Shown here: positions 1 through 64,000 of the stretch, in pieces
Layout: each line of letters begins with the position of its first letter
Position numbering within the stretch: position 1 is the stretch's first letter
Assembly: GCF_003634315.1 (NCBI RefSeq)
Contig: NZ_RBXL01000001.1
Coordinates: 728,501 to 792,500 of the forward strand
From: Thiocapsa rosea
GTDB taxonomy: Bacteria > Pseudomonadota > Gammaproteobacteria > Chromatiales > Chromatiaceae
DNA: 64,000 bases
Direction of reading: 5' to 3'
Notes under the pieces: generated by a model
What the model saw: only the letters and a program-made list of their open reading frames with translations
What the model was told of the DNA's origin: nothing
Databases searched by the model: none
Program-made: the position numbers and the translations under genes

Positions 1-55
1 TGCACCAAACGTCGAACACACTCGAACATCAGCATCTCGCTCCGGGCGCGGTTTA
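1..55. repeat. intergenic repeat, type A module, cut by the window edge
   Basis: The right part of an 84-bp module that ends in CGCGGTTTA. The internal sequence (TGCACCAAAC, CTCGAACATCAGCATCTCGC) matches the complete module at 1562-1645. The final TTA at 53-55 is also the TAA stop codon of carA on the minus strand. The left half lies outside the window. Confidence 0.8.
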
Positions 56-1198
56 TGCCTTGCGGGCGCGCATGAGCTCGATGAAACGATCGAAGAGCGG
101 TGCGAGATCATGGGGACCCGGACTGGCCTCGGGGTGACCCTGGAATCCGAATGCGGGGCGATCACGATGCCGGATGCCCTGCAGACTGCCGTCGAACAAG
201 GAGCGATGGGTGGCCTCGACCGTCGGGGGCAGACTCTCCTCGTCGACCGCGAAGCCGTGGTTCTGGCTGCTGATCATGACCTCGCCGGTGGCGAGGTCCT
301 GCACCGGGTGATTCGCACCGTGATGGCCGAACTTCATCTTCAGCGTGCGCGCGCCGCTGGCGAGGCCCAGCAGCTGGTGGCCGAGACAGATGCCGAAGAG
401 CGGCATGTCGGCATCCAGCAGCTCGCGGATCGCCTCGATCGCATAATCGCAGGGCTCCGGATCGCCCGGACCGTTGGACAGAAAGACCCCGTCAGGCTTC
501 AGACCCAGCACCGTCGTCGCCGGCATGTGCGCGGGGACGACCGTGACGTGGCAGCCGCGCGAGGCGAGCATCCGCAGGATGTTGCGCTTGATGCCGTAGT
601 CGTAGGCGACGACATGGAAGGGCAGACGATCGCCGACCGGATGAATGGACTCGGGATGGCCCTCGCCCAGCACCCAGACGCCTTGGGTCCAGGCATAGGT
701 CTCGGAGGTCGAGGCATGCTGCGCCAGATCCATCCCCTTGAGGCCCGGAAAGCCCTGCGCCTCGCGCAGCGCCGCCGCCTCGTCGATCCCGTCGCCGGCC
801 TGAAGGCAGCCGTTTTGGGCGCCCTTCTCGCGCAGCAGTCGGGTCAACCGTCGGGTGTCGATATCGGCGATGCCGACGATGCCTTGGCGCCGCAGATAGG
901 CGTCGAGACGCTCGGTCATGCGAAAGTTGCTGGGCAGGATCGGCAGGTCGCGGATGATAAGACCGGCGGCCTGAACGCGGTCGGACTCCTCGTCCTCCGG
1001 GTTCGTCCCGACATTGCCGATATGCGGGTAGGTCAGGGTGACGAGCTGTCGCAGATAGGAGGGATCGGTGAGGATCTCCTGATATCCGGACATAGCGGTG
1101 TTGAACACCACCTCGCCGACGCTCGATCCATCGGCGCCGATCGACGTTCCCCGGAAGACGGAGCCGTCCTCCAGCACGAGTACCGCGGGTTTGCTCAA
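53..1198 (-). CDS. carA: carbamoyl-phosphate synthase small (glutaminase) subunit
   Basis: Releases ammonia from glutamine and channels it to CarB for carbamoyl phosphate, the precursor of arginine and pyrimidines. The N-terminal CPSase domain ([12 protein letters not shown], then [20 protein letters not shown]) precedes a class I glutamine amidotransferase domain with the nucleophile in [11 protein letters not shown] and the late [10 protein letters not shown] motif. I chose a TTG start at 1198 because GGAG sits six bases upstream and the protein is then 381 residues, the usual CarA length; the reading frame runs on to 1444 but that extension is not conserved-looking. carB is expected beyond the left edge. 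The stop codon is provided by the end of an intergenic repeat. Confidence 0.95.
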
Positions 1199-1454
1199 GG
1201 GTTTCTCCGATCCGGGCGGGGGCGTACAAGGGCCGCGACGCGAACGTGGGTGACGGCACAATGTCGCCTGGGCGGGCACACAGGCACCGACCTGACCCGT
1301 CGGAATTCTAAAGAAGCCGCGCTCGAGTGTCCATGCGCACCGTGATGACGAACGACGACAAGCCGCAGAACGGCAGGGCCGAAAAGTGCTCGCGCTGCCG
1401 GCAGAGGGGTCCGCAACGAGACCTGCGTCTCGGACGCAGTGCAAGAATCAGTAT
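1199..1454. other. carA upstream region without recognised gene
   Basis: Together with the repeat that follows, this gives about 440 bases between carA and trxC. No convincing ORF was seen. It should hold the carA promoter, since carA reads leftwards from 1198, but I could not pick a clear -35/-10 pair. Confidence 0.4.
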
Positions 1455-1645
1455 TAAACCGCGCCCGGCGCGGTATGCGATGTTTCGGATGGGATCGGCC
1501 AAGGCAGGCATGGCGGCCGTTGGAGCCGACGCGCTTTAATGTACTCGAAAATTTATCATTCTAAACCGCGTCCCCGCTAAGGGCTGTAGATGCACCAAAC
1601 CTCGAGCACACTCGAAAATCAGCATTTCGCCCCGGACGCGGTTTA
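1455..1645. repeat. composite intergenic repeat (module B + linker + module A)
   Basis: Module B spans 1455-1538 and module A spans 1562-1645, separated by an AT-rich linker. Module A has an 11-bp perfect terminal inverted repeat, AAACCGCGTCC at the left and GGACGCGGTTT at the right. Module B begins TAAACCGCGCC and ends in a weaker GACGCGCTTTA. The last TTA (1643-1645) is the TAA stop of trxC. The modules could fold as long stem-loops and end transcription from either side. Confidence 0.85.
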
Positions 1646-2077
1646 GAGCGCCTGCCGCGCCCAGGCGATGATCCCGTTCGTATCCATCGCCCCAGCCGTG
1701 CGCGCGACCTCCGCACCCCCGCGAAACAGCGCCAGTGTCGGGATGCTGCGGATGCCGAAACGCGCACCCAGGGCTTGAGCCTCCTCGGTGTTGATCTTGA
1801 CCAGACGCATGTTCGGCTCGAGCCGAGCGGCGGCGGCCTCGAAGGCCGGGGCCATCATCCGGCAGGGTCCGCACCAGGGCGCCCAGAAATCCACCAGAAG
1901 CGGCAGATCGCTGCGCGAGAGATGGCGCGCAAATCGGGGCTCGTCCAGCGCCAGCGGCTGGCCGAGAAACAGCTGACCGTGACACTTGCCGCATTTCGCG
2001 GCGGCACCGAGACGCTCCCGAGGAACCCGGTTGACCGCGTCGCAGGCGGGGCAAACAACGTGAAGCGATTCGGACAT
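1643..2077 (-). CDS. trxC: thioredoxin 2
   Basis: Cytosolic disulfide reductase with a zinc-binding N-terminal extension. The 144-residue product has two CxxC pairs near the N-terminus (CPAC and CGKC), typical of TrxC, followed by a thioredoxin fold with the active site WAPWCGPCRM and the cis-proline segment RSIPTLALF. An AGGAG lies about eight bases before the ATG. The stop codon lies inside the end of the adjoining repeat. TrxC is usually an oxidative-stress thioredoxin; no OxyR site could be identified. Confidence 0.95.
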   Translation of the reverse strand: MSESLHVVCPACDAVNRVPRERLGAAAKCGKCHGQLFLGQPLALDEPRFARHLSRSDLPLLVDFWAPWCGPCRMMAPAFEAAAARLEPNMRLVKINTEEAQALGARFGIRSIPTLALFRGGAEVARTAGAMDTNGIIAWARQAL

Positions 2078-2159
2078 GGCGATAACTCCTTGCGGTTGGA
2101 TCCGGATACCCGGCTCGATCGGCTTGAATCGGCCTGATCCGACAGTTATGTTCGACTGT

Positions 2160-2352
2160 TAAACCGCGCCCGATGCGGTATGCGTCGTTTGTTGGAAGGT
2201 CTCGGCCGCGCCAGCTCCGATGACTGTCGGAGCTGGCGCGGTTTAAGATATTCAAAGATATTCAATTTTAAACCGCGTCTCCATAAAGGTCGGAAACATC
2301 CGTGAGCCCGACACAACATGACAAAGACGCATGTCGCTCTGGGCGCGGTTTA
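2160..2352. repeat. composite intergenic repeat (module B + linker + module C)
   Basis: Module B (2160-2245) and module C (2269-2352) both begin TAAACCGCG and end CGCGGTTTA, separated by an AT-rich linker. This fills most of the space between the divergent trxC and cnoX genes. The interior of module C (ACGCATGTCGCTCTGGGCGC) resembles the copies at 47954 and 59439 read in reverse. Confidence 0.85.
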
Positions 2353-2392
2353 GATCCACGCCATCCGATCCGTCTTCAGGAGTGTCCCGATC

Positions 2393-3253
2393 ATGGCCGA
2401 TTCACCGAATATTGTGACCGTTACGGCGGAGAATTTTCAGGCGGTTGTCCTGGATGGCTCGTTCGACCGCCCTGTTCTCGTCGACTTCTGGGCCGACTGG
2501 TGTGCGCCCTGCCGCATGCTGATGCCCATCCTCGCCAATCTGGCCGCCGAGTACCGCGGGCGGTTCATTCTGGCCAAGGTCAACACCGAAGAGCAACAGG
2601 CACTGGCCGCCGAGTTCGGTATCCGCAGCCTTCCGACGGTGCAGTTGTTCAAGTCCGGGCGCCCCGTAGATCAATTCATGGGCGCCCTTCCCGAGGGTCA
2701 GATCCGCGAATTTCTCGACCGGCACATCCCGCGCGCCTCCGACGGGCTCTTGGCTCAGGCGCAGGGTCTGCTGGTGGCGGGCGATCTCGCCGGTGCCCGA
2801 GCCCTGATCGATCGGGCACGCGAGGCGGATCCGGAGAATGTACGCCTGGCGCTCGCCGAGCTTCAACTCTTGGCGGCACAGGGCGAGATCGCCGAGGCGC
2901 AGGCGGCGATCGACAAGCTCCCGATCGAGCTTGCAGGCGAGCCCGAGGTCTTGGCGCTGCGAGGACAGCTGCGGTTCGCGACGGCGCTCGAGGATGCACC
3001 GCCGGAAGCGGAGCTGATCGCGCGACTCTCCGAGGACCCCAAGGACAGCCTGGCCCGCTACCAGCTCGCCGCGCACCAGGTCTTGCGCGGTGATTACGCG
3101 TCCGCGCTCGAAAATCTACTGACCCTCATGAAACGCGATCGCGCGTTTCAGGACGACGCCGGACGCAAAGGGATGCTTGCAGTCTTCGATCTGCTCGGCG
3201 GCGGCGACCTGGTCGCCGGGTATCGCGCCAAGATGATGAATGCACTCTACTGA
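2393..3253 (+). CDS. cnoX: thioredoxin-like co-chaperone CnoX (YbbN)
   Basis: A 286-residue protein with an N-terminal thioredoxin domain (active site WADWCAPCRM, residues about 30-40; cis-Pro in RSLPTVQLF) and a C-terminal TPR-like helical half from about residue 120 (repeated alanine/leucine helices such as LAELQLLAAQGEIAEAQAA). This architecture and length match CnoX/YbbN, a chaperedoxin that protects proteins from oxidative aggregation and hands them to GroEL or DnaK. Unlike the E. coli protein, both active-site cysteines are present, so redox activity is likely. Start chosen at the ATG followed by ADSPNIVTV. Confidence 0.88.
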   Translation: MADSPNIVTVTAENFQAVVLDGSFDRPVLVDFWADWCAPCRMLMPILANLAAEYRGRFILAKVNTEEQQALAAEFGIRSLPTVQLFKSGRPVDQFMGALPEGQIREFLDRHIPRASDGLLAQAQGLLVAGDLAGARALIDRAREADPENVRLALAELQLLAAQGEIAEAQAAIDKLPIELAGEPEVLALRGQLRFATALEDAPPEAELIARLSEDPKDSLARYQLAAHQVLRGDYASALENLLTLMKRDRAFQDDAGRKGMLAVFDLLGGGDLVAGYRAKMMNALY

Positions 3254-3358
3254 GTCGCGTGCCGAGCGATCCTCTCGGGTCGGATGTGTTTTCGGCCTCG
3301 TGCGTGACAACGCCCTTTGTGCGACCGGAAATTGCCGTTGTGGTGCCTGGCGCAGCGG

Positions 3359-4738
3359 TCACTCGGCCCGATGTCGAAAGAGACCGAGGTCTTCCCAAGG
3401 ATGGCCGAGCCATTGCGGTATCTCATGTGCAGCCTGGTCCCGTGACTCGTCGCAGCATCCGCACACACCGGCCACGGCGATCAGGGTCTCGCCCGAGAAC
3501 ACCAAGGGGACGTAGGGGCGCAACCAGCGCGGGATCCCGGTTTCCTGAAAGAGGTTCTTGAGGGTACGGCGGCGGGATGTCGGCCGCGGCCGGCAGGTCT
3601 GCCCGATCGAGCCGAAGCACACCCTTGTGGTTGTGGCCATCTCCGCCCGTCTCGCCTGCTCCGAGCCGCCGCTCGCGTCCGCCCATTGCAGCCACCCGAG
3701 CCCCTTCGGAAGCGCGAGCACGGGCGGTACCCCGCTCGGCGCTCGACGGATCATCAATGCGCCGGGAGGCGGCGGCAAGGGCGCGAGGGCGAAGAGGTCG
3801 TCTCGATAGCGACGTACCTCGCAACCGAACCAGGCGACCAGCGGATCGGCATCCGCACAAGCCGGAAGGACCTCGTCGAGGATGCGTTCGAGATGGCGCG
3901 CGTCGGGCAGCGCGAAGCCGCGGCGACGCAGCCACAGGCGTAATACGGCCTTGCGTCGCGAGCCCCCCAACCCGCCGAGCGCCCGAATCCCGAGTGTGCC
4001 CGGATGCGCGCCGGCGCACCTGTCCATCAGCTCCGACGCCAGACCATCAACCAGGTGAGCCGCCTCGGCACAATGACCCGCACTGCGGGAGAGGGTCGCG
4101 GAGAGTCCCGGCCAGCGCGCCCTCAGCACGGGGACAACCCTGTTGCGCAGATAATTGCGGTCCATCCGGAGCGATGCGTTGCTCGGATCCTCGATCCACG
4201 ACAGCCCGAAGAAGCGGACATATTGCGCCAGCGTCGCCCTCGGGACATCCAGCAGTGGCCGCACCAGACGGCCCTGGCCAAGCTCGGACTCGCGCGGCAT
4301 CGCCGCCAACCCGTGCACCCCGCTCCCGCGCAAGAGTGCGAGCAGCAGCGTCTCGGCCTGATCGTCTTGATTGTGGGCCGTCAGCATGAGATCGCCCGGC
4401 CGCAGCACCGCGGCGAGCGCGCGATAGCGTGCCTCGCGCGCCGTCGCCTCGAGGCTCTCTCCGGGGATGGGTTTGAGATGCAGACAGCGCACCACGAGAG
4501 GCACCCCGAGTACGTCGCAGATGCGGCGACAGTGATCGGCCCACAGGGGCGAGTCGGGTTGGAGACCGTGGTCGATGTGAATCGCCCGCAGTGTGCCGGG
4601 CACGTCATCGGCTCGGGCGGCAGCGGCGTGAAGCAACGCCGTCGAATCCGTTCCGCCGCTGAAGGCGACCCAGCAGTCTCCGAACGGGCCGAGTCGGCAC
4701 AGCGCCTCGGCCAAGCGCTCCGGGACACGCCCGGTCAT
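3359..4738 (-). CDS. tilS: tRNA(Ile)-lysidine synthase
   Basis: Ligates lysine to C34 of the minor tRNA-Ile(CAU), changing both its codon reading and its charging. The 459-residue product has the PP-loop ATP-binding motif AFSGGTDSTALLH at residues about 24-36, and then the conserved HNQDDQAETLLL and RDRNYLRN-like segments (here RMDRNYLRNRV). A C-terminal TilS domain carries RRRTLKNLFQ. The ATG lies four bases after the accA stop, so the two are probably co-transcribed, an arrangement common in gammaproteobacteria. Confidence 0.95.
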   Translation of the reverse strand: MTGRVPERLAEALCRLGPFGDCWVAFSGGTDSTALLHAAAARADDVPGTLRAIHIDHGLQPDSPLWADHCRRICDVLGVPLVVRCLHLKPIPGESLEATAREARYRALAAVLRPGDLMLTAHNQDDQAETLLLALLRGSGVHGLAAMPRESELGQGRLVRPLLDVPRATLAQYVRFFGLSWIEDPSNASLRMDRNYLRNRVVPVLRARWPGLSATLSRSAGHCAEAAHLVDGLASELMDRCAGAHPGTLGIRALGGLGGSRRKAVLRLWLRRRGFALPDARHLERILDEVLPACADADPLVAWFGCEVRRYRDDLFALAPLPPPPGALMIRRAPSGVPPVLALPKGLGWLQWADASGGSEQARRAEMATTTRVCFGSIGQTCRPRPTSRRRTLKNLFQETGIPRWLRPYVPLVFSGETLIAVAGVCGCCDESRDQAAHEIPQWLGHPWEDLGLFRHRAE

Positions 4739-4742
4739 GGCC

Positions 4743-5717
4743 TCACCGCGGCGCCGGGCGTTCGTCCTTGAACTTGCCGTAGCCCATCAAGCGCTTGTAA
4801 CGCCCGGCGATCAGGACATCCGGGTCGGTCCCGCACAGCTCGTCGAGACGCGCCACCAAGGCGGCCTTGATCGAGGCCGCGGTCGCCTCCGGGTTGCGGT
4901 GGGCGCCGCCGAGCGGCTCCTTGATGATCTGATCGATCAGACCCTGCTCGAGCAGCTTGTCCGAGGTGATGGCCATCGCCTCGGCGGCAAGCTGGGCCTT
5001 GTCGGCGCTCTTCCAGAGGATCGATGCGCAGCCCTCGGGCGAGATGACCGAGTAGGTACTGAACTGCAGCATGCCCAACCAGTCGCCGACACCGATGGCC
5101 AAGGCGCCTCCCGAGCCGCCCTCGCCGACGACCGTGCAGAGGATGGGGGTGCGCAGCCTGGACATCTCGCGAAGGTTGCGTGCGATCGCCTCGCTCTGGC
5201 CGCGCTCCTCGGCACCGACACCCGGATAGGCACCGGGCGTGTCGATGAAGGTGAGAATCGGCAGGTCGAAGCGCTCGGCCATCTCCATCAGACGCAGCGC
5301 CTTGCGATAGCCCTCGGGACGCGGCATCCCGAAGTTGCGCAGGATCTTCTCCTTGGTGTCGCGGCCCTTCTGATGGCCGATGACCATGACCGGCCGACCC
5401 CCGATCCGGGCCAACCCGCCGATGATGGCGGGATCGTCCGCGAAGGCCCGATCGCCGTGCAGCTCATGGAACTCGTCGAAGATCCGCCGCACATAGTCGA
5501 GAAGATAGGGCCGCTGCGGATGCCGCGAGAGCTGCGAGATCTGCCAAGGGCTGAGCGCGGAGAAGATGGAATCGGTCAGCGCGACACACTTGGTATGAAG
5601 CCGCTCGATCTCTTCTTGGATATTCAGCTCGTTGTCGAAGCCGACGAGCCGCAGCTCTTCGATCTTGGCCTCGAGCTCGGCGATGGGCTGTTCGAAGTCG
5701 AGAAAGTTCAGGTCCAT
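4743..5717 (-). CDS. accA: acetyl-CoA carboxylase carboxyltransferase subunit alpha
   Basis: With AccD, transfers the carboxyl group from biotin to acetyl-CoA, the first step of fatty acid synthesis. The N-terminus [17 protein letters not shown] is almost the E. coli sequence, and the body shows the crotonase-like core with [16 protein letters not shown] chose the ATG at 5717, giving 324 residues and aligning the N-terminus with the family; two upstream codons (GTG GTT) are also open. The gene is followed after four bases by tilS. Confidence 0.96.
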
Positions 5718-5879
5718 AACCACAGGATCGTCGTTGGAAGCTGCGGGAGTCTGGCATTGCCGTCCCGCGAGTTCAAGCCGTCATCGACGATCCTCGGGTT
5801 GCCGGCACGCAGCGTAACGACGCGCAAGGCTGCAGCGAAGCGCCCTGCCGGGCGATCGACCCGCACCGCATGAACGATC

Positions 5880-6070
5880 AAACCGCGTCCGGAGCGAGAT
5901 GCTGAGTCCCGGGCGAGTCCAATGGTGAGCGCACTCCCCGAACCTCAGCGGGGTCCGGCTTAAAGTTCTTGGTTTTTTAAAATCCTAAACCGCGTCAGCT
6001 CGGACGTTGAAAGATCTCGCCGAGGCATCTTCGATCCAAAAACGACGCATACCGCTCCGGACGCGGTTTA
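5880..6070. repeat. composite intergenic repeat (module A reversed + linker + module B reversed)
   Basis: The module at 5880-5963 begins AAACCGCGTCC and has a degraded right end (GGCTTAAAG). The module at 5986-6070 begins TAAACCGCGTC and ends GGACGCGGTTTA. The TTA at 6068-6070 is the TAA stop of the DUF3096 gene. This accounts for most of the 350-base gap between accA and that gene. Confidence 0.85.
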
Positions 6071-6364
6071 GACGCGAATGACACCGGCCTCGAGTAATCC
6101 GACGAGGATCAGATAGATCCCGATGACATAGTTGAGGATGTTGGGCTTAACCAAGATGAGCACACCGGCGACCAGCGCGATGATGGTCTGCGCCTTCATG
6201 GCCTGCCCCTGGTAGACCAGCAGGAGCCCGAGGGCCCCGATTGCGAGCAGATAGGTCGCCACGGCGTAGTTGAGAACACGCGGAGCGATCAGGATGATGA
6301 GGCCCGCAACGATCGCGAGCACGGCCTGCAACGGCCACTGCACGAGGAAGCTCGGGATCTCCAT
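6068..6364 (-). CDS. DUF3096-like small membrane protein
   Basis: A 98-residue, almost wholly hydrophobic protein made of two tandem copies of the same short hairpin: AGLIILIAPRVLNYAVATYL and AGVLILVKPNILNYVIGIYL. This duplicated motif is that of DUF3096. The function is unknown. I chose the ATG at 6364 (MEIPSFLVQW) because AGAGGTG sits about eight bases upstream and the 21 extra codons upstream do not look coding. Four transmembrane segments are expected. Confidence 0.75.
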   Translation of the reverse strand: MEIPSFLVQWPLQAVLAIVAGLIILIAPRVLNYAVATYLLAIGALGLLLVYQGQAMKAQTIIALVAGVLILVKPNILNYVIGIYLILVGLLEAGVIRV

Positions 6365-6501
6365 CGGTGTGTCACCTCTTCCGGTATGGTTGAAGCTCGT
6401 GGTGCGGCATCGATACGTGGGAATCACGGGGACTCGGGGACACTCGGCAGCGATCCGGAATCAACATGAAACACTTCATTTTGATCCGTCACTTGGCCGA
6501 A

Positions 6502-7209
6502 TCAGGGGCTCGCCGATCCGACGAGATCATCCAGGATTGTGCCCATCAGACGATTGGCCTCGGCATAAACGGCCGCATCGACCCCGCGAATGGCCGCCTC
6601 GGACTGGATCCAAGGTGCGGGAACCAACTCGTCCCTGCAGTGATCGAGGATCGCCGCGGCGCTCTCCGGCGTGGTTTCCAGGTGGAACTGGAGCCCGACC
6701 ACCTGTCGGCCGATGCGGAACGCCTGATTCTCGCACGCCGCGCTGCGCGCCAGTCGCACTGCGCCGGGCGGTAGATCGAAGGTCTCGCCGTGCCAGTGGA
6801 AGACCCGGCTTTCGGCCGGAAAGCGGCAGCAAGCTTCACCCGGGGCGGCGTCCTCGGAACCCCCAAAAATCGGGAACCAGCCGATCTCCTTCTCGACGTT
6901 GGGATAGACGCGGGCACCGAGTGCGTCGGCGATCAGTTGCGCACCAAGGCAGACCCCCAGCACGCGAACCCCGTGGGCGATCGCCTCGCGTAAAAACTGC
7001 TTCTCGGCGCGCAGCCAAGGCAACTGCGCCTTGTCGTTGACGCTCATCGGACCGCCCATCACGATGACCAGGTCGAGGCCGGCGACCGGCGGGAGCAGGC
7101 CGTCGCCATAGAAGCGCGTGTAGGCCGGGGTCACGCCACGCGACGCCAACCAAGGCGCCATCGCGCCGATGTCCTCGAACGGGACGTGTTGCAGGACCTG
7201 AACCCTCAT
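6502..7209 (-). CDS. class I glutamine amidotransferase-like protein
   Basis: A 235-residue stand-alone GATase domain of the GMP-synthase-like type. It has the oxyanion strand VIVMGGPMSVND, the nucleophile elbow GVCLGAQLIA and a later histidine-containing segment, VVGLQFHLETT, in place of the usual HPE motif (the glutamate is present two residues on). Such proteins act on gamma-glutamyl substrates or serve as amidotransferases for unknown partners. The substrate cannot be told. It stands alone between two repeat-filled intergenic regions. Confidence 0.8.
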   Translation of the reverse strand: MRVQVLQHVPFEDIGAMAPWLASRGVTPAYTRFYGDGLLPPVAGLDLVIVMGGPMSVNDKAQLPWLRAEKQFLREAIAHGVRVLGVCLGAQLIADALGARVYPNVEKEIGWFPIFGGSEDAAPGEACCRFPAESRVFHWHGETFDLPPGAVRLARSAACENQAFRIGRQVVGLQFHLETTPESAAAILDHCRDELVPAPWIQSEAAIRGVDAAVYAEANRLMGTILDDLVGSASP

Positions 7210-7407
7210 GGATCATCTCCTTAGTCGCATCGGCTGCGGCTCGGATCGCTGTCGGCAGCCGGCGGAAGCGGGTCAATTTGAAACGCAAAGGCGCGAAGGA
7301 CGCAAAGGGTTTTCGCGGGCCGCCTCGACCCGATACCGGATAGAATGGCGCCCGCCCATGCCCTGATGTGTACTCAGTACGCGCCGGCTTTTCGGCGTCC
7401 CGGCATC
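7210..7407. other. intergenic region, no gene seen
   Basis: Together with the repeat that follows it separates the amidotransferase from the ABC operon by about 450 bases. It contains a GCGAAGGACGCAAAGGG stretch like common intergenic debris. No ORF was supported. Confidence 0.3.
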
Positions 7408-7600
7408 TAAACCGCATCCAGAGCGAGATGCTGATTTTCGAGTGAGTTCAAGGTTTCTTGCATCCACAGTCCTTAGCAGAGACGCGGTTTAAAATTTATA
7501 TATTTTTTAATACTTTAAACCGCGCCAGCTCCAGCGGTCATCAAGTCTGCCGGGGCCGACCCCATCCAAAAACATCGCATACCGCGTTGGGCGCGGTTTA
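7408..7600. repeat. composite intergenic repeat (module A reversed + linker + module B reversed)
   Basis: Module A reversed spans 7408-7491, from TAAACCGCATCC to GACGCGGTTTA. Module B reversed spans 7516-7600, from TAAACCGCGCC to GGGCGCGGTTTA. The linker is an almost pure A/T stretch. The B module is close to identical with the one at 48059-48143. Confidence 0.88.
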
Positions 7601-7657
7601 AATCACTGTTCAAGATCTCGTTTTTATTCACTCACCACTCACCACGATCGATCACCG

Positions 7658-8329
7658 ATGCTGTCCATCGAAAACCTCTCGAAGCGTTTCGACACCTCCC
7701 TGGATCACCCACTCTTCGAGCAGGTCTCCTTGGCCCTCTCGCCGGGCGAGTCGGTCGCCGTGATGGGCGAGTCCGGCGTGGGCAAGTCGACCCTGCTCAA
7801 CTGCATCGCGGGTCTCGAGCCGGTCGACGGCGGTCGCATCCGACTGCGGAACACGGAGGTGACCGCGCTCGACGAGGACGCCTGCTCGCGGCTGCGTCGG
7901 CGCGAGCTGGGGTTCGTGTTCCAAGCGTTCCATGTCCTGCCGCATCTGACCTTGGCCCAGAACGTCGCCCTGCCGCTATGGCTGCTCGACGAGAAGGAGG
8001 CCGTCGCCGACCGGCGCGCCCGCGCCATGCTCGAGCGGGTCGGATTGGGTCGGCGCGGCGACGACTGGCCGCGTCATCTCTCCGGCGGCGAGCTGCAGCG
8101 TGTCGCCATCGCACGCGCATTGGTGCACGCGCCGGCGGTCGTACTCTGCGACGAGCCGACCGGAAACCTCGACCCCGAACGCGCACAGGGCGTGCTCAAG
8201 CTGCTGTTCGAGGGCATCCACAACGCCGGAGCGATCGGGATCCTGGTCACCCACTCGCGCGCGGCGGCCGCCCATGCCGACCGGATCCTGCGGCTGACCG
8301 CGAGCGGCCTGGTCGAGGATGCGGGATAA
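7658..8329 (+). CDS. ABC transporter ATP-binding protein (LolD/MacB-like, AttE-like)
   Basis: The ATPase of an AttEFGH-type exporter or lipoprotein-handling system. The 223 residues carry Walker A (GESGVGKST), a signature motif HLSGGELQRVAIARAL, Walker B (VVLCDEPTGNLD) and the H-loop TH in ILVTHSRAA. Family resemblance is to the FtsE/LolD/MacB group, whose permeases have a single FtsX domain and do not import solutes. It overlaps the permease gene by 11 bases. Confidence 0.88.
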   Translation: MLSIENLSKRFDTSLDHPLFEQVSLALSPGESVAVMGESGVGKSTLLNCIAGLEPVDGGRIRLRNTEVTALDEDACSRLRRRELGFVFQAFHVLPHLTLAQNVALPLWLLDEKEAVADRRARAMLERVGLGRRGDDWPRHLSGGELQRVAIARALVHAPAVVLCDEPTGNLDPERAQGVLKLLFEGIHNAGAIGILVTHSRAAAAHADRILRLTASGLVEDAG

Positions 8330-10904
8330 GACGATGGGCCTCCTCGGATCCGGTACCGGCGCTGCAGTGCGGCATGTCTTTCTCGCCAGTCTTCGGCGCC
8401 GACGCCTCGCGACCGCGTTGTCGCTGCTCGCAATCGCGCTCGGCGTGGCGCTCGGGCTGGCGGTGCAGCTCATCCATGCCGCCGCGCTCGACGAGCTCGG
8501 CCGCGGGATGCGCTTGCTGAGCGGCGAGGCGGATCTTCAGGTGGTCGGACCGCGCAGCGGCTTCGACGATGCGGTCTATGCACGGATCGCCCTGCATCCG
8601 ACGGTGGCCGCGGCGAGTCCGCTCCTCGAGATTCAAGCCCGGCTGCCGGGTCGCGACGAGACGCTGCGGGTGTTCGGGATCGATCTGTTTCGCGTCGCGC
8701 AGGTCACGCCCTCGTTGCTGCCCGTCGGCGTGACGGCAGCAGCGGATAGCAACGATGCCGAAGGGTCCGACGCGGATCGGCCGGATCGACTGGCTGCACT
8801 CCAACCCGATGCCGTCTTTTTGAGCCCTGCCGCGGGCACGCGTCTCGGGCTCGATGCCGGGGATGCGGTTGCGGTCCAGGTCGGACTCGGCGAGGCGCGT
8901 CTGCGGGTCGCAGGCGCCGTGCCCGGGGCCGGCGTCGGGCAGGTGCTGGCCGTGATGGACATCGCCGGCGCGCAGCAGACCTTCGATCGGATCGGTCTCC
9001 TGACCCGGATCGACCTGCGTCTCGCCCCGGGGATCGAACGCGGGCCGGCGCAGGAGCAGCTGCGCTCCCTGCTGCCGCCGGGCGTCACCCTGCTGACCCC
9101 GGAGGAGACCGCCTCCGAGGTCACGGGCGTGTCGCGCGCCTATCGGGTCAATCTCACCATGCTGGCGGCCATCGCACTTTTGACCGGCGGCTTCCTGGTC
9201 TTCTCGACCCAGTGGCTCGCGGTCGTGCGACGGCGCCGCGAATTCGCCTTCCTGCGCGCGCTCGGGCTCGACCGCGGCAGCCTGAGGCGCGGGTTGCTGG
9301 CGGAGGGCGCACTGCTCGGGCTGGTCGGCGGCGTGATCGGCGTGATCCTGGCCTATCTGCTGACCGCGCTGGCCTTCAGTCTGATCGGCGGCGATCTGGG
9401 CGCAGGGTTCTTTCGAGGCGTCGCCCCGCAGCTGCGCGTCGAGCCGGTGCTGACCCTGGCCTATCTCGGGCTCGGCGTGCTCGCGGGCGTGGCCGGCGCC
9501 TGGCTGCCGGCACGCGAGGCCGCCCGGATGGTGCCCGCCCGCGGGCTGCGGGCGGGCGACGAGGCCGAGGTCTATCGGGCGCGTCCGCGCTGGGGTGCGA
9601 CCCTGATCGTCCTGATCCTGACCGCTCTGCTGTGTCTGCTGCCGCCGGTCGGCGGTGTTCCTGTGTTCGGCTATCTCGCCGTCGCACTCATCTTGGTCGC
9701 TGCCGTTCTCGCGATCCCCGGCGCCACGGTCGGTGCGATGCGTCTCTTGCCCGTGCGGGGCTCGCTCGTGATCCGGTTGGCGCGGGCGCGACTCGCCGCT
9801 GCCCCGGGGCAGGCGGTCGTGGCCGGTGTGGGGGTTGTCGCCAGCGTCGCCCTGGCGGTTTCGATGGCCATCATGGTCGACTCGTTCCGCGACTCGCTCG
9901 ACGACTGGCTGACCCGGATGCTCCCCGCCGATCTCTATCTGCGCGCATCCGACTCGGGCGCAAGCGGCTATTTGGACCCGGACGCCGTGGCCCGCGTTGC
10001 CGCGCTGCCGGGCGTCGAGGCGGTGCGCCCGGTGCGCTTCGAGAGCCTGCGCCTCGCCGAGGTGCGCGAGGCGATCGCGCTGATCGCTCGCCCGGTGCAG
10101 GACACCTCCGGCCTTCCGCTCGTCGCCGGCACGCTGGATCCGCCCGCCGGGCCGGGCACGGATCCGCCGACCTGGATCTCGGAGGCCCTGGCCGATCGGC
10201 TGGGCCTCGGGGTCGGGGATCCGCTCGCCCTGCCCATCGGCGAGCAGCTGCAGGGCTTTCGCATCGTGGGCATCTGGCGGGACTACGCACGCCAACAGGG
10301 GGCGGCGGTGATCGAGCTTGCGACCTTCCGCGCCTTGACCGGCGATCGGCGCACCAACGATCTGGGCCTGACCCTGACGCGCGGGACGGATCCCGTCGGT
10401 GTCATGACCGCTATCCGCGCAACCCTCGGCGACCGGGTCAGCGAGATGATCCTGCCCGACGAGCTGCGCAGCATGATCCTCCAGGTCTTCGATCGCACCT
10501 TCCTGGCGACCTATCTGATGCTGGCGGTCGCGGTGACGATCGGTCTCTTCGGCATCGGCACCACCTTCGCCGCGCTTGCGACAAGTCGTCGCAAGGAGTT
10601 CGGGATCCTGCGTCACCTGGGTCTGCCGCGGCGCAGGATCGGGACGCTGTTGGCCTTGGAGGCGGCACTGACCGCCGCGGTCGGCGTCGGCGTCGGACTG
10701 ATCGCCGGCGGGGCGATCGCGCTGGTACTGATCCAGGTCATCAATCCGCAGAGTTTTCATTGGAGCATGGACATGCAGCTTCCGTTCGGCCTGCTGCTGA
10801 TCTTCGGCCTGGCGATGATCCTGCTCGCCGCGCTCGCCGCCCGACTCGCGGGTCAACAGGCGATGCGGCAGGACGCGGTACTCGCGGTGCGGGAGGATTG
10901 GTGA
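8319..10904 (+). CDS. FtsX-like ABC transporter permease (AttF/AttG-like fusion)
   Basis: An 861-residue permease with an N-terminal membrane anchor, a large periplasmic MacB-PCD-like domain, a group of three membrane helices (about residues 275-420), further central helices, a second periplasmic domain and a final three-helix FtsX block (from about residue 745). It therefore reads as two permease halves fused, like YbbP or AttF plus AttG. An alternative ATG at 8334 would avoid most of the overlap with the ATPase gene. Its stop overlaps the next start by one base (TGATG), so translation is probably coupled. Confidence 0.85.
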   Translation: MRDKTMGLLGSGTGAAVRHVFLASLRRRRLATALSLLAIALGVALGLAVQLIHAAALDELGRGMRLLSGEADLQVVGPRSGFDDAVYARIALHPTVAAASPLLEIQARLPGRDETLRVFGIDLFRVAQVTPSLLPVGVTAAADSNDAEGSDADRPDRLAALQPDAVFLSPAAGTRLGLDAGDAVAVQVGLGEARLRVAGAVPGAGVGQVLAVMDIAGAQQTFDRIGLLTRIDLRLAPGIERGPAQEQLRSLLPPGVTLLTPEETASEVTGVSRAYRVNLTMLAAIALLTGGFLVFSTQWLAVVRRRREFAFLRALGLDRGSLRRGLLAEGALLGLVGGVIGVILAYLLTALAFSLIGGDLGAGFFRGVAPQLRVEPVLTLAYLGLGVLAGVAGAWLPAREAARMVPARGLRAGDEAEVYRARPRWGATLIVLILTALLCLLPPVGGVPVFGYLAVALILVAAVLAIPGATVGAMRLLPVRGSLVIRLARARLAAAPGQAVVAGVGVVASVALAVSMAIMVDSFRDSLDDWLTRMLPADLYLRASDSGASGYLDPDAVARVAALPGVEAVRPVRFESLRLAEVREAIALIARPVQDTSGLPLVAGTLDPPAGPGTDPPTWISEALADRLGLGVGDPLALPIGEQLQGFRIVGIWRDYARQQGAAVIELATFRALTGDRRTNDLGLTLTRGTDPVGVMTAIRATLGDRVSEMILPDELRSMILQVFDRTFLATYLMLAVAVTIGLFGIGTTFAALATSRRKEFGILRHLGLPRRRIGTLLALEAALTAAVGVGVGLIAGGAIALVLIQVINPQSFHWSMDMQLPFGLLLIFGLAMILLAALAARLAGQQAMRQDAVLAVREDW

Positions 10905-11986
10905 TGCGCGCGTGGCAGCTTGCGCTGGTCCTGATGCTCTGCTGGCCGATCTCGGGCGTCTCGGCGAGCGACTTTGCCCCGGTGGTCGAGGGGCGCCCCT
11001 TGGCCTTTCCCGCGGACACGGGCGCGCATCCGGATTTCCGCACCGAATGGTGGTACATCACCGGCTGGCTGACCGACGAGGCCGGCACCGATCGCGGCTT
11101 CCAGGTCACCTTCTTTCGGGTCGGGACCGGCATCGGCGCGGACAATCCGAGCCGCTTCGCACCGCGCCAGCTCATCCTGGCCCATGCGGCGATCGCCGAT
11201 CCGGCCAGCGGAGCCCTGATCCATGCCGAGCGCGTCGAACGCGCGCTCGACCCACTGGCCGGTGCCGCTGTCGGGCGGACCCGCGCCTGGATCGGCGATT
11301 GGGAGTTGGTGCTGGATGAGGAGGGCACGCAGTATCGGACCCGCATCACGTCCGACGCCTTCGACCTGGACCTCGCGCTGGTGCCGCCCGGCCCGCCCGT
11401 CCTCAACGGCCGCGACGGCTTCAGCCAGAAGACGCCGGACCCGAACAACGCGAGCTACTACTACAGCCGCCCGCAGCTCGCCGTCGACGGACGTATCCGC
11501 ATCGAGGGGGCTGACATGAAGGTCAGCGGACACGCCTGGCTCGATCATGAGTGGTCGAGTGAGATCATGCCCGCGCAGGCGCGAGGCTGGGACTGGATCG
11601 GCATCAACCTGCACGACGGCGGCTCGCTGATGGCGTTTCGGATGCGTCGGGACGACGACTCGCCGCTCTGGGCGGCCGCGACGCTGCAGGAGGGTACCGA
11701 GCCTGCGCGGATCCTCACGCCGGAACAGGTGCGTTTTCTCCCTCGGCGCCGCTGGCAATCCCCCCGCACGGGTGCCGAGTACCCGGTCAAATGGACCCTG
11801 GAGCTCGATGGCCGAACACTCCGCCTGGAACCCCTGATGGACGACCAGGAACTCGACGGCCGACGCTCGACCGGCATCGTCTATTGGGAAGGTGCGGTCA
11901 AGGTGTATGAGCGGGAGCGGGAGCGGGAGATCGGACGCGGCTACTTGGAGATGACAGGGTATGCGGATCGCCCCGACAACCTCTGA
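10904..11986 (+). CDS. secreted lipocalin-like hydrolase, AttH/CrtC superfamily
   Basis: The 360-residue product begins with a signal peptide (ALVLMLCWPISGVSA) followed by the AttH-like lipocalin fold. Recognisable segments are RTEWWYITGWL, FQVTFFRVGTG, ASYYYSRPQLAVDG and AWLDHEWSSE, shared with the carotenoid 1,2-hydratase superfamily. The gene order ATPase-permease-AttH matches att-type operons. A role in carotenoid hydration is unlikely because the protein is secreted and co-expressed with an ABC exporter. Its substrate, perhaps a lipid or lipoprotein, is unknown. Confidence 0.82.
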   Translation: MRAWQLALVLMLCWPISGVSASDFAPVVEGRPLAFPADTGAHPDFRTEWWYITGWLTDEAGTDRGFQVTFFRVGTGIGADNPSRFAPRQLILAHAAIADPASGALIHAERVERALDPLAGAAVGRTRAWIGDWELVLDEEGTQYRTRITSDAFDLDLALVPPGPPVLNGRDGFSQKTPDPNNASYYYSRPQLAVDGRIRIEGADMKVSGHAWLDHEWSSEIMPAQARGWDWIGINLHDGGSLMAFRMRRDDDSPLWAAATLQEGTEPARILTPEQVRFLPRRRWQSPRTGAEYPVKWTLELDGRTLRLEPLMDDQELDGRRSTGIVYWEGAVKVYEREREREIGRGYLEMTGYADRPDNL

Positions 11987-11989
11987 AAA

Positions 11990-12073
11990 TAAACCGCGTC
12001 CTGCGTGACTTGCGAGGATCGAGCGGGCGCTCGGGGTCCCGGGGACGGGCGAGGTCTGCGGTGACGCGGTTTA
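11990..12073. repeat. single intergenic repeat module with TAAACCGCGTC / GACGCGGTTTA ends
   Basis: An 84-bp module lying between the convergent AttH-like and xseA genes. Only the ends match the other modules; the interior is different and GC-rich. It can form a strong bidirectional stem-loop and may act as the shared terminator. Confidence 0.8.
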
Positions 12074-12113
12074 TGATTTTTCATGAGACCAGCCACCCGA
12101 ACCCCAAGGATCT

Positions 12114-12142
12114 CGTGACACCCGCTCTGCGGTGTCACGCAT
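12114..12142. repeat. REP-like palindrome at the 3' end of xseA
   Basis: GTGACACC and GGTGTCAC form an eight-base perfect stem around a seven-base loop, and the xseA stop codon (12135-12137) lies in the right arm. An inverted copy with the same core occurs at 41280-41312, both beside a similar CCACCC-containing flank. Confidence 0.7.
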
Positions 12143-13529
12143 GCCAATTGTCGTTTTCGGGTTCAACGATTGCCCTGAGACGGCCCATCGCGAGGCGTGC
12201 CTCGATGCGTGTGCCGGGGGGAGCTTCCTCGGGTGCTCGCACGATCTCGCCGTCCGGCAGGCGGGTGACGATGGCGTAGCCGCGGGCGAGTGTCGCCAGG
12301 GGGCTGCGGGCCTCCAAGCCGGCGACGGCGCGCATCAACCGCTCGCGCCGGGTCTCGGCGAGCCGTGTCCTTGCGCGGGCAAGACGCTCGGCGAGCGCAG
12401 CGACGGCGATGCCGAGCCCCTCCAGACGTCGCCCGGGCGACGCGAACACCAGGCGCGCAGTCGCCGGGCGCAATCGAGCCTGCGCCCGCGCCAGCCGATT
12501 CGACAGGAGCGAGACCAGGCGCTGCTCGAGCTGATCCAGACGCTGCGCGCGCTGCTGCAGTCGCGCGGCCGGGTGGAGCAAGGCCAAATGACGCGCGACG
12601 GCGCTCAACCGTTGGCGCGCGGCCACCCGGTGACGCGCATGGGCCGCGTCCAGACGCCGGGTCAAGGCGACCAGACGATGGCGCAGATGATCGCCCGAGG
12701 GCGCCACCAGCTCGGCTGCGGCCGAAGGGGTCGCCGCGCGTCGGTCCGCGACCAGATCGGCGATGCTGATGTCGCTCTCGTGGCCGACCCCGGTGACGAC
12801 CGGGATGGCGGAGGCGCGGATCGCGCGCGCCAGGGCCTCGTCGTTGAAGGCGTTGAGGTCTTCGAGCGAGCCGCCGCCGCGGGCCAGGATGAGCACGTCG
12901 CACTCGGCGCGGGCATTCGCCGCCGCCAACGCGGCGAGCAGGGACGCCGGAGCGGCCTCGCCCTGCACCTGAGCCGGATAGATGACCACGGGCAAGGCCG
13001 CGAACCGGCGCTTCAAGACGGCGAGCAGGTCGCGCACCGCCGCCCCGGTGGGCGAGGTGATTAGACCGACCCGTTTTGGAAAGGCCGGAATCGGCCGCTT
13101 GGCGGCCTCGTCGAATAAACCCTCCGCGGCCAACGTGCGCTTCAGCCGCTCGAATTCGAGCCGGAGCGCACCCTCGCCGCCCGGCTCCATGTGATCGATG
13201 ACCAACTGAAAATCGCCGCGCGGCTCGAAGAGCGTCGCCCGGCCGCGAACCAACACCTCTTGACCGTTCGTCGGACGGAAATTCAGGAGCATCCGCTTAG
13301 GGCGAAACATCGCACACCGGACCTGCGCCGCCGCATCTTTGAGCGTGAAATAGATGTGACCGGAGGCCGGCTGCGCCAGATTCGACAGCTCGCCTTGGAC
13401 CCAAAGCACGGGAAAGCTCCCGTCGAGCACCGCACGCACCTCGCTCGCCAAGCGGGCGACGCTGTAGATATCGCGGTAATCGTCGAGGGCGCGGACAGGT
13501 CGTTCGAGCGGCATAGGCAGGATTCGCAA
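12135..13529 (-). CDS. xseA: exodeoxyribonuclease VII large subunit
   Basis: Forms, with XseB, a nuclease that degrades single-stranded DNA in both directions. The 464-residue protein has an N-terminal OB-fold (VLWVQGELSNLAQPASGHIYFTLKD), the catalytic core with GVGHESDISIADLVADRRA and RGGGSLEDLNAFNDE, and a long coiled-coil region rich in arginine and alanine. An internal ATG at 13514 is an alternative start. It is divergent from guaB, a common gammaproteobacterial order. Confidence 0.95.
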   Translation of the reverse strand: MRILPMPLERPVRALDDYRDIYSVARLASEVRAVLDGSFPVLWVQGELSNLAQPASGHIYFTLKDAAAQVRCAMFRPKRMLLNFRPTNGQEVLVRGRATLFEPRGDFQLVIDHMEPGGEGALRLEFERLKRTLAAEGLFDEAAKRPIPAFPKRVGLITSPTGAAVRDLLAVLKRRFAALPVVIYPAQVQGEAAPASLLAALAAANARAECDVLILARGGGSLEDLNAFNDEALARAIRASAIPVVTGVGHESDISIADLVADRRAATPSAAAELVAPSGDHLRHRLVALTRRLDAAHARHRVAARQRLSAVARHLALLHPAARLQQRAQRLDQLEQRLVSLLSNRLARAQARLRPATARLVFASPGRRLEGLGIAVAALAERLARARTRLAETRRERLMRAVAGLEARSPLATLARGYAIVTRLPDGEIVRAPEEAPPGTRIEARLAMGRLRAIVEPENDNWHA

Positions 13530-13591
13530 TCAAAAGCTTCGTAACGTCGACGTCGTTTCCATCGTCGTCGTTGACTTGACGTCCTATGGAG

Positions 13592-13620
13592 TTTACCTCC
13601 GCCCGTTGAAATTCTATACT
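13592..13620 (+). promoter_or_regulatory. candidate sigma-70 promoter of guaB
   Basis: TTTACC (13592-13597), a 17-base spacer and TATACT (13615-13620) lie 45 bases before the guaB start. The -10 is a good match and the -35 is moderate. A cluster of GTCGTCG repeats just upstream may hold other control sites. Confidence 0.5.
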
Positions 13621-13650
13621 TTCGGGTTACTTTCCTGTTCTGGTCACTGA

Positions 13651-15129
<1,479 letters not shown>

Positions 15130-15132
<3 letters not shown>

Positions 15133-15180
15133 TGTCATGCACCGGATTGCGCTTGGGGCGCAATCCGGCGCATGACATCA
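15130..15180. terminator. long near-perfect hairpin at the guaB stop
   Basis: Arms of 23 bases (TGATGTCATGC then CCGGATTGCGC on the left) pair with the right arm except at one A/G position, around a five-base loop. The left arm begins with the guaB TGA codon. There is no T-run, so it may act as an attenuator or mRNA-end stabiliser rather than a simple terminator. Confidence 0.7.
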
Positions 15181-15213
15181 AGATGCTTTCTGAGGGTTTT
15201 CCCGGCGTACTGT

Positions 15214-15320
15214 GAGGTGATTTTCGGGAATGGAACGACCTGCATGTAGGGGCGAATTTATTCGCCCCTACCGGTCTTCCAAACATACCAAGCGGGATAT
15301 CGATTCCCGGAAATCACCTT
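15214..15320. repeat. 107-bp inverted-repeat element (MITE-like) between guaB and guaA
   Basis: The ends are GAGGTGATTTTCGGGAAT and its near complement (16 of 18 positions). At the centre a perfect 12-base-arm palindrome, GTAGGGGCGAAT with its complement, spans 15246-15271. The core GGGGCGA..TCGCCCC motif is common in intergenic DNA of many bacteria, and a related hairpin is at 42775-42790. Confidence 0.7.
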
Positions 15321-15394
15321 AAAGATGCCGTTGCGACCGATCACCGATTTCCTCTCTCTACCCCCGCCCCCCCTTTCGGAACCGTCACCCAATC

Positions 15395-16969
15395 ATGACC
15401 AATATTCACGCCGACCGCATTCTGATTCTCGACTTCGGGTCGCAGTACACGCAACTGATCGCGCGGCGCGTGCGCGAGGCGGGGGTCTATTGCGAGTTGC
15501 ATCCGCATGACATGGGGGCGTCGGCGATCCGGGAGTTTGCACCGAGCGGCGTTATTCTATCCGGTGGTCACCAGTCCGTTCATGAGGACGAGACGCCCCG
15601 CGCGGATCCTCTGGTGTTCGATTTGGGCGTGCCCGTGCTGGGCATCTGTTACGGCATGCAGACCATGGCCGCGCAGCTCGGCGGCAGCGTCGCGCCTTCG
15701 ACCCATCGCGAGTACGGCTATGCGCAGGTCCGTGCACGCGGCCACTCGCGCCTGCTGCGCGATATCGAGGACCACACCAGCCCCGAGGGCTACGGACTGT
15801 TGGACGTCTGGATGAGCCACGGCGACCGGGTCGAGACCCTCCCCGCGGGCTTTCAGGTCATCGCAGAGACCGCCAACGCGCCCTTGGCCGGCATCGCCGA
15901 CGAGGAGCGCCGCTTCTACGGCGTGCAGTTCCACCCGGAGGTGACCCACACCCGCCAGGGCCAGCGGGTCATCGAACGCTTCATTCACGCGATCTGCGGC
16001 TGCGGCCGTCTCTGGACCCCCGGCAACATCATCGAAGACAGCATCGCCAAGGTGCGCGCTCAGGTCGGCAGCGACGCCGTCCTGCTCGGACTCTCGGGCG
16101 GCGTGGACTCCAGCGTCGTCGCCGCCCTGCTGCACCGCGCCATCGGCAGCCAGCTGACCTGCGTCTTCGTCGACAACGGACTGCTGCGGCTCGGCGAGGG
16201 CGATCAGGTCATGAGCACCTTCGCGCGCCACATGGGCGTGCGGGTGGTCCGGGTCGATGCCGAAGACCGCTTCCTCGGCCGGCTCAAGGGCGTGACCGAC
16301 CCGGAGCAGAAGCGCAAGATCATCGGCAACACCTTTATCGAGGTCTTCGACGACGAGGCGAGCAAGCTCGCCAATGTGCAATGGCTCGCCCAAGGCACCA
16401 TCTACCCGGACGTGATCGAATCCGCCGGCGCCAAATCCGGCAAGGCCACGGTCATCAAATCCCACCACAACGTAGGCGGGCTGCCGGAGGAGATGAACCT
16501 CAAGCTCGTCGAGCCCCTGCGCGAGCTCTTCAAAGACGAAGTTCGCAAGATCGGCATCGAGCTCGGCCTGCCCTCCGAGATGGTCTATCGTCACCCCTTC
16601 CCGGGTCCCGGCCTCGCCGTGCGCATCCTGGGCGAAGTCCAAAAGGACGACGCCGTCACCCTGCGCAAGGCCGACCACATCTTCATCGAAGAGCTGCGCC
16701 GCGCCGACCTCTACGATCAGGTCTCCCAAGCCTTCGCCGTCTTCCTGCCGGTGCGCTCCGTCGGCGTCGTCGGCGACAAGCGCCAATATGCCCACGTGAT
16801 CGCGTTGCGTGCGGTCGAAACACTCGACTTCATGACGGCGCGCTGGGCGCACCTCCCCTACGACTTCCTGGACCTGGTGTGCCGGCGGATCGTCAACGAG
16901 GTCCCCGGCGTCTCCCGCGTCGTCTACGACATCACCGGCAAACCGCCGGGGACGATCGAGTGGGAGTGA
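15395..16969 (+). CDS. guaA: GMP synthase (glutamine-hydrolysing)
   Basis: Aminates XMP to GMP using glutamine. The 524 residues comprise an N-terminal amidotransferase (nucleophile Cys85 in [19 protein letters not shown]), an ATP-pyrophosphatase domain with [17 protein letters not shown], and a C-terminal dimerisation domain ending KPPGTIEWE, the conserved C-terminus. The start follows a pyrimidine-rich leader without a strong Shine-Dalgarno sequence. Confidence 0.97.
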
Positions 16970-17010
16970 GCGCGCGGCATAGAAGGATCTAATCAAACAA
17001 GACCCGCCGG

Positions 17011-17047
17011 CGTAGGATGGGTAGAGCGCGGCGAAACCCATCATCCC
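17011..17047. repeat. GTAGGATGGGTAGAGCG-type intergenic repeat
   Basis: GATGGGT and ACCCATC form a seven-base stem around GAGCGCGGCGA. This short palindromic repeat family is widespread in proteobacterial intergenic DNA. The rest of the 220 bases between guaA and the ATPase gene shows nothing recognisable. Confidence 0.6.
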
Positions 17048-17189
17048 TGCTCCGACCCCCAAGAGATGCGTCAAGCATTCCGCATCGTGCCCGGCCGTCG
17101 GCAAGGGATCGTGATTCGAGTTCTGCTTAGCCCTCGACAAAAACGAACGATCATCCGACCAAACAGTCGACGCGATCCCGCAGAGCACC

Positions 17190-18475
17190 ATGCTGACATC
17201 CATCCAGCTGAACGATTTCAAAAGCTTCCGAGATCAGACGATCCCGCTTGCGCCGCTGACCCTGTTGGTTGGCGCAAACGCCTCGGGTAAGAGCAATCTC
17301 TTCGATGCGATTCGATTTCTTCAGGGCGTCGGACTCGGTCACCCCTTCACCGAAATACTCCTTCCTCGTTGGGAGGCCGGACGGGAAGCCTGGCCGGGGA
17401 TACGGGGCGGGATTCACGAGGTCGCATTCTGTCACGGCAACAGCTTTGGACTTTCGACGGTTTGGAGCCTTTGCCGTCGTGACCCTCTCATGCGGGAGGC
17501 AGAGGCCCAGAGACTTGTAGGGGTCTTCGACTATCCCGAGGTGCGGCTCGCCCATCGAATCAAGTGCCGAACCGAGGACCAGGTCCTTCTGATCGACGAA
17601 CGCCTGACGGATACCGACGAAGGTAATCAGCTCTTTGCAACCGGCGGGTCCAGTCCATCGCCGCAGCCCCGCAGCACAGACTTCGTCCCGATCTTGACCG
17701 ACCTCTTGCCGGAGAACCCCGGAAGACGCACTACGTCGGTTTGTGATGCTGCACGCAGTGTCCTCGGTCAGATTCACACGCTGAGAGTGGACGGCGCACA
17801 CGAACGCGTTGCCATGGACAGCATCCGATTGGCTGTGGCCATGAGGAGTTCCCTCTTCCTCGATATCAGTCCTGCGCGCATGCGCGCTTATCAAGCCATC
17901 CAGACCCGGGACTTGGGCGAACAAGGAGAGAATATCTCCCCGGTACTTCGCAGATACTGCCAAGACAGCGACAAAAAAGCCGACCTCATCGATTGGCTCT
18001 CCGAGCTTTGCGGACCGGCGATCACCGATATCCGTTTCGACGAAAACGCGCAGCAGGAGGTCTTGCTCCAGGTCATCGAGACGAACGGAATGCCGATCAG
18101 TGCTCGCAGCCTATCCGACGGGACACTCCGCTTCCTCGGCATTCTGGCCGCCCTGATCACGGCTCCCGAGGGCTCGATGGTCCTGATCGAGGAGATCGAA
18201 AATGGCCTTCACCCGACGCGCATTCATCTTCTGGTCGAGCTCTTGGAGCATGTCACGAGAGATCGCGGTATCCAGGTGCTGGCCACAACCCACTCCCCGT
18301 GGCTGCTCCAACACCTCTGCGACGAGAGCCTCGGCAATGCGGTTGTTTTCGGCCGCGTTCCCGAAGAGGAAGGCACAATCGCCCGTCGCCTCAGAGATCT
18401 GAAGGATTTCGAAGCGGTTGCCGACCGAGCCGCTGTCGATCGCCTTTTCTCGACCGGCTGGCTAGAGCGAGCCTT

Positions 18476-18479
<4 letters not shown>
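17190..18479 (+). CDS. AAA (ABC-type/RecF-like) ATPase, putative defence protein
   Basis: A 429-residue ATPase of the SMC/RecF/OLD type. It starts LTSIQLNDFKSFRD, then has Walker A GANASGKSNLFDAI at about residues 30-43. The C-terminal half has an ABC-like signature segment (ARSLSDGTLRFLGILAAL), a Walker B-like MVLIEEIENGLHP and a conserved histidine in LATTHSPWLLQHL. No nuclease domain is fused to it. The following gene starts inside its stop codon and encodes a TOPRIM-like protein, so the two probably work together, as in Gabija, PARIS and related systems. The exact family is not established. Confidence 0.85.
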
Positions 18480-19541
<1,062 letters not shown>

Positions 19542-19603
19542 GGTTCCTCGACTTACACTTGTCAGCTTGTCGAAAGCGAGCAACTCGCACGACCGACAAT
19601 CTC

Positions 19604-19693
19604 GGAGAGGTGCCGGAGTGGCCGAACGGGCTTGACTCGAAATCAAGAGAAGGCGCAAGCCTTCCGTGGGTTCGAATCCCACCCTCTCCGCCA
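19604..19693 (+). tRNA. tRNA-Ser(CGA)
   Basis: A 90-nt type II tRNA including the encoded CCA. The acceptor stem GGAGAGG pairs with CCTCTCC (19683-19689), followed by discriminator G and CCA. The anticodon stem-loop CTTGA CTCGAAA TCAAG places CGA at 19638-19640. The long variable arm (GAAGGCGCAAGCCTTC) and T-loop TTCGAATC are present. It decodes UCG. The repeat-rich accessory region starts about 0.9 kb downstream. Confidence 0.97.
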
Positions 19694-19963
19694 ATCGTTT
19701 TTGTAACCCGCTATTCCGATTCGTCTTTTTTCTGAATCTTCGCCTGTCGCCCACGCTTCGCCCCACATTGCGACATGGGCAGATCCGTTTTCGCCCCTTC
19801 TCGACCCTCGCTTGACCCGACGAACGATATCGGATCAACGTTTGAACAGATAGCAAGTGTGGCAAAGAATCTGGGTACGTTACCTACTTCTCGTCGTCCC
19901 CTATTTCTTCCCGGTCTCGGGAAGCCGAGCTTCCTAGGCTGGCGTTAACGAGAGGATCACCAC

Positions 19964-20200
19964 ATGAATTTTCCGGATCTAGAGCGCATCACCATTGACC
20001 CCAAGGTCATGGGAGGCAAGCCTTGTATTCGAGGGATTCGGATAACGGTCGGTACGATCACCGGCTTGCTCGCATCGGGCGAAACGATGGAAAGGGTACT
20101 GGAACTCTACCCCAGCCTGGACAGGGAAGACATCTATGCCGCCCTTGCCTATGCATCATGGCGGGCCGAAGAGTATGACGTGCCGCTCAAGGCATCATGA
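19964..20200 (+). CDS. DUF433 antitoxin-like protein
   Basis: A 78-residue protein with the DUF433 core: ITIDPKVMGGKPCIRGIRIT, then VLELYPSLDREDIYAALAYA. This family has a winged helix-like fold and is usually encoded just before a PIN-like DUF5615 gene. The start has GAGAGGATC upstream. It overlaps the next gene by four bases (ATGA) and probably acts as its antitoxin and as the operon repressor. Confidence 0.88.
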   Translation: MNFPDLERITIDPKVMGGKPCIRGIRITVGTITGLLASGETMERVLELYPSLDREDIYAALAYASWRAEEYDVPLKAS

Positions 20201-20571
20201 AGATCGTTCTGGACATGAATATCCCGGAGGTCTGGGAAGACTTCCTCCGCGGTGCCGGACACGAGGCAATCCATTGGAGCAGGATCGGAGACATCCGGGC
20301 CGACGACGATGCCATCATGGCGTGGGCCCGCGAGAACGACCATGTCGTCTTCACACACGATTTGGATTTCGGCTCCCTGCTGTTCACAACGAATGCGGCA
20401 GCTCCAAGTGTCCTACAGCTTCGGGTTCAGCACATCGTCCCCGATGCAGTTGGAGATGCTGTCTTGGAAACCCTGATCACAGCAGCGGATTCTCTCAACT
20501 CCGGGGCATTGGTTACGATCGATCCAAGGCGCCACAGAATCCGACTGCTTCCGCTAAGACATGTCGATTAG
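20197..20571 (+). CDS. DUF5615 PIN-like toxin
   Basis: A 124-residue PIN-like protein. The first strand MKIVLDMNIPEVWEDFLRG supplies the first conserved aspartate, HWSRIGDIRADDDAIMAWA and VVFTHDLDFGSLL supply the acidic cluster, so metal-dependent RNase activity is likely. It forms a toxin-antitoxin pair with the overlapping DUF433 gene. Confidence 0.85.
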   Translation: MKIVLDMNIPEVWEDFLRGAGHEAIHWSRIGDIRADDDAIMAWARENDHVVFTHDLDFGSLLFTTNAAAPSVLQLRVQHIVPDAVGDAVLETLITAADSLNSGALVTIDPRRHRIRLLPLRHVD

Positions 20572-20578
20572 TGCATTT

Positions 20579-20659
20579 TAAACCGAGTCCTCGCTGAGGG
20601 CTGTGGAAGCACAAAACATAGAACTCTCTCGACAATCAGCATCTCGACCGGGACAACGC
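20579..20659. repeat. degraded type A intergenic module
   Basis: Begins TTAAACCGAGTCC and keeps the interior pattern GCTGAGGGCTGT ... CAATCAGCATCTCG, but the right end is decayed (GGGACAACGC). It marks the border to the accessory region. Confidence 0.65.
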
Positions 20660-20756
20660 ACTCTTGGAAATTTCGCCATCGCTTAGTCACAGAAACATCA
20701 CTTCGTGTTCTAATCGATCCGAAGCATCTCGTCTAGGGAATTAAGCAAACTGTCCC

Positions 20757-20835
20757 GGTAATTCCGGTAATTCCGGTAATTCCGGTAATTCCGGTAATTC
20801 CGGTAATTCCGGTAATTCCGGTAATTCCGGTAATT
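20757..20835. repeat. tandem array of the 9-mer GGTAATTCC
   Basis: Eight complete units (20757-20828) and seven bases of a ninth. The unit is found within the normal element end (CTGTCCCGGTAATTCC), so it looks like slippage expansion of a RAYT/REP end. It stands directly before the first 1.5-kb duplicated unit. Confidence 0.95.
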
Positions 20836-20856
20836 GTAATTCCGGGGACAGTTTAC

Positions 20857-21051
20857 CTAGTTCCGTTCCAGCAGCTCAAAGAGGTCCCGGGTGTTAGAGT
20901 CTCGTCGCGATGGTTTCGGCCCCGGCTTTTTTGGCTTGAGAGTGCGACCGAGGCGTTGCTCCAGAGTTTCGACAAAGGAATCCGGACCGAGCGGTCGACC
21001 GGTGCCGGCATGCGCGTGCAGAAGGTGGGCGATGTCCTTAGCGTCAAGCTC
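20857..21051 (-). pseudogene. RAYT transposase, C-terminal fragment (unit 1)
   Basis: Encodes DAKDIAHLLHAHAGTGRPLG and the following lysine-rich tail, which matches the C-terminus of the more complete copy at 34513-34983. The catalytic HUH half is missing; the sequence switches to unrelated DNA at about 21051. Confidence 0.75.
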
Positions 21052-21157
21052 GCCAGTTGGGCCACACAAGTGGGCAAAATGGGGGCACCGGAGAATGGGG
21101 TCAAGTATTGACCCCAGTTCTGATATCAAGGCGCCGGTCGCACGGTGGAGCAACTTG

Positions 21158-21358
21158 TTAGGTCAGCATTTTGCGTTCTTTAGCATATTCCCGTAATGCA
21201 CGGTTTACGGCCTCAGCGTTTGGGAAAAGCTTGTTGAGTTCTGGATCGATGAGTACGATATTGGTGCCTTCACGATATCGCCTAGCATATTTTCCACGAG
21301 TGCCGGACTTAATCAGTTCGGCAGGATATTCCGGTCGTATCTCTTGGTCATTCCTCAT
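21158..21358 (-). CDS. small antitoxin-like protein of a BrnT pair (unit 1)
   Basis: A 66-residue charged protein (EYPAELIKSGTRGKYARRYR, then LNKLFPNAEAVNRALREYAK). Proteins with the xGxRGKYxxRY and FPxxEAVNxAL patterns sit after brnT-type toxin genes, and a diverged relative follows the toxin at 40770. It overlaps the toxin reading frame by 11 bases. It is identical to the unit 2 copy and its partner toxin in this unit is frameshifted, so it may be an orphan. Confidence 0.65.
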   Translation of the reverse strand: MRNDQEIRPEYPAELIKSGTRGKYARRYREGTNIVLIDPELNKLFPNAEAVNRALREYAKERKMLT

Positions 21359-21618
21359 AGGCTTTACGCTCTGTAGGCGTCATGCGCCGCGCAGAGATGA
21401 TTCGTATAATCTCAGCGCGTTCGGTGAAGGAGACTACCAAATATCTACCTCCTTGTGATCTCCCAAACAATGAGGAAACGGTCTTCTCCTTGCGAATGAT
21501 CTGGATCGGATACGAAAGAGGACAGTTCGTCACCGAAAACCTCCGTTGCCTCCCAAAATGTGACACCATGCTTTCTGATGTTAGCGTCAGCTTTTGATTC
21601 ATCCCATTCAAAATCCAT
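21348..21618 (-). pseudogene. brnT-family toxin, frameshifted (unit 1)
   Basis: Same sequence as the intact gene at 22849-23118 except for an extra T in CAAACAATGAGG (plus strand, near 21470). The insertion separates the N-terminal half (DFEWDESKADANIRKHGVTF) from FGRSQGGRYLVVSFTERAEI. The product would be out of frame after about residue 50. Confidence 0.85.
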
Positions 21619-22357
21619 GATCACGTGTTGCCTGCTGACCTAACGTTGCCGCTCAGCCGTCGTGAGCAGAGCGAGCGCAGGCTGGAGGGGAATCCAGGGA
21701 CGGACCACGGTTTCTCGCCACACAGAATACTCTTTTCAGTCCACGCAAACTCTCGCGATTCGTGCCTCGACACCCACGAAACGTCGCCGCAGGCGACGCA
21801 ACGCACCTTATCCGGCGGAGATCAATCGAGCTGCGACCTTCCTCAGTCTCACCCTGCTTCCTCGTGCTCCTCGTCGCCTTGGCAACCTTCGCCTCGACCG
21901 CTGCGGAGTAGACAATTCCACGGGCAGTTTACTCAATTCCGGTTCGATGCTCCAACAGACGCATTCCAGCCACTCGATCCCGGCGACAGGATTTAGCTCA
22001 CCACAGCACTAGCCGCAATTGAGCAAACTGTCACCCGACATCAGGGCTTCCCCGTTAGCGCCAGGATCCGCCATCCTTCGAACCCTGCAAATCGCCCGGC
22101 GATCGCCCTCTGATCCGGAGCCCTCCCGGTCGCCCTGCCCCGCACTCTGCGCGTTCCGATATCCGGACATTGGCTATGTCGGCTTCCTGCTTGATAGCAA
22201 CGATCGTATGCATGTCCGAGCCTTGAACAGGATGCGCGTCCGACATGGAGAATCGACGGTGTCATTATAGGCGGTGATGGCGCTGGCGCCCCCTGCCGAC
22301 ACACGCATTGCGGTGACAGTGTGCTTCGGATACGGTGGAATTCCGGGGACAGTTTAC
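21619..22357. other. duplicated stretch with no recognised gene (unit 1)
   Basis: Contains only short ORFs without recognisable similarity, the longest being 22019-22270 on the plus strand and overlapping ones on the other strand. It includes two further element-end-like sequences (GGGCAGTTTACTCAATTCCG, GAGCAAACTGTCACCC), which suggests nested RAYT/REP debris. Confidence 0.5.
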
Positions 22358-22552
22358 CTAATCCCGTTCCAGCAGCTCAAAGAGGTCCCGGGTGTTAGAG
22401 TCTCGTCGCGATGGTTTAGGCCCCGGCTTTTTTGGCTTGAGAGTGCGACCGAGGCGTTGCTCCAGAGTTTCGACAAAGGAATCCGGACCGAGCGGTCGAC
22501 CGGTGCCGGCATGCGCGTGCAGAAGGTGGGCGATGTCCTTAGCGTCAAGCTC
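22358..22552 (-). pseudogene. RAYT transposase, C-terminal fragment (unit 2)
   Basis: The second copy of the fragment at 20857-21051 and nearly identical to it. Only the tail of the protein is encoded and no catalytic domain is present. Confidence 0.75.
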
Positions 22553-22658
22553 GCCAGTTAGGCGACACAAGTGGGCAAAATGGGGGCACCGGAGAATGGG
22601 GTCAAGTATTGACCCCATTTCTGATATCAAGGCGCCGGTCGCACGGTGGAGCAACTTG

Positions 22659-22859
22659 TTAGGTCAGCATTTTGCGTTCTTTAGCATATTCCCGTAATGC
22701 ACGGTTTACGGCCTCAGCGTTTGGGAAAAGCTTGTTGAGTTCTGGATCGATGAGTACGATATTGGTGCCTTCACGATATCGCCTAGCATATTTTCCACGA
22801 GTGCCGGACTTAATCAGTTCGGCAGGATATTCCGGTCGTATCTCTTGGTCATTCCTCAT
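22659..22859 (-). CDS. small antitoxin-like protein of a BrnT pair (unit 2)
   Basis: The 66-residue protein is the same as the unit 1 copy. Here the upstream toxin gene is intact and overlaps its start by 11 bases, so this is the functional operon of the duplicated pair. Confidence 0.7.
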   Translation of the reverse strand: MRNDQEIRPEYPAELIKSGTRGKYARRYREGTNIVLIDPELNKLFPNAEAVNRALREYAKERKMLT

Positions 22860-23118
22860 AGGCTTTACGCTCTGTAGGCGTCATGCGCCGCGCAGAGATG
22901 ATTCGTATAATCTCAGCGCGTTCGGTGAAGGAGACTACCAAATATCTACCTCCTTGTGATCTCCCAAACAAGAGGAAACGGTCTTCTCCTTGCGAATGAT
23001 CTGGATCGGATACGAAAGAGGACAGTTCGTCACCGAAAACCTCCGTTGCCTCCCAAAATGTGACACCATGCTTTCTGATGTTAGCGTCAGCTTTTGATTC
23101 ATCCCATTCAAAATCCAT
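22849..23118 (-). CDS. brnT: BrnT-family toxin
   Basis: An 89-residue RelE-fold-like RNase toxin with the BrnT pattern FEWDESKADANIRKHGVTFWEA, FVSDPDHSQGEDRFLLFGRS and a C-terminal IIRIISARRMTPTERKAYEE. Start set at the ATG at 23118; a TTG two codons upstream is also open. The antitoxin is not BrnA-like but the small RGKYxxRY protein downstream. Confidence 0.82.
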   Translation of the reverse strand: MDFEWDESKADANIRKHGVTFWEATEVFGDELSSFVSDPDHSQGEDRFLLFGRSQGGRYLVVSFTERAEIIRIISARRMTPTERKAYEE

Positions 23119-23851
23119 GATCAAGTGTTGCCTGCTGACCTAACGTTGCCGCTCAGCCGTCGTGAGCAGAGCGAGCGCAGGCTGGAGGGGAATCCAGGGA
23201 CGGACCACGGTTTCTCGCCACACAGAATACTCTTTTCAGTCCACGCAAACTCTCGCGATTCGTGCCTCGACACCCACGAAACGTCGCCGCAGGCGACGCA
23301 ACGCACCTTATCCGGCGGAGATCAATCGAGCTGCGACCTTCCTCAGTCTCACCCTGCTTCCTCGTGCTCCTCGTCGCCTTGGCAACCTTCGCCTCGACCG
23401 CTGCGGAGTAGACAATTCCACGGGCAGTTTACTCAATTCCGGTTCGATGCTCCAACAGACGCATTCCAGCCACTCGATCCCGGCGACAGGATTTAGCTCA
23501 CCACAGCACTAGCCGCAATTGAGCAAACTGTCACCCGACATCAGGGCTTCCCCGTTAGCGCCAGGATCCGCCATCCTTCGAACCCTGCAAATCGCCCGGC
23601 GATCGCCCTCTGATCCGGAGCCCTCCCGGTCGCCCTGCCCCGCACTCTGCGCGTTCCGATATCCGGACATTGGCTATGTCGGCTTCCTGCTTGATAGCAA
23701 CGATCGTATGCATGTCCGAGCCTTGAACAGGATGCGCGTCCGACATGGAGAATCGACGGTGTCATTATAGGCGGTGATGGCGCTGGCGCCCCCTGCCGAC
23801 ACACGCATTGCGGTGACAGTGTGCTTCGGATACGGTGGAATTCCGGGGACA
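23119..23851. other. duplicated stretch with no recognised gene (unit 2) and start of unit 3
   Basis: Matches 21619-22351. The last 13 bases (AATTCCGGGGACA) begin the third unit and form the 5' exon of the group II intron. Confidence 0.5.
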
Positions 23852-24286
23852 GTGCGGCCTGGCAAGGCTGCGTATTCTAGCGGGTGGGACCCCCGTCCGG
23901 GTAATCGCTAGCCACGAGCCCGGTATCGAGCCTTGCGGCGCGGCTGGTAACAGGCGCGTCGATGCGTAGGCACGAAAGCAGGCGAGGTGTAAGGGTAACG
24001 GGTGGAGCCGACCTTGAAGGTATTGAGCCCCGAAAAGAACATGGGTGAGTGCCGACGGGTTTGTCCCCCCGGCAGGCAACAGACCGTGACGCGCTGTGGC
24101 GAGTGGCACGGGAACTCCCCGGGGTCCGAGACCACATCGAGCCTGACATCGAGAGCACGTGGTCACCAGGGAGATCCGCGCATCGGTCCGCCGGAGGCGG
24201 GCACCCGTGAACAAGTGTAGAAAGCAAGAACACGGGCGGTGATGCGCGGAAGTCGGAGCCACCCATACGAGCTGTGACGCCCGGTA

Positions 24287-25699
24287 ATGCGGGTCGAGCA
24301 AAGGGGTGGCGGTTTGAGACAACGCAAGAGTGAAACACGGCCCTACACCGAGAGGACTCTGACCGTGACCAGCAAGCTTGAGCGTTTCACACTGAAGGCG
24401 CGCGCGGAACCGCACACGCGGTTCACGTCCCTGATGGGCATGTTGTTTGACCCGGAAGGGCTGCGCGAAAGCTTCGAGCGCCAGAACGGACGCAAGGCGC
24501 CCGGAGTCGACGGGGTCAGGAAGGACGACTATGCAGTGGGTCTGGACGCGCGTCTGGAGGATCTGTCGGCACGGATTCGCCGTCTGGGGTACCGGCCTCT
24601 GCCGGTGCGGCGCACCTATATCCCGAAAGGGGATGGCCGCTATCGGCCGTTGGGGGTGCCGAGCTTCGAGGACCGCCTGGTCCAAGATCGCCTCAGCCGC
24701 ATTCTTCAGGCCATCTGGGAACCGGAGTTTCGGGACTGTTCGTTCGGGTTTCGGCCGGGTCGCAGTGCGCACGATGCGCTGCGCCGGGTGGCCGAAGTGA
24801 TCACCAACGGGCGCACGCAGTGGTTCGTGGAGGCGGACATCAAAGGGTTCTTTGACCATTTGTCACACTCCCACCTCATGGAATTCCTGGAGCACCGCAT
24901 CGGCGATCCCAATCTGTTGCGGATCGTGCGACGGTTCCTGAAGGCCGGCATCATGGAAGACGGCGCGTTCACGGCCAGTGAAGAGGGCGCCCCGCAAGGG
25001 GGTCTGGTCTCGCCCGTGCTCAGCAATATCTACCTGCACTATGTGCTCGATCTCTGGTTCGAGAAACGGTTTGCGGGAATGTGCACGGGACGGGCGTACC
25101 TGATTCGCTACGCCGACGACTATGTGGCCTGCTTCGAGCACGAAGGCGATGCACGGGCCTTTCTCACCAAGATGACCGCACGTCTGGCGCAGTTCGATCT
25201 GGAGGTCGAGCCGAGCAAAACGGCACTGCTGCGTTTCGGCAGCGACCAGCTGGGTCGGACGCGGGCGGAGACGTCCGAACCGCGGACCTTCAGCTTCCTC
25301 GGCTTCACCCATTATGTCGGGAAGAGCCGGACGGGGCGTTTCGTCGTCGGGCGCAAGACCGACGGCAAGCGGGTGCGCAAGAAGCTCGCGCTCTTGAACG
25401 AGCGCTTGCGCGGGCTGCGGGCGCAAGGCGGACGGGCGATGGTGGCATACCTGATCCGGCATCTGCGCGGACACATCCAGTATTACGGTGTGAGCGGCAA
25501 TAGCCGGGGCGTATCGGGTTACCTCTACGCCGCGACGGGCCTGTTGTTCAAATGGCTCAACCGGCGCAGCCAACGGCGTTCGTTGACCTGGAAGCGCTTC
25601 TACGCGGTCATCAAGCCCATGCTCCCGACGGCGCGGATCATTCACGACCTCTACCCCGTCCCTTGGTGGAAGACTCAAGCTGGGAGCCGGATGGTGTAA
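24287..25699 (+). CDS. ltrA: group II intron reverse transcriptase/maturase
   Basis: The 470-residue intron-encoded protein helps splicing and copies the intron into new sites. RT motifs in order: KAPGVDGVRKDDY, IPKGDGRYRPLGVPSFEDRL, CSFGFRPGRSAHDAL, VEADIKGFFDHL, GAPQGGLVSPVLSNIYLHYVLD and the catalytic YADDYVACFE. The maturase X domain follows (RHLRGHIQYYGVSGN). There is no C-terminal HNH endonuclease. The last codons (AGC CGG ATG GTG TAA) fall inside domain V, so the ORF end and the ribozyme core overlap. A GTG before TSKLERFTL is an alternative start. Confidence 0.93.
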   Translation: MRVEQRGGGLRQRKSETRPYTERTLTVTSKLERFTLKARAEPHTRFTSLMGMLFDPEGLRESFERQNGRKAPGVDGVRKDDYAVGLDARLEDLSARIRRLGYRPLPVRRTYIPKGDGRYRPLGVPSFEDRLVQDRLSRILQAIWEPEFRDCSFGFRPGRSAHDALRRVAEVITNGRTQWFVEADIKGFFDHLSHSHLMEFLEHRIGDPNLLRIVRRFLKAGIMEDGAFTASEEGAPQGGLVSPVLSNIYLHYVLDLWFEKRFAGMCTGRAYLIRYADDYVACFEHEGDARAFLTKMTARLAQFDLEVEPSKTALLRFGSDQLGRTRAETSEPRTFSFLGFTHYVGKSRTGRFVVGRKTDGKRVRKKLALLNERLRGLRAQGGRAMVAYLIRHLRGHIQYYGVSGNSRGVSGYLYAATGLLFKWLNRRSQRRSLTWKRFYAVIKPMLPTARIIHDLYPVPWWKTQAGSRMV

Positions 25700-25716
25700 C
25701 ACTCCAAGTCCGGTTC
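25684..25716 (+). ncRNA. group II intron domain V (copy A)
   Basis: GAGCCGGAU pairs with GUCCGGUUC around a short inner helix. The AGC triad occupies the expected place at the 5' side of the stem. This is the catalytic core of the ribozyme and overlaps the maturase stop codon. Confidence 0.8.
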
Positions 25717-25857
25717 TGCGAGGAGCCGGGAACGAACCGTCGTATGGCCGAGATCATGTGGCACCGCCGGGAAACCAGGCGGCAAACAGAGAACACAAAC
25801 GTCAGCCTAACCGATGGCAAGGACCCGGCTTACTCTCCGTTTACCTAGTTCCGTTCC

Positions 25858-26420
25858 AGCAGCTCAAAGAGGTCCCGGGTGTTAGAGTCTCGTCGCGATG
25901 GTTTCGGCCCCGGCTTTTTTGGCTTGAGAGTGCGACCGAGGCGTTGCTCCAGAGTTTCGACATAAGGAATCCGGGCCGAGCGGGCGACCGGTGCCGGCAT
26001 GCGCGTGCAGAAGGTGGGCGATGTCCGTGGCGTCAGGCTCGCCGATGAAGCGATCCGAGTCGGATATCAGCTCCAACAGCGGACGCACGCTGACGAGATC
26101 GTCGTCCGCTCCTGCCAGATGGGCTCGGGCGCTCGGACCACGGCCAGTCCTCCGGTCGTGCACAGAGCCGCGCACGGACGGGACCAGGACCAGGATCAGG
26201 TGTGCACATGATTCGGCATGAGGCAGTAGACAAGCACCTGCGTGCCACACGCTCGACAGGACGTCGACAGCAAGCGCAGATACCCGGCGTAGTCCTCGTC
26301 GCCAAAAAACGTCCGCTGGCGTCGATTCCCGCGCTGGGTCACATGATGTGGAAACCCCGGGACGACTACTCGTCGGAGTCTCGCCATCGGCCGGTCAATC
26401 CCTCGCCACGGAAACGTCAC
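25858..26420 (-). pseudogene. RAYT (Y1/HUH) transposase pseudogene next to intron A
   Basis: The N-terminal part (26196-26420) reads VVVPGFPHHVTQRGNRRQRT and LVYCLMPNHVH, the HUH motif, and then is lost to a frameshift. The middle (SARAHLAGADDDLVSVRPLL) and C-terminal parts (FIGEPDATDIAHLLHAHAGT) are in other frames. A further insertion near 25963 (CATAAGG against CAAAGG) breaks the tail. Its element ends (GTTTACC on the left, AAATTGTCCCTGG at 26466-26478) survive. Confidence 0.85.
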
Positions 26421-26538
26421 TTCGTGTTCTAACCGATCCTAAGCATCTCGTCCAGGGAATCAAGTAAATTGTCCCTGGAACTGCCTGATTTCGGGCAACC
26501 GGGCGGCCCCGCTGCTCATAAGCGGCTTCCGTTGAGAC

Positions 26539-26567
26539 TTGACAGTACCCTTCGGCGAAGGGATATT
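26539..26567 (+). promoter_or_regulatory. candidate promoter of the Mrp operon
   Basis: TTGACA (26539-26544), a 17-base spacer and GATATT (26562-26567). The spacer contains a small hairpin, CCCTTCGGCGAAGGG. It lies about 60 bases upstream of the first antiporter gene. Confidence 0.5.
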
Positions 26568-26629
26568 TCGGTGAAGAAGGTTGGATTTCCTATCCTTCCC
26601 GCCCTGCCAAGCGACATTCAAGCGATCAA

Positions 26630-27151
26630 GTGCAGTACTCTTTTCTGTTATTTTTGGGACTTCTGGCCTTCTGGCTGCTGCTATCGGGTCTGTGGGATGA
26701 GCCTCTGCTGCTCGGTCTCGGACTCGTCTCGTCGCTGATCGCGGCCTGGCTGGGTGTGCGCATGGACCGCAGCCCGACGAACCTTGGCAACCTCGGCTTG
26801 GTATTTCGGTTGATATTCTACTGGCGCTGGCTGCTGGTCGAGATCGTCAAGTCCAATATCGATGTGGTCCGGTGCATCTGGCAACCCCGCCACTTCCCGA
26901 TCAGCCCCGGCCTCGCGGTGTTGCCGTTGAGTCAGCGTACCGTCGTCGGACGCGTGATCTACGCCCAGTCGATCACGCTGACCCCAGGCACGGTGGCGAT
27001 CGAACTCGGCGACGGAGAGGTGCAGGTGCATGCGCTGACGCAGGCCGGCCTTGAGGCGTTGCGCGGCGGCGAGATGGACCGGCGGGTGACTGACGCCGAG
27101 CGCGCCCCCGATGCCAAGGTCCACGCCGACAGCCAGGGCGACAGCGCATGA
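26630..27151 (+). CDS. mrpE: Na+/H+ antiporter subunit E (MrpE/MbhA-like)
   Basis: First gene of an eight-gene antiporter operon. The 173-residue membrane protein has two to three N-terminal helices and the MrpE pattern WRWLLVEIVKSNIDVVRCIW, followed by the cytoplasmic domain with SITLTPGTVAIEL. Start is GTG at 26630, with a weak ribosome site. The C-terminal tail is hydrophilic and longer than usual. It overlaps mrpF by four bases (ATGA). Confidence 0.9.
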   Translation: MQYSFLLFLGLLAFWLLLSGLWDEPLLLGLGLVSSLIAAWLGVRMDRSPTNLGNLGLVFRLIFYWRWLLVEIVKSNIDVVRCIWQPRHFPISPGLAVLPLSQRTVVGRVIYAQSITLTPGTVAIELGDGEVQVHALTQAGLEALRGGEMDRRVTDAERAPDAKVHADSQGDSA

Positions 27152-27444
27152 TCTGGGATCTGAACCATGTCGCCTATGCCGGCGCCGCCCTCGGGATCAT
27201 GGCCATCATGGTGCTGGCACTGGCCCGCGGCTTCTTCGGGCCAACGATCTTCGATCGGGTGCTGGCCGCGAACATGTTCGGCACCAAGACCGTGCTGCTG
27301 ATCGCCGTCTACGGCTTCCTGACCGACCGTCCGGACTTTCTGGACATCGCCATCACCTACGCTTTGATCAACTTCATCGGCGTGATCGCCGTGCTCAAGG
27401 TGGTCGAGCGGGTTGCCGACGGTAAGCGACCGGAGGATTTGTAA
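27148..27444 (+). CDS. mrpF: cation/H+ antiporter subunit F
   Basis: A 98-residue protein with three transmembrane helices and the MrpF signature GPTIFDRVLAANMFGTKTVL. It sits between MrpE and MrpG, as in Mrp and Mbh operons. The C-terminus KVVERVADGKRPEDL is cytoplasmic. Confidence 0.9.
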   Translation: MIWDLNHVAYAGAALGIMAIMVLALARGFFGPTIFDRVLAANMFGTKTVLLIAVYGFLTDRPDFLDIAITYALINFIGVIAVLKVVERVADGKRPEDL

Positions 27445-27445
27445 C

Positions 27446-27799
27446 GTGGCTGACCTGCTGCTCGATGTCCTGAGTCTGCTACTCCTCGCCGGCGGCCTGT
27501 TTCTGGGTTTTTCCGGCGCTTTGGGGGTATTGCGTTTCCCGGATTTCTACACCCGCATCCATGCCGCCGGCGTCACCGACACCCTGAGTGCCGGGCTGAT
27601 CCTGGGGGCATTGATGCTGCAGGCCGGGCTGTCGCTTGTGACTGCAAAGCTCGCACTGATCCTGTTGTTCCTGTGGTACACCAGCCCGGTCGCAAGCCAC
27701 GTCCTGGCGCGCGCGGCGATGCATGCCGGCCTGCGGCCCTGGAGCGCACCCGCCCGTTCAGCAGCCGCGGGAGAGGCGTCATCGACATCGTCTACCTGA
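27446..27799 (+). CDS. mrpG: cation/H+ antiporter subunit G
   Basis: A 117-residue protein with three helices and the MrpG pattern GALGVLRFPDFYTRIHAAGVTDTL. I chose the GTG at 27446 because GGAGG lies ten bases upstream and ADLLLDVLSLLLLAGG fits the family N-terminus. The C-terminus has an extra hydrophilic tail that runs into the start region of the next gene. Confidence 0.9.
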   Translation: MADLLLDVLSLLLLAGGLFLGFSGALGVLRFPDFYTRIHAAGVTDTLSAGLILGALMLQAGLSLVTAKLALILLFLWYTSPVASHVLARAAMHAGLRPWSAPARSAAAGEASSTSST

Positions 27800-28851
27800 T
27801 CGATATCCTGCTGCTCAGCATGCTGGTCGCGACCGCGATCGCGGTGCTGCGGATGCGCAGCCTGTACGCGGTGGTCATGCTATTCGGCATCTACAGCCTG
27901 CTGACTGCGGGCATCTTCGTCAGCCTCGATGCGGTGGACGTGGCCTTCACCGAAGCGGCGGTCGGTGCTGGAATCTCCACGGTGTTGCTGCTCGTGACGC
28001 TGGCGGTGACGGGACATCAGCAGGTGCGGCGCAACCATTCGCCAGCGCTGCCGCTCACCGTGGTCATCATCACCGGCGCGGTGCTGGTCTGGGGTACTCA
28101 GGACATGCCCGCCTTCGGCGACCCGCAGGCGCCGATCCATCATCACGTCGCGGATCGCTACATTAAGGATTCGCCGTCCGAGGTCGGGATGCCCAACATG
28201 GTCACGTCGGTACTCGCCAGTTACCGCGGCTTCGACACCCTCGGCGAGACCGCGGTGGTGTTTACCGCCGGCGTCGGCGTCATGGTGTTGCTCGGCCTGC
28301 GCCGGCGACGGAATACCGACCCCGACGGGGACACCACGGCAGCGCCGGGGCGACCGGCCCGCGGGCCGTGGTGGCGATTACCCAGGCGCGAACCGGCGGC
28401 GACCGGGGTGGCAACGGCGGATAAGGACGACATCATCCGCGTCATCGCCCGACTCCTGGTGCCATTCATCCTGCTATTTGCACTCTATGTGCAGTTTCAT
28501 GGCGACTTCGGGCCAGGCGGCGGCTTTCAGGCCGGCGTGATCTTCGCCGCCGGGATCATCCTGTACGCCATCACCTATGGGCTGGGGCATGCGATGAGAC
28601 TGATCCCTCCGCGGGTACTGATGCCGTTGGCGGCTCTCGGCGTGTTGCTGTTCGGCGGGGTCGGCATCGCTGGCATGCTGCGTGGCGGGAATTTCCTGAA
28701 CTACAACGTGCTCGCTCATGATCCCGTGCATGGTCAGCACTATGGCATCATGCTGATCGAACTCGGTGTGGGCATCACCGTCGCCGCGGTGATGTTGGCC
28801 CTGTTCTATGCCTTTTTCTCCCGTCTGGAAGAGCCGCCGAAGAGCCAGTAA
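27673..28851 (+). CDS. mrpB: DUF4040 (MrpA C-terminal/MbhD-like) fused to MnhB domain
   Basis: The product combines an MbhD-like DUF4040 segment (MRSLYAVVMLFGIYSLLTAGIF, DVAFTEAAVGAGISTVLLLV) with an MbhE-like linker and an MnhB domain (LLVPFILLFALYVQFHGDFGPGGGFQAGVIFA). The homology starts at about codon 36 (27778), where no ATG, GTG or TTG exists. The ATG given here lies inside mrpG, and the next ATG, at 27820, would remove the first helix. The real start may be a rare ATC or GTC codon behind GGGAGAGG. It ends in TAATG, sharing one base with mrpC. Confidence 0.8.
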   Translation: MVHQPGRKPRPGARGDACRPAALERTRPFSSRGRGVIDIVYLIDILLLSMLVATAIAVLRMRSLYAVVMLFGIYSLLTAGIFVSLDAVDVAFTEAAVGAGISTVLLLVTLAVTGHQQVRRNHSPALPLTVVIITGAVLVWGTQDMPAFGDPQAPIHHHVADRYIKDSPSEVGMPNMVTSVLASYRGFDTLGETAVVFTAGVGVMVLLGLRRRRNTDPDGDTTAAPGRPARGPWWRLPRREPAATGVATADKDDIIRVIARLLVPFILLFALYVQFHGDFGPGGGFQAGVIFAAGIILYAITYGLGHAMRLIPPRVLMPLAALGVLLFGGVGIAGMLRGGNFLNYNVLAHDPVHGQHYGIMLIELGVGITVAAVMLALFYAFFSRLEEPPKSQ

Positions 28852-29204
28852 TGGAACTCCTCGGCCATTTCAACTACTGGGTTGTCTTTTTCCTGATGAT
28901 GACCGGCTTCTATGTGGTCATCGCCAATGGCAATCTGATCGCGAAGATCGTCGGCCTGAACATCTTTCAGTCCTCGGTGTTCCTGCTCTACATCTCGATG
29001 GGCAAGGTCATCGGCGGCACCGCTCCGATCGTGCATGACGACGGGGCGATCTATTCCAATCCCCTTCCCCATGTGCTTATCCTCACGGCCATCGTCGTCG
29101 GGGTCGCGACCACCGCGCTCGGGCTGGCCCTGGTGGTGCGCATCAAGGCGGCCTACGGCACCATCGAGGAGGATGACATCCAGGCACAGGACGAACCCCG
29201 CTGA
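28851..29204 (+). CDS. mrpC: cation/H+ antiporter subunit C (NuoK-like)
   Basis: A 117-residue, three-helix protein related to NuoK. It shows FYVVIANGNLIAKIVGLNIFQSSVFLLYIS and HVLILTAIVVGVATTALGLALV, both typical of MrpC. The last residues are acidic. A gap of 23 bases separates it from the first large subunit. Confidence 0.9.
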   Translation: MELLGHFNYWVVFFLMMTGFYVVIANGNLIAKIVGLNIFQSSVFLLYISMGKVIGGTAPIVHDDGAIYSNPLPHVLILTAIVVGVATTALGLALVVRIKAAYGTIEEDDIQAQDEPR

Positions 29205-29227
29205 GTCCCATATCAATCGAAATCGCC

Positions 29228-30724
29228 ATGCTGTCCACGTTCGCGTTGCTGAAAAACCTGCCCGCACTGCAGGTGGTGCTGCCGTTGCTGGCCGCGCCGC
29301 TCTGTTTGCTGCTCGGGCGCGCCCGCCTGGCCTGGGCACTCGCGACACTGGTCACCTGGCTGGGGCTTGCGATCAGCCTGCTCCTGCTCTGGCAGGTCCG
29401 GGACGGCGCCGTGCTTCACTACGCGTTCGGCGACTGGCCGGCACCCTGGGGCATCGAGTACGTGGTGGATCGCCTCGCCGGTTATGTGCTGTTGATCGTG
29501 TCGCTGATCGCGGCCGTCGTCATGCCCTATGCCCGCCAAAGCATCGCGCAGGAGATCGACCCGGCGCTGCAGCCACTCGCCTATACGCTGCTGCTGCTCT
29601 GCCTCGCCGGGCTGCTCGGCATGGCCATTACCGGTGATGCCTTCAATCTGTTCGTGCTGCTCGAGATATCGTCGCTGTCGAGTTATGCGCTGATCAGCCT
29701 CGGTCGCGACCGCCGCGCGCTGACCGCAGCCTATCAATACCTGATCATGGGTACCATCGGCGCGACCTTCTTCATCATCGGCGTCGGCCTGCTGTACGTA
29801 ATGACCGGTACGCTGAACCTGGCGGACCTCGCTGAGCGGGTGCCGGAACTCGGAGAGACCCGCACGGTAAAGACCGCGTTTGCCTTCATCACCGTCGGCC
29901 TCGCGCTGAAGCTCGCGATGTTCCCGCTGCATCTGTGGCTGCCCAATGCCTATACCTTTGCGCCATCGGTGGTCACGGCCTTCCTCGCCGCGACCGCGAC
30001 CAAGGTGGCGCTGTACGCGATGATCCGCTTCATCTATACGGTCTTCGGCGCGCGGTTCGCGTTCGATGAGATGCACCTGGAGTGGCTGTTGTTGCCGCTG
30101 GCCGCCGCCGGGGTGCTGATCGCCTCGGTCGTCGCGGTGTTCCAGCATGACCTCAAGCGCATGCTGGCCTACTCCTCGGTCGCGCAGATCGGCTACATGT
30201 TGCTGGGGATCGCGATGGCGAATGTCACCGGCCTCACCGCCGGGCTGCTGCATCTGTTCAACCACGCACTGATGAAGGGGGCGCTGTTCCTGGCACTCGG
30301 CGCCCTGTTCTATCGCATCGGTCGGTCCGACATCGACGCGATTGCCGGGATCGCGCGTGAGATGCCGCTCACCATGGCAGCCTTCGTCGTCGGCGGGCTG
30401 AGCCTGATCGGCGTGCCGCTGACGGTGGGCTTCCTGTCGAAGTGGTACCTGATCCTGGCCGCCATCGAGCACGGCTGGTGGCCGGTGGTCATGCTGGTGC
30501 TGCTGAGTTCCCTGATCGCCGTGCTCTATATCTGGCGCGTGGTCGAAGCGGCCTATTTCAATGAGCGCCCGGCGGGCGCCGCGGCGGTCCGCGAGGCACC
30601 CGCCGGGCTGCTGATTCCAATCTGGCTGCTGGTCTTTGCCAACCTCTACTTCGGCATCGACTCCAGCCTCACCGTCGGCGTCGCCGGCGATGCCGCCCAC
30701 GGTCTGTTCGGGGCGCCGCAATGA
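29228..30724 (+). CDS. mrpD: cation/H+ antiporter subunit D (proton-translocating, ND4/ND5-like), first copy
   Basis: A 498-residue membrane protein of the Nqo12/13/14 family with about 14 helices. The conserved glutamate helix (FNLFVLLEISSLSSYALISL), the lysine of the discontinuous helix region (LALKLAMFPLHLWLPNAYTFAPSVV) and the second lysine helix (HDLKRMLAYSSVAQIGYMLLG) are all present, so proton pumping is expected. It overlaps the next large subunit by four bases. Confidence 0.92.
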   Translation: MLSTFALLKNLPALQVVLPLLAAPLCLLLGRARLAWALATLVTWLGLAISLLLLWQVRDGAVLHYAFGDWPAPWGIEYVVDRLAGYVLLIVSLIAAVVMPYARQSIAQEIDPALQPLAYTLLLLCLAGLLGMAITGDAFNLFVLLEISSLSSYALISLGRDRRALTAAYQYLIMGTIGATFFIIGVGLLYVMTGTLNLADLAERVPELGETRTVKTAFAFITVGLALKLAMFPLHLWLPNAYTFAPSVVTAFLAATATKVALYAMIRFIYTVFGARFAFDEMHLEWLLLPLAAAGVLIASVVAVFQHDLKRMLAYSSVAQIGYMLLGIAMANVTGLTAGLLHLFNHALMKGALFLALGALFYRIGRSDIDAIAGIAREMPLTMAAFVVGGLSLIGVPLTVGFLSKWYLILAAIEHGWWPVVMLVLLSSLIAVLYIWRVVEAAYFNERPAGAAAVREAPAGLLIPIWLLVFANLYFGIDSSLTVGVAGDAAHGLFGAPQ

Positions 30725-32202
30725 ATCCGCCGTTCGACTGGAATGCGCTGTTGATCTTACTGGCGCTGACGCTGCCGCTGCTCGGTGCGATCGGCATCGC
30801 GCTGACCGGCCAGCGACCAAACCTGCGCGAGGCCGTGACGCTGGTCACCGCCGGTTTGCTGCTGCTGGTCGTGCTCGGCCTGTTGCCGGCGGTACTCGGT
30901 GGAGCGCGCCCCGAATGGGTCTTCCGCGAACTGCTGCCCGGGATCGCGATCGCGTTCAAGGTGGAGCCGCTCGGGATGCTGTTCGCGCTGGTCGCATCGA
31001 TCCTGTGGCCGATCAATTCGCTGTATTCCATCGGCTACATGCGGAGCAATCAGGAGCAACATCAGACCCGCTTCTATGTCTGCTTCGCCGTCGCGCTGGC
31101 GGCAACAATGGGCATCGCGTTCTCGGCCAACCTGGTGACGCTGTTCATCTTCTACGAGGTGCTGACACTCTCGACGTATCCGCTGGTGACGCACAAGGGC
31201 AACCAGGCCGCGCGGGATGCCGGTCGCGTCTATCTCGGATTGTTGCTGGGATCCTCCATCGGCCTGCTGCTGCCGGCGATCATCTGGACCTGGTGGCTCG
31301 CCGGCACCACCGATTTCCTGCCCGGCGGCATCCTGGCCGATCACCTGGAGGGGCCGCTGCTCGGGTTGCTGCTGTTGCTGTTTATGTTCGGCATCGGCAA
31401 GGCTGCGTTGATGCCGATGCATCGCTGGCTGCCGGCGGCGATGGTCGCACCGACGCCGGTCAGCGCGCTGCTGCATGCGGTCGCCGTGGTCAAGGCCGGG
31501 GTCTTCACCGTGGTCAAGGTGATCGTTTATATCTTCGGCATCGAGACCCTGCAGGGCGTACCCCGGGGCGAATGGCTGCTGTATCTGGCCGCCTTCACGA
31601 TCATCGTCGCGTCGATCATCGCGCTGCGACAGGACAATCTAAAGAAACGCCTCGCCTATTCGACAGTGAGCCAGTTGTCCTACGTGATCCTCGGCGCGGC
31701 GATCCTGGCACCACTGTCGGTGATGGGCGCGGCGCTGCATATCGCCGCCCACGCGTTCGGCAAGATCACGCTGTTCTTTGCCGCTGGCGCCATCTACACC
31801 GCGGCGCACAAGACCGAGATCTCGCAACTGCGCGGGATCGGCTGGCGGATGCCCTGGACCATGGGTGCGTTCACGATCGGCACGTTGTCGATGATTGGCG
31901 TGCCACCAGCCGCCGGGTTCCTCTCCAAGTGGTATATGCTCATCGGTGCGTTCCAGACCGAGCAGTTGCTGGCGGTGGCGGTGATCGTTCTATCGACGTT
32001 GCTCAATGCCGCCTATTTCCTGCCGATCGTCTACAGCGCGTTCTCGCGACCGGAAGTCGATGACACCGCCAGCCACGGTGAGGCGCCGCGACCGATCGTC
32101 ATCGCCCTGACGACCACGGCCACGCTGACATTGGCGTTGTTCCTGTTTCACCAGATCCCGCTGAATCTGGCCGGCCAGTTGCTCGAGGTCCCAGCCCCAT
32201 GA
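30721..32202 (+). CDS. cation/H+ antiporter subunit D family, second copy
   Basis: A 493-residue paralogue of the first large subunit. It has the glutamate helix LVTLFIFYEVLTLSTYPLVT, the KAALMPMHRWLPAAMVAPTPVSALLHAVAVVKAG segment and DNLKKRLAYSTVSQLSYVILG. It is as well preserved as the first, suggesting a second proton channel in the same complex. Confidence 0.9.
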   Translation: MNPPFDWNALLILLALTLPLLGAIGIALTGQRPNLREAVTLVTAGLLLLVVLGLLPAVLGGARPEWVFRELLPGIAIAFKVEPLGMLFALVASILWPINSLYSIGYMRSNQEQHQTRFYVCFAVALAATMGIAFSANLVTLFIFYEVLTLSTYPLVTHKGNQAARDAGRVYLGLLLGSSIGLLLPAIIWTWWLAGTTDFLPGGILADHLEGPLLGLLLLLFMFGIGKAALMPMHRWLPAAMVAPTPVSALLHAVAVVKAGVFTVVKVIVYIFGIETLQGVPRGEWLLYLAAFTIIVASIIALRQDNLKKRLAYSTVSQLSYVILGAAILAPLSVMGAALHIAAHAFGKITLFFAAGAIYTAAHKTEISQLRGIGWRMPWTMGAFTIGTLSMIGVPPAAGFLSKWYMLIGAFQTEQLLAVAVIVLSTLLNAAYFLPIVYSAFSRPEVDDTASHGEAPRPIVIALTTTATLTLALFLFHQIPLNLAGQLLEVPAP

Positions 32203-32519
32203 ACGAACCCGAACACGAACGCCAAGCTGACCCCCAATCCGACCCCCAATCCGACCCCCAATCCGAACAGCGGCATTGGCTGTATCGACCCGAGAACTGG
32301 CCCCGACTCTGGGCGGCGCAGATTGGGCTGCTGGTGCTGGTCGTGTCGCCGGATATCTTCATTCATACCCACGGCCATTTCTCCCCGGCGGTGTTCAGCC
32401 TGGACATGAGTCCCGGCTTCTTCGCCTGGTATGGCTTCATTGCCTGCGCAGCGATGGTGGCACTGGCGAAGGTGCTGGGCATCTTCCTGAAGCGCGACGA
32501 TCGCTATTACGATGATTGA
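32199..32519 (+). CDS. small membrane protein of the antiporter operon
   Basis: A 106-residue protein with a hydrophilic N-terminus containing three DPQS repeats (12-base DNA repeats at about 32226-32262) and two hydrophobic segments (IGLLVLVVSPDIFIHTHGHF and GFIACAAMVALAKVLGIFL), ending in KRDDRYYDD. I do not recognise the family. The four-base overlap before it and the eight-base overlap after it show it is part of the operon and probably a complex subunit. Confidence 0.75.
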   Translation: MNEPEHERQADPQSDPQSDPQSEQRHWLYRPENWPRLWAAQIGLLVLVVSPDIFIHTHGHFSPAVFSLDMSPGFFAWYGFIACAAMVALAKVLGIFLKRDDRYYDD

Positions 32520-34416
32520 GCGGCCCGCGCGAGTAGCGTTCCTCGCACCCCTGAAGGCCGGGCTGCAACGGATGATCGCGGCGCGCCTGGACGTTTCCGC
32601 GGTGAGTCCGGCCGCCTTGGCCGAGGCACCGCGGGAGTTCCTGCGGGCGATCAACGCATACGGCGAGCAGCATCCGCAGCTCATGCTCGCGCTGACCCTG
32701 CCGACGCTGCTGTTGCTGACCCTGGCCGGGACCGGGCTGTTCGTCCCCCCGCCCGGACTGGTGATGGTGCTCGGTGCCGCGCTGCTTCCGTTCACCCGCG
32801 GGGATGCCCGCCGGATGCTGATCCTCGGCCTGCCGCTGGTGACACTGGTGCTGATCTGGCTGGTGCCGGCGGACGCGGGCCTAAGCGTGCCTTTCCTGGG
32901 CCTCGCGCTCGACCCGGTGCATTACACCGCGGTCGGGCGGCTGTTCGCGACTGTGTTTGCGATCATGGCCTTTGCAGGCGGCCTGTACGGCCTGGGTCGC
33001 GCGAACACGCTGGAGACCACGGCGACCCTGGTCTATGCCGGCTCGGCGATCGGCGTGACCTTCGCCGGGGACTTCGTCACGCTATTCGTGTTCTGGGAAC
33101 TGATGGCGCTCGGCTCCACCGCGGTGGTCTATGCCGCCGGCACCGAGTCCGCCCGTCGCGCAGCCTTCCGCTACCTGTTGATCCATCTGCTCGGTGGCGT
33201 CGTCCTGATGGCAGGCATCACTGCGCTGGTGGCCGCGACCGGCGAGATCGCGATCACCGTGCTGACGGCAGACAGCCTGCCAGCGATCCTGATCCTGATC
33301 GGCTTTCTGGTCAATGCCGGCGCTCCGCCGCTATCCGCGTGGATCGCCGACGCCTATCCCGAGGCTACGCCCAGCGGCATGGTGGTCCTGTCGGCATTCA
33401 CGACCAAGACCGCCGTGTTCGCGCTGCTGGTGGTCTTCCCCGGTACTGAGGTCCTGATCTGGATCGGGCTGTATATGGTGTTCTACGGCATCATCTATGC
33501 GCTGCTGGAGAACGACATGCGGCGCATCCTGGCCTACAGCATCGTCAATCAGGTTGGTTTCATGGTGTGCGCGATCGGTATCGGCACCCCGCTGGCGCTC
33601 AATGGCGCCGCCGCCCACGCCTTCGCCCATATCATCTACAAGGCGCTGCTGCTGATGTCCGCCGGCAGCGTGCTGATGATGACCGGCAAGCGCAAGTGCA
33701 CCGACCTCGGCGGGCTGTTTCAGACCATGCCGCTGACGGCTATCAACGGCATCATCGGGGCGCTCGCAATCTCGGCGTTCCCGTTCACCTCGGGCTTCGT
33801 GACCAAGTCGCTGGAGACCTCCGCCGCGGCCGACGAGGGGCTGTTAATCGTCTGGCTGTTGCTGCTGGGGGCCTCGGCCGGGGTCTTCCTGCATGCCGGC
33901 ATCAAGTTCCCGTGGTTCGTGTTCTTCCAGAAGGACTCCGGGCTGCGCCCACCGGAGCCGCCCGCGCACATGATGAACGCGATGTGGCTGTTCTCGTTCC
34001 TGTGCATCGCCATCGGCCTGTTCCCGCAATTGCTCTACGCCATCCTGCCCTATCCGGTGGACTATCAGCCCTATACCGTTGAGCACGTGCTGACCCAACT
34101 GCAATTGCTGTTGTTCGCCGGCTTCGCGTTCTTCGTCATGCTCGATCAGATGAAGCGCACGCGGACTATCAGCCTCGACTTCGACTGGTTCTACCGCCGG
34201 TTTTTTCATTCGCTGGGAGACGAGTTCACGAACCGCACCGCCAACGCCCGCGACGGCATGGAGCAATCGGCGTTGCGCGCGATCCGCCGCTTCATCACCC
34301 GGCTCTACGCCCACCACGGGCCCCACGGATTTCTTGCACGCACCCGCCCGACCGGCAGCATGGTGCTGTGGGTGGCGCTGATGCTCGGTTGCAGCCTGCT
34401 GCTCTATATCCGTTGA
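32512..34416 (+). CDS. cation/H+ antiporter subunit D family, third copy (long)
   Basis: A 634-residue ND4/ND5-like subunit with a cytoplasmic N-terminal extension of about 60 residues and an extended C-terminus (FDWFYRRFFHSLGDEFTNRT) with a last helix after it. Core segments FVTLFVFWELMALGSTAVVYA, NAGAPPLSAWIADAYPEATP and NDMRRILAYSIVNQVGFMV are present. In the second lysine helix the residue pattern is RR rather than KR. It may be the terminal, antiporter-type module of the complex. Confidence 0.88.
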   Translation: MIERPARVAFLAPLKAGLQRMIAARLDVSAVSPAALAEAPREFLRAINAYGEQHPQLMLALTLPTLLLLTLAGTGLFVPPPGLVMVLGAALLPFTRGDARRMLILGLPLVTLVLIWLVPADAGLSVPFLGLALDPVHYTAVGRLFATVFAIMAFAGGLYGLGRANTLETTATLVYAGSAIGVTFAGDFVTLFVFWELMALGSTAVVYAAGTESARRAAFRYLLIHLLGGVVLMAGITALVAATGEIAITVLTADSLPAILILIGFLVNAGAPPLSAWIADAYPEATPSGMVVLSAFTTKTAVFALLVVFPGTEVLIWIGLYMVFYGIIYALLENDMRRILAYSIVNQVGFMVCAIGIGTPLALNGAAAHAFAHIIYKALLLMSAGSVLMMTGKRKCTDLGGLFQTMPLTAINGIIGALAISAFPFTSGFVTKSLETSAAADEGLLIVWLLLLGASAGVFLHAGIKFPWFVFFQKDSGLRPPEPPAHMMNAMWLFSFLCIAIGLFPQLLYAILPYPVDYQPYTVEHVLTQLQLLLFAGFAFFVMLDQMKRTRTISLDFDWFYRRFFHSLGDEFTNRTANARDGMEQSALRAIRRFITRLYAHHGPHGFLARTRPTGSMVLWVALMLGCSLLLYIR

Positions 34417-34417
34417 C

Positions 34418-34558
34418 ATGACCATCATCGCCGTCGTTGACAACAAGGGCGGCAAGAACGGCATCGATCGCGAGGCCCAGGCCCTCGGCCACCAGGTCTC
34501 TGAACGGCCACCCTATCCGTTCTTCTTGCCCTTCGGCGAGGGAGCTGTTCCTTTCTGA
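34418..34558 (+). CDS. short ORF, probably a gene cut off by the RAYT element
   Basis: Forty-six codons, one base after the last antiporter gene. The first 30 residues (TIIAVVDNKGGKNGIDREAQ) look like a real N-terminal beta-alpha unit. The rest is the reverse complement of the RAYT gene's 3' end. Probably a 3'-truncated gene of the operon; family not recognised. Confidence 0.35.
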   Translation: MTIIAVVDNKGGKNGIDREAQALGHQVSERPPYPFFLPFGEGAVPF

Positions 34559-34983
34559 AAGGGTGTCGGCCCCGGCTTTTGTCGCTTGAGAGGGCGACCG
34601 AGGCGTTCCTCCAGAGCTTCGACAAAGGAATCCGGGCCAAGCGGGCGACAGGTGCCGGCATGCGCGTGCAGAAGGTGGGCGATGTCCGTAGCGTCAGGCT
34701 CTCCGATGAAGCGACGCCAGTCGGAGATCATATAGCGACAATGCGCCTCGCCCAGCGCGTCGCGCAAACCGAACTCATCGGTCGGGACCAGGATCAGGTG
34801 CACATGATTCGGCATGAGGCAGTAGACAAGCACCTGCGTGCCACACGCTCGACAGGACGTCGACAGCAAGTGCCGATACCCGGCGTAGTCCTCGTCGCCA
34901 AAAAACGTCCGCTGGCGTCGATTCCCGCGCTGGGTCACATGATGTGGAAGCCCCGGGACGACCACTCTTGGAAGTCTCGCCAT
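34513..34983 (-). CDS. RAYT (REP-associated HUH/Y1 transposase), internally deleted
   Basis: The 156-residue product starts MARLPRVVVPGLPHHVTQRG and contains the HUH motif in VYCLMPNHVHLILVP. Right after GEAHCRYM the sequence jumps to SDWRRFIGEPDATDIAHLLH. About 70 residues usual for the family (the GHLWQGRF/YVELNPVRA region, partly kept in the pseudogene at 26100) are missing, so it is probably inactive. It is transcribed towards the antiporter operon, and its outer end (GTAAAC at 35061) carries group II intron B. Confidence 0.8.
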   Translation of the reverse strand: MARLPRVVVPGLPHHVTQRGNRRQRTFFGDEDYAGYRHLLSTSCRACGTQVLVYCLMPNHVHLILVPTDEFGLRDALGEAHCRYMISDWRRFIGEPDATDIAHLLHAHAGTCRPLGPDSFVEALEERLGRPLKRQKPGPTPFQKGTAPSPKGKKNG

Positions 34984-35205
34984 CGGTCGGTCAATCTCTC
35001 GCCACGGAAACGTCACTTCGTGTTCTAACCGATCCGAAGCATCTCGTCTTAGGGAATTAAGTAAACGGAGAGTAAGCCGGGTCCTTGCCATCGGTTAGGC
35101 TGACGTTTGTGTTCTCTGTTTGCCGCCTGGTTTCCCGGCGGTGCCACATGATCTCGGCCATACGACGGTTCGTTCCCGGCTCCTCGCAGAACCGGACTTG
35201 GAGTG

Positions 35206-36618
35206 TTACACCATCCGGCTCCCAGCTTGAGTCTTCCACCAAGGGACGGGGTAGAGGTCGTGAATGATCCGCGCCGTCGGGAGCATGGGCTTGATGACCG
35301 CGTAGAAGCGCTTCCAGGTCAACGAACGCCGTTGGCTGCGCCGGTTGAGCCATTTGAACAACAGGCCCGTCGCGGCGTAGAGGTAACCCGATACGCCCCG
35401 GCTATTGCCGCTCACACCGTAATACTGGATGTGTCCGCGCAGATGCCGGATCAGGTATGCCACCATCGCCCGTCCGCCTTGCGCCCGCAGCCCGCGCAAG
35501 CGCTCGTTCAAGAGCGCGAGCTTCTTGCGCACCCGCTTGCCGTCGGTCTTGCGCCCGACGACGAAACGCCCCGTCCGGCTCTTCCCGACATAATGGGTGA
35601 AGCCGAGGAAGCTGAAGGTCCGCGGTTCGGACGTCTCCGCCCGCGTCCGACCCAGCTGGTCGCTGCCGAAACGCAGCAGTGCCGTTTTGCTCGGCTCGAC
35701 CTCCAGATCGAACTGCGCCAGACGTGCGGTCATCTTGGTGAGAAAGGCCCGTGCATCGCCTTCGTGCTCGAAGCAGGCCACATAGTCGTCGGCGTAGCGA
35801 ATCAGGTACGCCCGTCCCGTGCACATTCCCGCAAACCGTTTCTCGAACCAGAGATCGAGCACATAGTGCAGGTAGATATTGCTGAGCACGGGCGAGACCA
35901 GACCCCCTTGCGGGGCGCCCTCTTCACTGGCCGTGAACGCGCCGTCTTCCATGATGCCGGCCTTCAGGAACCGTCGCACGATCCGCAACAGATTGGGATC
36001 GCCGATGCGGTGCTCCAGGAATTCCATGAGGTGGGAGTGTGACAAATGGTCAAAGAACCCTTTGATGTCCGCCTCCACGAACCACTGCGTGCGCCCGTTG
36101 GTGATCACTTCGGCCACCCGGCGCAGCGCATCGTGCGCACTGCGACCCGGCCGAAACCCGAACGAACAGTCCCGAAACTCCGGTTCCCAGATGGCCTGAA
36201 GAATGCGGCTGAGGCGATCTTGGACCAGGCGGTCCTCGAAGCTCGGCACCCCCAACGGCCGATAGCGGCCATCCCCTTTCGGGATATAGGTGCGCCGCAC
36301 CGGCAGAGGCCGGTACCCCAGACGGCGAATCCGTGCCGACAGATCCTCCAGACGCGCGTCCAGACCCACTGCATAGTCGTCCTTCCTGACCCCGTCGACT
36401 CCGGGCGCCTTGCGTCCGTTCTGGCGCTCGAAGCTTTCGCGCAGCCCTTCCGGGTCAAACAACATGCCCATCAGGGACGTGAACCGCGTGTGCGGTTCCG
36501 CGCGCGCCTTCAGTGTGAAACGCTCAAGCTTGCTGGTCACGGTCAGAGTCCTCTCGGTGTAGGGCCGTGTTTCACTCTTGCGTTGTCTCAAACCGCCACC
36601 CCTTTGCTCGACCCGCAT
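35206..36618 (-). CDS. ltrA: group II intron reverse transcriptase/maturase (copy B)
   Basis: The 470-residue product is identical in sequence to the protein of copy A, with YADDYVACFE and the same C-terminus overlapping domain V. The reading frame is intact even though the intron RNA is split, so this copy could supply maturase in trans to copy A. The identity indicates a recent move. Confidence 0.92.
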   Translation of the reverse strand: MRVEQRGGGLRQRKSETRPYTERTLTVTSKLERFTLKARAEPHTRFTSLMGMLFDPEGLRESFERQNGRKAPGVDGVRKDDYAVGLDARLEDLSARIRRLGYRPLPVRRTYIPKGDGRYRPLGVPSFEDRLVQDRLSRILQAIWEPEFRDCSFGFRPGRSAHDALRRVAEVITNGRTQWFVEADIKGFFDHLSHSHLMEFLEHRIGDPNLLRIVRRFLKAGIMEDGAFTASEEGAPQGGLVSPVLSNIYLHYVLDLWFEKRFAGMCTGRAYLIRYADDYVACFEHEGDARAFLTKMTARLAQFDLEVEPSKTALLRFGSDQLGRTRAETSEPRTFSFLGFTHYVGKSRTGRFVVGRKTDGKRVRKKLALLNERLRGLRAQGGRAMVAYLIRHLRGHIQYYGVSGNSRGVSGYLYAATGLLFKWLNRRSQRRSLTWKRFYAVIKPMLPTARIIHDLYPVPWWKTQAGSRMV

Positions 36619-37009
36619 TACCGGGCGTCACAGCTCGTATGGGTGGCTCCGACTTCCGCGCATCACCGCCCGTGTTCTTGCTTTCTACACTTGTTCACGG
36701 GTGCCCGCCTCCGGCGGACCGATGCGCGGATCTCCCTGGTGACCACGTGCTCTCGATGTCAGGCTCGATGTGGTCTCGGACCCCGGGGAGTTCCCGTGCC
36801 ACTCGCCACAGCGCGTCACGGTCTGTTGCCTGCCGGGGGGACAAACCCGTCGGCACTCACCCATGTTCTTTTCGGGGCTCAATACCTTCAAGGTCGGCTC
36901 CACCCGTTACCCTTACACCTCGCCTGCTTTCGTGCCTACGCATCGACGCGCCTGTTACCAGCCGCGCCGTCCGGGTAGAGACAGCCATTACTGAGCCATC
37001 CCCCCCACA

Positions 37010-37044
37010 GATCCGGACGTGACCAATTCGGTCATCCGGTTCCT
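37010..37044 (-). ncRNA. domain V of the inner group II intron
   Basis: On the minus strand GAACCGGAUGACC pairs with GGUCACGUCCGGAUC around GAAUU, the usual short two-helix shape. The G-rich stretch and helix after it (TGGCTCAGTAATGGC, then CTCTACCC) would be domain VI. Confidence 0.7.
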
Positions 37045-37101
37045 CGGTTATCAGGAGCGCAACACCACTCCCGACACATAACTTCGCTACCCCGCCAACG
37101 A

Positions 37102-37605
37102 TCAGACGGCGTGGAGGATTTTGGGATTCGGCAACGGCAGACGTTCCAGCAATGCCGCGAACTTCTTCCATGGCATCGCTTTCTTGCTATTGCGCCGATG
37201 CAGCCAGTACCGCCAAGCACGACGTACGCGGTCCAGTACCGCCGCCATGGCGCGCGAGTTTCCACGCACGCCAAAGTATTGGTAGTGACCGCGCAGCTTT
37301 GAGCACAGCACGCGGTGCTGCTCCTCAATGTTGCGGTGCCGGTTTCTGCGGCACCACTCCCAGATCCCCTGGATCGTCTTCCTGACTTTCTTCCGTGCGG
37401 TCTTGCGCTTGATGACCCAAAATCCCCGCCTTGACCTCGCCCAGTAGTGGGTGAATCCGACAAAGTCGAATGTGTTGGCTCCCCGCCCGCGCATTTGTGC
37501 ACGCGCCGGCCGACTGAAATCGAGGAGGCGGCTCTTCTCTGGATGCAGTTGTAGTCCGTATTTCCCGAAGCGCTTCGGCAACACTTCCATGGCGCGCCGT
37601 GCATC
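37102..37605 (-). pseudogene. inner intron reverse transcriptase, C-terminal part
   Basis: Encodes the end of the RT thumb and the maturase domain: LPKRFGKYGLQLHPEKSRLL, FDFVGFTHYWARSRRG, KLRGHYQYFGVRGNSRAMA and VRRAWRYWLHRRN. It joins in frame to the N-terminal part at 39139-39960 across the 8-bp duplication flanking IS66. The joined protein would have about 441 residues. Confidence 0.88.
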
Positions 37606-37613
37606 GTTCTCAT

Positions 37614-39138
37614 GTAACTGTTCAGGTCGCCAACGGCCTTACGGCAAGCGCGGCATCGGAGGCTGACCCCGGAAGGTCATCACAAGGGCGGGATAGAGAT
37701 CGATCGACTGCTTGCGCAGGGTGGACAGATAGGAGCGTACCGTGGCGAAGGCCGCGGCACCTTCGGGCGCGCGGAAGCAGCCCGAGACCTTTTGCTTAAG
37801 CTTGGGCATGCGCAGGTCGCGTTCGGCTTGGTTATTGTCGAAGGGGACGCGCAAGTCCGTGACAAACCGCAGGACCTCGTCGCGGTGGGTGCGCAGGCGC
37901 GCGACCAGGTTGTAGGCCGGCGTCTGTTTGACCCGTCGTCGACTGCCCGGTGGCGGCAGGCGCTGCGGATGAAAGAAGACCCCGTCGGCGAGGATGGTGT
38001 CGTAACGGGTGAAGACGTCCTTCACCACCCCATCGGGGAGGGCTTCGAGGCCGGCCGCGCGGGCGGCGATGGTGGCGTCGTTGGCCTCGCACAGCAAGGC
38101 GATCAGCTGCTTGGGCCAGGACAGCACGGGGTCGGCTTCGGCGAGGGCGATGAGTTCGCGCAGGTGATGGGCATTGCAGAAGGCATGCCGTGCCGGGATG
38201 CTCAAGTACGCCCGCCAGTGATCGTGGACCAGGATGCCGCGAAAGCCGTCGAGCAGGCCGATGCCGGTCAACGCCTCGGCGCCGCGCTTGGCGTGCACGG
38301 CGTAAAACGTCAGCACCGAGGTGCTCAGCACATGCAGCCACTGCAGGGCGCCGGCGACGCGCATCCCCGTTTCATCGGCATGGGCCACGGCGCTGCGCAC
38401 GATGGATTGACCGATCGCCGCCACGGGTGCCGCCAGGCGCGCCGCCGCTTTGCGACCCATGTTGAGGAGGGTGGCCGGGGAGAGCGTGATCCCCGCCAAG
38501 ACACCGATCAGCTCGGCGCTGCGCCGATAGGGCAGGTTTTGGTAGTCGGTCAAATACACCGCCAAGGCCGACAGTCCGGGGCCGTATTGCACCGGTGCAC
38601 CGACCGCCTCCGGGAAGGCGCTGCGATGCACCTGGCCGCAGGCACACACGCCGGTCACGGCGCGATACTCGGTGACCTCGCGGTGCACCACCAGATCGAT
38701 GACCTGACGGCGCTCGGGCAAGACCTCGACAGCCAGCTCGGCGCAGTCGCGCCCGCAGCCGCAAAGCCCCTCCAGGGGCATAACGATGCGGTGCTCGGGA
38801 TCCTCGACCAGTGCTCGGGTGGCACCGGGATGATCCTTCTGACCACCGGGCTTCATGCCGCTGCGCACGCGGCGCGAGCGCGGCGGCGGTTTCTTGAACG
38901 GCGGGTCCGAGGACGGGGGCTTGCTGGAGTTGTGGCTATCCTTGCCCAAGCGCGCTTCCAAATCGCGGATGCGCTGGAGCAGTTCGGCGATCTGTTTCGC
39001 CTGCTCGGCGTTCTGCGCTCGCAACCGCGTCAGCTCGGCATCTTTGCTGTCGGGGCGGTCGGTTGTCGGTGGCGTCTTAGGCATGTCGCAAACTTACCGC
39101 CCCAGGGGATTGTTTGGCAAGCTGACCTGAACAGTTAC
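37614..39138 (-). mobile_element. IS66-family insertion sequence (1,525 bp)
   Basis: Terminal inverted repeats GTAACTGTTCAGGTC and its complement at the other end (15 bases, perfect). The 8-bp target duplication GTTCTCAT is present on both sides (37606-37613 and 39139-39146). It carries only the large transposase gene, as in the single-ORF branch of the family. It landed in the reverse transcriptase gene of the inner intron and is the youngest layer of the nest. Confidence 0.95.
37639..39084 (-). CDS. tnpC: IS66-family transposase (TnpC-type)
   Basis: A 481-residue DDE transposase. The N-terminal leucine-zipper-like helix (LTRLRAQNAEQAKQIAELLQ) is followed by a basic region KKPPPRSRRVRSG, a zinc-binding CGCGRDC cluster and the core DDE_Tnp_IS66 domain with VAHADETGMRVAG, LVHDHWRAYL, FCNAHHLRELI and FDNNQAERDLRMPKLKQKVSG. 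The reading frame is complete, so the element may be active. Confidence 0.95.
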   Translation of the reverse strand: MPKTPPTTDRPDSKDAELTRLRAQNAEQAKQIAELLQRIRDLEARLGKDSHNSSKPPSSDPPFKKPPPRSRRVRSGMKPGGQKDHPGATRALVEDPEHRIVMPLEGLCGCGRDCAELAVEVLPERRQVIDLVVHREVTEYRAVTGVCACGQVHRSAFPEAVGAPVQYGPGLSALAVYLTDYQNLPYRRSAELIGVLAGITLSPATLLNMGRKAAARLAAPVAAIGQSIVRSAVAHADETGMRVAGALQWLHVLSTSVLTFYAVHAKRGAEALTGIGLLDGFRGILVHDHWRAYLSIPARHAFCNAHHLRELIALAEADPVLSWPKQLIALLCEANDATIAARAAGLEALPDGVVKDVFTRYDTILADGVFFHPQRLPPPGSRRRVKQTPAYNLVARLRTHRDEVLRFVTDLRVPFDNNQAERDLRMPKLKQKVSGCFRAPEGAAAFATVRSYLSTLRKQSIDLYPALVMTFRGQPPMPRLP

Positions 39139-39960
39139 GTTCTCATTCTGAAAGCCGATGACGAAGTCATCGGCAAACCGTACGAGGAAGCAATGCCCTC
39201 TCATCCGTGGCTTGACTTCAGTCTCGAACCACTCATCCAGTACGTAGTGGAGATAGATATTCGCCAGCAAGGGGCTAATGACCCCGCCTTGTGGCGTTCC
39301 TTTATCGCTATAGCTGATCTCTTCTCCCTCGATGATGCCGGCATGTAACCACTGCCCGATCAGCCGAAGTATCCCACCATCATTGATCCGGCGCTGAATG
39401 AACTCCCTTAGCCAGCCCCAGTCAAGGTTGTCGAAGAATCCTGTGATGTCTCCGTCATAGATCCATCGAATACCGTGCGTCATGCACTGCTCGCGTAGGT
39501 CCGCGAGGGCGTCATGGGCGTTGCGCCCCTCCCGAAAGCCATAGGAGATCGGCAGGAAGTCTTGCTCCACGACCGCCCCCATCAGTATCGATACCGCTTT
39601 CTGGACGATCTTGTCTTCGATTTCCACGAGTCCGATCGGACGTTTCTTTCCGTTGTCCTTGTCGATCCACACGCGCTTGATCGGCGGGGCCACATAGCTC
39701 CGCGTCCTCAGCCGCCGGTGGAGGTCCTCGAGGTTGGCCTCCAGGTCCTTGGCGTAGTCCTTGACCGTGATTCCACTGAATCCCGGTGCGCCATCTCGAC
39801 GCAGTTCGTAGAAGGCCTCGCGTAGAAGGTCCAAGTCCATGCGGTGGATCAGGCTTGTGAAGACCCGATCCGGATGCTCGATCGCTTGCTCTGCGATTTG
39901 CCGCAGTGGTGTTTCGATGAAGATTGACCTCTGTGTGCCGCTCATCTTTCCCCACGACAA
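39139..39960 (-). pseudogene. inner intron reverse transcriptase, N-terminal part
   Basis: Encodes RT motifs GAPGFSGITVKDY, KRPIGLVEIEDKIVQKAV, SYGFREGRNAHDAL, YDGDITGFFDNLDW, GTPQGGVISPLLANIYLHYV and the catalytic FADDFVIGFQN (FADD in place of YADD). After the target duplication the frame runs into IS66 and stops. This enzyme is clearly different from the outer intron's protein. Confidence 0.9.
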
Positions 39961-40769
39961 TACGTTATGCCCGGCGTCGCCTTCCCTACAGCGGGTCCCT
40001 TGGGTCTCGGTTCCCCGCCTTCTCGGCTCTCCAACTTTCAGCCTTCGGTACTATGCTCAGCTAAGACGACCGTTTCTCCATCTCGGGTTGCTTCGCCTCA
40101 AGCTCGCTTCCCGATACCTTGTGCTCGTTCGCTTGCGTTTGTGTCCCCTCGCGGGTTCGCTGCCCGGGTGCGACGATGACCCTGGCCGCGCCTGGCCCGA
40201 CTCTTGACCGGCGTGCTCACCGGTGCTCTCCACAAGGAGATGACGGTCCTCTCAAGTTCCCAGGCTACCCCTGTGTGTACATGCCCCGCTCGTCGATCCC
40301 GGTGGTGTCCTCGTCGCTCGCCCTAGCGCTCCAAGGACTACAGCCTTCCGGCGCCTTGATGCCGTCGGCTTTCCCAAGCTCGCGCTCGGTTATCCTCATG
40401 GACCACAACCATATCTTTTCGGAACTCAGTCACGCGGCCTGCACACTCGCTACACCTGGCTTCATACACACCCTTGCGGGTTATGCACGCAGGTTCGCTA
40501 CAGAGTCGGTGGCTAGCCGCCTCTCATGGGAATTGGGTCACCCCTCACCCACTGGGTAACGCTATCCAATTTCACGGTCTCCGTTCCGATTCCAAGGATC
40601 TGAATTTAACTTGACACGACAAGGCTCGATACCGGGCTCGTGGCTAGCGATTACCCGGACGGGGGTCCCACCCGCTAGAATACGCAGCCTTGCCAGGCCG
40701 CACTGTCCCTGGAACTCGCGCACACCCGCCGTGGCTAGCCAGCCCCAAACCGCGCGCGTAATACCCTAT

Positions 40770-41036
40770 TTATTGCTCCGAGCTCGACGCTGGGTTTTGG
40801 GTCGGTTCTGAGCCAATTGTTAGACCAGCTGACGCTTTGGCTATTCTGATAAGGGAGAGCAATGCATCATTCACGGCCTCCTCTGTCGGAAATGCCTCGG
40901 CGACTTCTGGCCTCAGCAGGACCAGGTTATGCGATTCAACGTACGAGTCGTAGTATTTCCCGCGTACACCAACGCCTAAGTCTTCCCTTTTGTATTCGGA
41001 ACGCATGTCGTCGTCTTCGACCTTAGCTTTCTTCAT
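40770..41036 (-). CDS. small antitoxin-like protein of a BrnT pair
   Basis: An 88-residue relative of the 66-residue proteins at 21158 and 22659: EYKREDLGVGVRGKYYDSYV, then EAFPTEEAVNDALLSLI. It overlaps the truncated toxin frame by 14 bases. The C-terminus (EPTQNPASSSEQ) is longer and may have been changed by neighbouring element debris. Confidence 0.65.
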   Translation of the reverse strand: MKKAKVEDDDMRSEYKREDLGVGVRGKYYDSYVESHNLVLLRPEVAEAFPTEEAVNDALLSLIRIAKASAGLTIGSEPTQNPASSSEQ

Positions 41037-41259
41037 AGATTCTCTTCTCGTGTTTGCTCATTTTGCGTGCACTGATGATTCTCGTGTCGCCGCCTCGTTC
41101 AACGTGGCAAACAATCAGAAATTTCCCCGTTCGCGAGACGCCGAAGGTAAGGAAACGCCTCTCGCCGGTGGAATGATCGGGATCGTCGAACGTCAGTGCC
41201 ATCGGGTCACCAAAGACAGTCCCGGCCAGCCTTGCTCGTAACTCCGGCCATCGTGGCAC
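41023..41259 (-). pseudogene. BrnT-family toxin lacking its N-terminus
   Basis: From about residue 15 the sequence is BrnT-like (VFGDPMALTFDDPDHSTGER, RIISARKMSKHEKRIYEES), but the first 30 or so family residues with the WDxxKAxxNxxKHG motif are missing and replaced by MPRWPELRARLAGT. The break is just before the REP-like palindrome at 41280. It may still be translated from the ATG at 41259. Confidence 0.65.
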
Positions 41260-41279
41260 GTGGCGCAGAGCGCCGGGGG

Positions 41280-41312
41280 CATGCGTGACACCGCAGAGCG
41301 GGTGTCACGAGC
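41280..41312. repeat. REP-like palindrome, inverted copy of the one at 12114
   Basis: GTGACACC and GGTGTCAC arms with the same GCAGAGCG loop, followed by a flank related to the one at 12090-12113. The two copies are in opposite orientation about 29 kb apart. Confidence 0.7.
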
Positions 41313-41457
41313 GACTGATGTCTTGGGTGGCCGGTCTTGGGTCTTGCGAGCGAGGCCCCGTCTGGCTCAGGAACCCGCCGCATGGTTGTTCTCTCGCTCA
41401 TCACTCCACCGCAGACCGAGATCCGGCGACCGACTCCCCAAAGCCAGCAGCGACAGC

Positions 41458-42006
41458 ATGATTGACGATCACACGCCCCCCGCAAGCCCCCTACCCGTCC
41501 AGACGCTCGGCGCCATGGGTGCGCAGATCACACAGGTCGTATCCTTGCTCGGGCGTTTCGGCCTGGGGTTCAACCTTCATGACGCAGGCCAGCCGATTCC
41601 CGGCTCTTATTGGGGTGAGTCGGAAGCCGGCCTGGTCGGCGACGTCCTGCATGCCACACCCGAGACGCCCCTGCATTCGGTCCTCCACGAGGCGGGGCAT
41701 TGGATCTGCATGGACCCGGATCGGCGTGCGCGCCTGCATACGGATGCCGGCGGCGACGACCCGGAAGAGAATGCGGTCTGCTATCTCCAGGTGTTGCTGG
41801 CGGACGCCATCCCGGGTCTCGGGCGCGAGCGTCTCTTCGCCGACATGGATGCCTGGGGCTACAGCTTTCGGCTGGGCTCGACCAAGCGATGGTTCGAGCA
41901 GGATGCCGAAGATGCGCGACTCTGGCTCTTGTCGCATGGCCTCGTCGATTCGACGGATCGGCCGACGTGGCGGGTGCGCCAATGTCCTCCGCCGCCCTAT
42001 ACTTAA
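41458..42006 (+). CDS. HExxH-containing hypothetical protein, possible metallopeptidase
   Basis: A 182-residue protein with SVLHEAGHWICMDPDRRARL near residue 75; HEAGH is a zinc-peptidase type motif, and DDPEENAVCYLQVLLA provides a downstream glutamate that could complete the site. There is no signal peptide, so it should be cytoplasmic. The ATG at 41458 is preferred to an upstream start because the extra 66 codons look non-coding. The family is not recognised. Confidence 0.65.
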   Translation: MIDDHTPPASPLPVQTLGAMGAQITQVVSLLGRFGLGFNLHDAGQPIPGSYWGESEAGLVGDVLHATPETPLHSVLHEAGHWICMDPDRRARLHTDAGGDDPEENAVCYLQVLLADAIPGLGRERLFADMDAWGYSFRLGSTKRWFEQDAEDARLWLLSHGLVDSTDRPTWRVRQCPPPPYT

Positions 42007-42039
42007 CGCATCGGATCCCCGCAGATGTAGGAGTCACCG

Positions 42040-42717
42040 ATGCGTATCGCTCACCTGACCGTCGCGGTTTTGATCATTGTCGTTTCCGCCCCGACCTTCG
42101 CGTGGGGTCCTTACGGACCGCCGTCGCCCGGACCTTACGCTCCCGCAGCCCCGTGGGCCGGCGGATGGGGCAACCACGGCCCTTTCGTGGACCCGGGCAA
42201 CCCCTACGCGCCGCAGTCTTTCGGACCACCGCCGTTCATGGAGCCGCCGGGGTTGCCTGTGCCGCCGAGCAACCCCTTCGCCGCACAATCAAACGCGCCT
42301 TCCGCGCAGCCCGCGGCCTTGAGCCGGCAGGCGAGACATTTGTCGATCGCGCGACGAGCGACCCCCGACGCATACCTCGTCGAGATCAGGCTTGAGAACA
42401 TCGATCCCGCGCAGGTTCAAATCAGCTCACAAGGGCGCGGATTGAGGATTGCCTACCGGACCCGGTCCGAGGAGTATCGGAAAGACAGCTTCGGCGCGGG
42501 CTACGGCCAGGGCTACAGTGTTATGAGTGGCTCGGCGAGCCAGCGTCTAAACCTGCCGCCGGACGCCGACATTGCAGCCATGTCACGCGAGGTGACCTCG
42601 GACCGGATCCAACTGCGGATCCCTCGTGTAGATTTGCGCCGATCGGCGCCTTGGCTCAGTCCGCCGGTGCCTGAGCGGAACGCGGAATCTGGCCGGAGCG
42701 CAGCTGCGCCGGAGTGA
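42040..42717 (+). CDS. secreted Hsp20/alpha-crystallin-like protein
   Basis: The 225-residue product has a signal peptide (HLTVAVLIIVVSAPTFA), then about 75 residues rich in proline, glycine and aromatic residues (GPYGPPSPGPYAPAAPWAGG), and then a beta-rich domain like small heat-shock proteins: YLVEIRLENIDPAQVQIS, LRIAYRT, RLNLPPDADIAAMSREVTSD and RIQLRIPR. Small heat-shock proteins are normally cytoplasmic, so export to the periplasm is unusual. It starts 33 bases after the HExxH gene. Confidence 0.65.
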   Translation: MRIAHLTVAVLIIVVSAPTFAWGPYGPPSPGPYAPAAPWAGGWGNHGPFVDPGNPYAPQSFGPPPFMEPPGLPVPPSNPFAAQSNAPSAQPAALSRQARHLSIARRATPDAYLVEIRLENIDPAQVQISSQGRGLRIAYRTRSEEYRKDSFGAGYGQGYSVMSGSASQRLNLPPDADIAAMSREVTSDRIQLRIPRVDLRRSAPWLSPPVPERNAESGRSAAAPE

Positions 42718-42774
42718 GCAGTCATCCATCAGCTGTCAGCCGCGGTGGTTTCCGGGGAGCATCGACCAACCCGA

Positions 42775-42790
42775 GGCGACTAAAGTCGCC
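42775..42790. repeat. short GGCGACT hairpin
   Basis: GGCGACT and AGTCGCC around AA, followed by CCTACCCCC. It is related to the core of the element at 15246-15271. Confidence 0.5.
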
Positions 42791-42862
42791 CCTACCCCCG
42801 CACGCCTGCCCGGCGCTCCGCTTGCCGCCAACGATCAACCCATCAATCAGGAACCCACGCCG

Positions 42863-43261
42863 ATGCCGTTCGACACACCTCAGGACGCCGAGGACGCCTT
42901 CTACGATGCGCTGGAGGCGGGCGACCCCGCGGTCATGGCCGAGGTGTGGGAGGACTCGGAGAGCATCGCCTGTCTCTTGCCGATGACGCCGCTGGTAATG
43001 GGGCGGGAGGTGCTGCAGCTTTGGCGATCCATCTTCGAGCAAGCCGGGGCCTTCGACATCCAGGTGCGTCACCTCGCCTGGATCGAGGCCGGCGAGACCG
43101 CGGTCCATCTGATCGAAGAGCGGATGCAAGGCGGGGCACCAGGTCAGCCGGGTCCCGCGATCTACGGCACCAACGTCTTCAGAAAAGGGGCCGATGGCTG
43201 GCGCCTGCTGATTCACCAGAACTCGCCGACGCCGCAGGCGCCGAGTGCGCCGGGGGCTTGA
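42863..43261 (+). CDS. NTF2-like (SnoaL/DUF4440-type) protein
   Basis: A 132-residue protein with the cone-shaped NTF2 pattern: helix AEDAFYDALEAGDPAVMAEV, then CLLPMTPLVMGREVLQLWRS and a C-terminal strand GADGWRLLIHQNSP. Such proteins bind small hydrophobic ligands or serve as subunits; the role here is unknown. It overlaps mtaB by 17 bases, so the two are co-transcribed. Confidence 0.75.
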   Translation: MPFDTPQDAEDAFYDALEAGDPAVMAEVWEDSESIACLLPMTPLVMGREVLQLWRSIFEQAGAFDIQVRHLAWIEAGETAVHLIEERMQGGAPGQPGPAIYGTNVFRKGADGWRLLIHQNSPTPQAPSAPGA

Positions 43262-44612
43262 GATCGGACCCGATCACCATGGGCCCGCAGTAAGCCTCGG
43301 TCGGCGCGTCCATATCGCGACGCTCGGCTGTCGGCTCAACGAGGCCGAATCCGAGGAGTGGGCGGAGCGTTTTCGGGACGCAGGTTTTCGCGTAGTCGAT
43401 GCGGACGCCCCTGCCGACCTGGTGGTCGTCAACACCTGCGCCGTCACGCAGGAGGCGGTGCGTAAATCGCGCGGCGTCCTGCGGCGTAGCCAACGCGCCA
43501 ACCCGAGGGCACGACTGATCGTCAGCGGCTGTCTCGCCACGCTCGGGGACAGCGCCGTCTCGGCCGAGACCGGTGTCGATCTGATCGTCGTCAATCGCGA
43601 CAAGGACCGCTTGGTCGAGATCGCGCTCGCCACCCTGAACCTTCCGGCCATGGCCGAGACGGCCGCAACCGATGCCGCCGGAGCACTCTTCGCGCGGGGC
43701 CGTCAGCGTGCCTTCATCAAGATTCAGGATGGCTGTCGCTACAGCTGCACCTTCTGCATCACCACCGTCGCGCGGGGTGCGGAGCGCAGCCGGACACCTG
43801 CCGAGATCATCGGCGCCATCGACCGGCTGGTCGCGCAGGGCATCCGCGAGGTGGTCCTGACCGGCGTGCATCTCGGCGGATACGGCAGCGACTCGGGCGG
43901 CACGCTCTCCGAGCTGATCGCGCGCATCCTCGGCGAGACCGGGATCCCCCGTCTGCGCCTCGGCTCGTTGGAACCTTGGGATCTCGGCGATGCCTTTTGG
44001 CGAAACTTCGAGGATCCGCGCCTGATGCCGCATCTGCACCTGCCGCTGCAAAGCGGCTCGGACCACGTCCTGCGACGCATGGCGCGGCGCTGCAAGACGG
44101 CGGAATTCGCGAGCCTGGTCGAGCAGGGTCGCGCGCGCGTGCCGGACCTCAACATCACGACCGACATCATCGTCGGCTTCCCCGGCGAGAGCGTCGATGA
44201 CTGGGACGAGACGCTCGCCTTCGCCGAGTCGATGCGATTCGGGCACATCCATGCCTTTGCCTACTCGCCGCGGACCGGAACCCGTGCGGCCGAGATGCCG
44301 AGTCAGGTCGATAGCCACACCAAGCATCGGCGCTTGATCGCGCTGAAGGACCTCGCACTGCAGATGCGCGAAGCGGTCCTGCGCGAGCAGATCGGCAAGT
44401 CCGTCGAGATCCTCTGCGAGGGCAACCCCGACGGCGAGCGGCGGGACACCCGATTCGGCTACACCCCCAACTATCTGCCGGTCCAGGTCGCGACGCATGA
44501 TACCGCCATCGACGGCAATCAGCTTGTCAAGGCTGTGCTTTCCGGATTGGACGACGCTGGACTCATGCTGGTCGGACGGCCGATGGATCGGCGAACGGAC
44601 AGCCGCGACTGA
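43245..44612 (+). CDS. mtaB: tRNA t6A37 methylthiotransferase
   Basis: Radical SAM enzyme that converts t6A37 to ms2t6A in tRNAs. The 455 residues contain the N-terminal UPF0004 domain with three cysteines (ATLGCRLNEAE, VVNTCAVT, VSGCLATLG), the radical SAM cluster CRYSCTFC, and a C-terminal TRAM-like region. The start is GTG at 43245, overlapping the upstream gene. The residues before RRVHIATLGC are not typical, so the functional start may be a little later. Confidence 0.88.
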   Translation: MRRGLEIGPDHHGPAVSLGRRVHIATLGCRLNEAESEEWAERFRDAGFRVVDADAPADLVVVNTCAVTQEAVRKSRGVLRRSQRANPRARLIVSGCLATLGDSAVSAETGVDLIVVNRDKDRLVEIALATLNLPAMAETAATDAAGALFARGRQRAFIKIQDGCRYSCTFCITTVARGAERSRTPAEIIGAIDRLVAQGIREVVLTGVHLGGYGSDSGGTLSELIARILGETGIPRLRLGSLEPWDLGDAFWRNFEDPRLMPHLHLPLQSGSDHVLRRMARRCKTAEFASLVEQGRARVPDLNITTDIIVGFPGESVDDWDETLAFAESMRFGHIHAFAYSPRTGTRAAEMPSQVDSHTKHRRLIALKDLALQMREAVLREQIGKSVEILCEGNPDGERRDTRFGYTPNYLPVQVATHDTAIDGNQLVKAVLSGLDDAGLMLVGRPMDRRTDSRD

Positions 44613-44629
44613 GAGACCCGAGACCGGTC

Positions 44630-45232
44630 TCAGAGGCCCCGGTCGATCTGCGCAGCGCGTGCGGCGTTGATCTCGGTGGCGACATAGGCAAGCGCGAGGC
44701 CCATCTCGCGCGTCCAGGACAGCTCGATGCGCCAAGCCGGCGATGGCGTCCAGACATGCATGGCGACGCCTTCGCCGCGACGGATCGCGACCAGACGGCG
44801 CCCGGGCGTGGTCGCATCGGGGGAGAAGCGGCTGCGGTCTTCGCCGGATCCGTAGATGTCGCGCAAGGCGGCATAGGTTTCCTCGTAGCGCAGTTGCGTC
44901 GAGACGCCGAAGGCGAGCACGACCTTGTAGATCTTGCCGTTGAAGGCGAGCACATAGAGGCGGTCCGGACCATCGACGAACACCAGGGCCAAACTCGCGT
45001 CCTGCTCTTGGCGCACGAGCGGAGGTGGAACGGCCTGCAGCAGCGGTCCGACATCACCGCCCAAACAATAACGCCCGAACACCATCTTGAGGCACGGGTC
45101 GTTGGCGAAGGCACCTGCCGAGGTAAACGCGGCGATGAGAAGGGTGAAGATCGCGACGATTCGGAGTCCCCTTGTTCTGGACGTGATGCCAGCGCAGCGA
45201 GGTTGAAGGCCGCAGGACATCATCGGCTGCAC
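44630..45232 (-). CDS. hypothetical secreted protein
   Basis: A 200-residue protein with a possible signal segment (LRIVAIFTLLIAAFTSAGAFA) followed by NDPCLKMVFGRYCLGG and a beta-rich domain (LALVFVDGPDRLYVLAFNGK, YVATEINAARAAQ). No family recognised. The start overlaps the end of murI by 13 bases, so it is the downstream gene of a murI operon. Confidence 0.65.
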   Translation of the reverse strand: MQPMMSCGLQPRCAGITSRTRGLRIVAIFTLLIAAFTSAGAFANDPCLKMVFGRYCLGGDVGPLLQAVPPPLVRQEQDASLALVFVDGPDRLYVLAFNGKIYKVVLAFGVSTQLRYEETYAALRDIYGSGEDRSRFSPDATTPGRRLVAIRRGEGVAMHVWTPSPAWRIELSWTREMGLALAYVATEINAARAAQIDRGL

Positions 45233-46080
45233 CCGGCGCCTTGGGCGACGAGGACCGCCCCGTCGCCGACAAAGGGTGTCGCCGCCTCCCGGGTCAACGG
45301 ATAGAGCTCCAAAGGTGCGCCCCAGAGCCGCTCCATCACCGCAGAGACCCTGGCCGGCTCGCCGCTCGTCCAGAAGCGCTCGATTCCGACACGGCCGGGC
45401 GGTGCCAGCAATCCGGCCTCGGCCAGTCGGCGGTAAACCTGCCGCGCAACGGCAGCGCCGGAGTCCAACACGGTCGTCCGGGGTCCGGCGATCTCGCCGA
45501 TCAGCCTGCCCAGATGCGGATAATGGGTGCAGCCCAGGACCAGGGTATCGGCACCCTGCGCCAAGAGCGGCTCAAGGTAGCTGGCCAACAGGGCTCGGGT
45601 ACCGTCGCCCTCCAGGTCGCCGACCTCCACCCGCTCGACCAGACCCGGACAGGCCTGAAGGAGAATCTCCGGCCCCTCGCCCAAGCGCGCGAGCAGCTGC
45701 TTGAAGGTGTGGCTCGCCAGGGTTTGTCGCGTGGCCAGAACCCCGACCACGCCCGTGCGGGTCTGCTCGATGGCCGGCTTGACCGCAGGCTCCATGGCGA
45801 TCACCGGCACCGGATACCGGCTCCGAAGCACCCGGGCCGCGGCACCCGTCGCCGTATTGCAGGCCACGACGATCGCCTTCGCCCCGCGAGCAATCAGGCG
45901 CTCGGTGACGGCAACGGCGCGCAGCTCGATCGCGTCGGCAGACTGATCGCCGTAAGGCGCATACGCCGAGTCGGCCACATAGAGCAGATCTTCGCGCGGC
46001 AGCGCGCGACGGATCTCGCGCAGGACCGAGAGACCGCCGACACCCGAGTCGAAGACGCCGATCGGTTGGTCAGACGTCAT
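45220..46080 (-). CDS. murI: glutamate racemase
   Basis: Makes D-glutamate for peptidoglycan. The 286 residues show both catalytic cysteines in their motifs (IVVACNTATGAA and LVLGCTHYPHL) and the N-terminal PIGVFDSGVGGLSVLREI. I chose the ATG at 46080, since the upstream 29 codons do not match the family. Confidence 0.95.
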   Translation of the reverse strand: MTSDQPIGVFDSGVGGLSVLREIRRALPREDLLYVADSAYAPYGDQSADAIELRAVAVTERLIARGAKAIVVACNTATGAAARVLRSRYPVPVIAMEPAVKPAIEQTRTGVVGVLATRQTLASHTFKQLLARLGEGPEILLQACPGLVERVEVGDLEGDGTRALLASYLEPLLAQGADTLVLGCTHYPHLGRLIGEIAGPRTTVLDSGAAVARQVYRRLAEAGLLAPPGRVGIERFWTSGEPARVSAVMERLWGAPLELYPLTREAATPFVGDGAVLVAQGAGCSR

Positions 46081-46148
46081 CGCGCGAGCGCTCCTGCCGA
46101 AACCTGTTTCCGGGACGTGATGTGAGGCATCAGAATCGCCGTGTTGAT

Positions 46149-46227
46149 GAAACCGCATCCAGAGCAAAATGCGTCATTATTCATGTCGCATTTGGCTTCG
46201 GAGATGTCCTTGATCTCGGAGGCGGAC
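46149..46227. repeat. module C-type intergenic repeat, right end lost
   Basis: Begins GAAACCGCATCCAGAGC and keeps ATGCGTCATTATTCATGTCG and CTTGATCTCGGAGG. The closing CGCGGTTTA is missing because the module runs into the xthA stop at 46228. Confidence 0.7.
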
Positions 46228-47946
<1,719 letters not shown>

Positions 47947-47953
47947 TGAAGCT

Positions 47954-48143
47954 TAAACCGCGTCCAGAGCGAAATGCGTCATTTTTGCGTTGTGTTCAGC
48001 GTCGGAGACTTCCTTGATCTTGGAGAGACGCGGTTTAAATTTTAGCTTTCTTATACCTTAAACCGCGCAGGCTCCAGCGCTCGTCAAGTCTGCCGGGGCC
48101 GATCCCATCCAAAAGCATCGCATACCGCGTTGGGCGCGGTTTA
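47954..48143. repeat. composite intergenic repeat (module C reversed + linker + module B reversed)
   Basis: Module C reversed (47954-48037) runs from TAAACCGCGTCCAGAGCG to GAGACGCGGTTTA. Module B reversed (48059-48143) runs from TAAACCGCGC to GGGCGCGGTTTA. Both have perfect nine-base ends. The B module is nearly the same as the one at 7516-7600. It fills the murU to GCS-like gap. Confidence 0.88.
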
Positions 48144-48169
48144 AGTCAACCCTGACGGGGGGGCAAGGC

Positions 48170-49594
48170 ATGGGCCAGGAGATTGCGGAGGCGCATTTCA
48201 CCCAGCAGGACTTCGTCGAGTTTACCGCCAGGCTGCGCGAGGAGACGGCGCTCTTGAAGCACTGGCTCGCCTCGGATCGGTTCGAGACCGCCGAGCCGAC
48301 CGCGGGATTCGAGCTGGAGACTTGGCTTGTGGATCCTCGGCTGGATCCGGCACCCGAGGTCGAGTCGCTCCTTGCGGGTCTGAACGACCCCTTGGTGGTC
48401 GCGGAGCTCGCGACCTTCAACGCGGAGATCAACGGCTCGCCGTTGCCGCTGACGGGCAACTGCCTGTCAAGATTCGCGACCGAGCTGACCGCGACGCTGC
48501 AACGCTGCGACCGCGTCGCGCAGACGCTGGGGACCCGTCTCCTGACGATCGGCATCCTACCGACCGTGCGCCCGCAGCATCTGAGCCTCGGCGCGATGAC
48601 ACCGCGACAGCGTTACCGCGCACTCAACGACCAGATCTTTGCCCTGCGGCACGACCGCCCCCTGAAGCTCGAGATCGCGGGTCGCGACCGCCTCACGCTG
48701 GAGTGGCACGATGTCATGTTGGAGGCCGCAGCAACCTCCTTTCAGATCCACCTCAAGGTCACCCCGGGGGAGGCGGCGCGCGTCTACAACGCCTCGAAGA
48801 TCATCAGCGGGCCCATGGTCGCCATCGCGGCCAACTCGCCCTACCTCTTCGGACACGACCTCTGGGACGAGACCCGGATCCCGCTGTTCGAGCAGGCGGT
48901 CTCCCCGGGCGGCCCCATCTTGCAGGAGCGCGTGAGCTTCGGGTTCCGGTATGCCGAGCGTTCGATCATGGAGACCTTTCGCGCAAACCTGGACCGCTAT
49001 CCGGTGCTGCTCCCGCACCTGATGGACGAGGAGCCGCAGGCACTGGCCCATCTGCGTCTTCACAATGGTACCATTTGGCGTTGGAACCGCCCGTTGCTCG
49101 GCTTCGATGCGGCAAGGCGACCGCATCTGCGCATCGAGCATCGTGTCGTTCCGGCCGGCCCGACGGTGTCGGACATGGTCGCGAATGCGGCCTTGTATCT
49201 GGGCGCCGTGCGCGATCTGGCCGGACAATCCGAGCCACTGGAGTCCCGCATCCCCTTCCTGCAGACCCGCGCAGCCTTTTATGCCTGTGCGCGCGAAGGG
49301 CTCGATGCCGAGATTCCGTGGCTCGACGGCGCGATCCTGCCGGTCGCCCGTGTTCTCCGAGAGGATCTCTTGCCGAGGGCGCGGCGCGGGCTGCTGGCTG
49401 CGGGCATCGACCCGCCGGAGATCGCGCATTGGCTCGGCATCGTCGAGCGGCGGCTCGAAACGCGCCGAACCGGCGCCCGGTGGCAACGCGCCTGGGTTGC
49501 ACGTCATGGCCCCGATATGGCCGGCCTGACCGCAGCCTACCTGGAACAGCAAGACACCGGACGGCCGGTACACGAGTGGACCTTGCTTGGCTGA
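48170..49594 (+). CDS. glutamate-cysteine ligase-like (GCS2 family) protein
   Basis: A 474-residue protein of the carboxylate-amine ligase superfamily: FELETWLVDP near the N-terminus (metal-binding glutamates), FNAEINGSPLPLTGNCLSRF, SFQIHLKVTP, and IAANSPYLFGHDLWDETRIP. It resembles GCS2/YbdK-like proteins found with metallopeptidases. It probably makes a gamma-glutamyl or similar amide; whether it starts glutathione synthesis here is not shown. It shares a transcript with the next gene. Confidence 0.75.
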   Translation: MGQEIAEAHFTQQDFVEFTARLREETALLKHWLASDRFETAEPTAGFELETWLVDPRLDPAPEVESLLAGLNDPLVVAELATFNAEINGSPLPLTGNCLSRFATELTATLQRCDRVAQTLGTRLLTIGILPTVRPQHLSLGAMTPRQRYRALNDQIFALRHDRPLKLEIAGRDRLTLEWHDVMLEAAATSFQIHLKVTPGEAARVYNASKIISGPMVAIAANSPYLFGHDLWDETRIPLFEQAVSPGGPILQERVSFGFRYAERSIMETFRANLDRYPVLLPHLMDEEPQALAHLRLHNGTIWRWNRPLLGFDAARRPHLRIEHRVVPAGPTVSDMVANAALYLGAVRDLAGQSEPLESRIPFLQTRAAFYACAREGLDAEIPWLDGAILPVARVLREDLLPRARRGLLAAGIDPPEIAHWLGIVERRLETRRTGARWQRAWVARHGPDMAGLTAAYLEQQDTGRPVHEWTLLG

Positions 49595-49688
49595 TCCAAT
49601 GGGCCGGGCTCCCGCGCACCGACCACGACGAGCCGACCGAATCACGACTGACCTTTCAACCGACTCGCGAATCGACGACCAAGACGCC

Positions 49689-50723
49689 ATGCTCCAAGAG
49701 CTCGATCACCTTCCGGAAGGCATCCTCGAGGCCGAAAGCCATGAGCTGGATCGGCTGCTCGGCGCGCCGACCTTGATCCATCTGCCCGGCGCCCGCGAGC
49801 CCGCACTCTTCGTGTCGGTGCTCATGCACGGCAACGAGACGGTCGGGTGGGAGGCGATCCGCGCGTTGTTGCGCGACCGGCTCGAGCGCTACGGCGAGCT
49901 GCGCCTACCGCGCGCGCTCAGCCTCTTCATCGGCAATGTGAGCGCGGCGGCATCGGGGGTGCGCCGACTGCCCGGACAGCCGGACTACAACCGTGTCTGG
50001 CCCGGCACCGATCGCGCGCACACCCCCGAGCACGATCTCATGGCGGAAGTCGTGCGCATCATGGCCGAACGCGGGCTCTTCGCCAGTCTGGACATTCACA
50101 ACAACACGGGCTCCAATCCCCATTACGCCTGCGTGAATCGGATCGACAACCGGTTTTTGAACCTTGCGAATCTGTTCGGGCGCATCGTCGTCTATTTCAC
50201 CCGACCGGCCGGGGTGCAGTCGCTCGCCATGGCAGAGCTGTGTCCGTCAGTAACGGTGGAATGCGGCAAGGTCGGCGAGCAGCAGGGGATCGAGCACGCC
50301 CGCAGCTTCATCGAGGCCGCGTTGCATCTCGCACGCATCTCGCCCCATCCGGTCGCGCCGCAGGATATCGATCTCTTCCACACGGTTGCCCAGGTGAAGA
50401 TCCGCGAGGATGTCGGGTTCGGATTCTCTCCGGAGGAGGCCGACCTGCAGCTCAATCCGGCCTTGGAGCACCTCAACTTCTGCGAGCTGCCCCGCGGCAT
50501 GGCCTTCGGCCGCATCGCGCCGGGCTCGGGGATCGGTCTGGACGTGCGCGACGAGCACGGCCGGGATGTCGGCGAGCGCTATTTCCACGTCGAAGACGAC
50601 GAGCTGCGGCTGCATCAGCCTGTGATGCCCTCGATGCTGACGACCAATCAGGTCGTCATCCGCCAAGATTGTCTCTGTTATCTCATGGAACGCTACAGCG
50701 ACCATCTGCCGACCGAAGACTAA
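49689..50723 (+). CDS. succinylglutamate desuccinylase/aspartoacylase-like M14 hydrolase
   Basis: A 344-residue zinc-dependent amidohydrolase. The zinc ligands appear in VLMHGNETVGWEAI (His and Glu) and ASLDIHNNTGSNPHYAC (His). LPGQPDYNRVWPG is the substrate-binding region, and TVECGKVGEQ provides the catalytic glutamate. I preferred the ATG at 49689. The pairing with a GCS-like ligase suggests the two act on the same small amide or peptide. Confidence 0.78.
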   Translation: MLQELDHLPEGILEAESHELDRLLGAPTLIHLPGAREPALFVSVLMHGNETVGWEAIRALLRDRLERYGELRLPRALSLFIGNVSAAASGVRRLPGQPDYNRVWPGTDRAHTPEHDLMAEVVRIMAERGLFASLDIHNNTGSNPHYACVNRIDNRFLNLANLFGRIVVYFTRPAGVQSLAMAELCPSVTVECGKVGEQQGIEHARSFIEAALHLARISPHPVAPQDIDLFHTVAQVKIREDVGFGFSPEEADLQLNPALEHLNFCELPRGMAFGRIAPGSGIGLDVRDEHGRDVGERYFHVEDDELRLHQPVMPSMLTTNQVVIRQDCLCYLMERYSDHLPTED

Positions 50724-50734
50724 GGTGCCATGCG

Positions 50735-51730
50735 TCAGTCCTCTGCCGACGTCGCGCCGTCGAGAATCTCGCTCGCCTGACGATCGGCGTGGTAGGAGGA
50801 GCGCACCATCGGCGCGCTCGCAACGCTTGAAAACCCGATCGACTCGGCGAAACGCCTGAGGTCTTCGAACTCGTCCAGGGTCCAGTAGCGCTTCACGGGC
50901 AGATGGTCACGACTGGGCTGGAGATACTGGCCCAAGGTCAGCATGTCGCAGCCGTGCGCGCGCAGATCCCGCAGGGTCTCGTCGACCTCCTCGCGTGTCT
51001 CCCCGAGCCCGAGCATCAACCCCGATTTGGTCGGAACACCGGGGCGCGCCGCCTTGAAGGCGGCGAGAAGCTGCAGCGACCCTGCGTAGTCCGCCCCGGG
51101 ACGCGCCTCCCGGTAGAGCCGCGGCACCGTTTCGAGATTATGGTTGAAAACATCCGGAACCCCCGCGCCCGCGAACTGCGACAGCGCGATCGCCTCGCGT
51201 CCGCGGAAATCCGGCACCAAGACCTCGAGCTTGATCGCCGGACTGCGCTCCCGAACCGCGGCCAGGCAGGCCGCGAAATGCGCGGCTCCGCCATCGCGAA
51301 GATCGTCTCGGTCAACCGATGTGATCACGACATAGCGAAGGCCCATCACCGCGATCGACTCGGCCAGATGTCGCGGCTCATCCGGATCGACAGGCTGCGG
51401 ACGCCCGTGAGCCACGTCGCAGAAGGGGCAGCGTCGCGTGCAGATGTCGCCCAGGATCATGAAGGTCGCCGTGCCGTGACTGAAGCACTCTCCCAAGTTC
51501 GGGCACATCGCCTCCTCACAAACGGTCGCCAGCTTGCCCTTGCGCAGCAGACTCTTGATCCGGCTGACTCCAGCGCCGACGGGCGCTTTGGCGCGGATCC
51601 ATGCCGGTTTACGCAGGATCTCCGTTGCGGGCTCGACCTTGACCGGGATGCGCGAAACCTTGTCATGTCCGCGCTGATGGGTGTCGGGGGTCGTCCGAGA
51701 AGGGGCGTCAAGCGGATGTTCAAAAGGCAT
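50735..51730 (-). CDS. lipA: lipoyl synthase
   Basis: Inserts two sulfur atoms into octanoyl groups on lipoyl-dependent enzymes. The protein has the auxiliary-cluster cysteines [12 protein letters not shown] and the radical SAM motif [13 protein letters not shown], with a late RSSYHADRQ carrying the conserved serine. I chose the ATG at 51730; a GTG at 51769 would add 13 residues. lipB is not adjacent. Confidence 0.94.
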
Positions 51731-51983
51731 GTTTGATATCGGGCACGGTTTGGAGTGAGCAATCGGCACCGAGCGCTCGCGTCCACCGGACGGAGAGGCT
51801 GCAGAGTGTGCCGAGATCGATGTCGCTGTTCGCGCATCCGCGCCGATCGGATCCGACCGGGAGCGCAGACGCGTGTTGACGGAAGAGGGTTGGGGTGCGC
51901 TCGGCCGATCACCAGGCCGCCGTCGGTCCGTGCAGGTGCGCGCGCGGGGTCGGCATACCGCGCGCAGATCCTTCGGGGCTATT

Positions 51984-52556
51984 TCATCGCGGAAACAGAC
52001 GATTCATCAGCAAGGCGAACCAGGGAGTAAACCACTCGGGTCGGCGTGCGAGAGCGCGATGAATGGCCGGGACGGACATCCATCGCCAAGCCCCGATCTC
52101 GGACGGATCAGGCCTCGGATCACCGGCGTAAACGCCGAAGAAGACGTGAAGATATTCGTGCTCGATCAGACCCGACGCCTGATCCTCGGCCCGATAGATG
52201 AGTTGGGTGCGCTCGGCGAGCGGCACGCGGATTCCGAACTCTTCCCTCAGACGCCGCCCGGCAGCCTGGATGGTCGGCTCATCCGGCCGGGGATGGCCGC
52301 AACAGGTGTTGGACCAACGCGTCGCGAAATGATACTTGACGTCGGCGCGTCGCTGCAGAAGGAGCCGATCGTCCGCGTCGAAGACCAGAATCGAGAAGGC
52401 GCGGTGCAGTTGGCCGTCACGATGCGCATCGATTTTCCCTGCGCAACCGAGGACAACATCCCGGTCATCGACCAGGACGACTTCCTCGCAGGCGTCGCGC
52501 TGCGACGCACGCTCCAAGGCGTCTGCCGCGAGCGGCGGTACGATTCGAGCACTCAA
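51984..52556 (-). CDS. idi: isopentenyl-diphosphate delta-isomerase, type 1
   Basis: Interconverts IPP and DMAPP, so it feeds carotenoids and the bacteriochlorophyll phytyl tail. The Nudix-fold protein has [38 protein letters not shown], the catalytic Cys in [11 protein letters not shown], the Nudix-like [12 protein letters not shown] and the [10 protein letters not shown] glutamates. Start set at the TTG at 52556, because GGAGG sits six bases before it; this gives 190 residues. The 14 codons upstream seem to be leader. It lies 48 bases after the RuBisCO-like gene. Confidence 0.88.
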
Positions 52557-52604
52557 GCATGACCTCCAACGAAACGTCGCGGCGCGACGTCGATTCAAGC
52601 CGCC

Positions 52605-53906
52605 TTAGGCTCTGGAACCGAAGGCGTCGATCGCGGCGCTCAGCTCCGCGTGATGAATGGCGTGATCCTCGATCGGGACCCCGGCAGCAATGGCATCCCA
52701 AGCCTGGCGGATGCTTGCGGCACCGCCACGGGGCCCCATCGGATGGCCGAAGACGCCGCGCCCCGGCACGAAGCCGAAATCGCGCGTTCCGAGCGCATCG
52801 TGGACCCGCTTGAGCGACCCCGCCCAATCGCTTCCGCCGGGCACCGGCAGGCTCGGGCGAAGATGGCCCATCGGCTCCAGGCATGCGGCGGCATTGCGGC
52901 AAACCTCGGCATCCGACATGAACATTCGACCTCCGAAGCCCGGCATGATGATGACGTCGAACCCGGCGAGTCGCTGCAGCTTAGTCATCACCACGGAGCT
53001 GATACCGAAGCGCTCCATGCGGCTCATGGCGGCAATCATCGGAAAATGTGCCACCAAAGGCACGCGCGTTTGCCGAGCAAGCATTCGAACAGCGCTCAAT
53101 CCGACCGGCAGTGCGTTGACAAGCAGGGCGTTGGCACCGTTCTCGACAGCCAAGTCATGCAGGTCGGTCAACCGATCCACCTCGTCGGTGACATTGGCCA
53201 GGTAGACCTTCGCGGTGCCCGTCTGCGCTTCCGCGCTACGCCGCGCGGCGCCCAACAGCGCCGAGCGTCGTTCGAGGCTACACCAATCGGTATCGCAAAG
53301 CATCTCGTCGTCTTTGGCGACATCCAGCCCGCCCAACCAACCCTGAAGGCCGAGTTCCGCCATATCCTCCGGCGCCAGTCCGATGTTCGGCTTAATCACC
53401 CCGAAGAAGATCGGACGATCGTAAACCCCGAGCAGGTCACGAAAACCCTCGACACCGTAGCCTGGACCGTCGAACCGACTCAGATAGGCGTCGGGAAAAT
53501 GAATATCGAGCAACTTCACGACCGGCGCGCCGGGCGAGAAGAAGGTGCCCTCGCCGCAGACCGCGCTGAGCAGGTTCGGAATGCGAGGACCGAAGTTGCG
53601 GTGGGGATGGGCGATGCGGACACGACACGCATGAATCTCGCCCTCGCCAGGCGACTTCAACCCGTAGCTGAATTCCGGCAGGGTCGCATCGACGGCGAGA
53701 TGGACGACCTTCGCGCCGAACTCGCCGCGCAGATCCTCGCCCGAGCCGACGCGGCGCCACTGGGCAGTCGACTGCTCCGAGCAGAAATGTGCAACTGCAA
53801 CACGCGGGTCTCCCCGGCACTCCAGGTAATAGTCGAGACGCAGATAGGCGTCGGGATCTAGGGTATCCGCGTCCGCAAAAAACCCTTCGAGATCGGCTGC
53901 CGTCAT
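52605..53906 (-). CDS. rlp: RuBisCO-like protein (form IV)
   Basis: A 433-residue homologue of the RuBisCO large subunit that cannot be a carboxylase. The carbamate-lysine region [12 protein letters not shown] keeps K198, D200 and E201, and [10 protein letters not shown] keeps K172. The second catalytic lysine of the KPK motif is replaced by N174, and the loop 6 GKLEG motif is missing. This pattern fits the photosynthetic form IV group. Relatives act as enolases or isomerases in methionine salvage or 5-methylthioadenosine metabolism, but the reaction of this group is not settled. It follows yjbQ by three bases and precedes idi. Confidence 0.9.
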
Positions 53907-53909
53907 CCG

Positions 53910-54338
53910 CTACTGCTCTCCGCTGACCTGCATCAGAAGCCGACGCTCGTCGCGCGGGCCATCCAATTCGATAAAAAAAATCGATTGCCATCCGCCGAGC
54001 AGCAAACGTCCGTCGGCGACCGGTATGATTTGCGATGCGGTCATCAAGAGCCCGAGCAGATGGGAATGTGCGTTCAGGCGACCGTCAACCGGATCGCGAT
54101 TGTGACGAAAATCAGAATCGGCGGGAACGAGGCGATGAAGGAAATCGAGCATGTCGCGCTGCAACATCGGCTCTTTCTCGTTCAGACAGACGAATGCGGT
54201 CGTGTGGGGCGAGAACAAGGTCACTTGACCTTGAACGATTCCGTAACCCTGGAAGCGTGTCTGGACGAGTGTCGTGATATCGATGATCTCGATCGGTGCA
54301 GTCGTGCGGAGGACGATCGATTCGCAGGGGAAGAACAT
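53910..54338 (-). CDS. yjbQ: YjbQ/UPF0047 family protein
   Basis: A 142-residue protein of the YjbQ fold: VTLFSPHTTAFVCLNEKEP near the N-terminus and NAHSHLLGLLMTASQIIPV with the conserved histidines, ending in GRLLLGGWQSIFFIELDGP. Members show weak thiamine-phosphate synthase activity, but their real role is unclear. Only three bases separate it from rlp, so the two belong to one operon. Confidence 0.88.
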   Translation of the reverse strand: MFFPCESIVLRTTAPIEIIDITTLVQTRFQGYGIVQGQVTLFSPHTTAFVCLNEKEPMLQRDMLDFLHRLVPADSDFRHNRDPVDGRLNAHSHLLGLLMTASQIIPVADGRLLLGGWQSIFFIELDGPRDERRLLMQVSGEQ

Positions 54339-54370
54339 GCGTAGCGCTTCGGACGGGGTGCTTCGAGCGC

Positions 54371-54420
54371 TGCGATCTCGGGCAGGGGCGGCGTTGCACG
54401 CCGCTCGCCCGAGATCGCAA
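54371..54420. terminator. strong hairpin downstream of the last pufA
   Basis: TGCGATCTCGGGC and GCCCGAGATCGCA form a 13-base outer stem, with an inner GGCGGCG/CGCCGC stem around TTGCA. It lies between pufA3 and yjbQ and could end most puf transcripts or protect their 3' end. No T-run is seen in the direction of puf transcription. Confidence 0.7.
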
Positions 54421-54433
54421 CTCGCGGCCCGAT

Positions 54434-54637
54434 CTAACGGCCGGCAGGCAGGGGAGCCATCTGTGCCGCAGGGGTCACAGCGGCAGCCTTACCGGTAGCG
54501 GGCACGCCGTCGGACAACCAGTTGAAGTCGGCCGTGCTGAGCAGGATGAAATGAATCAACAGCCCGAGCACCAACAGGAAACCGAACAAAGCAACCAGCG
54601 TTCTGCGCGGATCGAAGATCTGCCAAATTTTGTGCAT
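54434..54637 (-). CDS. pufA: LH1 antenna alpha polypeptide, third copy
   Basis: A single-helix bacteriochlorophyll-binding protein of the core antenna. The 67 residues start [20 protein letters not shown], followed by the helix with the magnesium-ligating histidine in [18 protein letters not shown]. The C-terminal extension ([20 protein letters not shown]) is longer than in the second copy. AGGAG lies eight bases upstream. Confidence 0.95.
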
Positions 54638-54724
54638 GAGTTTATCTCCTAAAGACGTAAAGCGGGACGGTGCAGATCGCTGCGCTCCTCCCGTCGGAAT
54701 CCATCACGAGTCCAAGGCGCTCGA

Positions 54725-54868
54725 CTACAGCCAGGGGCGCCAGAGCCATGCAAGGATGTGAGCGACAATGACGACGCCGAAGAACCCGGTCATGCTCTGC
54801 ACGAAGATACCGTGAAATTCCTTCGCCTCTTCTTCGGTCAGACCGGACGTGCTTTTCACTTCAGCCAT
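54725..54868 (-). CDS. pufB: LH1 antenna beta polypeptide, second copy
   Basis: A 47-residue product: [20 protein letters not shown], then a helix with the bacteriochlorophyll histidine in [16 protein letters not shown]. It is very like the beta polypeptide at 58651, differing in the N-terminus and a few helix residues. GAGGG precedes the ATG by eight bases. Confidence 0.95.
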
Positions 54869-55002
54869 GGAATTACCCTCACTTGTCATGTTTTGGCCAG
54901 TTGGCCGTTACCGCGAACTTCCCCGCGGCGGGGACCACAGTGGATCGGACCGTCCGTGCGCCCTTTTACGGCGACTCGGACGCTCCCGATGCGCACACCG
55001 GA

Positions 55003-55137
55003 CTAAACGCCCCCGAGCCAGTTGAAGCCCGGACTGCTGAGCAGGATGAAATGGATCAACAAACCCAGGACGAGCAGGAATGAGAACAAGCCTACGAGTG
55101 TTCTGCGCGGATCGAAGATCTGCCAAACTTTATGCAT
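55003..55137 (-). CDS. pufA: LH1 antenna alpha polypeptide, second copy (short)
   Basis: A 44-residue product, [20 protein letters not shown] followed by [20 protein letters not shown]. It has no C-terminal extension, unlike the other two. GGAG stands nine bases upstream. There is no beta gene directly in front of it: the 200 bases back to pufC contain no trace of one. Confidence 0.93.
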
Positions 55138-55267
55138 CTGTGTACTCCAGTGACTATCAGATGGGTGCTGCTGTATCAGCAAACGCCCGGTGGGCCTTCA
55201 ATCGTTGCCCCGCGGCTCGATCGGAGCCAAGGAAGGGCACGGCCTGCTGAACCATCTCACCCGACGT

Positions 55268-55289
55268 GCGCCGGACCGGAATCCGGCGC
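55268..55289. terminator. hairpin between pufC and the second pufA
   Basis: GCGCCGGA and TCCGGCGC form an eight-base stem around CCGGAA. It may stabilise the pufLMC message or reduce transcription into the distal antenna genes. Confidence 0.55.
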
Positions 55290-55338
55290 TGCTTTTGGCC
55301 TCCTTGCCTTCGTCAGCCAGCCGAGCCGGCCGACTTGC

Positions 55339-56421
55339 TTACAACTGCTTCGGCTGCTCCGCGGGCGCTGCTTCTGCCGCGGGCTCGACCGGAGCCGCTT
55401 CCTCGGGCGCCGCAATCAGGGTCGGACCTGCGAGTGCGGGGTAGTCCTTGAGCATCTGAGCACCGTAAAGCGGCTTATAAGCGCCCTGATGGCAGGTCGC
55501 GCAGCTCACACGGTAGGGATCGCCCAGCGGACCCTTCCGCGTCTCGGGCAACACCTCGTTCAACGGCCAGATGTATTCCTGGTTCATCTCACGCACATGC
55601 CGGATCGCGTACCAGGCGGTGGTGCGCTGCGGGGTGCTCTGATCCCAGGCAAAGAAGGAGCGACTGTTGTGGCAGAAGGTGCAGTTGACGCCGAGTGCGT
55701 CGGACAGGTGCATCATCAAGCCGTAAGTCCACTCCGCCTGCTTGGTCGAAGCCAGGTTGCCGCTCGGCAGGGCCGAATCGCCGATGACCCGAATCTCGTT
55801 CGCCTGATCGAGAAAAGGCGTAAAGGGGTCGAACGGCAAGGACGCATAAGCAACCGTCGATGAAGCGATGTTCTGGCCCGTCGGAGCCACACCGGACGGC
55901 AGTCTCGGACCCGGATCGGTTGTCCAGACGTACTCGGGTACCGGCTTGCCACGATGACAGGTATAGCAGGTGACGCCCGTATCCGCGACATGGTCCTTCC
56001 ATGCCGAATTGGCCTGCTGCGTCATCTCGAACATCTTCCGCGATACGACCTTCGTATAGATGTCGTCAGACGCCCAGTTGCCCGGCACATGGCAGTAGTT
56101 ACAACCCTGCTCCGGAGAGACCCAAGTCGTTACGGCCACCATCAAGCGGGTGAAGTCCGCAACGGTAAGATCACTCAGGACCTGAACGTTCTCGTAAACC
56201 TCGGAGACCTTCGGTCCGCCCGGCGGTGCCGCCGGAATCACCTCGGGAGGCTGGTTCGCTTTATAGCTGCGAGCCAGATCGCCGGGGTTTTGGACATGCT
56301 CCATTGCAAGTCCGCGGTAACCCAACTGCACCGTCTCGGGAGGCGGAGCTTCACAGCCCGCAACAAAAACCGAAGCGACAACAGCGGCCAGCGGGATCGA
56401 CGTGTAATTAGCCATCTTCAT
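55339..56421 (-). CDS. pufC: reaction-centre tetrahaem cytochrome c subunit
   Basis: Donates electrons to the oxidised special pair. The 360-residue lipoprotein has a signal with lipobox [10 protein letters not shown] and four haem motifs, CNYCH, CYTCH, CTFCH and CATCH, with methionines for axial ligation ([12 protein letters not shown] and similar helices). The C-terminus is alanine/proline-rich ([20 protein letters not shown]). It overlaps pufM by four bases. Confidence 0.97.
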
Positions 56422-57389
56422 TGCGAAACCCCCTGCAACAGCGTCGGATCCACAGCGCCGTCAAGCGGATAGACGGGAGCGACACCATGCTTCACGGCCC
56501 ACAGATACCAGTTGTCGACCACCGTGCCGGTCAGGAGAATCCCGATGCCTGCGGTGATGACCGTCAAGACTGCGAACCACCACGCCCAGCGATGAATCGA
56601 TTCCATCGTGGCATTGAAGCCCATCGTCCAGCGCCAGAAGAGTGCCGCGCGCTCGGCTGCCGTGCCGCGATCCGTGATCTGGTCGATCTCGCGATCACCA
56701 CCGAAGCGGCTGACGGCGAGGATGGTCGCGCCATGCATGGCAAACAGCAAGGCCGAGCCATACAGGAAGGCAATCGAGAGCATATGGAACGGGTTGTAAT
56801 ACAGGTTCCCGTACCGAATCGAGAAGGCCGCCGTCCAGTCAAGGTGAGGGAAGATACCGAAAGGCACCGCCTCCGCCCAGCTCCCCATCAACACCGGGCG
56901 AATGAAGCCCAAGCTTAGATAGAAGAAGATCGCCGCTGCAAACGCCCACGACAGCCACTGACTCAAACCCAGATCCGCTGCCCGCTTGTAGGTCCGGACC
57001 CACCAAAGAATGATGGATGCAGTCAGGAAGAAACCGGCGATCAGCCACCAGCCGCCATCACCCAAAGGAGGGATGCTGAGACCGTAGGACGGCGGTGGCG
57101 GCTCAAGCGCCAACCAGAAGAAGTTCTTCAGGAACTCCATCGGGCTCCAATTTACGGAAGCCGCCATGTTGAAGCCGATGATCTCGATGGCGACAAAGCC
57201 GAAGAGAAGGGATGCAACACCGGTGAACCCGAGATAGATGGGACCAATCTGAGCATCACCGAGCTTACCCGCCCAGTAGGAGAAGATCGGCTTGCCGATT
57301 CGCGGCAGATTGCCTTTCGGCATTGGCGTTCCGGGGTAAGCCGGAGAGCGCACCTGCACGCTTGTAAAAATGTTCTGATATTCAGCCAT
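56418..57389 (-). CDS. pufM: photosynthetic reaction-centre M subunit
   Basis: A 323-residue protein with five transmembrane helices. [29 protein letters not shown] holds the histidines for the special pair and for the iron, and [20 protein letters not shown] holds another iron ligand. Together with PufL it binds the pigments and quinones. The start codon follows a GGAGACAAC leader. Confidence 0.97.
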
Positions 57390-57405
57390 TGTTGTCTCCT
57401 AGACC

Positions 57406-58242
57406 CTACCAGAGCGGAAGCTCAAGCCACCAGTTCCACCATTCCGGCCAGCCGCGCGTCCAGAAGGGTCCGCTGATCACGATGCAGACGGCGCTCCAGA
57501 AGACCGCGCTCAGCGCCAGGAAGAGACCTAGACGATGGATACCAAGTGCGCCGATGGAGTAGCCGATCAGATCCCGGAAGAAGGTGTTCTCGTGCTCGCC
57601 GGTCTTGACCGGTTCGCCCTTCTTGGGATTGGTCACCGACAGGATCAGGGAGCCGTGCATCGCCAGCGCCAGACATGTGGTGAAGAAGAAAGTGATCGCG
57701 AGCATATGGGCCGGGTTGTAATGGAAGTGCAGGTATTGGTAACCCACATTCGAAACCCAGTCTAAGTGGCTCATGATTCCGTACGGGAAGCCATGACCCC
57801 ACGCACCCATCAAGATGGGACGAATCACTACGAGCGTCACAAAGGCACCGATCGCGAAACTGAAGGCGAAGGGGACGTGGAAACCGATTCCGAGCTTACG
57901 GGAAATCTCGACCTGCCTCAGCGCCCAAGAGACGAATGCCCCGATCGCACAGAGGGTAATGAACTGCCAAAGACCGCCCTGATCGAGCGGAGCCATTCCT
58001 AGGCCGTAGCTGAGATCCGGGGGAGCGATGCTGATCTGCCAGATGTTGAATGTCTGCAGCTCAGGCGTCGGACCGAGGGTGGCGCCCCAGACGATCAAGA
58101 GCGTACCTAACAATGCGAAGAAGAACGCCGAGACTCCGAAGAAGCCGACATAGAACGGCCCCACCCAGAAGTCGAATAGGTCTCCCCCTATCAGCGTCCC
58201 GCCACGGACGCGGTATTTTTTCTCAAAACTGAGCATGGCCAT
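57406..58242 (-). CDS. pufL: photosynthetic reaction-centre L subunit
   Basis: A 278-residue protein with five helices: [20 protein letters not shown] at the N-terminus, [28 protein letters not shown] with histidine ligands, and [20 protein letters not shown] with the ligand near the quinone site. An alternative ATG two codons later is possible, but the mature protein of relatives starts near A-L-L-S-F, so the first ATG fits. Sixteen bases separate it from pufM. Confidence 0.97.
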
Positions 58243-58260
58243 CGTAAAATCCTCTGCTGG

Positions 58261-58347
58261 GGAGGCATCCGATTCGGCTGCCTCCTCTTAGCACTGTCGG
58301 CGGTAGGTGGGGCCTGGCCAATGGGTCCAGCCTCCCCTGCCACCCCC
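58261..58347. promoter_or_regulatory. intercistronic hairpins between pufA1 and pufL
   Basis: Two hairpins: one at 58261-58285 (GGAGGCA/TGCCTCC with inner CCGA/TCGG) and one at about 58306-58347 (GGTGGGGCCTGG against CCAG...CCACC). In puf operons of purple bacteria, structures at this place protect the upstream pufBA message and set the antenna to reaction-centre ratio. A similar role is inferred here. Confidence 0.65.
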
Positions 58348-58357
58348 GTAAAGGACG

Positions 58358-58570
58358 CTATTGCCTTTGCGGCACAACCGGCGTCACTTGCATCTGACTG
58401 ACATTGGACTTGGCGGGGATGCCGTCTTCGAGCCAGTTGAAATCTGCGGTGCTGAGCAGAATCATGTGAATAGCCAGACCAAGGATGATCAGGAACGCAA
58501 AGAGGGCGACCAGGATGCGACGCGGATCCATGATCAGCCAGATTTTCCACAAGCTTTCGGTCGAGAACAT
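58358..58570 (-). CDS. pufA: LH1 antenna alpha polypeptide, first copy
   Basis: A 70-residue core antenna protein: [20 protein letters not shown], then [20 protein letters not shown], with the ligating histidine, and a C-terminal extension ending [10 protein letters not shown]. It is the alpha partner of the beta gene 80 bases upstream. Confidence 0.95.
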
Positions 58571-58650
58571 ATTTGTTTCTCCTGGAATCAGGACGAGTTA
58601 GATAACCTTGCGACCGGCACCCTCGGGCGCCAGCGCTGAATTGGGTTTTG

Positions 58651-58794
58651 CTACAGCCAGGGGCGCCACAGCCACGCCAGGATGTGCGCAACGATCACGA
58701 TTCCGAAGAACGTGGTCATGCTCTGCACGAAAATGCCGTGGAACTCTTTCGCTTCTTCTTCGGTCATGCCGGACATGCTGGTGTTTTCAGCCAT
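58651..58794 (-). CDS. pufB: LH1 antenna beta polypeptide, first copy
   Basis: The 47-residue product [20 protein letters not shown] continues with a helix containing [21 protein letters not shown] is eight bases upstream of the ATG. First gene of the puf operon. Confidence 0.96.
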
Positions 58795-59149
58795 TGATCG
58801 ATCCTCCAGTAGGAGATGAACCTAAGTGACGCCGCACCGACCCCGTGCGGCGGGGGTTTCGTCGCGGACCAAAGGGCCGCGACGGAGAAGCTGCTCGAAA
58901 CGCCCGATCAGCCTCTCGACTCCATCGTCCCGAAACAAGGGACGTGCAACTCATGTCGAACGGAGCAAGCACTCCGCGCGACAGATTCCAACGGTCAGCG
59001 CTCGGCGAATGACCTCGCCCGTGGACCTCGACCTCCGAGGGAGTCTTGCGCGACGCAACCGGCGAGAAGCTCGGAACGTCGAATCGCGGATTGTTCAGGT
59101 CGGGTCTCACGGGTTCGGTACGAACGCTTTGCGGAGTGACTGGATTAGG

Positions 59150-59193
59150 TGTCAGTCTAGCTTGACTGACGTAGATGTCAATCTACATTTACA
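59150..59193. promoter_or_regulatory. tandem PpsR/CrtJ-like sites upstream of puf
   Basis: TGTCAATCTACATTTACA (59176-59193) is a perfect TGT-N12-ACA palindrome. TGTCAGTCTAGCTTGACT (59150-59167) matches except for the last base. The two are spaced 26 bases start to start, and the distal one overlaps the minus-strand TTGACA. PpsR/CrtJ represses photosynthesis genes under oxygen, and tandem sites are typical for it. The repressor gene is not in the window. Confidence 0.6.
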
Positions 59194-59438
59194 CCTCTTT
59201 TACGCCGCAGCTGCGCTCGGACAATCAGCAGGGGACACGCCGGCCACGAATGCAGGGTGAGCGTGAAGAAACGGCTGGGAAAACAGGCGCGGAAGACGTG
59301 GCGGCGAGACTTTCGAGCCGGCGCAAACGGCAGACTGAAGAAGAACGCGGCAACGGGGGAAGTAAACGAGGGGTCGCCGGCCGACCCGACAAGAGCTGAA
59401 TCCGGGCGACGCACCGCCCCGCCCGTTTCCCCACGGGC

Positions 59439-59605
59439 TAAAGCGCGGCCAGAGCGACATGCGTCATTTTCATGTTGCGCTTGGCTTCGGAGATGCCCTC
59501 GATCTCGGTGAGACGCAGCTTATAATTTAATATATTTCAATACTTTAAACCACGCCGACTCCGACGGTCGTCGGAGCCCGCGCGGCCAAGCCAATCCAAC
59601 TTGCG
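59439..59605. repeat. decayed composite repeat (module C reversed + linker + module B reversed)
   Basis: Module C at 59439-59524 (TAAAGCGCGGCCAGAGCG ... GAGACGCAGCTTA), an AT-rich linker, and the start of module B at 59546 (TAAACCACGCCGACTCC), which fades by about 59605. Same order and spacing as at 47954-48143. Confidence 0.7.
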
Positions 59606-59625
59606 ACCAACAGGAGGGTCGGCCG

Positions 59626-61065
59626 CTAGACCGACCGCTGCGCCTCGACCACGCGATCGAGACTCACCCGCTCATCCCCTGCATTGCGCGAGGCGCGCTC
59701 CGCGGCATCGCGCAAGCGCTTGGCGGCGGAGATGCGCACCAACACGGGCTGGGAATCCACGATGCGGTCGAACGCCGCGAGGGCGTCTTCGTCCCAGGGC
59801 AGCTCGCGATGGAGTCGGGCCGGCGTGGCATCGACCTTGTCGAGATCCGTGCCGAGCGGAATGATGTTGAAGAGCGCGTCGAAGAGGGCGTTGCAGACCT
59901 CTTGGACGAGATAGGTCGCACCCGAATAGCCCATGAAGGGCGTTCCGGTATGTCGACGGATGACGGTACCGGGGAACGACGCCGGGATATAGGTCGCGCG
60001 GGCGCCGATCTCGGACAGATACATGCGCTCGTTGTAGCTGCCGAAGACGATCAGCGGTGTCCTTTTGTGCACCGCCTCGCGCACGGCATCGTTGTCCGGC
60101 TTCACGCCGGCCTTGCGCGAGAAGGCGAAATTGCAGGGCAGACCCAGCTCGTCTTCGAGGAAATGGCGTAGGCCGCGCGCATAGGTGTCGGTGGCCACGA
60201 CGCCGAAGCTGGCCGTGCCGAAGAAGTCCTGTGTCACCGACCGCCAAAGATCCCAAATGGGCTTGATCGTCGTGTGCTTTTCCTGCTCGATAAAGGGCTC
60301 GGGATCCAGCTCGAGCAGCTCGCCGAGGGTCCGCAGGAACTTGGTCGTGCTGTGCAGACCGATCGGGGCCTGGATAAAGGGTCGCTCGAGCGCCTCGCAG
60401 AGGCTGCGACCGAACTCGCGGTACATGCAGATGTTGACCTCTGCATTCACCAGCTCGGGGACCCGATCCAGATGGCTCCCCAGCGGAAAGACCTGATTGA
60501 CCGTCGCCCCGATCCCTTCCACCAGACGCCTGATCTCGGCGAGATCCGACGGGGTGTTGAAGGTCCCGTACATGGGTCCGATGATGTTCACGCGCGGGGA
60601 CTCGCCCGGCTTGCGCGGCTTGGCCTTGGGCATCCCGCCCTTCTTCAGGCCGTACTGACTCCACAGCCAGTACATGGCGCGATTCGCGCTCTGCCACTGA
60701 TCCTCGTCGATGGTGCGCGGCAGGAAACGATGGATGTTGGTCCCTTCGGGCGTGACACCGCCGCCGATCATCTCGGCGATCGAGCCGGTGACCACCACGG
60801 CGGGACGCTTGGGATCCAGGGTGGCATAGGCGCGACGCATCGCCTCCTCGGTCCCCTTCTGGCCCAGCTCCTCCTCGCCCAGACCGGTGACGACCACCGG
60901 CAGCTCGTGCGGCGGCAACCCGTCCGTATAGTGCAGGACGGCGGTCACCGGGAGGTTCTCGCAGCCGACCGGCCCGTCGATGATGACCTGCAGGCCCTTG
61001 ATGGCCGCGAAGACGTAGACGGAGCCCCAGTAACCGCCGGCGCGGTCGAGGTCGTTGATCAACAT
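59626..61065 (-). CDS. bchZ: chlorophyllide a reductase subunit Z
   Basis: With BchY forms the catalytic NifDK-like component that reduces ring B of chlorophyllide a. The 479-residue product starts [20 protein letters not shown], followed by [20 protein letters not shown] with cluster-binding cysteine and [14 protein letters not shown] used the ATG at 61065, which matches the family N-terminus; the frame is open further upstream inside bchY. It follows bchY by 25 bases. Confidence 0.96.
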
Positions 61066-61090
61066 GGGTAAAACGTCCTCGTGACCGGAC

Positions 61091-62587
61091 TCAAAGTGGC
61101 TTGACGACTGGGGAGGGGGCGGGCACGGCGACCGACACGGGCGGCTGATCCCAGATCCCGCAGGTCTCGCCCGCACCCACGCCCTCGAAGAAGCCGCGCA
61201 TGGCGGTGAAGCGATGCCGATTGGCCAGCGCCGTATTGATGACCTGCGCCAGAGAACCGGCACCCGCGGGCCCCATCAGCGGACGCGCCGAGATGAGATT
61301 CGTGAAATAGAGCGCCGGGATGCTCATCTCCTTGGCCGCCTGCACGACCGGCGTGGTCCCGATCGCGAGATCAGGCTCCAGCGCCTTCACGGCCGCGATG
61401 TCCTGCTCCAGCGACGCACGGAACGCAACCGGCACCCCGCGCGACTCCAGCCAGGCGAGGTCCGCTTCGGACCAGGGGGTGCGTCCGCAGGCGGTGCCGA
61501 CATAGGGGACGTCCGCACCGGACTCGATCAGCAGACGCGCGACCAGCAGCTCGGACCCCTCGTAGCCGGAGACCGTCACCCGGCCCTTGATCGGACTGCC
61601 CGACAGGGCACCGGCGATGGCCGGCAAGATCTTGTTCTTGGCCAGATCGACCTTGGCCTGAGCGATCCCGCAGGCCGCTCCGATCGCGTCGAGCCAGCTC
61701 GCGGTGCCTTCGCACCCGACCGGAGCCGAGCCGACGACGGGGCGACCCGCCAGGCCAAATTCGCGCGCGCTCGCGGTGTATTGCGGATGGATGGCCGCAG
61801 CGACGCGACAGTCGAGCGCCCCGTACAGCTCGCGCCATTCGCGGGTCGGCACGACCGGGCCCGGGGCCAGTCCCATCGGCTCGAGCATCATCCCGATGCC
61901 GACCGGATCGGCCGGGAACATTTCGCCGAGCAGGGTCACGGTCGGCCGTTCGCTGCGCCCCCCGCGCGGTGCCTGCACCGGACCTTGCTCGGCCTCCGTG
62001 CGCGCATACTGCAGCATGGCTCCGGCGAGCACGTCCTTCGCCTCGGCATGGGTGGGCACCCCGAATCCGGGTACGTCGATCCCGAGGATGCGCACGCCGT
62101 TGAGCTCTTTGGGCAAGAGACGCAGCGGCACGCCCGAGGCGGTCGGCACGCAGAGGTTGATCACCACGATGGTGTCGTAATGATCCGGATCGGCGAGCTT
62201 GAGCACCGCCTCGCGCACGTCCTCGAAGAGTGCGCCCGAGACCAGCGATTCCGAGTCGAAGGGTACATAGCCGACCGAGCGGCGCGCACCGTAGAAGTGC
62301 GAGGTGAAGGTCAGGCCGTAGACACAACAGCCCGAGCCGGCGAGCACCATGGCCGTGCGCCGCATGCGCAACCCGACGCGCAAGGCGCCGAACGCGGGAC
62401 ACATGGTCTGGGGTTGATCGTGCGGGCCCTTCGGATAGTCCTCGGCATAGCGCTTCAGCAGCTCGCGGTTTCCCGACGCAACCGCGGCGGCGTGCAAGGT
62501 CTCGGCGCCGCCGTGACAACCGCCCCCCTCTCCCGCGTCGACCGAGCGATCCACGATCGGCCCTTCGCGCTCGGATTGCTCAGACAT
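61091..62587 (-). CDS. bchY: chlorophyllide a reductase subunit Y
   Basis: A 498-residue NifD-like subunit. Cysteines for the shared iron-sulfur cluster appear in [26 protein letters not shown] and [12 protein letters not shown]. The C-terminal half includes [20 protein letters not shown] and [15 protein letters not shown]. The start overlaps the end of bchX by eight bases. Confidence 0.96.
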
Positions 62588-63578
62588 CGTCGTAGATCAC
62601 CTCGAGCGAGGGTTTCTTGAAGGTCTCGGCACTGCACATGTCCTCGGGCCGCGCCGGCTCGAGCACGACATGCCGGCCGACCACATCGCCCGTGAAGAGA
62701 CCCAGCAGGCCATCCTGATCCAGCGGTTTGGGATGGATCGGCGGCGCCAGGCCCACGTTGGTCGCCAGCTCTTCGAACAGCGGCCCCCAGCGATCGCCCG
62801 GTCGGCCAATAATTTCGTAATTGGCGCTCTTGCGCCGGATCTCCTCGTGTGCCGGGATGGTCGCCAGGATCGGGATCTCCACGGCCTTGGCAAAGGCTTG
62901 GGCCTCGCCGGTACCGTCGTCCTTGTTGATCACCATGCCCGCCACGCCGACGTTGCCGCCCAATCCGCGGAAATACTCGACCGCCGAGCAGACGTTGTTG
63001 GCGACGTAGAGTGATTGCAGGTCGTTCGAGCCGACCACGATCACCTTCTGACAGAGATCGCGCGCGATCGGCAGACCGAAGCCGCCGCAGACCACGTCGC
63101 CGAGGAAGTCGAGCAGGACATAGTCGAAATCCCACTCGTGGAAGCCCATCCCTTCGAGCAGCTCGAAGCCATGGATGATACCGCGACCGCCGCAGCCCCG
63201 ACCCACGTCGGGACCACCCAGCTCCATCGCGAAGACACCGTCGCGCTTGAAGCAGACGTCGCCGATGCTGACCTTGTCGCCGGCACGCTTCTTCTCGCCC
63301 GATGTTCCCAGGATGGTGGGACAGGCACGCCCGCCGAACAGCAGTGTGGTGGTGTCGCTCTTGGGATCGCAGCCGATCAGCAGGACCTTCTTGCCCTGCT
63401 GCGCCATCATGTAGGACAGATTGGCCAGCGTGAAGCTCTTGCCGATGCCGCCCTTCCCGTAGATCGCGATGATCTGGGTCTCCTTGATGGAGGGCGTGGC
63501 GATCGAGGGTGCGCCGACCGGATCCTTGGTCGATTGGCGCCCGGGCACCAATGCGGGACTCTTGACGGATACACTCAC
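62580..63578 (-). CDS. bchX: chlorophyllide a reductase iron protein subunit X
   Basis: A NifH-like ATPase that passes electrons to BchYZ. The 332 residues include the P-loop IAIYGKGGIGKSFTLANLSY, the switch region GCDPKSDTTTLLFGG, and the two cluster cysteines in DVGRGCGGRGII and LGDVVCGGFGLP. Start set at GTG 63578, which overlaps the bchC stop as GTGA and has GGAG ten bases upstream; the frame is open to 63749 inside bchC, but that part is not family-like. Confidence 0.95.
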   Translation of the reverse strand: MSVSVKSPALVPGRQSTKDPVGAPSIATPSIKETQIIAIYGKGGIGKSFTLANLSYMMAQQGKKVLLIGCDPKSDTTTLLFGGRACPTILGTSGEKKRAGDKVSIGDVCFKRDGVFAMELGGPDVGRGCGGRGIIHGFELLEGMGFHEWDFDYVLLDFLGDVVCGGFGLPIARDLCQKVIVVGSNDLQSLYVANNVCSAVEYFRGLGGNVGVAGMVINKDDGTGEAQAFAKAVEIPILATIPAHEEIRRKSANYEIIGRPGDRWGPLFEELATNVGLAPPIHPKPLDQDGLLGLFTGDVVGRHVVLEPARPEDMCSAETFKKPSLEVIYDDV

Positions 63579-64000
63579 GAGATCGATCTCCAATCCAGGA
63601 TCATTTTCAGACAGTTGGGGTCGCCGAACGCGGTGCGATAGGCCGCATCGGCACGGGTCGCGGGCTCGCGATGGGTGATGAGCCCGTCGAGCGACAGACG
63701 TCCCGAATCGAGGAGCTGTTTGACCGCGACGATATCCGGCGGACGCCATTCGGCAGCGACCTGGATGCGCGTCTCGCGCATGAAGGCCGGCGGGAACGAG
63801 AAGGACAGAGGTTGGCTGTAGAACCCGGCGAGGATGACCTCCCCGCCCGGCGCCATGCGTGCGATCAGGGTGTCGAGGATTCCCGAGTCGCCGCTGACGT
63901 CGCAGATGCGCCGATAGTCCGTGCGGTGGTCCTGATCCGGCGCGACGACCTGATAGCCATGACCTTCGGCGCCTTGCGCGCGCTCCGGGTTCGTCTCCCA
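63575..64000 (-). CDS. bchC: 3-hydroxyethyl bacteriochlorophyllide a dehydrogenase, C-terminal part
   Basis: The last 141 codons of a medium-chain dehydrogenase; the 5' part is beyond the window. The visible part has the Rossmann section and DVSGDSGILDTLIARMAPGG, then EVILAGFYSQPLSFSFPPAF and GLITHREPATRADAAYRTAF. The stop overlaps the bchX start, so it heads the bchCXYZ operon. It makes the acetyl group at C3 of bacteriochlorophyllide a. Confidence 0.9.
   Translation of the reverse strand, partial: WETNPERAQGAEGHGYQVVAPDQDHRTDYRRICDVSGDSGILDTLIARMAPGGEVILAGFYSQPLSFSFPPAFMRETRIQVAAEWRPPDIVAVKQLLDSGRLSLDGLITHREPATRADAAYRTAFGDPNCLKMILDWRSIS

Follow-up and report, generated by a model that had tools for sequence, protein, structure and literature searches.

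A group II twintron whose inner intron is EBS1-matched to a recurrent site in domain I of the outer intron

The window, by which the whole 64-kb stretch of DNA analysed here is meant, corresponds to C1:728501-792500 of a two-contig genome of 6.11 Mb (G000), that of a relative of the purple sulfur bacteria, and carries two copies of the same outer intron (Table 1). Copy A is intact, while copy B, on the minus strand (40703..35067), is split into pieces of 84 and 1903 bp that together have the length of copy A and differ from it at 0 of 1987 positions. Insertion of copy A was evident because two unoccupied copies of its site (GGGGACA followed by GTTTACC, at 20844 and 22345) are present in the neighbouring 1.5-kb tandem repeat of the window, and these sites, together with the GUGYG consensus, set the ends of the outer intron as GTGCG and CTCTCC. 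The outer element displayed D1, D5-D6 and RT matches and an EBS1-IBS1 pairing (TGTCCC with GGGACA), the features by which a group II intron is recognized. Copy A scored 136.4 bits with the Rfam D1 model RF02005 (gathering score 49), the RT scored 322.4 bits with TIGR04416 (NCBIfam group II RT/maturase, cut-off 300), and the D5-D6 region gave 31.8 bits with RF00029 (E 0.0016), which is below the gathering score of 40.

Table 1. Positions of the nested elements and their parts in the window.
Feature	Position	Strand	Basis or remark
Outer group II intron, 5' piece, 84 bp, starts GTGCG	40620..40703	-	matches copy A 23852..23935
Outer group II intron, 3' piece, 1903 bp, remainder of D1 through D6 plus RT	35067..36969	-	matches copy A 23936..25838
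Copy A, intact outer intron without the inner one	23852..25838	+	self-comparison of window
Outer RT, 470 aa, open	35206..36618	-	RVT_1, TIGR04416
Outer D5-D6	35067..35223	-	RF00029 on copy A 25682..25838, 31.8 bits; identical sequence
Outer EBS1 TGTCCC	36838..36843	-	
Outer-intron IBS1 GGGACA, in 5' exon	40704..40709	-	
Inner group II intron including IS66, 3650 bp, starts TCGTGTC, ends CTACCCGGA	36970..40619	-	IS66-free copy, 2118 bp, at L017:5099-7216
Inner D1 core, Rfam RF02005	40287..40535	-	98.0 bits
Inner D5-D6	36970..37044	-	RF00029 on second copy L017:7142-7217, 38.8 bits, transferred by alignment
Inner EBS1 CAAGGC	40353..40358	-	
Inner-intron IBS1 GCCTTG, final six bases of outer 5' piece	40620..40625	-	
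Inner RT, N-terminal piece	39139..39960	-	aligns to residues 1-276 of open copy
Inner RT, C-terminal piece	37102..37613	-	aligns to residues 272-441 of open copy; stop from L017 open frame
IS66 family element, 1525 bp, inside inner RT frame	37614..39138	-	PF03050, NF033517
IS66 transposase	37639..39084	-	
8-bp target repeat GTTCTCAT	37606..37613		
8-bp target repeat GTTCTCAT	39139..39146		

A preliminary description of the locus had read it as three levels, a group II intron inside a group II intron that is itself split by IS66, with outer pieces of 84 and 1,903 bp adding up to an intact copy and an inner 3,650 bp inserted without loss or duplication. This anatomy held throughout: the insert (40619..36970) cannot be slid at either end, and the three levels consist of two introns and one insertion sequence. 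The inner D1 scored 98.0 bits with RF02005 (gathering score 49) and the inner RT 339.6 bits with TIGR04416 (cut-off 300) and 123.8 bits with Pfam RVT_1; the Pfam maturase domain GIIM gave 16.4 bits, under its cut-off of 23, and the D5-D6 region gave 38.8 bits with RF00029 (E 3e-5), just under the gathering score of 40. LtrA, 7uim and GsI-IIC RT were among the best sequence matches in solved structures. RNA and protein matches thus support the assignment of both layers as group II introns; they are of distant lineages, the two RTs being 39% identical. The innermost element has an IS66 transposase, terminal inverted repeats and 8-bp target repeats, and it interrupts the inner RT frame, while the inner D1 and D5-D6 matches are intact in the window copy. 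The order of events proposed earlier, outer intron, inner intron and then IS66, follows from the nesting, and one intron lying wholly inside another also bears out the term bacterial twintron.

The inner intron is present twice in the genome, on both occasions inside the outer intron at the identical base. The second nest (C1:2303014-2307118) lies 1.5 Mb from that in the window, its inner intron is 2118 bp long without IS66, and both of its RT frames are open (inner 441 aa, L017:5759-7084, with a TTG start; outer 470 aa). The two inner copies are separated by two substitutions and by a length difference of one base, which lies upstream of the RT frame. The claim that the inner RT rejoins in frame was therefore correct, and the frame is continuous in the uninterrupted copy.

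The relationship between the two nests was less simple. The outer intron of the second nest (T2) is a mosaic, being like copy C (C1:5764142-5766128) over nt 305-634 and like copies A and B over nt 747-1272 save at site 973. Of the 32 differences between the outer introns of B and T2, 30 lie in that one block (nt 305-634), leaving 2 in 1657 positions elsewhere, which is indistinguishable from the 3 in 2118 that separate the inner copies (p = 1). Taking all of the outer differences as proof of independent insertion was rejected, as the resulting p of 1e-7 is driven by the one mosaic block; with 30 of 32 differences so confined, two insertions and one insertion with later exchange between outer copies both fit. 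It could be, then, that the intron was nested a single time in the lineage of this genome and that the second copy arose by homologous recombination, gene conversion or movement of the whole twintron. The near identity of the inner copies, the equal closeness of the outers outside one block, and a mosaic which indicates that exchange between outers does happen are all consistent with this. Note, however, that the flanks of the two nests have nothing in common beyond about seven target bases, which argues against plain duplication, that movement as a unit would require an outer ribozyme that stays functional despite 2 kb inserted into its domain I, and that the nests in another genus described below, with outer introns 84-88% identical, would demand more events or old descent. 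A single nesting is accordingly regarded as possible, though the less probable course.

The position of the junction within the outer intron was examined by drawing a stem-loop from one sequence with the Rfam alignment as guide, a procedure that somewhat favours the structure. The stem-loop comprises GCCU paired with AGGC below, UU G, an 11-pair helix and a tip that is mostly GUAA or GCAA. Across 25 distinct outer sequences 88.5% of 375 cells pair, and sliding the alignment by 1-3 columns lowered this to 24-42%. Both sides change at 9 of the 15 pairs, a number reached by 2 of 500 shuffles, and 37 cells carry a double change, a number reached by 0 of 500 shuffles; one upper-helix pair (columns 24-35) fails in 15 of 25 rows. 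The 25 sequences represent all 28 rows but the nested one, from loci hand-picked from outer 5' ends plus L003, L005 and L180; a count on 22 of the 28 rows, leaving out two duplicates, two of L195, L208 and one nested row, gave 90.9% paired. On this model the junction is in a covarying stem-loop of outer domain I, the inner intron entering just after UUG and before the upper helix begins, and so in the D1 scaffold and not in a D4 loop.

Target recognition was then considered for both families. Read at a constant position in D1 (GCCGAC + 5 nt), the inner-family EBS1 pairs 6/6 with the hexamer preceding the intron at 13 of 13 junctions tested, G-U being counted as a pair and present once at two of the junctions; swapped partners gave 1-3 of 6 pairs. 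Three unrelated EBS1 sequences are represented: CAAGGC with GCCTTG (the two nested G000 copies and three in G028), TCGTGA with TCACGA (five G036 copies), and GGATTT with AAATCC or AAATTC (L076-L078, where the intron start was placed by likeness to other copies and not by an empty site). The 13 junctions are therefore not independent, comprising 2 + 3 nested, 5 from G036 and the 3 of L076-L078; L030/L074, L075 and L197 stand outside the set, as parts needed for the EBS1 test are absent from them. The EBS1 of the nested lineage thus differs from that of its relatives and fits domain I of the outer intron, and this match at the junction is positive evidence for the earlier suggestion that the inner element inserted as in intron homing.

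The site itself is conserved, GCCTTG occupying nt 79-84 in 46 of 64 distinct outer 5' ends. One candidate reading was that the inner EBS1 mimics the outer intron's own nt 12-17 (CAAGGC) in pairing with GCCTTG. This was ruled out because the 5' strand varies (CAATGT, CAAAGC and others) while GCCTTG stays; a covarying partner of the site, AGGC, is about 35 nt downstream. For the outer family, EBS1 was readable in 28 of the 64 distinct 5' ends, the 3' side of the loop being required. It pairs 6/6 with the exon in 21 (partners GGGACA, GGGCCA, GGGTCA, GGGACG, GGGGCA and TTCATT), at 5 positions in 2, at 3 in 1 and at 1 in 4, these last four belonging to introns that immediately follow another intron. 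Averaged over 11 distinct pairs, 5.1 positions pair, compared with 3.8 after partners are swapped; the contrast is modest, as G-U counts as a pair and the sequences resemble one another. Reading the outer EBS1 at an earlier GCCGAC gave no signal (18 distinct pairs, mean 3.6/6 against 3.7 swapped).

The ends of the inner intron are unusual. Comparison of inserts with empty sites put the 5' end of the family two bases ahead of the GUGYC motif and the 3' end at CTACC(C/T)GGA or TTTACCCGGA, so that the GUGYG...AY termini of group II introns were not found in this family, which instead has TCGTGTC, TTGTGTC or TTGTGCC at the 5' end and GGA at the 3' end. Six bases follow an A at the usual branch position, like the Rfam consensus, and this A is a candidate for the branching nucleotide. 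Exceptions to GUGYG...AY are on record (PMC4424553), and the inner element may accordingly still be included in group II as an atypical member. A start at GTGTC, two bases inward, was ruled out, as the extra bases are absent from the empty outer site. The G036 target 17-mer occurs 42 times, and the 30 occurrences read comprise 4 occupied and 26 empty places with a clean join (TTTCACGA followed by GGT in 25 and by AGT in 1); all 26 empty places lack the extra bases, and EBS1 pairs with the six bases preceding TCGTG. A reading as GTGTC...GGAC would require an extra target base, and GCCTTGTC occurs in 0 of the 41 compared outer rows without the inner intron.

The same junction was sought in 210 genomes, with a junction pattern (at most one mismatch) and with a DNA search using a 142-base junction query, for which at most four candidates per genome were scored and the 'order' and 'family' sets are equal in genome number (210). 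Both searches returned the same nested loci, at least six in all: two in G000, one in another species of the same genus (G123) and three in another genus (G028), such that one inner lineage occupies one site in several outer copies. The G123 locus has an outer 5' end (82% identical) and, directly behind it, nt 1-16 of the inner intron; the DNA beyond is different and by eye resembles an IS200-like element. The three G028 loci have outer 5' ends 84-88% identical and inner parts 82-89% identical, homology being lost after inner remnants of about 348, 512 and 440 nt, and no RT match was present in the 9-10 kb around each. Eight junction-pattern matches in other genera (L181-L188) contained neither intron, and the matches to the 142-base query that pass a few bases beyond the junction, including G122:C356, were not nested among those compared. 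A relative of the inner intron is present in G154:C37 at another target.

Misassembly is one explanation to be weighed here, since misjoins classically arise where a 2-kb repeat is present more than once. An artefact joining repeated introns would nevertheless have had to arise at the same junction in three genomes and two genera, and a misjoin would not produce an EBS1-IBS1 match at that junction, so it is considered highly improbable.

Four of the at least six nested loci, those of G123 and G028, are truncated relics, and the 3' junction is therefore visible only in the two copies of the window's genome. The truncations, together with the IS66 element that cuts the window copy, could be taken to mean that the nests are dead debris in which neither layer now splices or moves. 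However, neither RT frame of the second copy (441 and 470 aa) is interrupted, and the identity of A and B over 1987 bp and the 3 differences in 2118 between inner copies point to recent activity or recent conversion; on balance, debris is judged an unlikely account. One of the G028 relics, L180, has itself been invaded. An outer-type intron begins inside its inner relic at AACAGGGCCA followed by GTGCGG, L179 has an uninterrupted AACAGGGCCAGG at that place, and the EBS1 of the invading intron, TGGCCC, fits GGGCCA. As it reads, L180 is three nested group II introns, outer in inner in outer, with the 3' ends lost.

Direct comparison gave the anatomy, the exact junctions, the EBS1-IBS1 match and the recurrence of the junction in two genera. 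The best reading of these data is that a mobile intron lineage was retargeted to a conserved site in the ribozyme core of another intron. Put more fully, the locus is very probably a bacterial group II twintron in which a mobile, RT-encoding inner lineage, EBS1-matched to a site in domain I of the outer intron, inserts by retrohoming. The inner EBS1 would recognize the conserved site in domain I of the second mobile family, and the inner intron would enter there by RNA-guided reverse splicing and reverse transcription. IS66 later split the inner RT frame of the window copy, and both frames are open in the sister copy. The inner intron could then splice out and so restore outer domain I, and in the window copy the RT encoded by the sister nest might assist it in trans. 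The D1 location suggests sequential splicing, inner before outer. The genome has four full outer copies, three at the same kind of dispersed repeat, and both layers may thus mostly use multicopy, expendable DNA as homing sites.

A broader proposal, to which we would give an even chance, is that the inner introns form a hyperparasite lineage whose dedicated homing site is a conserved D1 stem-loop of its host, which follows the host family across genera, and which must splice cleanly for the host to be mobile. Such a lineage would be invaded in turn by its host and would have stayed mobile even though its 5' boundary precedes GUGYC by two bases.

With one RT-encoding intron placed in the folding core of another, the nest would offer a natural system for obligate sequential splicing and for a retroelement living on a retroelement, and it also bears on how a change in EBS1 alters the target of a group II intron. 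The controls lie within one genome, namely the outer intron alone (A and C), the nest with open frames (C1:2303014-2307118) and, in the window, the nest that IS66 has broken. A second oddity, one of splice-site choice, is the two-base 5' extension, which is constant throughout a multicopy family.

Introns within introns are known already; what is unusual here is the same spot at several places and in two genera. No published description of such a case was found among the matches listed in searches on Chromatiaceae group II introns, twintrons, nested introns and IS66 with group II introns, as judged from titles and abstract openings. What appears to be new is that an RT-encoding intron recurs, with a matching EBS1, as an insert in the D1 core of a different mobile family, with one reciprocal nest.

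In the Trichodesmium erythraeum twintron Tr.e.I7/Tr.e.I8, an RT-encoding intron lies in domain I of another and sequential splicing was shown (PMC4649490). As in the present case, two distantly related RT-encoding group II introns are involved, the inner one in domain I of the outer. That twintron is at one site in a protein-coding gene and is kept within one genus, whereas the nests reported here are at several loci in two genera and outside known coding genes and, unlike in Trichodesmium, the inner 5' end is two bases before the GUGYG-like motif. The twintrons of Thermosynechococcus elongatus arose by recurrent EBS-guided insertion at one site, in D4, of another intron family (PMC2882425). 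Here too one conserved site of another mobile family was used after EBS divergence, and the identity of inner copies while outers differ is a further likeness to the present case. In T. elongatus, however, the site belongs to domain IV, where two start codons flank it, and the inner introns have no ORF, whereas the present inner intron encodes an RT and occupies a domain I site. Repeated nesting of group II introns, in several layers, was described for Methanosarcina acetivorans (Dai and Zimmerly 2003; PMC4424553, PMC4649490). That system shares with ours the repeated site-specific homing of group II introns into group II introns (PMC4424553), but the homing is reported to be into related intron ORFs (PMC4649490), and here the target would be a stem-loop in the ribozyme of a distantly related intron. 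Finally, splicing upstream of GUGYG, by 1-33 nt in fungal rRNA introns and by 8 nt in C.te.I1 of C. tetani (PMC4424553), provides precedents for the two-base 5' shift, the 5' boundary being upstream of a GUGYG-like motif in all of them. Those introns have altered EBS1 pairing and have lost EBS2 and branch site motifs (PMC4424553). Unlike them, the inner family described here is a multicopy lineage with a constant offset of 2 nt and a candidate branching A at the usual distance.

The target TTCC(A/G)GGGACA|GTTTAC, where the bar marks the insertion junction, was found to be common to outer intron copies A, B and C, and the second nest, the twintron free of IS66 elsewhere in the genome, is without it. 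The insertion point of copy A is the next occurrence of the end of the 1.5-kb tandem repeat, and the empty site GGGGACA|GTTTACC is present in units 1 and 2 of that repeat. The second nest is itself preceded, at a distance of ~3.2 kb, by another group II intron D1 match.

Outer-type introns were also found in tandem in other genomes. The outer intron 5' end has 17 matches in genome G139, and at four of its loci (L105, L111, L176 and L177) such introns abut head to tail with the junction CTCTCC|GTGCGG; their EBS1, the intron guide sequence, does not fit the end of the intron before. The short tandem introns of G028, a genome from another genus, gave no reverse transcriptase match.

For relatives of the inner intron, one target is a repeat in genome G036 (e.g. 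L114-L143) containing the 17-mer CCCAAAATCTTTCACGA, which was counted 42 times. At L197 (G002:C111) and L219 (G154:C37), stretches whose beginning resembles the inner intron are located outside the outer intron, at further, differing targets. The L197 target reads CCCTAC| by eye.

Features in the window and at compared loci (positions without prefix are those of the window; C1, its contig)
Feature	Position	Strand or orientation	Basis or remark
BrnT-type toxin gene	41023..41259	minus	Pfam BrnT_toxin, 64.1 bits
Small frame adjoining it	40770..41036	minus	Pfam, no match
Dispersed repeat, ~50-200 bp	1445..2353, 7406..7611, 46150..46221, 47954..48148, 59438..59600	both	self-comparison
Tandem repeat, 1.5-kb unit	20835..23853 and 25839..26043		self-comparison
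Y1/IS200-like gene and partial copies	34513..35091, 25839..26475, 20688..21054		flank outer introns A and B
Additional group II intron D1 match	L017:1606-1822 = C1:2299605-2299821		149.8 bits
Short outer-type introns in tandem	L178:6569-8705 (G028)		D1 part and D5-D6

The BrnT-type toxin gene and its small neighbour lie immediately upstream of the window nest. Judged by eye, the 1.5-kb tandem repeat holds frames resembling this pair. Copies of the dispersed repeat share 73-89% identity. The Y1/IS200-like gene scored slightly below the Pfam Y1_Tnp cut-off (22.9 against 23 bits), and it is presumably of the REP-associated transposase type.
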